Source: JALSIF01 sp026981635 [NCBI: bacterium] (GTDB taxonomy: Bacteria; 4484-113; JALSIF01). Taken from it: DNA of 6,625 bases. The stretch is from NCBI GenBank assembly GCA_026981635.1, contig JALSIF010000011.1:1-6625 (forward strand). Direction: 5' to 3'. Under the pieces are notes generated by a model. It searched no databases and was not told the origin of the DNA. It saw only the letters and a program-made list of their open reading frames with translations. Positions 1 through 6,625 of the stretch are shown here, one piece after another (within the stretch, counting starts at the first letter, position 1; every line of letters starts with the position of its first letter). Both the position numbers and the translations under genes were made by a program.

Positions 1-290
1 GTAGGGGAGAAGCTCTCCGCGCGCACCCCCTGGGCCCTGAGGGCGGCCACCATCAGGCGCACGCTGCGCTCCTCGCCAGAGAGAACCACCTCATAGCTGG
101 CTGGAACAGGGACCTCGCCCCCCACCTCCTCCAGCGCCCGGATCAGCCGGTCGGTCTCGTCGCCCATGGCCGAGACCACCACCGCCACCTGATCCCCCCG
201 GGCGATGCGCTCGGCGATGGCCCGAGCCGCCCGGGCGATGAGCTCCGGGGTGGCGATGGAGGTGCCCCCAAACTTGATCACCCTGCGCAC
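1..290 (-). CDS. lysC: Aspartokinase, N-terminal part (cut by left edge)
   Basis: Aspartate kinase phosphorylates L-aspartate with ATP, the first step toward lysine, threonine, methionine and diaminopimelate. About 96 codons are present. The protein opens with VIKFGGTSI (residues 4-12), the family's N-terminal nucleotide/substrate signature (K-F-G-G-T-S). VVVSAMGDETDRLI follows at residues 37-50, matching the family's VSAMG..TD.L block, and SGEERS (71-76) fits the conserved S-x-G-E region. The rest of the catalytic domain and the C-terminal ACT regulatory domains lie beyond the window. I chose the GTG at 290 because it puts three residues before the VIKFGG strand, as usual in the family, and because a perfect TATAAT lies just upstream with no ribosome binding site. 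The gene is divergent from murG. Family assignment is firm. Which aspartokinase isozyme it is, and so the symbol, cannot be decided from this fragment. Confidence 0.9.
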   Translation of the reverse strand, partial: MRRVIKFGGTSIATPELIARAARAIAERIARGDQVAVVVSAMGDETDRLIRALEEVGGEVPVPASYEVVLSGEERSVRLMVAALRAQGVRAESFSP

Positions 291-299
291 GCTGGCCCG

Positions 300-305
300 A
301 TTATA
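300..305 (-). promoter_or_regulatory. -10 box (TATAAT) of the aspartokinase gene, near-leaderless
   Basis: Read on the minus strand, a consensus TATAAT spans 305 to 300, followed by nine bases and then the GTG at 290. With a normal -10 to start-site distance, the transcript would begin within about three bases of the start codon, leaving no room for a Shine-Dalgarno sequence. I find no good TTGACA-like -35 hexamer at 16-18 bp spacing. This is an inference from sequence position only. Confidence 0.6.
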
Positions 306-342
306 GGCAGCACCCACGCCGCAGACCTTGGCCGGTCGCCCC

Positions 343-348
343 TACAAT
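343..348 (+). promoter_or_regulatory. -10 box (TACAAT) of murG, leaderless
   Basis: TACAAT at 343-348 is followed by seven bases and then the GTG at 356, so transcription would begin at or next to the start codon. The seven bases (CCCTCCG) contain no Shine-Dalgarno match. Together with the TATAAT on the other strand it makes the 65-bp gap between the aspartokinase and murG a compact divergent promoter region. No convincing -35 is visible. The promoter supports 356 as the true murG start rather than the in-frame GTG at 389. Confidence 0.55.
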
Positions 349-355
349 CCCTCCG

Positions 356-1468
356 GTGGCAGCAAGCTCAGGCCCAGCTGGGGAGAGGGTGCGCCTGGCG
401 GTGGCCGGGGGTGCTACCGGCGGCCACACCTTCCCCGCCCTGGCCACGATCAGGGCACTTAGAGACCTCACCGGGGGCAGACTTGCGATCCTCTGGCTGG
501 GCTCAGACCGCTTGGACCGGAAGGTGGCCGAGGAGGAGGGGTTTTTGCATGTGGCGCTTGACTTCTACTTCCAGCGCTGGCGGCCAACCCCTAGCAACCT
601 CCCCGCCATCCTGCGCTTCCTCGGCCAGCTCATCACCCGGCGCCCCTTCCGCCAGGCCGCCGAGGCACTCACCCGCTTTCGGCCCCAGCTTATCCTTTCC
701 ACCGGCGGCTATGTGGCCCTGCCCACCCTGGTGGTGGCCCGAAGGCTGGGCGTCCCCATCCTCCAGCTTGAGCCCAATGCCCTGCCCGGCACGGTAACCA
801 GCCTGTTTGCCCGGCGGGCAGAGCTTACCGTTATTCCTCCCGGTGCGAGGCCGCCCGCCAGGCGGGTCTTTGAGCTTGGGGTGCCGGCCCTGCTCCCCTC
901 CAAGGAGGAGGCGGAGCAGAGCTTTCGCCGCTACTCTCCCTCTGGAAGGCCGCTCATCCTCTTTACTGGCGGAAGCCAGGGAAGCAGGCAGATCAACCGG
1001 TTGGCCGAGAAGCTGGTCCCGGAGCTGGCCGGAAAGTTCTCCATCGTTATCCAGCACGGCAGACAGGAGATCTCGGCGGGTCTGGCTGAGCTTGACGGAG
1101 TAACCCTTATTCCCTTTGAAAAAAACCTCTCTGCCCTCCTTGCCGCCTCTTCGCTGGTTATCTCCCGGGCCGGTGCGGCCACCCTCGCCCTGATTGAGGA
1201 GCTTAGGCTTCCCGCCCTGCTCCTTCCCCTGGGAGGAAGAGGAGGACACCAGTACCACAACGCTGCTCGCCTATTGCGGCTGGGCCACCCGGTGAGGATC
1301 GCAGCGGGTCCCGAGGAGGGAGAGGAAATCCTCGTCTGGATCGACTCCCACCTGCTTGCCTCCCCCGCCTACCAGCTTATGGAGCTTTCCGGCGGCCCCA
1401 ACCGGCCAGCCAGACAGCTCGCAGAGCTGATTCTTGACCTTGCGGGCAGCTCATCCCAAGCCGGTTAG
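356..1468 (+). CDS. murG: MurG-type lipid II synthase (UDP-GlcNAc transferase), divergent
   Basis: MurG transfers GlcNAc from UDP-GlcNAc to lipid I at the inner face of the membrane, giving lipid II for peptidoglycan. The 370-residue product has the usual length and the two-lobed GT-B layout. The N-lobe glycine loop GGATGGH is at 18-24, STGGYVALPT at 115-124 and LEPNALPG at 138-145. The C-lobe has GGSQGS at 205-210, SRAGAATL at 270-277 and the HQYHNA block at 298-303. Two motifs depart from the norm. The usual HEQN is LEPN here, and by hand alignment the glutamate that holds the UDP ribose in E. coli MurG (E269) is Leu279. The GTG start at 356 is chosen because TACAAT ends seven bases upstream; it adds about ten residues before the first strand. 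The gene lies 15 bp before the amidase and not in a visible division/cell-wall cluster. It is a MurG homologue with confidence; that it is the cell's main MurG is inferred. Confidence 0.88.
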   Translation: MAASSGPAGERVRLAVAGGATGGHTFPALATIRALRDLTGGRLAILWLGSDRLDRKVAEEEGFLHVALDFYFQRWRPTPSNLPAILRFLGQLITRRPFRQAAEALTRFRPQLILSTGGYVALPTLVVARRLGVPILQLEPNALPGTVTSLFARRAELTVIPPGARPPARRVFELGVPALLPSKEEAEQSFRRYSPSGRPLILFTGGSQGSRQINRLAEKLVPELAGKFSIVIQHGRQEISAGLAELDGVTLIPFEKNLSALLAASSLVISRAGAATLALIEELRLPALLLPLGGRGGHQYHNAARLLRLGHPVRIAAGPEEGEEILVWIDSHLLASPAYQLMELSGGPNRPARQLAELILDLAGSSSQAG

Positions 1469-1470
1469 GG

Positions 1471-1476
1471 TAAACT
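1471..1476 (+). promoter_or_regulatory. -10-like box (TAAACT) of the amidase gene, leaderless
   Basis: The 15-bp gap between the murG stop codon (1466-1468) and the amidase GTG (1484) contains TAAACT, which fits TANNNT, ending seven bases before the start. The intervening CAACAGC has no Shine-Dalgarno character. A TTGACC exists at 1434-1439 but is 31 bp away, too far to be a normal -35. The amidase may therefore be transcribed separately despite the operon-like spacing. Confidence 0.45.
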
Positions 1477-1483
1477 CAACAGC

Positions 1484-3112
1484 GTGGTCCTGGGCAGGCG
1501 GCAGCTAGGACTTCTACTTTCCTGCACCCTCACGGCCCTTTTGGTGGTGGGTCTGGCCGCTAGCCAGGCCGGGGCATCGGTGGGGGTGGTGGTGGGCGGT
1601 GAGCTGATCCAGTTTGCCGCCCCACCCATCGTGCGCTCGCCGAGCGGCGACTTGCTCATCTCCCGTGCCCTCATTGAGCGCATTTGGGAGCCAGTGGAGG
1701 GCCAGCCCGAGGCGGGCCGGCTGGGCGACCGCCTCTACCGCTTCTTGCCCCAGGGGGACCTTTCCCGAGGGGGGAGGAGCATCGCCCGCCGCCAGCGCCT
1801 GGCAGCCCTCCCCAAAACCGACTTCTACTCGGCAGCCAGCCTCAGGGTGGAGGGGCTGGACATCTTCTTTGACCCACGCCTTGCGGGCTACCGGGTGGTG
1901 GGAACCCTGAGAAGGATCACCCTTGGGGAAGACGGTAGCGTCACCCTGGTGGCGGTGGGTCCCCTGGCCATGCGAAAGATCCCCTCCACCAGCGCCCGAA
2001 AGCTGACCATTGAGCTTCCCGGAATTAGGCCAGCCCCCGAGCTGTTTACCCCCCCGCGCACCGCCTCCGGCATCGCCCTCAGTCTCAGCTACCGGGCGGA
2101 GGACTACACCACCGTGCTCACCTTTGACCTCCCCGCCGACCGCAACGTCCACTTCCTGCGCTCCTCGGGGGGACGGGTGGCAGCCATTGACCTCAGCGAA
2201 CACCTGGAGCTGGCCGGAGTTGAGGCGAGCTACGCGGGCAGCGCCATCTTTACCCTCATCCTGGGCAGCAACCCCGACTACCGGGTCTTTCGCCTCACCG
2301 ATCCGCCCCGGCTGGTGTTTGACTTTCCCGGCGTGCGCATCGCCGGCCCCACCCGCCGGGAGAGACTCTCCCTGGAGAGCGTGCGCGAGGTGAGGGTGGG
2401 GCAGTTTCAGGAGGATCCCCCCATCGCCCGGCTGGTCTTTGAGACCGCCTACCCCCTGCGCTACCGGGTGATCAAGAACTCGGGCGGGGTGTTTAGGGTC
2501 CAGCTCATTGACCCGGCCAAGGCGCGAAGCGAGGGGCTCATCGTGCTTGATGCGGGCCACGGGGGAACCGACACCGGCGCCATCGGCACCCGGGGAACCG
2601 AGGAGAAGGAGATCAACCTGGCCATCGCCCGGCTCACCCAGAAGGACCTGGAGGAGATGGGCTACCAGGTGGTCCAGACCAGGGAGGGGGACTACTTCCT
2701 CAGCCTGCAGGAGAGGGCCGAGCTGGCCAACAAGCTTGCCCCGGTGGCCTTCGTTTCCATCCACTCAAACTCCATCCCCAACCCCGAGACCCAGGGGATC
2801 ATGACCTTCCACCACCCCACGGCAGGGGAGGCCAGGAAGCTTGCCCGCTACATCCAAAGCTCCCTCATTGAGGTGACCAGGGCGGTGGACAAGGGAGTGC
2901 GGACGGCCGACTTCTATGTGCTCAGGGAGACCCTGGTGCCTGCCGTCCTGGTGGAGACCGGCTTTCTCACCAACCCGGAGGAGGAGAGCCGGCTGAGGGA
3001 CCCCAGCTACCAGGCCCTCATCGCCCAGGGCATCGCCCGCGGCATCGCCGCCTGGCTGAGGGAGGTGGAGTTTGAGGACGCCCCCCTGCTGGAGACCCTA
3101 TCCCTCCCCTGA
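1484..3112 (+). CDS. Secreted N-acetylmuramoyl-L-alanine amidase (Amidase_3 with AMIN-like domain)
   Basis: This zinc enzyme cuts the bond between N-acetylmuramic acid and L-alanine in peptidoglycan, acting outside the cytoplasmic membrane in cell separation and wall turnover. The 542-residue product begins with a signal peptide: RR at 5-6, a hydrophobic stretch about 8-25, and a likely cleavage after SQAGA (27-31). A region at about 34-70 (VVVGGELIQF onward) resembles the copper-amine-oxidase-like N-terminal repeat. Beta-rich sequence follows to about 240, then an AMIN-like wall-binding domain at about 246-340. The catalytic domain runs from 351 to about 527: LDAGHGG (355-361, zinc ligand H359), EKE (374-376, ligand E374), SIHSNS (425-430, ligand H427) and VETGFLTN (490-497, catalytic E491). 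All expected active-site residues are present. It follows murG by 15 bp, which fits a cell-wall pairing. The GTG start is supported by TAAACT just upstream. The exact role among AmiA/B/C- or CwlD-like enzymes cannot be set from sequence. Confidence 0.93.
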   Translation: MVLGRRQLGLLLSCTLTALLVVGLAASQAGASVGVVVGGELIQFAAPPIVRSPSGDLLISRALIERIWEPVEGQPEAGRLGDRLYRFLPQGDLSRGGRSIARRQRLAALPKTDFYSAASLRVEGLDIFFDPRLAGYRVVGTLRRITLGEDGSVTLVAVGPLAMRKIPSTSARKLTIELPGIRPAPELFTPPRTASGIALSLSYRAEDYTTVLTFDLPADRNVHFLRSSGGRVAAIDLSEHLELAGVEASYAGSAIFTLILGSNPDYRVFRLTDPPRLVFDFPGVRIAGPTRRERLSLESVREVRVGQFQEDPPIARLVFETAYPLRYRVIKNSGGVFRVQLIDPAKARSEGLIVLDAGHGGTDTGAIGTRGTEEKEINLAIARLTQKDLEEMGYQVVQTREGDYFLSLQERAELANKLAPVAFVSIHSNSIPNPETQGIMTFHHPTAGEARKLARYIQSSLIEVTRAVDKGVRTADFYVLRETLVPAVLVETGFLTNPEEESRLRDPSYQALIAQGIARGIAAWLREVEFEDAPLLETLSLP

Positions 3113-3117
3113 CCCAA

Positions 3118-3123
3118 TAGAAT
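3118..3123 (+). promoter_or_regulatory. -10 box (TAGAAT) of the glycosylase gene, leaderless
   Basis: TAGAAT lies in the 18-bp gap after the amidase stop (TGA, 3110-3112) and ends seven bases before the ATG at 3131. The spacer TGCCCCC cannot pair with the 16S rRNA tail as a Shine-Dalgarno. The same hexamer at nearly the same distance precedes the next gene. Confidence 0.55.
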
Positions 3124-3130
3124 TGCCCCC

Positions 3131-3784
3131 ATGGACCTGGACCGCTTCGTAGATAAGTACCGCCAGCTCAGGGTGGTGGAGGCGGCACGTTTTCTGGTTG
3201 GCCACTGTCTGGTCAGAGACCACCCTGAGCTGGGTGAGGTCCGGGCCCTGATTACCGAAGCGGAGGCCTACCGAGAGGACGATCCGGCCAGCCACTCCTA
3301 CCACGGCCGCACCGCTCGCACCTGGCCCATGTTTGAGCGCCCCGGCATCCTCTATGTCTACCTCTCCTACGGGGTCCACCACTGCATGAACGTAAGCGCC
3401 GAGGAGGAGGGTAGGGGAGCGGCGGTGCTCATCCGGCGGCTGGTGGGACTCCCACCCCATCAGCACCTGCGCATGCTGGGGCCGGGGCTAATCTGTCGCG
3501 CCCTGGCCATTGACCGCTCCATGAACGGGCTTGACCTTTTCGATCCCGCCTCCCCCCTGAGACTCATGCCTAACCCGGAGCGGGAGAAGTTGGCCCCCTA
3601 CATTCAGGTGGGTGAGCGGATCGGGATCAAGGTGGCGGTGGAGAAGCCCTGGCGCTTCTACATAAACCGGGAGCTGGAAAAGGCGCTTCTTACCGGTGGC
3701 CGGCAGGCCGACCTATCACTGCTAGAATCGGCCCGTGGGCAAGCTGGAGAAGCTCAAGGCCAAGGTAGCCAGTCTGGGGCTTAA
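3131..3784 (+). CDS. mpg: DNA-3-methyladenine glycosylase, AAG/MPG type
   Basis: This monofunctional glycosylase removes alkylated and deaminated purines (3-methyladenine, hypoxanthine) from DNA, starting base excision repair. The 217-residue protein carries the whole family core. ITEAEAYRED (41-50) contains the presumed catalytic glutamate, E45, aligned to human E125, and Y47. H55 in DPASHSYHGRT follows. MFERPGILYVYLSYG (67-81) supplies Tyr77 and Tyr80, corresponding to the base-stacking and intercalating tyrosines Y159 and Y162 of human AAG. NV (87-88) comes after HHC, and GPGL (117-120) and PWRFYI (173-178) close the fold. The last 16 codons, a Gly/Gln/Ser/Ala-rich tail, overlap the start of ridA in another frame and go beyond the normal end of the family, so they are probably a non-conserved extension. 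The ATG start agrees with TAGAAT seven bases upstream. It sits between cell-wall and RidA genes, with no other repair gene in view. Confidence 0.93.
   Translation: MDLDRFVDKYRQLRVVEAARFLVGHCLVRDHPELGEVRALITEAEAYREDDPASHSYHGRTARTWPMFERPGILYVYLSYGVHHCMNVSAEEEGRGAAVLIRRLVGLPPHQHLRMLGPGLICRALAIDRSMNGLDLFDPASPLRLMPNPEREKLAPYIQVGERIGIKVAVEKPWRFYINRELEKALLTGGRQADLSLLESARGQAGEAQGQGSQSGA
3723..3728 (+). promoter_or_regulatory. -10 box (TAGAAT) of ridA, inside the glycosylase gene
   Basis: TAGAAT at 3723-3728 ends six bases before the GTG at 3735. It lies within the glycosylase coding region, where it encodes Leu-Glu-Ser at residues 198-200. The spacer CGGCCC is not a Shine-Dalgarno. If real, it lets ridA be transcribed on its own as a leaderless message from within the upstream gene. 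Confidence 0.5.
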
Positions 3785-4211
3785 GTGGCCCCCTCCCCCA
3801 AGGCCGGTGGCCAAGTACGTGACCGCCCGCCACCTCTCGGGCTTGGTCTCGGTCTCCGGTATGGTTCCCATGGTGGATGGAAAGCCCCTCTACACCGGCA
3901 AGGTGGGGCGCGAGGTGACCCTGGAGCAGGCCCAGGAGTGCGCCCGCCAGTGCGTGCTCAACGCCCTCGCCGCCCTGGAGGAGATCCTCCAGCAGGACTT
4001 TGAGGGCCTGATCGGGGCAGTAAAGCTTCGCTGCTACGTAAACGCCACCGATGACTTTACCGACCACTCCAAGGTGGCCGACGGGGCAAGCGAGCTGCTC
4101 GCCGCCCTGCTTGGCTCAAGCGGTCTCCACGCCCGGGTGGCAGTAGGTTGCAGCTCCCTTCCCCTAAACGTTCCGGTGGAGGTGGAGTTTGAGTTCCAGG
4201 TCCAGGTCTAG
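3735..4211 (+). CDS. RidA/YjgF/UK114 family protein
   Basis: RidA-family proteins form trimers. The best-known members hydrolyse reactive enamine/imine intermediates released by PLP enzymes, while many paralogues have other or unknown roles. The 158-residue product is longer than the classic 125-130 residue RidA and matches the longer subfamily. It has an N-terminal LGLKWPPPPRPVAKYV segment (14-29), then VSVSGMVPMVDGKPLYTGKVG (38-58), an AQECARQCVLNALAALEEIL helix (66-85), and HARVAVGCSSLPLNVPVEVEFE (132-153). Arg134 sits where RidA keeps its substrate-carboxylate arginine. The GTG at 3735 is preferred because of TAGAAT just upstream and because it gives the full-length N-terminus. It overlaps the glycosylase gene by 50 nt. 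Its stop codon TAG (4209-4211) shares three bases with the stop of the convergent cheR-like gene. Family assignment is strong, but true enamine deaminase activity is only possible. Confidence 0.88.
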   Translation: MGKLEKLKAKVASLGLKWPPPPRPVAKYVTARHLSGLVSVSGMVPMVDGKPLYTGKVGREVTLEQAQECARQCVLNALAALEEILQQDFEGLIGAVKLRCYVNATDDFTDHSKVADGASELLAALLGSSGLHARVAVGCSSLPLNVPVEVEFEFQVQV

Positions 4212-5065
4212 GGGAGAGCCTCACCGCAGTTGAAGACTCCCCTGACTTCTCCAATCTCCTCAGCTTCAAGGCTATCAAGGTAGCCTGCCTCCTGGGGGGC
4301 GACAATTAAATATCCCCCCAGCATAACCATCCCACACAGCCTCTCCGCCCACTCCCTGGCCCTCTCCCCCCTCAGGTAGTAGAGCCAGTTTCTGGCCATG
4401 ACTAGGTGAAACCGCTGATCCATGGGAGGCTCAGCCAGGAACTCAACAGACCTTTTTAGATCGACACTTACGATTAAATAGCTTTTATCAATTTTAATAT
4501 ATTTATTATAAATATTATCAATCTCATTTATCTTAATCCTTTCATACCTTCCTTCCTGGGCCGATTTTCTGAGGCTCTCAATGGGCTCGTAGGCATAAAT
4601 CTTGTAGCTCCCCCAAGCAAGCACATCAGCCGCCACCATGGCCAGTGACCAGACCTCCTCGCCGGTTGATGAGCCCATGGAAAGAAGCCTAAGTTCCCTA
4701 AACCTTTCCGCCAGCTTGGTCAAACCTTGCTTCCTTAGCCACTCAAACTGCTCCGGGTGGCGGAAGAAGCCGGTCGTGCCGACCAAGAGGATCTCAACCA
4801 GCTTTGACACCGCGTCTTCAATCCGCTGTCGTCTACTTCCCGAAGCTTCTAATAGCCCTTTAAGAACATTCAGGGCCATACCGGCTTCAGGCCTCAGCGA
4901 TAGGCGGTGTACCAGGTAGTCAGGATCAAGGTCGCCAAGTCTGTATCCGGTGATCTCCTCGGCCAGGCGGCAGACCTGCCCAAACCTTCCCCCAAAGATG
5001 GCGTCAAGCCTCCTCTCCGCACCAGCCATGATCAACCCAAGGATAGACCTGCCCAAGATCGCCAA
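4208..5065 (-). CDS. CheR-type SAM-dependent methyltransferase, orphan
   Basis: CheR enzymes methylate glutamates on chemoreceptors using S-adenosylmethionine. Here no other chemotaxis gene is in view, so the target is unknown. The 285-residue product has a helical N-terminal part (about 18-95), then TTGFFRHPEQFEWL (97-110), matching the family's T.FFR...F..L. The SAM-binding signature MGSSTGEEVWSLAM is at 130-143, and YEPIESLRKSAQEGRY (159-174) takes the place of the usual D-x-s...L..A..G.Y, with Glu160 for Asp. VDLKRSVEFL (201-210) and FHLVMARNWLYYL (219-231), equivalent to FDLI.CRN.LIYF, follow. The beta subdomain is short and is encoded by a very AT-rich tract. The start is uncertain: TTG at 5065 is the longest. 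TTG 5056 has GGGAG about ten bases upstream, and ATG 5029 still keeps the conserved domain. It lies 53 bp after comF and may have its own promoter. The lower GC suggests later acquisition. Confidence 0.82.
   Translation of the reverse strand: MAILGRSILGLIMAGAERRLDAIFGGRFGQVCRLAEEITGYRLGDLDPDYLVHRLSLRPEAGMALNVLKGLLEASGSRRQRIEDAVSKLVEILLVGTTGFFRHPEQFEWLRKQGLTKLAERFRELRLLSMGSSTGEEVWSLAMVAADVLAWGSYKIYAYEPIESLRKSAQEGRYERIKINEIDNIYNKYIKIDKSYLIVSVDLKRSVEFLAEPPMDQRFHLVMARNWLYYLRGERAREWAERLCGMVMLGGYLIVAPQEAGYLDSLEAEEIGEVRGVFNCGEALP
4471..4540. other. AT-rich tract inside the cheR-like gene
   Basis: Of these 70 bases, 59 are A or T by hand count, in a window that is otherwise strongly GC-rich. On the coding (minus) strand it encodes residues 176-198, rich in Ile, Asn, Lys, Tyr and Asp. 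18 of its 23 codons also end in A or T, so the bias is not only due to amino-acid choice. It falls on the small beta subdomain of the CheR fold. Confidence 0.85.
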
Positions 5066-5118
5066 TCTCCCAACTTCGCATAATGAATATTATGTTACAT
5101 ATAGTTAGTTGCTCGCCA
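5066..5118 (-). promoter_or_regulatory. AT-rich probable promoter region of the cheR-like gene
   Basis: The 53 bases between the comF stop and the cheR-like TTG are AT-rich. Read on the minus strand they contain several overlapping -10-like hexamers, for example CATAAT (5094-5089) and TAATAT (5092-5087). A GGGAG element at 5071-5067 could serve as a ribosome binding site for the TTG at 5056. No single promoter can be fixed, and no terminator hairpin for comF is evident here. Confidence 0.4.
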
Positions 5119-5895
5119 CTAGCCGAACCTGGGGTCGGTGGTAAAGAGGCTGAAGGCGAAGACCTGCCCTACCCCGGACTTTTTGAGCACCTTTGCCAGC
5201 TCCTGCACGGTTGCACCGGTGGTGATGAGGTCGTCAACCACAAGAACGTTCCTTCCCCTGACCCTTTCTGCCAGCCGCCGGTTTACCCTGAAGGCCCCCC
5301 TAACGTTTTGCTCCCGCTGTCGGCGTGATAGGCCGCTCTGGCTGGGGGTGTTCCTGGCCTTCTCCACCAACCGGGAAAGGAGAGAGATCCCGCTAAGCCT
5401 AGCCAGCGTGGAGGCGACAACCTCGGCCTGGTTAGCCCCTCGCATGAAGTAGCGCCCCATGCTCAGGGGGACCGATACCAGAAAATCAAGCTCAAGGGGA
5501 TCTATTCCCAGCAGGAAAGCGGGGTTTTCTCTCCCCCCGTAGCGCCCCCAGGCAAGCTCCACAAGTTCGGCAAGGAGCCTAGCCCGGCCGCCAAACTTTG
5601 CCCCGTGGAGGATCTCCCTGGCCGCCTCGGTGTAGGCAAAGAGGCTCCTTACACCAGAAAGGTTGGCATATCCCCTGCCCGCGCAGTTACCGCAACCGCC
5701 CTCCCACCCTGCCAACTGGCTTACCAGGGGTTTGCCGCAGCGGCGACACCAGCGAAGGATGAGATGGAGCCGGCTAGCGAAACAACTCTCACAGATGCCC
5801 GCCGGAGCCAATCGCTGACAGACCGCACAGTGGGCGGGGATGACGGTGCGAACAAGATGGTAAAGGGAGCGCAGGGAAAGCCTTTCTCCGCTCAT
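5119..5895 (-). CDS. comF: ComF family protein (double zinc finger plus phosphoribosyltransferase fold)
   Basis: ComF proteins are needed for handling internalised single-stranded DNA in natural transformation in several bacteria; their biochemical activity is not settled. The 258-residue product shows the family layout. The N-terminus has eight cysteines in four C-x2-C pairs: C23/C26, C35/C38, C50/C53 and C68/C71, a probable double zinc site. Then come FAYTEAAREILHGAKFGGRARLLAEL (86-111) and MRGANQAE (151-158), followed by ARNTPSQSGLSRRQREQNVRGAF (180-202). The PRPP-binding-type loop is VLVVDDLITTGAT (217-229). All hallmark blocks are intact. The ATG at 5895 overlaps the rfaE2 stop in an ATGA, pointing to translational coupling. 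The pairing with heptose genes is probably positional, since comF often stands alone in operons with unrelated genes. Without other com genes in view, competence is only a possibility. Confidence 0.93.
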   Translation of the reverse strand: MSGERLSLRSLYHLVRTVIPAHCAVCQRLAPAGICESCFASRLHLILRWCRRCGKPLVSQLAGWEGGCGNCAGRGYANLSGVRSLFAYTEAAREILHGAKFGGRARLLAELVELAWGRYGGRENPAFLLGIDPLELDFLVSVPLSMGRYFMRGANQAEVVASTLARLSGISLLSRLVEKARNTPSQSGLSRRQREQNVRGAFRVNRRLAERVRGRNVLVVDDLITTGATVQELAKVLKKSGVGQVFAFSLFTTDPRFG

Positions 5896-6344
5896 TCCTC
5901 GGCTCGGCTAAGCTCCCTGAGGTAGCTTACGATGGCTGAAGTGGAGAAACCCCTCACCATCTCAGCCCTCACCACCCTGCCGCCGTAGCTCCTCACTAGC
6001 TCTGCCCCCACGATCTCCTCCTCCTCGTACTCGGCCCCTTTGACCAGCACGTCGGGCCGGATCTCCTCAATAAGTCTTAGCGGCGTGTCCTCGTCAAAAA
6101 TGATCACCTGGTCCACATAGCGGATCGCCTCCAGCACCGTTCGCCTGGCCCGCTGGTCCATGATGGGGCGGGAGGGGCCCTTAAGCCGCCTGACCGACGC
6201 GTCGCTGTTTAGCCCCACCACCAGAAAGTCCCCCTCCCCCTTGGCCTGCTCAAGCAGGGCTACGTGGCCCGGGTGAATAAGGTCAAAGCATCCGTTGGTA
6301 AAGACGATGCTAAGTCCCCGCTTTCTCGCCTCTTGCCAGTCCAT
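5892..6344 (-). CDS. rfaE2: D-glycero-beta-D-manno-heptose 1-phosphate adenylyltransferase (RfaE2 / HldC-like)
   Basis: This cytoplasmic enzyme joins a nucleoside monophosphate to heptose 1-phosphate, normally forming ADP-heptose, the donor for LPS inner core or S-layer glycans. The 150-residue product is a complete single-domain nucleotidyltransferase of the cytidylyltransferase-like superfamily. VFTNGCFDLIHPGH at 14-27 carries the HxGH nucleotide-binding motif (24-27), with VVGLNSDASVRRLKGPSRP at 42-60. It continues with RRTVLEAIRYVDQVIIFDEDTP (67-88), RPDVLVKGAEY (96-106) and GFSTSAIV (132-139), equivalent to the family's second signature around STS. In E. coli this activity is the C-terminal half of the bifunctional HldE, but here it is a separate gene directly after the kinase (15-bp gap). 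The upstream sequence has only a weak GGGG and no -10 box at leaderless distance, so it is probably expressed from the operon. ADP versus GDP use cannot be told from sequence. Confidence 0.92.
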   Translation of the reverse strand: MDWQEARKRGLSIVFTNGCFDLIHPGHVALLEQAKGEGDFLVVGLNSDASVRRLKGPSRPIMDQRARRTVLEAIRYVDQVIIFDEDTPLRLIEEIRPDVLVKGAEYEEEEIVGAELVRSYGGRVVRAEMVRGFSTSAIVSYLRELSRAEE

Positions 6345-6359
6345 TAAACCCCGCTAAGT

Positions 6360-6625
6360 TCAGCCCACTGAGGCCCCTCTACTGGCAAGACCCACCAGCT
6401 CTTGGTAGTTGTCCCTGACCATCTCCCTGAGTTCCTCCGGGGTAACTGTAGCCACCCCCACTTTGGAGACCACTACCGATCCAGCCAGGTTGGCCAGATA
6501 GGCCGCCTCCACCGGCAGGGCGCCAGCCGCCAGGGCCAAGGTCATGACCGCATTTACCGTATCACCCGCCCCGGTCACATCAAACACGTCCACCCTAACG
6601 GTGGGGACGTGCATCATCTCCCCCT
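6360..6625 (-). CDS. PfkB-family sugar kinase C-terminus, RfaE1/HldA-like (cut by right edge)
   Basis: Only the last 87 codons and two bases are in the window; the frame is open to the right edge, with Gly-Glu before the first Met seen at 6617. The fragment reads MMHVPTVRVDVFDVTGAGDT, ending in the PfkB anion-hole/catalytic signature DVTGAGDT, whose aspartate is the catalytic base. NAVMTLALAAGA and NLAGSVVVSKVGVATVTPEEL follow, which closely resemble the C-terminal part of RfaE1/HldA. That enzyme phosphorylates D-glycero-D-manno-heptose 7-phosphate at C1. Assignment to the heptose kinase rather than another ribokinase-like enzyme rests on the VFDVTGAGDTV form, the A.VVVSKVG.A.VT block and the rfaE2 gene 15 bp downstream. 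The N-terminal substrate-binding half is outside the window. It is likely the first in-window gene of a rfaE1-rfaE2-comF operon. Confidence 0.85.
   Translation of the reverse strand, partial: GEMMHVPTVRVDVFDVTGAGDTVNAVMTLALAAGALPVEAAYLANLAGSVVVSKVGVATVTPEELREMVRDNYQELVGLASRGASVG

What the first reader, a model, noticed from the sequence alone, without database searches (positions are those of the whole stretch)
291..3737. Five consecutive gene starts carry a TANNNT box 6-9 nt upstream and no Shine-Dalgarno: leaderless promoters
Boxes are TATAAT (305-300, minus, 9 nt gap), TACAAT (343-348, 7), TAAACT (1471-1476, 7), TAGAAT (3118-3123, 7) and TAGAAT (3723-3728, 6). Each places the expected transcription start at or within about three bases of the GTG or ATG. 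If A and T are each about 19% of bases, a TANNNT at one of four allowed offsets should occur at only a few percent of starts, so five of five is not chance. Leaderless genes with a -10 box directly upstream are established in Deinococcota and Actinobacteria. Here even genes 15-18 bp apart keep their own box, which suggests near gene-by-gene transcription instead of long operons. Four of five starts are GTG.
Basis: partly seen in the sequence, partly recalled or inferred. Interest (0 to 1): 0.6.

Follow-up and report, generated by a model that had tools for sequence, protein, structure and literature searches.

The report
Promoter boxes abutting start codons
Five neighbouring genes each carry a promoter box a few bases before the start codon, part of a genome-wide habit in this little-sampled bacterial lineage of apparently making messenger RNAs that begin at or just before the coding sequence; the habit is well known elsewhere, but the wider spacing seen here is unusual.

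Summary
All five boxes sit as stated, with gaps of 9, 7, 7, 7 and 6 nt and no Shine-Dalgarno (SD) core. In 81 readable of 100 sampled contigs of the parent draft (516 gene starts), TANNNT lies 6-10 nt before 132 starts, against 36 of 3073 internal start codons; shuffles give a mean of 19. The box is -10-like (TA-N-A-A-T) without a visible -35. murG keeps a box at its start in 9 of 10 genomes of the phylum.

So: leaderless or near-leaderless -10 promoters, a known kind, in a phylum of ten held species. "Gene-by-gene transcription" is only partly supported: co-directional genes 26-80 nt apart carry a box in 34%, overlapping genes in 2%, 60% of the latter with SD-like sequence.

One departure: the commonest gap here is 9 nt. 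In pooled relatives it is 6, in Deinococcus radiodurans about 6-7 (PMC12340547). Base patterns weakly suggest transcription starting about 7 nt after the box, hence leaders of 0-4 nt. I had no transcript data.

The parts
300..305 (-). -10 box TATAAT, 9 nt before lysC GTG (290)
3..290 (-). aspartate kinase (lysC), 3' end cut by the contig end; GTG start 290
   Evidence: Pfam AA_kinase 8.7e-13 (tested from 293); two NCBIfam models align residue 1 with position 1
343..348 (+). -10 box TACAAT, 7 nt before murG GTG (356); divergent from the lysC box, 37 bp between boxes
   Evidence: box at the murG start in 9 of 10 class genomes
356..1468 (+). MurG glycosyltransferase (alternative GTG start at 389)
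   Evidence: Pfam Glyco_transf_28 N- and C-domains; TIGR01133 murG, below its cut-off
1471..1476 (+). -10 box TAAACT, 7 nt before amidase GTG (1484)
   Evidence: no box at the amidase starts listed for seven relatives
1484..3112 (+). AMIN-domain N-acetylmuramoyl-L-alanine amidase
   Evidence: Pfam Amidase_3 5.6e-55, AMIN 8.3e-10
3118..3123 (+). -10 box TAGAAT, 7 nt before ATG 3131
3131..3784 (+). DNA-3-methyladenine glycosylase (AAG/MPG)
   Evidence: Pfam Pur_DNA_glyco 3.2e-47, residues 14-180
3723..3728 (+). -10 box TAGAAT, 6 nt before GTG 3735; lies inside the 3' tail of the glycosylase gene
3735..4211 (+). RidA/YjgF-like protein, overlapping the glycosylase gene by 50 bp
   Evidence: Pfam YjgF_endoribonc 1.8e-12; ORF coordinates

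Best explanation
Each box is the -10 element of a housekeeping-type promoter read without a -35 consensus. RNA polymerase most likely starts on the purine about 7 nt after the box, so the mRNA begins at the start codon (gap 6) or 1-4 nt before it (gaps 7-10). Ribosomes must then start on an mRNA with no SD, presumably by the 5'-end (70S or initiator-tRNA dependent) route known for leaderless mRNA. The box works as promoter and, through its spacing, sets where the message begins relative to the start codon. Genes overlapping an upstream gene rarely have a box and often carry SD-like sequence, so they look like operon members. Shown: box position, consensus, statistics, conservation at murG, scarcity of SD. 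Inferred: transcription start, promoter activity, route of translation.
For: Sharp position peak: gaps 6-10 hold 30, 33, 18, 40, 17 of 516 starts, gaps 0-5 and 11-19 hold 1-9 each. 132 of 516 starts against 36 of 3073 internal start codons, Fisher P about 7e-84. Seven class relatives pooled: 85 of 536 against 54 of 2428 internal (sums of the rows). No comparable peak for nine other patterns (highest single count 12). Box consensus T-A-N-A(74%)-A(66%)-T with G at 49% two bases before it, and no -35 visible, in 76 boxed starts. At gap 6 the base before the start codon is a pyrimidine in 27 of 29, as expected if the start codon is the transcription start; M. tuberculosis starts prefer a purine after C (PMC3898074, passages). 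SD-like sequence at 6 of 132 boxed against 166 of 384 unboxed starts; part of this contrast is built in, since the box occupies the SD place. murG keeps a box 6-8 nt before its start (6 or 9 in one genome) in 9 of 10 class genomes, in all four families; the exception, G001, has SD-like sequence instead. 16S ends in the normal CACCTCCTTT in 2 class genomes. All 10 class genomes match the RpoD C-terminal model at E <= 0.001.
Against: No transcript data. The gene caller is home-made, and 159 of 396 starts in an earlier sample showed neither box nor SD, so some starts are wrong or a third route exists. Counting any nearby start instead of the called one gives a corrected 28% in G000 but 2-19% in five relatives, with E. 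coli at 9%, Thermus 14% and D. deserti 8% by the same measure; G004 and G009 hardly rose above background. G007 has only 2 of 30 boxed starts. 19 of 100 sampled contigs were wholly N. The parent genome's own 16S was not found.
Confidence: 0.9

Rival explanations
1. The boxes are chance AT-rich hexamers selected by eye.
Against: Enrichment over internal start codons, shuffles and nine control patterns in a 607-kb sample.
Confidence: 0.01
2. The boxes are -10 elements, but the true start codons lie further downstream, so the genes have ordinary leaders and the reader's and my starts are too far upstream.
For: murG has a good alternative start at 389 with GGAG 3 nt before it. Start calling in GC-rich genomes is error-prone.
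Against: Start calls used coding potential only, not the box, yet peak at fixed gaps. In 9 of 10 genomes the murG box precedes a start at, or up to about a dozen codons before, the conserved N-terminus. lysC residue 1 aligns with model position 1. 8 of 20 gap-9 proteins align within 10 residues of their start to position 4 or earlier of a family model.
Confidence: 0.06
3. The TANNNT hexamer acts in translation, as a non-SD ribosome-binding signal, and is not a promoter.
For: It occupies the place of an SD site; non-SD ribosome-binding sites are reported for Bacteroides and AT-rich ones for its FCB group (PMC9581028, passages).
Against: Consensus equals the -10 hexamer; the box is nearly absent from overlapping genes (1 of 52), where a ribosome-binding signal would be needed most; in D. 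radiodurans the same motif acts as a promoter (PMC12340547, section 7 and passages).
Confidence: 0.03

Closest known systems
Leaderless genes of Deinococcota with a -10 motif next to the ORF (PMC12340547; PMC3160421)
   Same: TANNNT next to the start codon in about a quarter to a third of genes, SD-type motif at others.
   Different: Here another phylum; the commonest gap is 9 nt, against about 6-7 bp in D. radiodurans; middle bases of the box are informative (A 74%, A 66%), while PMC3160421 calls them little informative in high-GC groups.
Leaderless transcriptome of Mycobacterium tuberculosis / M. smegmatis (PMC3898074, PMC6448022)
   Same: TANNNT -10; in M. tuberculosis no -35 and starts preferring a purine; about a quarter of genes with a mapped primary start leaderless.
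   Different: Those are mapped transcripts; here only sequence. 'Leaderless' there includes leaders up to 5 nt, so 3-4 nt leaders fall inside that working definition.
Bidirectional symmetric -10 promoters (PMC12825309, citing Warman 2021)
   Same: Two divergent pairs in this genome share one TANNNTA box.
   Different: Here the box lies between two start codons 19 or 21 bp apart, so both mRNAs would be near-leaderless. The window's lysC/murG pair has two separate boxes.

Membership tests
TANNNT-type leaderless gene set (as in Deinococcota and Actinomycetota) | -10-like TANNNT at fixed short distance from many start codons | tested here: met
   132 of 516 against 36 of 3073 internal; no comparable peak for nine control patterns
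TANNNT-type leaderless gene set (as in Deinococcota and Actinomycetota) | Distance peak at 6-7 nt | tested here: inconclusive
   Peaks at 6-7 and at 9 in G000 (30, 33, 18, 40, 17 for gaps 6-10); seven pooled relatives peak at 6 (43, 17, 12, 9, 5)
TANNNT-type leaderless gene set (as in Deinococcota and Actinomycetota) | No SD at boxed genes while SD is used elsewhere | tested here: met
   SD-like at 6 of 132 boxed against 166 of 384 unboxed starts, partly built in since the box takes the SD place; internal start codons have SD-like at 24%; anti-SD CCTCC intact in 2 class genomes; G000's own 16S not found
TANNNT-type leaderless gene set (as in Deinococcota and Actinomycetota) | No -35 consensus | tested here: met
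   No conserved -35 in 76 aligned boxed starts; TTG in the -35 zone in 8 of 81 and 4 of 66
TANNNT-type leaderless gene set (as in Deinococcota and Actinomycetota) | Mapped transcription start within 5 nt of the start codon | not testable with these tools
   needs 5'-end RNA sequencing
Deinococcota or Actinomycetota (taxon) | Genome falls in the phylum | tested here: not met
   A phylum-wide search, up to 60 genomes allowed, covered only ten, all of one class.

The most novel reading that the evidence does not exclude
In this lineage transcription starts a fixed 7 nt after the -10 box while the start codon sits at one of two preferred registers, 0-1 nt or 3-4 nt further on. That would make a class of mRNAs with uniform 3-4 nt micro-leaders, richer in ATG than the truly leaderless GTG class, and its ribosomes would accept a start codon one codon in from the 5' end as a normal site.
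Probability: 0.4. Interest if true: 0.55.

Novelty: new member of a known kind. Interest (0 to 1): 0.38.

Why it matters
It adds a little-sampled bacterial phylum to those where a large part of the genes appear to be leaderless, outside the groups where this was best described. It gives a practical rule for start annotation in these genomes (look 6-10 nt after TANNNT, not only for SD). The second register at 9-10 nt is a clean, testable prediction about how close to the 5' end a start codon must be: a review says that distance from the 5' end strongly decreases translation of leaderless mRNA in some species (PMC9031893, passages; the E. coli study it cites, Krishnan 2010, I know only by title).

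Tried and rejected
Chance: rejected. Deinococcota or Actinomycetota as the host: not supported. Strong form of 'gene-by-gene transcription': rejected for overlapping and very close genes. Artefact for the 9-nt gap, a start codon three bases upstream missed by the caller: the codon before is never ATG, GTG or TTG in 21 of 21 early cases, and in the full set of 40 is TTG once and never CTG or ATT. A different -35 or extended -10 for the 9-11 nt class: TG in the extended -10 place in 16 of 66 against 10 of 81 for gaps 6-8, no clear -35 in either; not pursued. Missing principal sigma factor: the best G000 match is the shorter RpoD-type protein (215 bits), while 8 of 9 relatives also show a copy at 298-357 bits; the draft is 85% complete and partly masked, so loss is not claimed. 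IF3 in G000 matches only model positions 20-85 in a 72-aa open frame, perhaps cut by a contig end (not checked), and 8 of 9 relatives have a longer match; not pursued. A search for papers joining 'leaderless', 'candidate phylum', 'promoter' and 'Shine-Dalgarno' found none; that is a narrow search. Positive controls were weaker than hoped: Thermus pTT27 6 of 51, D. deserti plasmids 7 of 76, though both peak at gap 6; E. coli 2 of 40 matches its internal rate, 12 of 216.

Full report
Observation. I read the window and checked each claim. The five hexamers and gaps are exact, and none of the five starts has an SD core within 14 nt. The genes are aspartate kinase (minus strand, cut by the contig end), MurG, an AMIN-domain amidase, a 3-methyladenine DNA glycosylase and a RidA/YjgF-like protein. 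The last box lies inside the tail of the glycosylase gene: the RidA-like gene begins 50 bp before the glycosylase ends, past the conserved domain, which stops at residue 180 of 217. The three other complete gene starts in the window have no clear box.

Chance. Base composition gives 2.5% per start for four offsets. I then took 100 of the 317 contigs of the parent draft. 81 were readable, 607 kb at 63.5% GC. A coding-potential gene caller that ignores the box called 569 genes, 516 with a usable start. TANNNT ends 6-10 nt before 132 of them (25.6%), against 36 of 3073 internal in-frame start codons (1.2%). Shuffling the upstream 30 nt gave a mean of 19 and a maximum of 32 in 300 trials; nine sister patterns (AT...T, TT...T, TA...A and so on) show no comparable peak, the highest single count being 12. 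A measure that does not depend on the chosen start gives 144 of 396, corrected to 28%.

What the box is. Seventy-six boxed starts aligned on the box show T-A-N-A(74%)-A(66%)-T, enriched G (49%) and T (34%) where an extended -10 has TG, and no visible -35. SD-like sequence occurs at 6 of 132 boxed starts against 166 of 384 unboxed ones; part of this is built in, because the box occupies the place of an SD site, and internal start codons show SD-like sequence at 24%. Two class genomes have a normal 16S 3' end with CCTCC; G000's own 16S was not found.

Conservation. The phylum holds ten genomes here, all of one class in four families. murG homologues were found in all ten. Nine of ten have a TANNNT box before murG: TACAAT in G000 (gap 7), G002 and G004 (gap 6), TAGACT in G003 and G006 (gap 8), TACACT in G009 (gap 7), TAAGAT in G007 (gap 7) and G005 (gap 6 to TTG or 9 to ATG), TAATAT in G008 (gap 7). 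G001 has SD-like sequence instead. The amidase homologue lies downstream of murG, same contig and strand, in all nine relatives (places); only G000 shows a box there. At the starts listed for seven relatives (first 240 nt of the open frame) I saw none, six of the seven having SD-like sequence at a listed start; for G005 and G006 the script listed no candidate. So the amidase box looks lineage-specific. Over seven sampled relatives boxes precede 85 of 536 starts against 54 of 2428 internal start codons, weakest in G007 (2 of 30).

Operons. In G000 a box marks 59 of 166 divergent starts, 42 of 122 co-directional starts 26-80 nt after the previous gene, 12 of 73 at 0-25 nt, 12 of 78 beyond 80 nt, 1 of 52 overlapping, and 6 of 25 at contig edges; SD-like sequence marks 31 of the 52 overlapping ones. 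In relatives the 26-80 nt class has 9 of 65 (Fisher P 0.003). Close-set genes in G000 therefore often have their own promoter box, but overlapping genes look like ordinary operon members. The window's RidA-like start is the one overlapping exception in the sample.

Spacing. Gaps 6, 7, 8, 9, 10 hold 30, 33, 18, 40, 17 starts in G000 and 43, 17, 12, 9, 5 in seven pooled relatives; gaps 9-10 against 6-8 differ at P = 1e-4. The relatives' samples are smaller and of mixed GC, and G003 also shows some gap 9. At gap 6 the base before the start codon is a pyrimidine in 27 of 29; at gaps 9-10 in 28 of 57 (P = 4e-5); in relatives 37 of 42 and 9 of 14 (P = 0.10) (counts differ slightly because one search takes one box per start). 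At gap 9 position +7 after the box is a purine in 60% and position +6 in 30%, a weak sign that transcription still starts at +7, giving a 3-nt leader. GTG is the start in 20 of 29 at gap 6 and 20 of 57 at gaps 9-10 (P = 0.006); in relatives 23 of 42 and 4 of 14 (P = 0.13). Gap-9 start calls look sound as far as tested: of 34 such proteins listed I scanned 20, and 8 align within ten residues of their start to position 4 or earlier of a family model (LptG/F, TIGR01777, HAD, GlmM-like, NifU, RdgB, glyoxalase, glutamyl/glutaminyl-tRNA synthetase); RuvB is offset by four residues, isochorismatase aligns 11 to 1, and the others are uninformative or suggest a shorter N-terminus than called. One more, the DUF92 protein, aligns 9 to 3. 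The window's lysC is a gap-9 case, with residue 1 on model position 1.

Known ground. Zheng 2011 (PMC3160421, section 7 and passages) found such signals in 207 of 953 bacterial genomes, with TAnnnT in high-GC groups. [quoted passage not shown] In D. radiodurans the motif lies about 6-7 bp from the ORF in nearly a third of genes and acts as a promoter (PMC12340547, section 7 and passages). M. tuberculosis and M. smegmatis studies count starts within 5 nt as leaderless (PMC3898074, PMC6448022, passages). The kind is known; the host lineage and the second spacing register are the additions.

Limits. All of this is sequence inference. No transcript start, promoter activity or translation was measured, and the phylum could not be named.

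Noticed in passing
L114:1756-1780 (G000:C304) and L010:345-367 (G000:C4): One symmetric 7-bp box (TATAATA, TAGACTA) lies between two divergent start codons only 19 and 21 bp apart: RDD-family protein / SpoIIM, and an ORF without Pfam match that runs off the contig / DUF92. Five control palindromes gave no pair with both starts called. The exact spacing of the TATAATA case occurs in none of the nine other class genomes.
   Followed up: partly
G000:C289:7656-8384 (L106): The best RpoD-type sigma in the parent draft is a shorter one (about 307 aa, 215 bits); 8 of 9 class relatives also have a copy scoring 298-357 bits. Draft gap or loss not decided.
   Followed up: partly
window 3735-3784: The RidA-like gene overlaps the 3' end of the glycosylase gene by 50 bp and has its promoter box inside it; the only box among 52 overlapping co-directional starts in the sample.
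   Followed up: partly
window 4450-4545 and 5080-5110: Two AT-rich patches, one inside the CheR-like gene and one upstream of it, stand out in a 63% GC contig; the CheR start is unclear.
   Followed up: no
window 4208-5065: A CheR-type methyltransferase sits between the RidA-like gene and a comF-like gene; none of the nine window proteins scanned matched another chemotaxis family.
   Followed up: no
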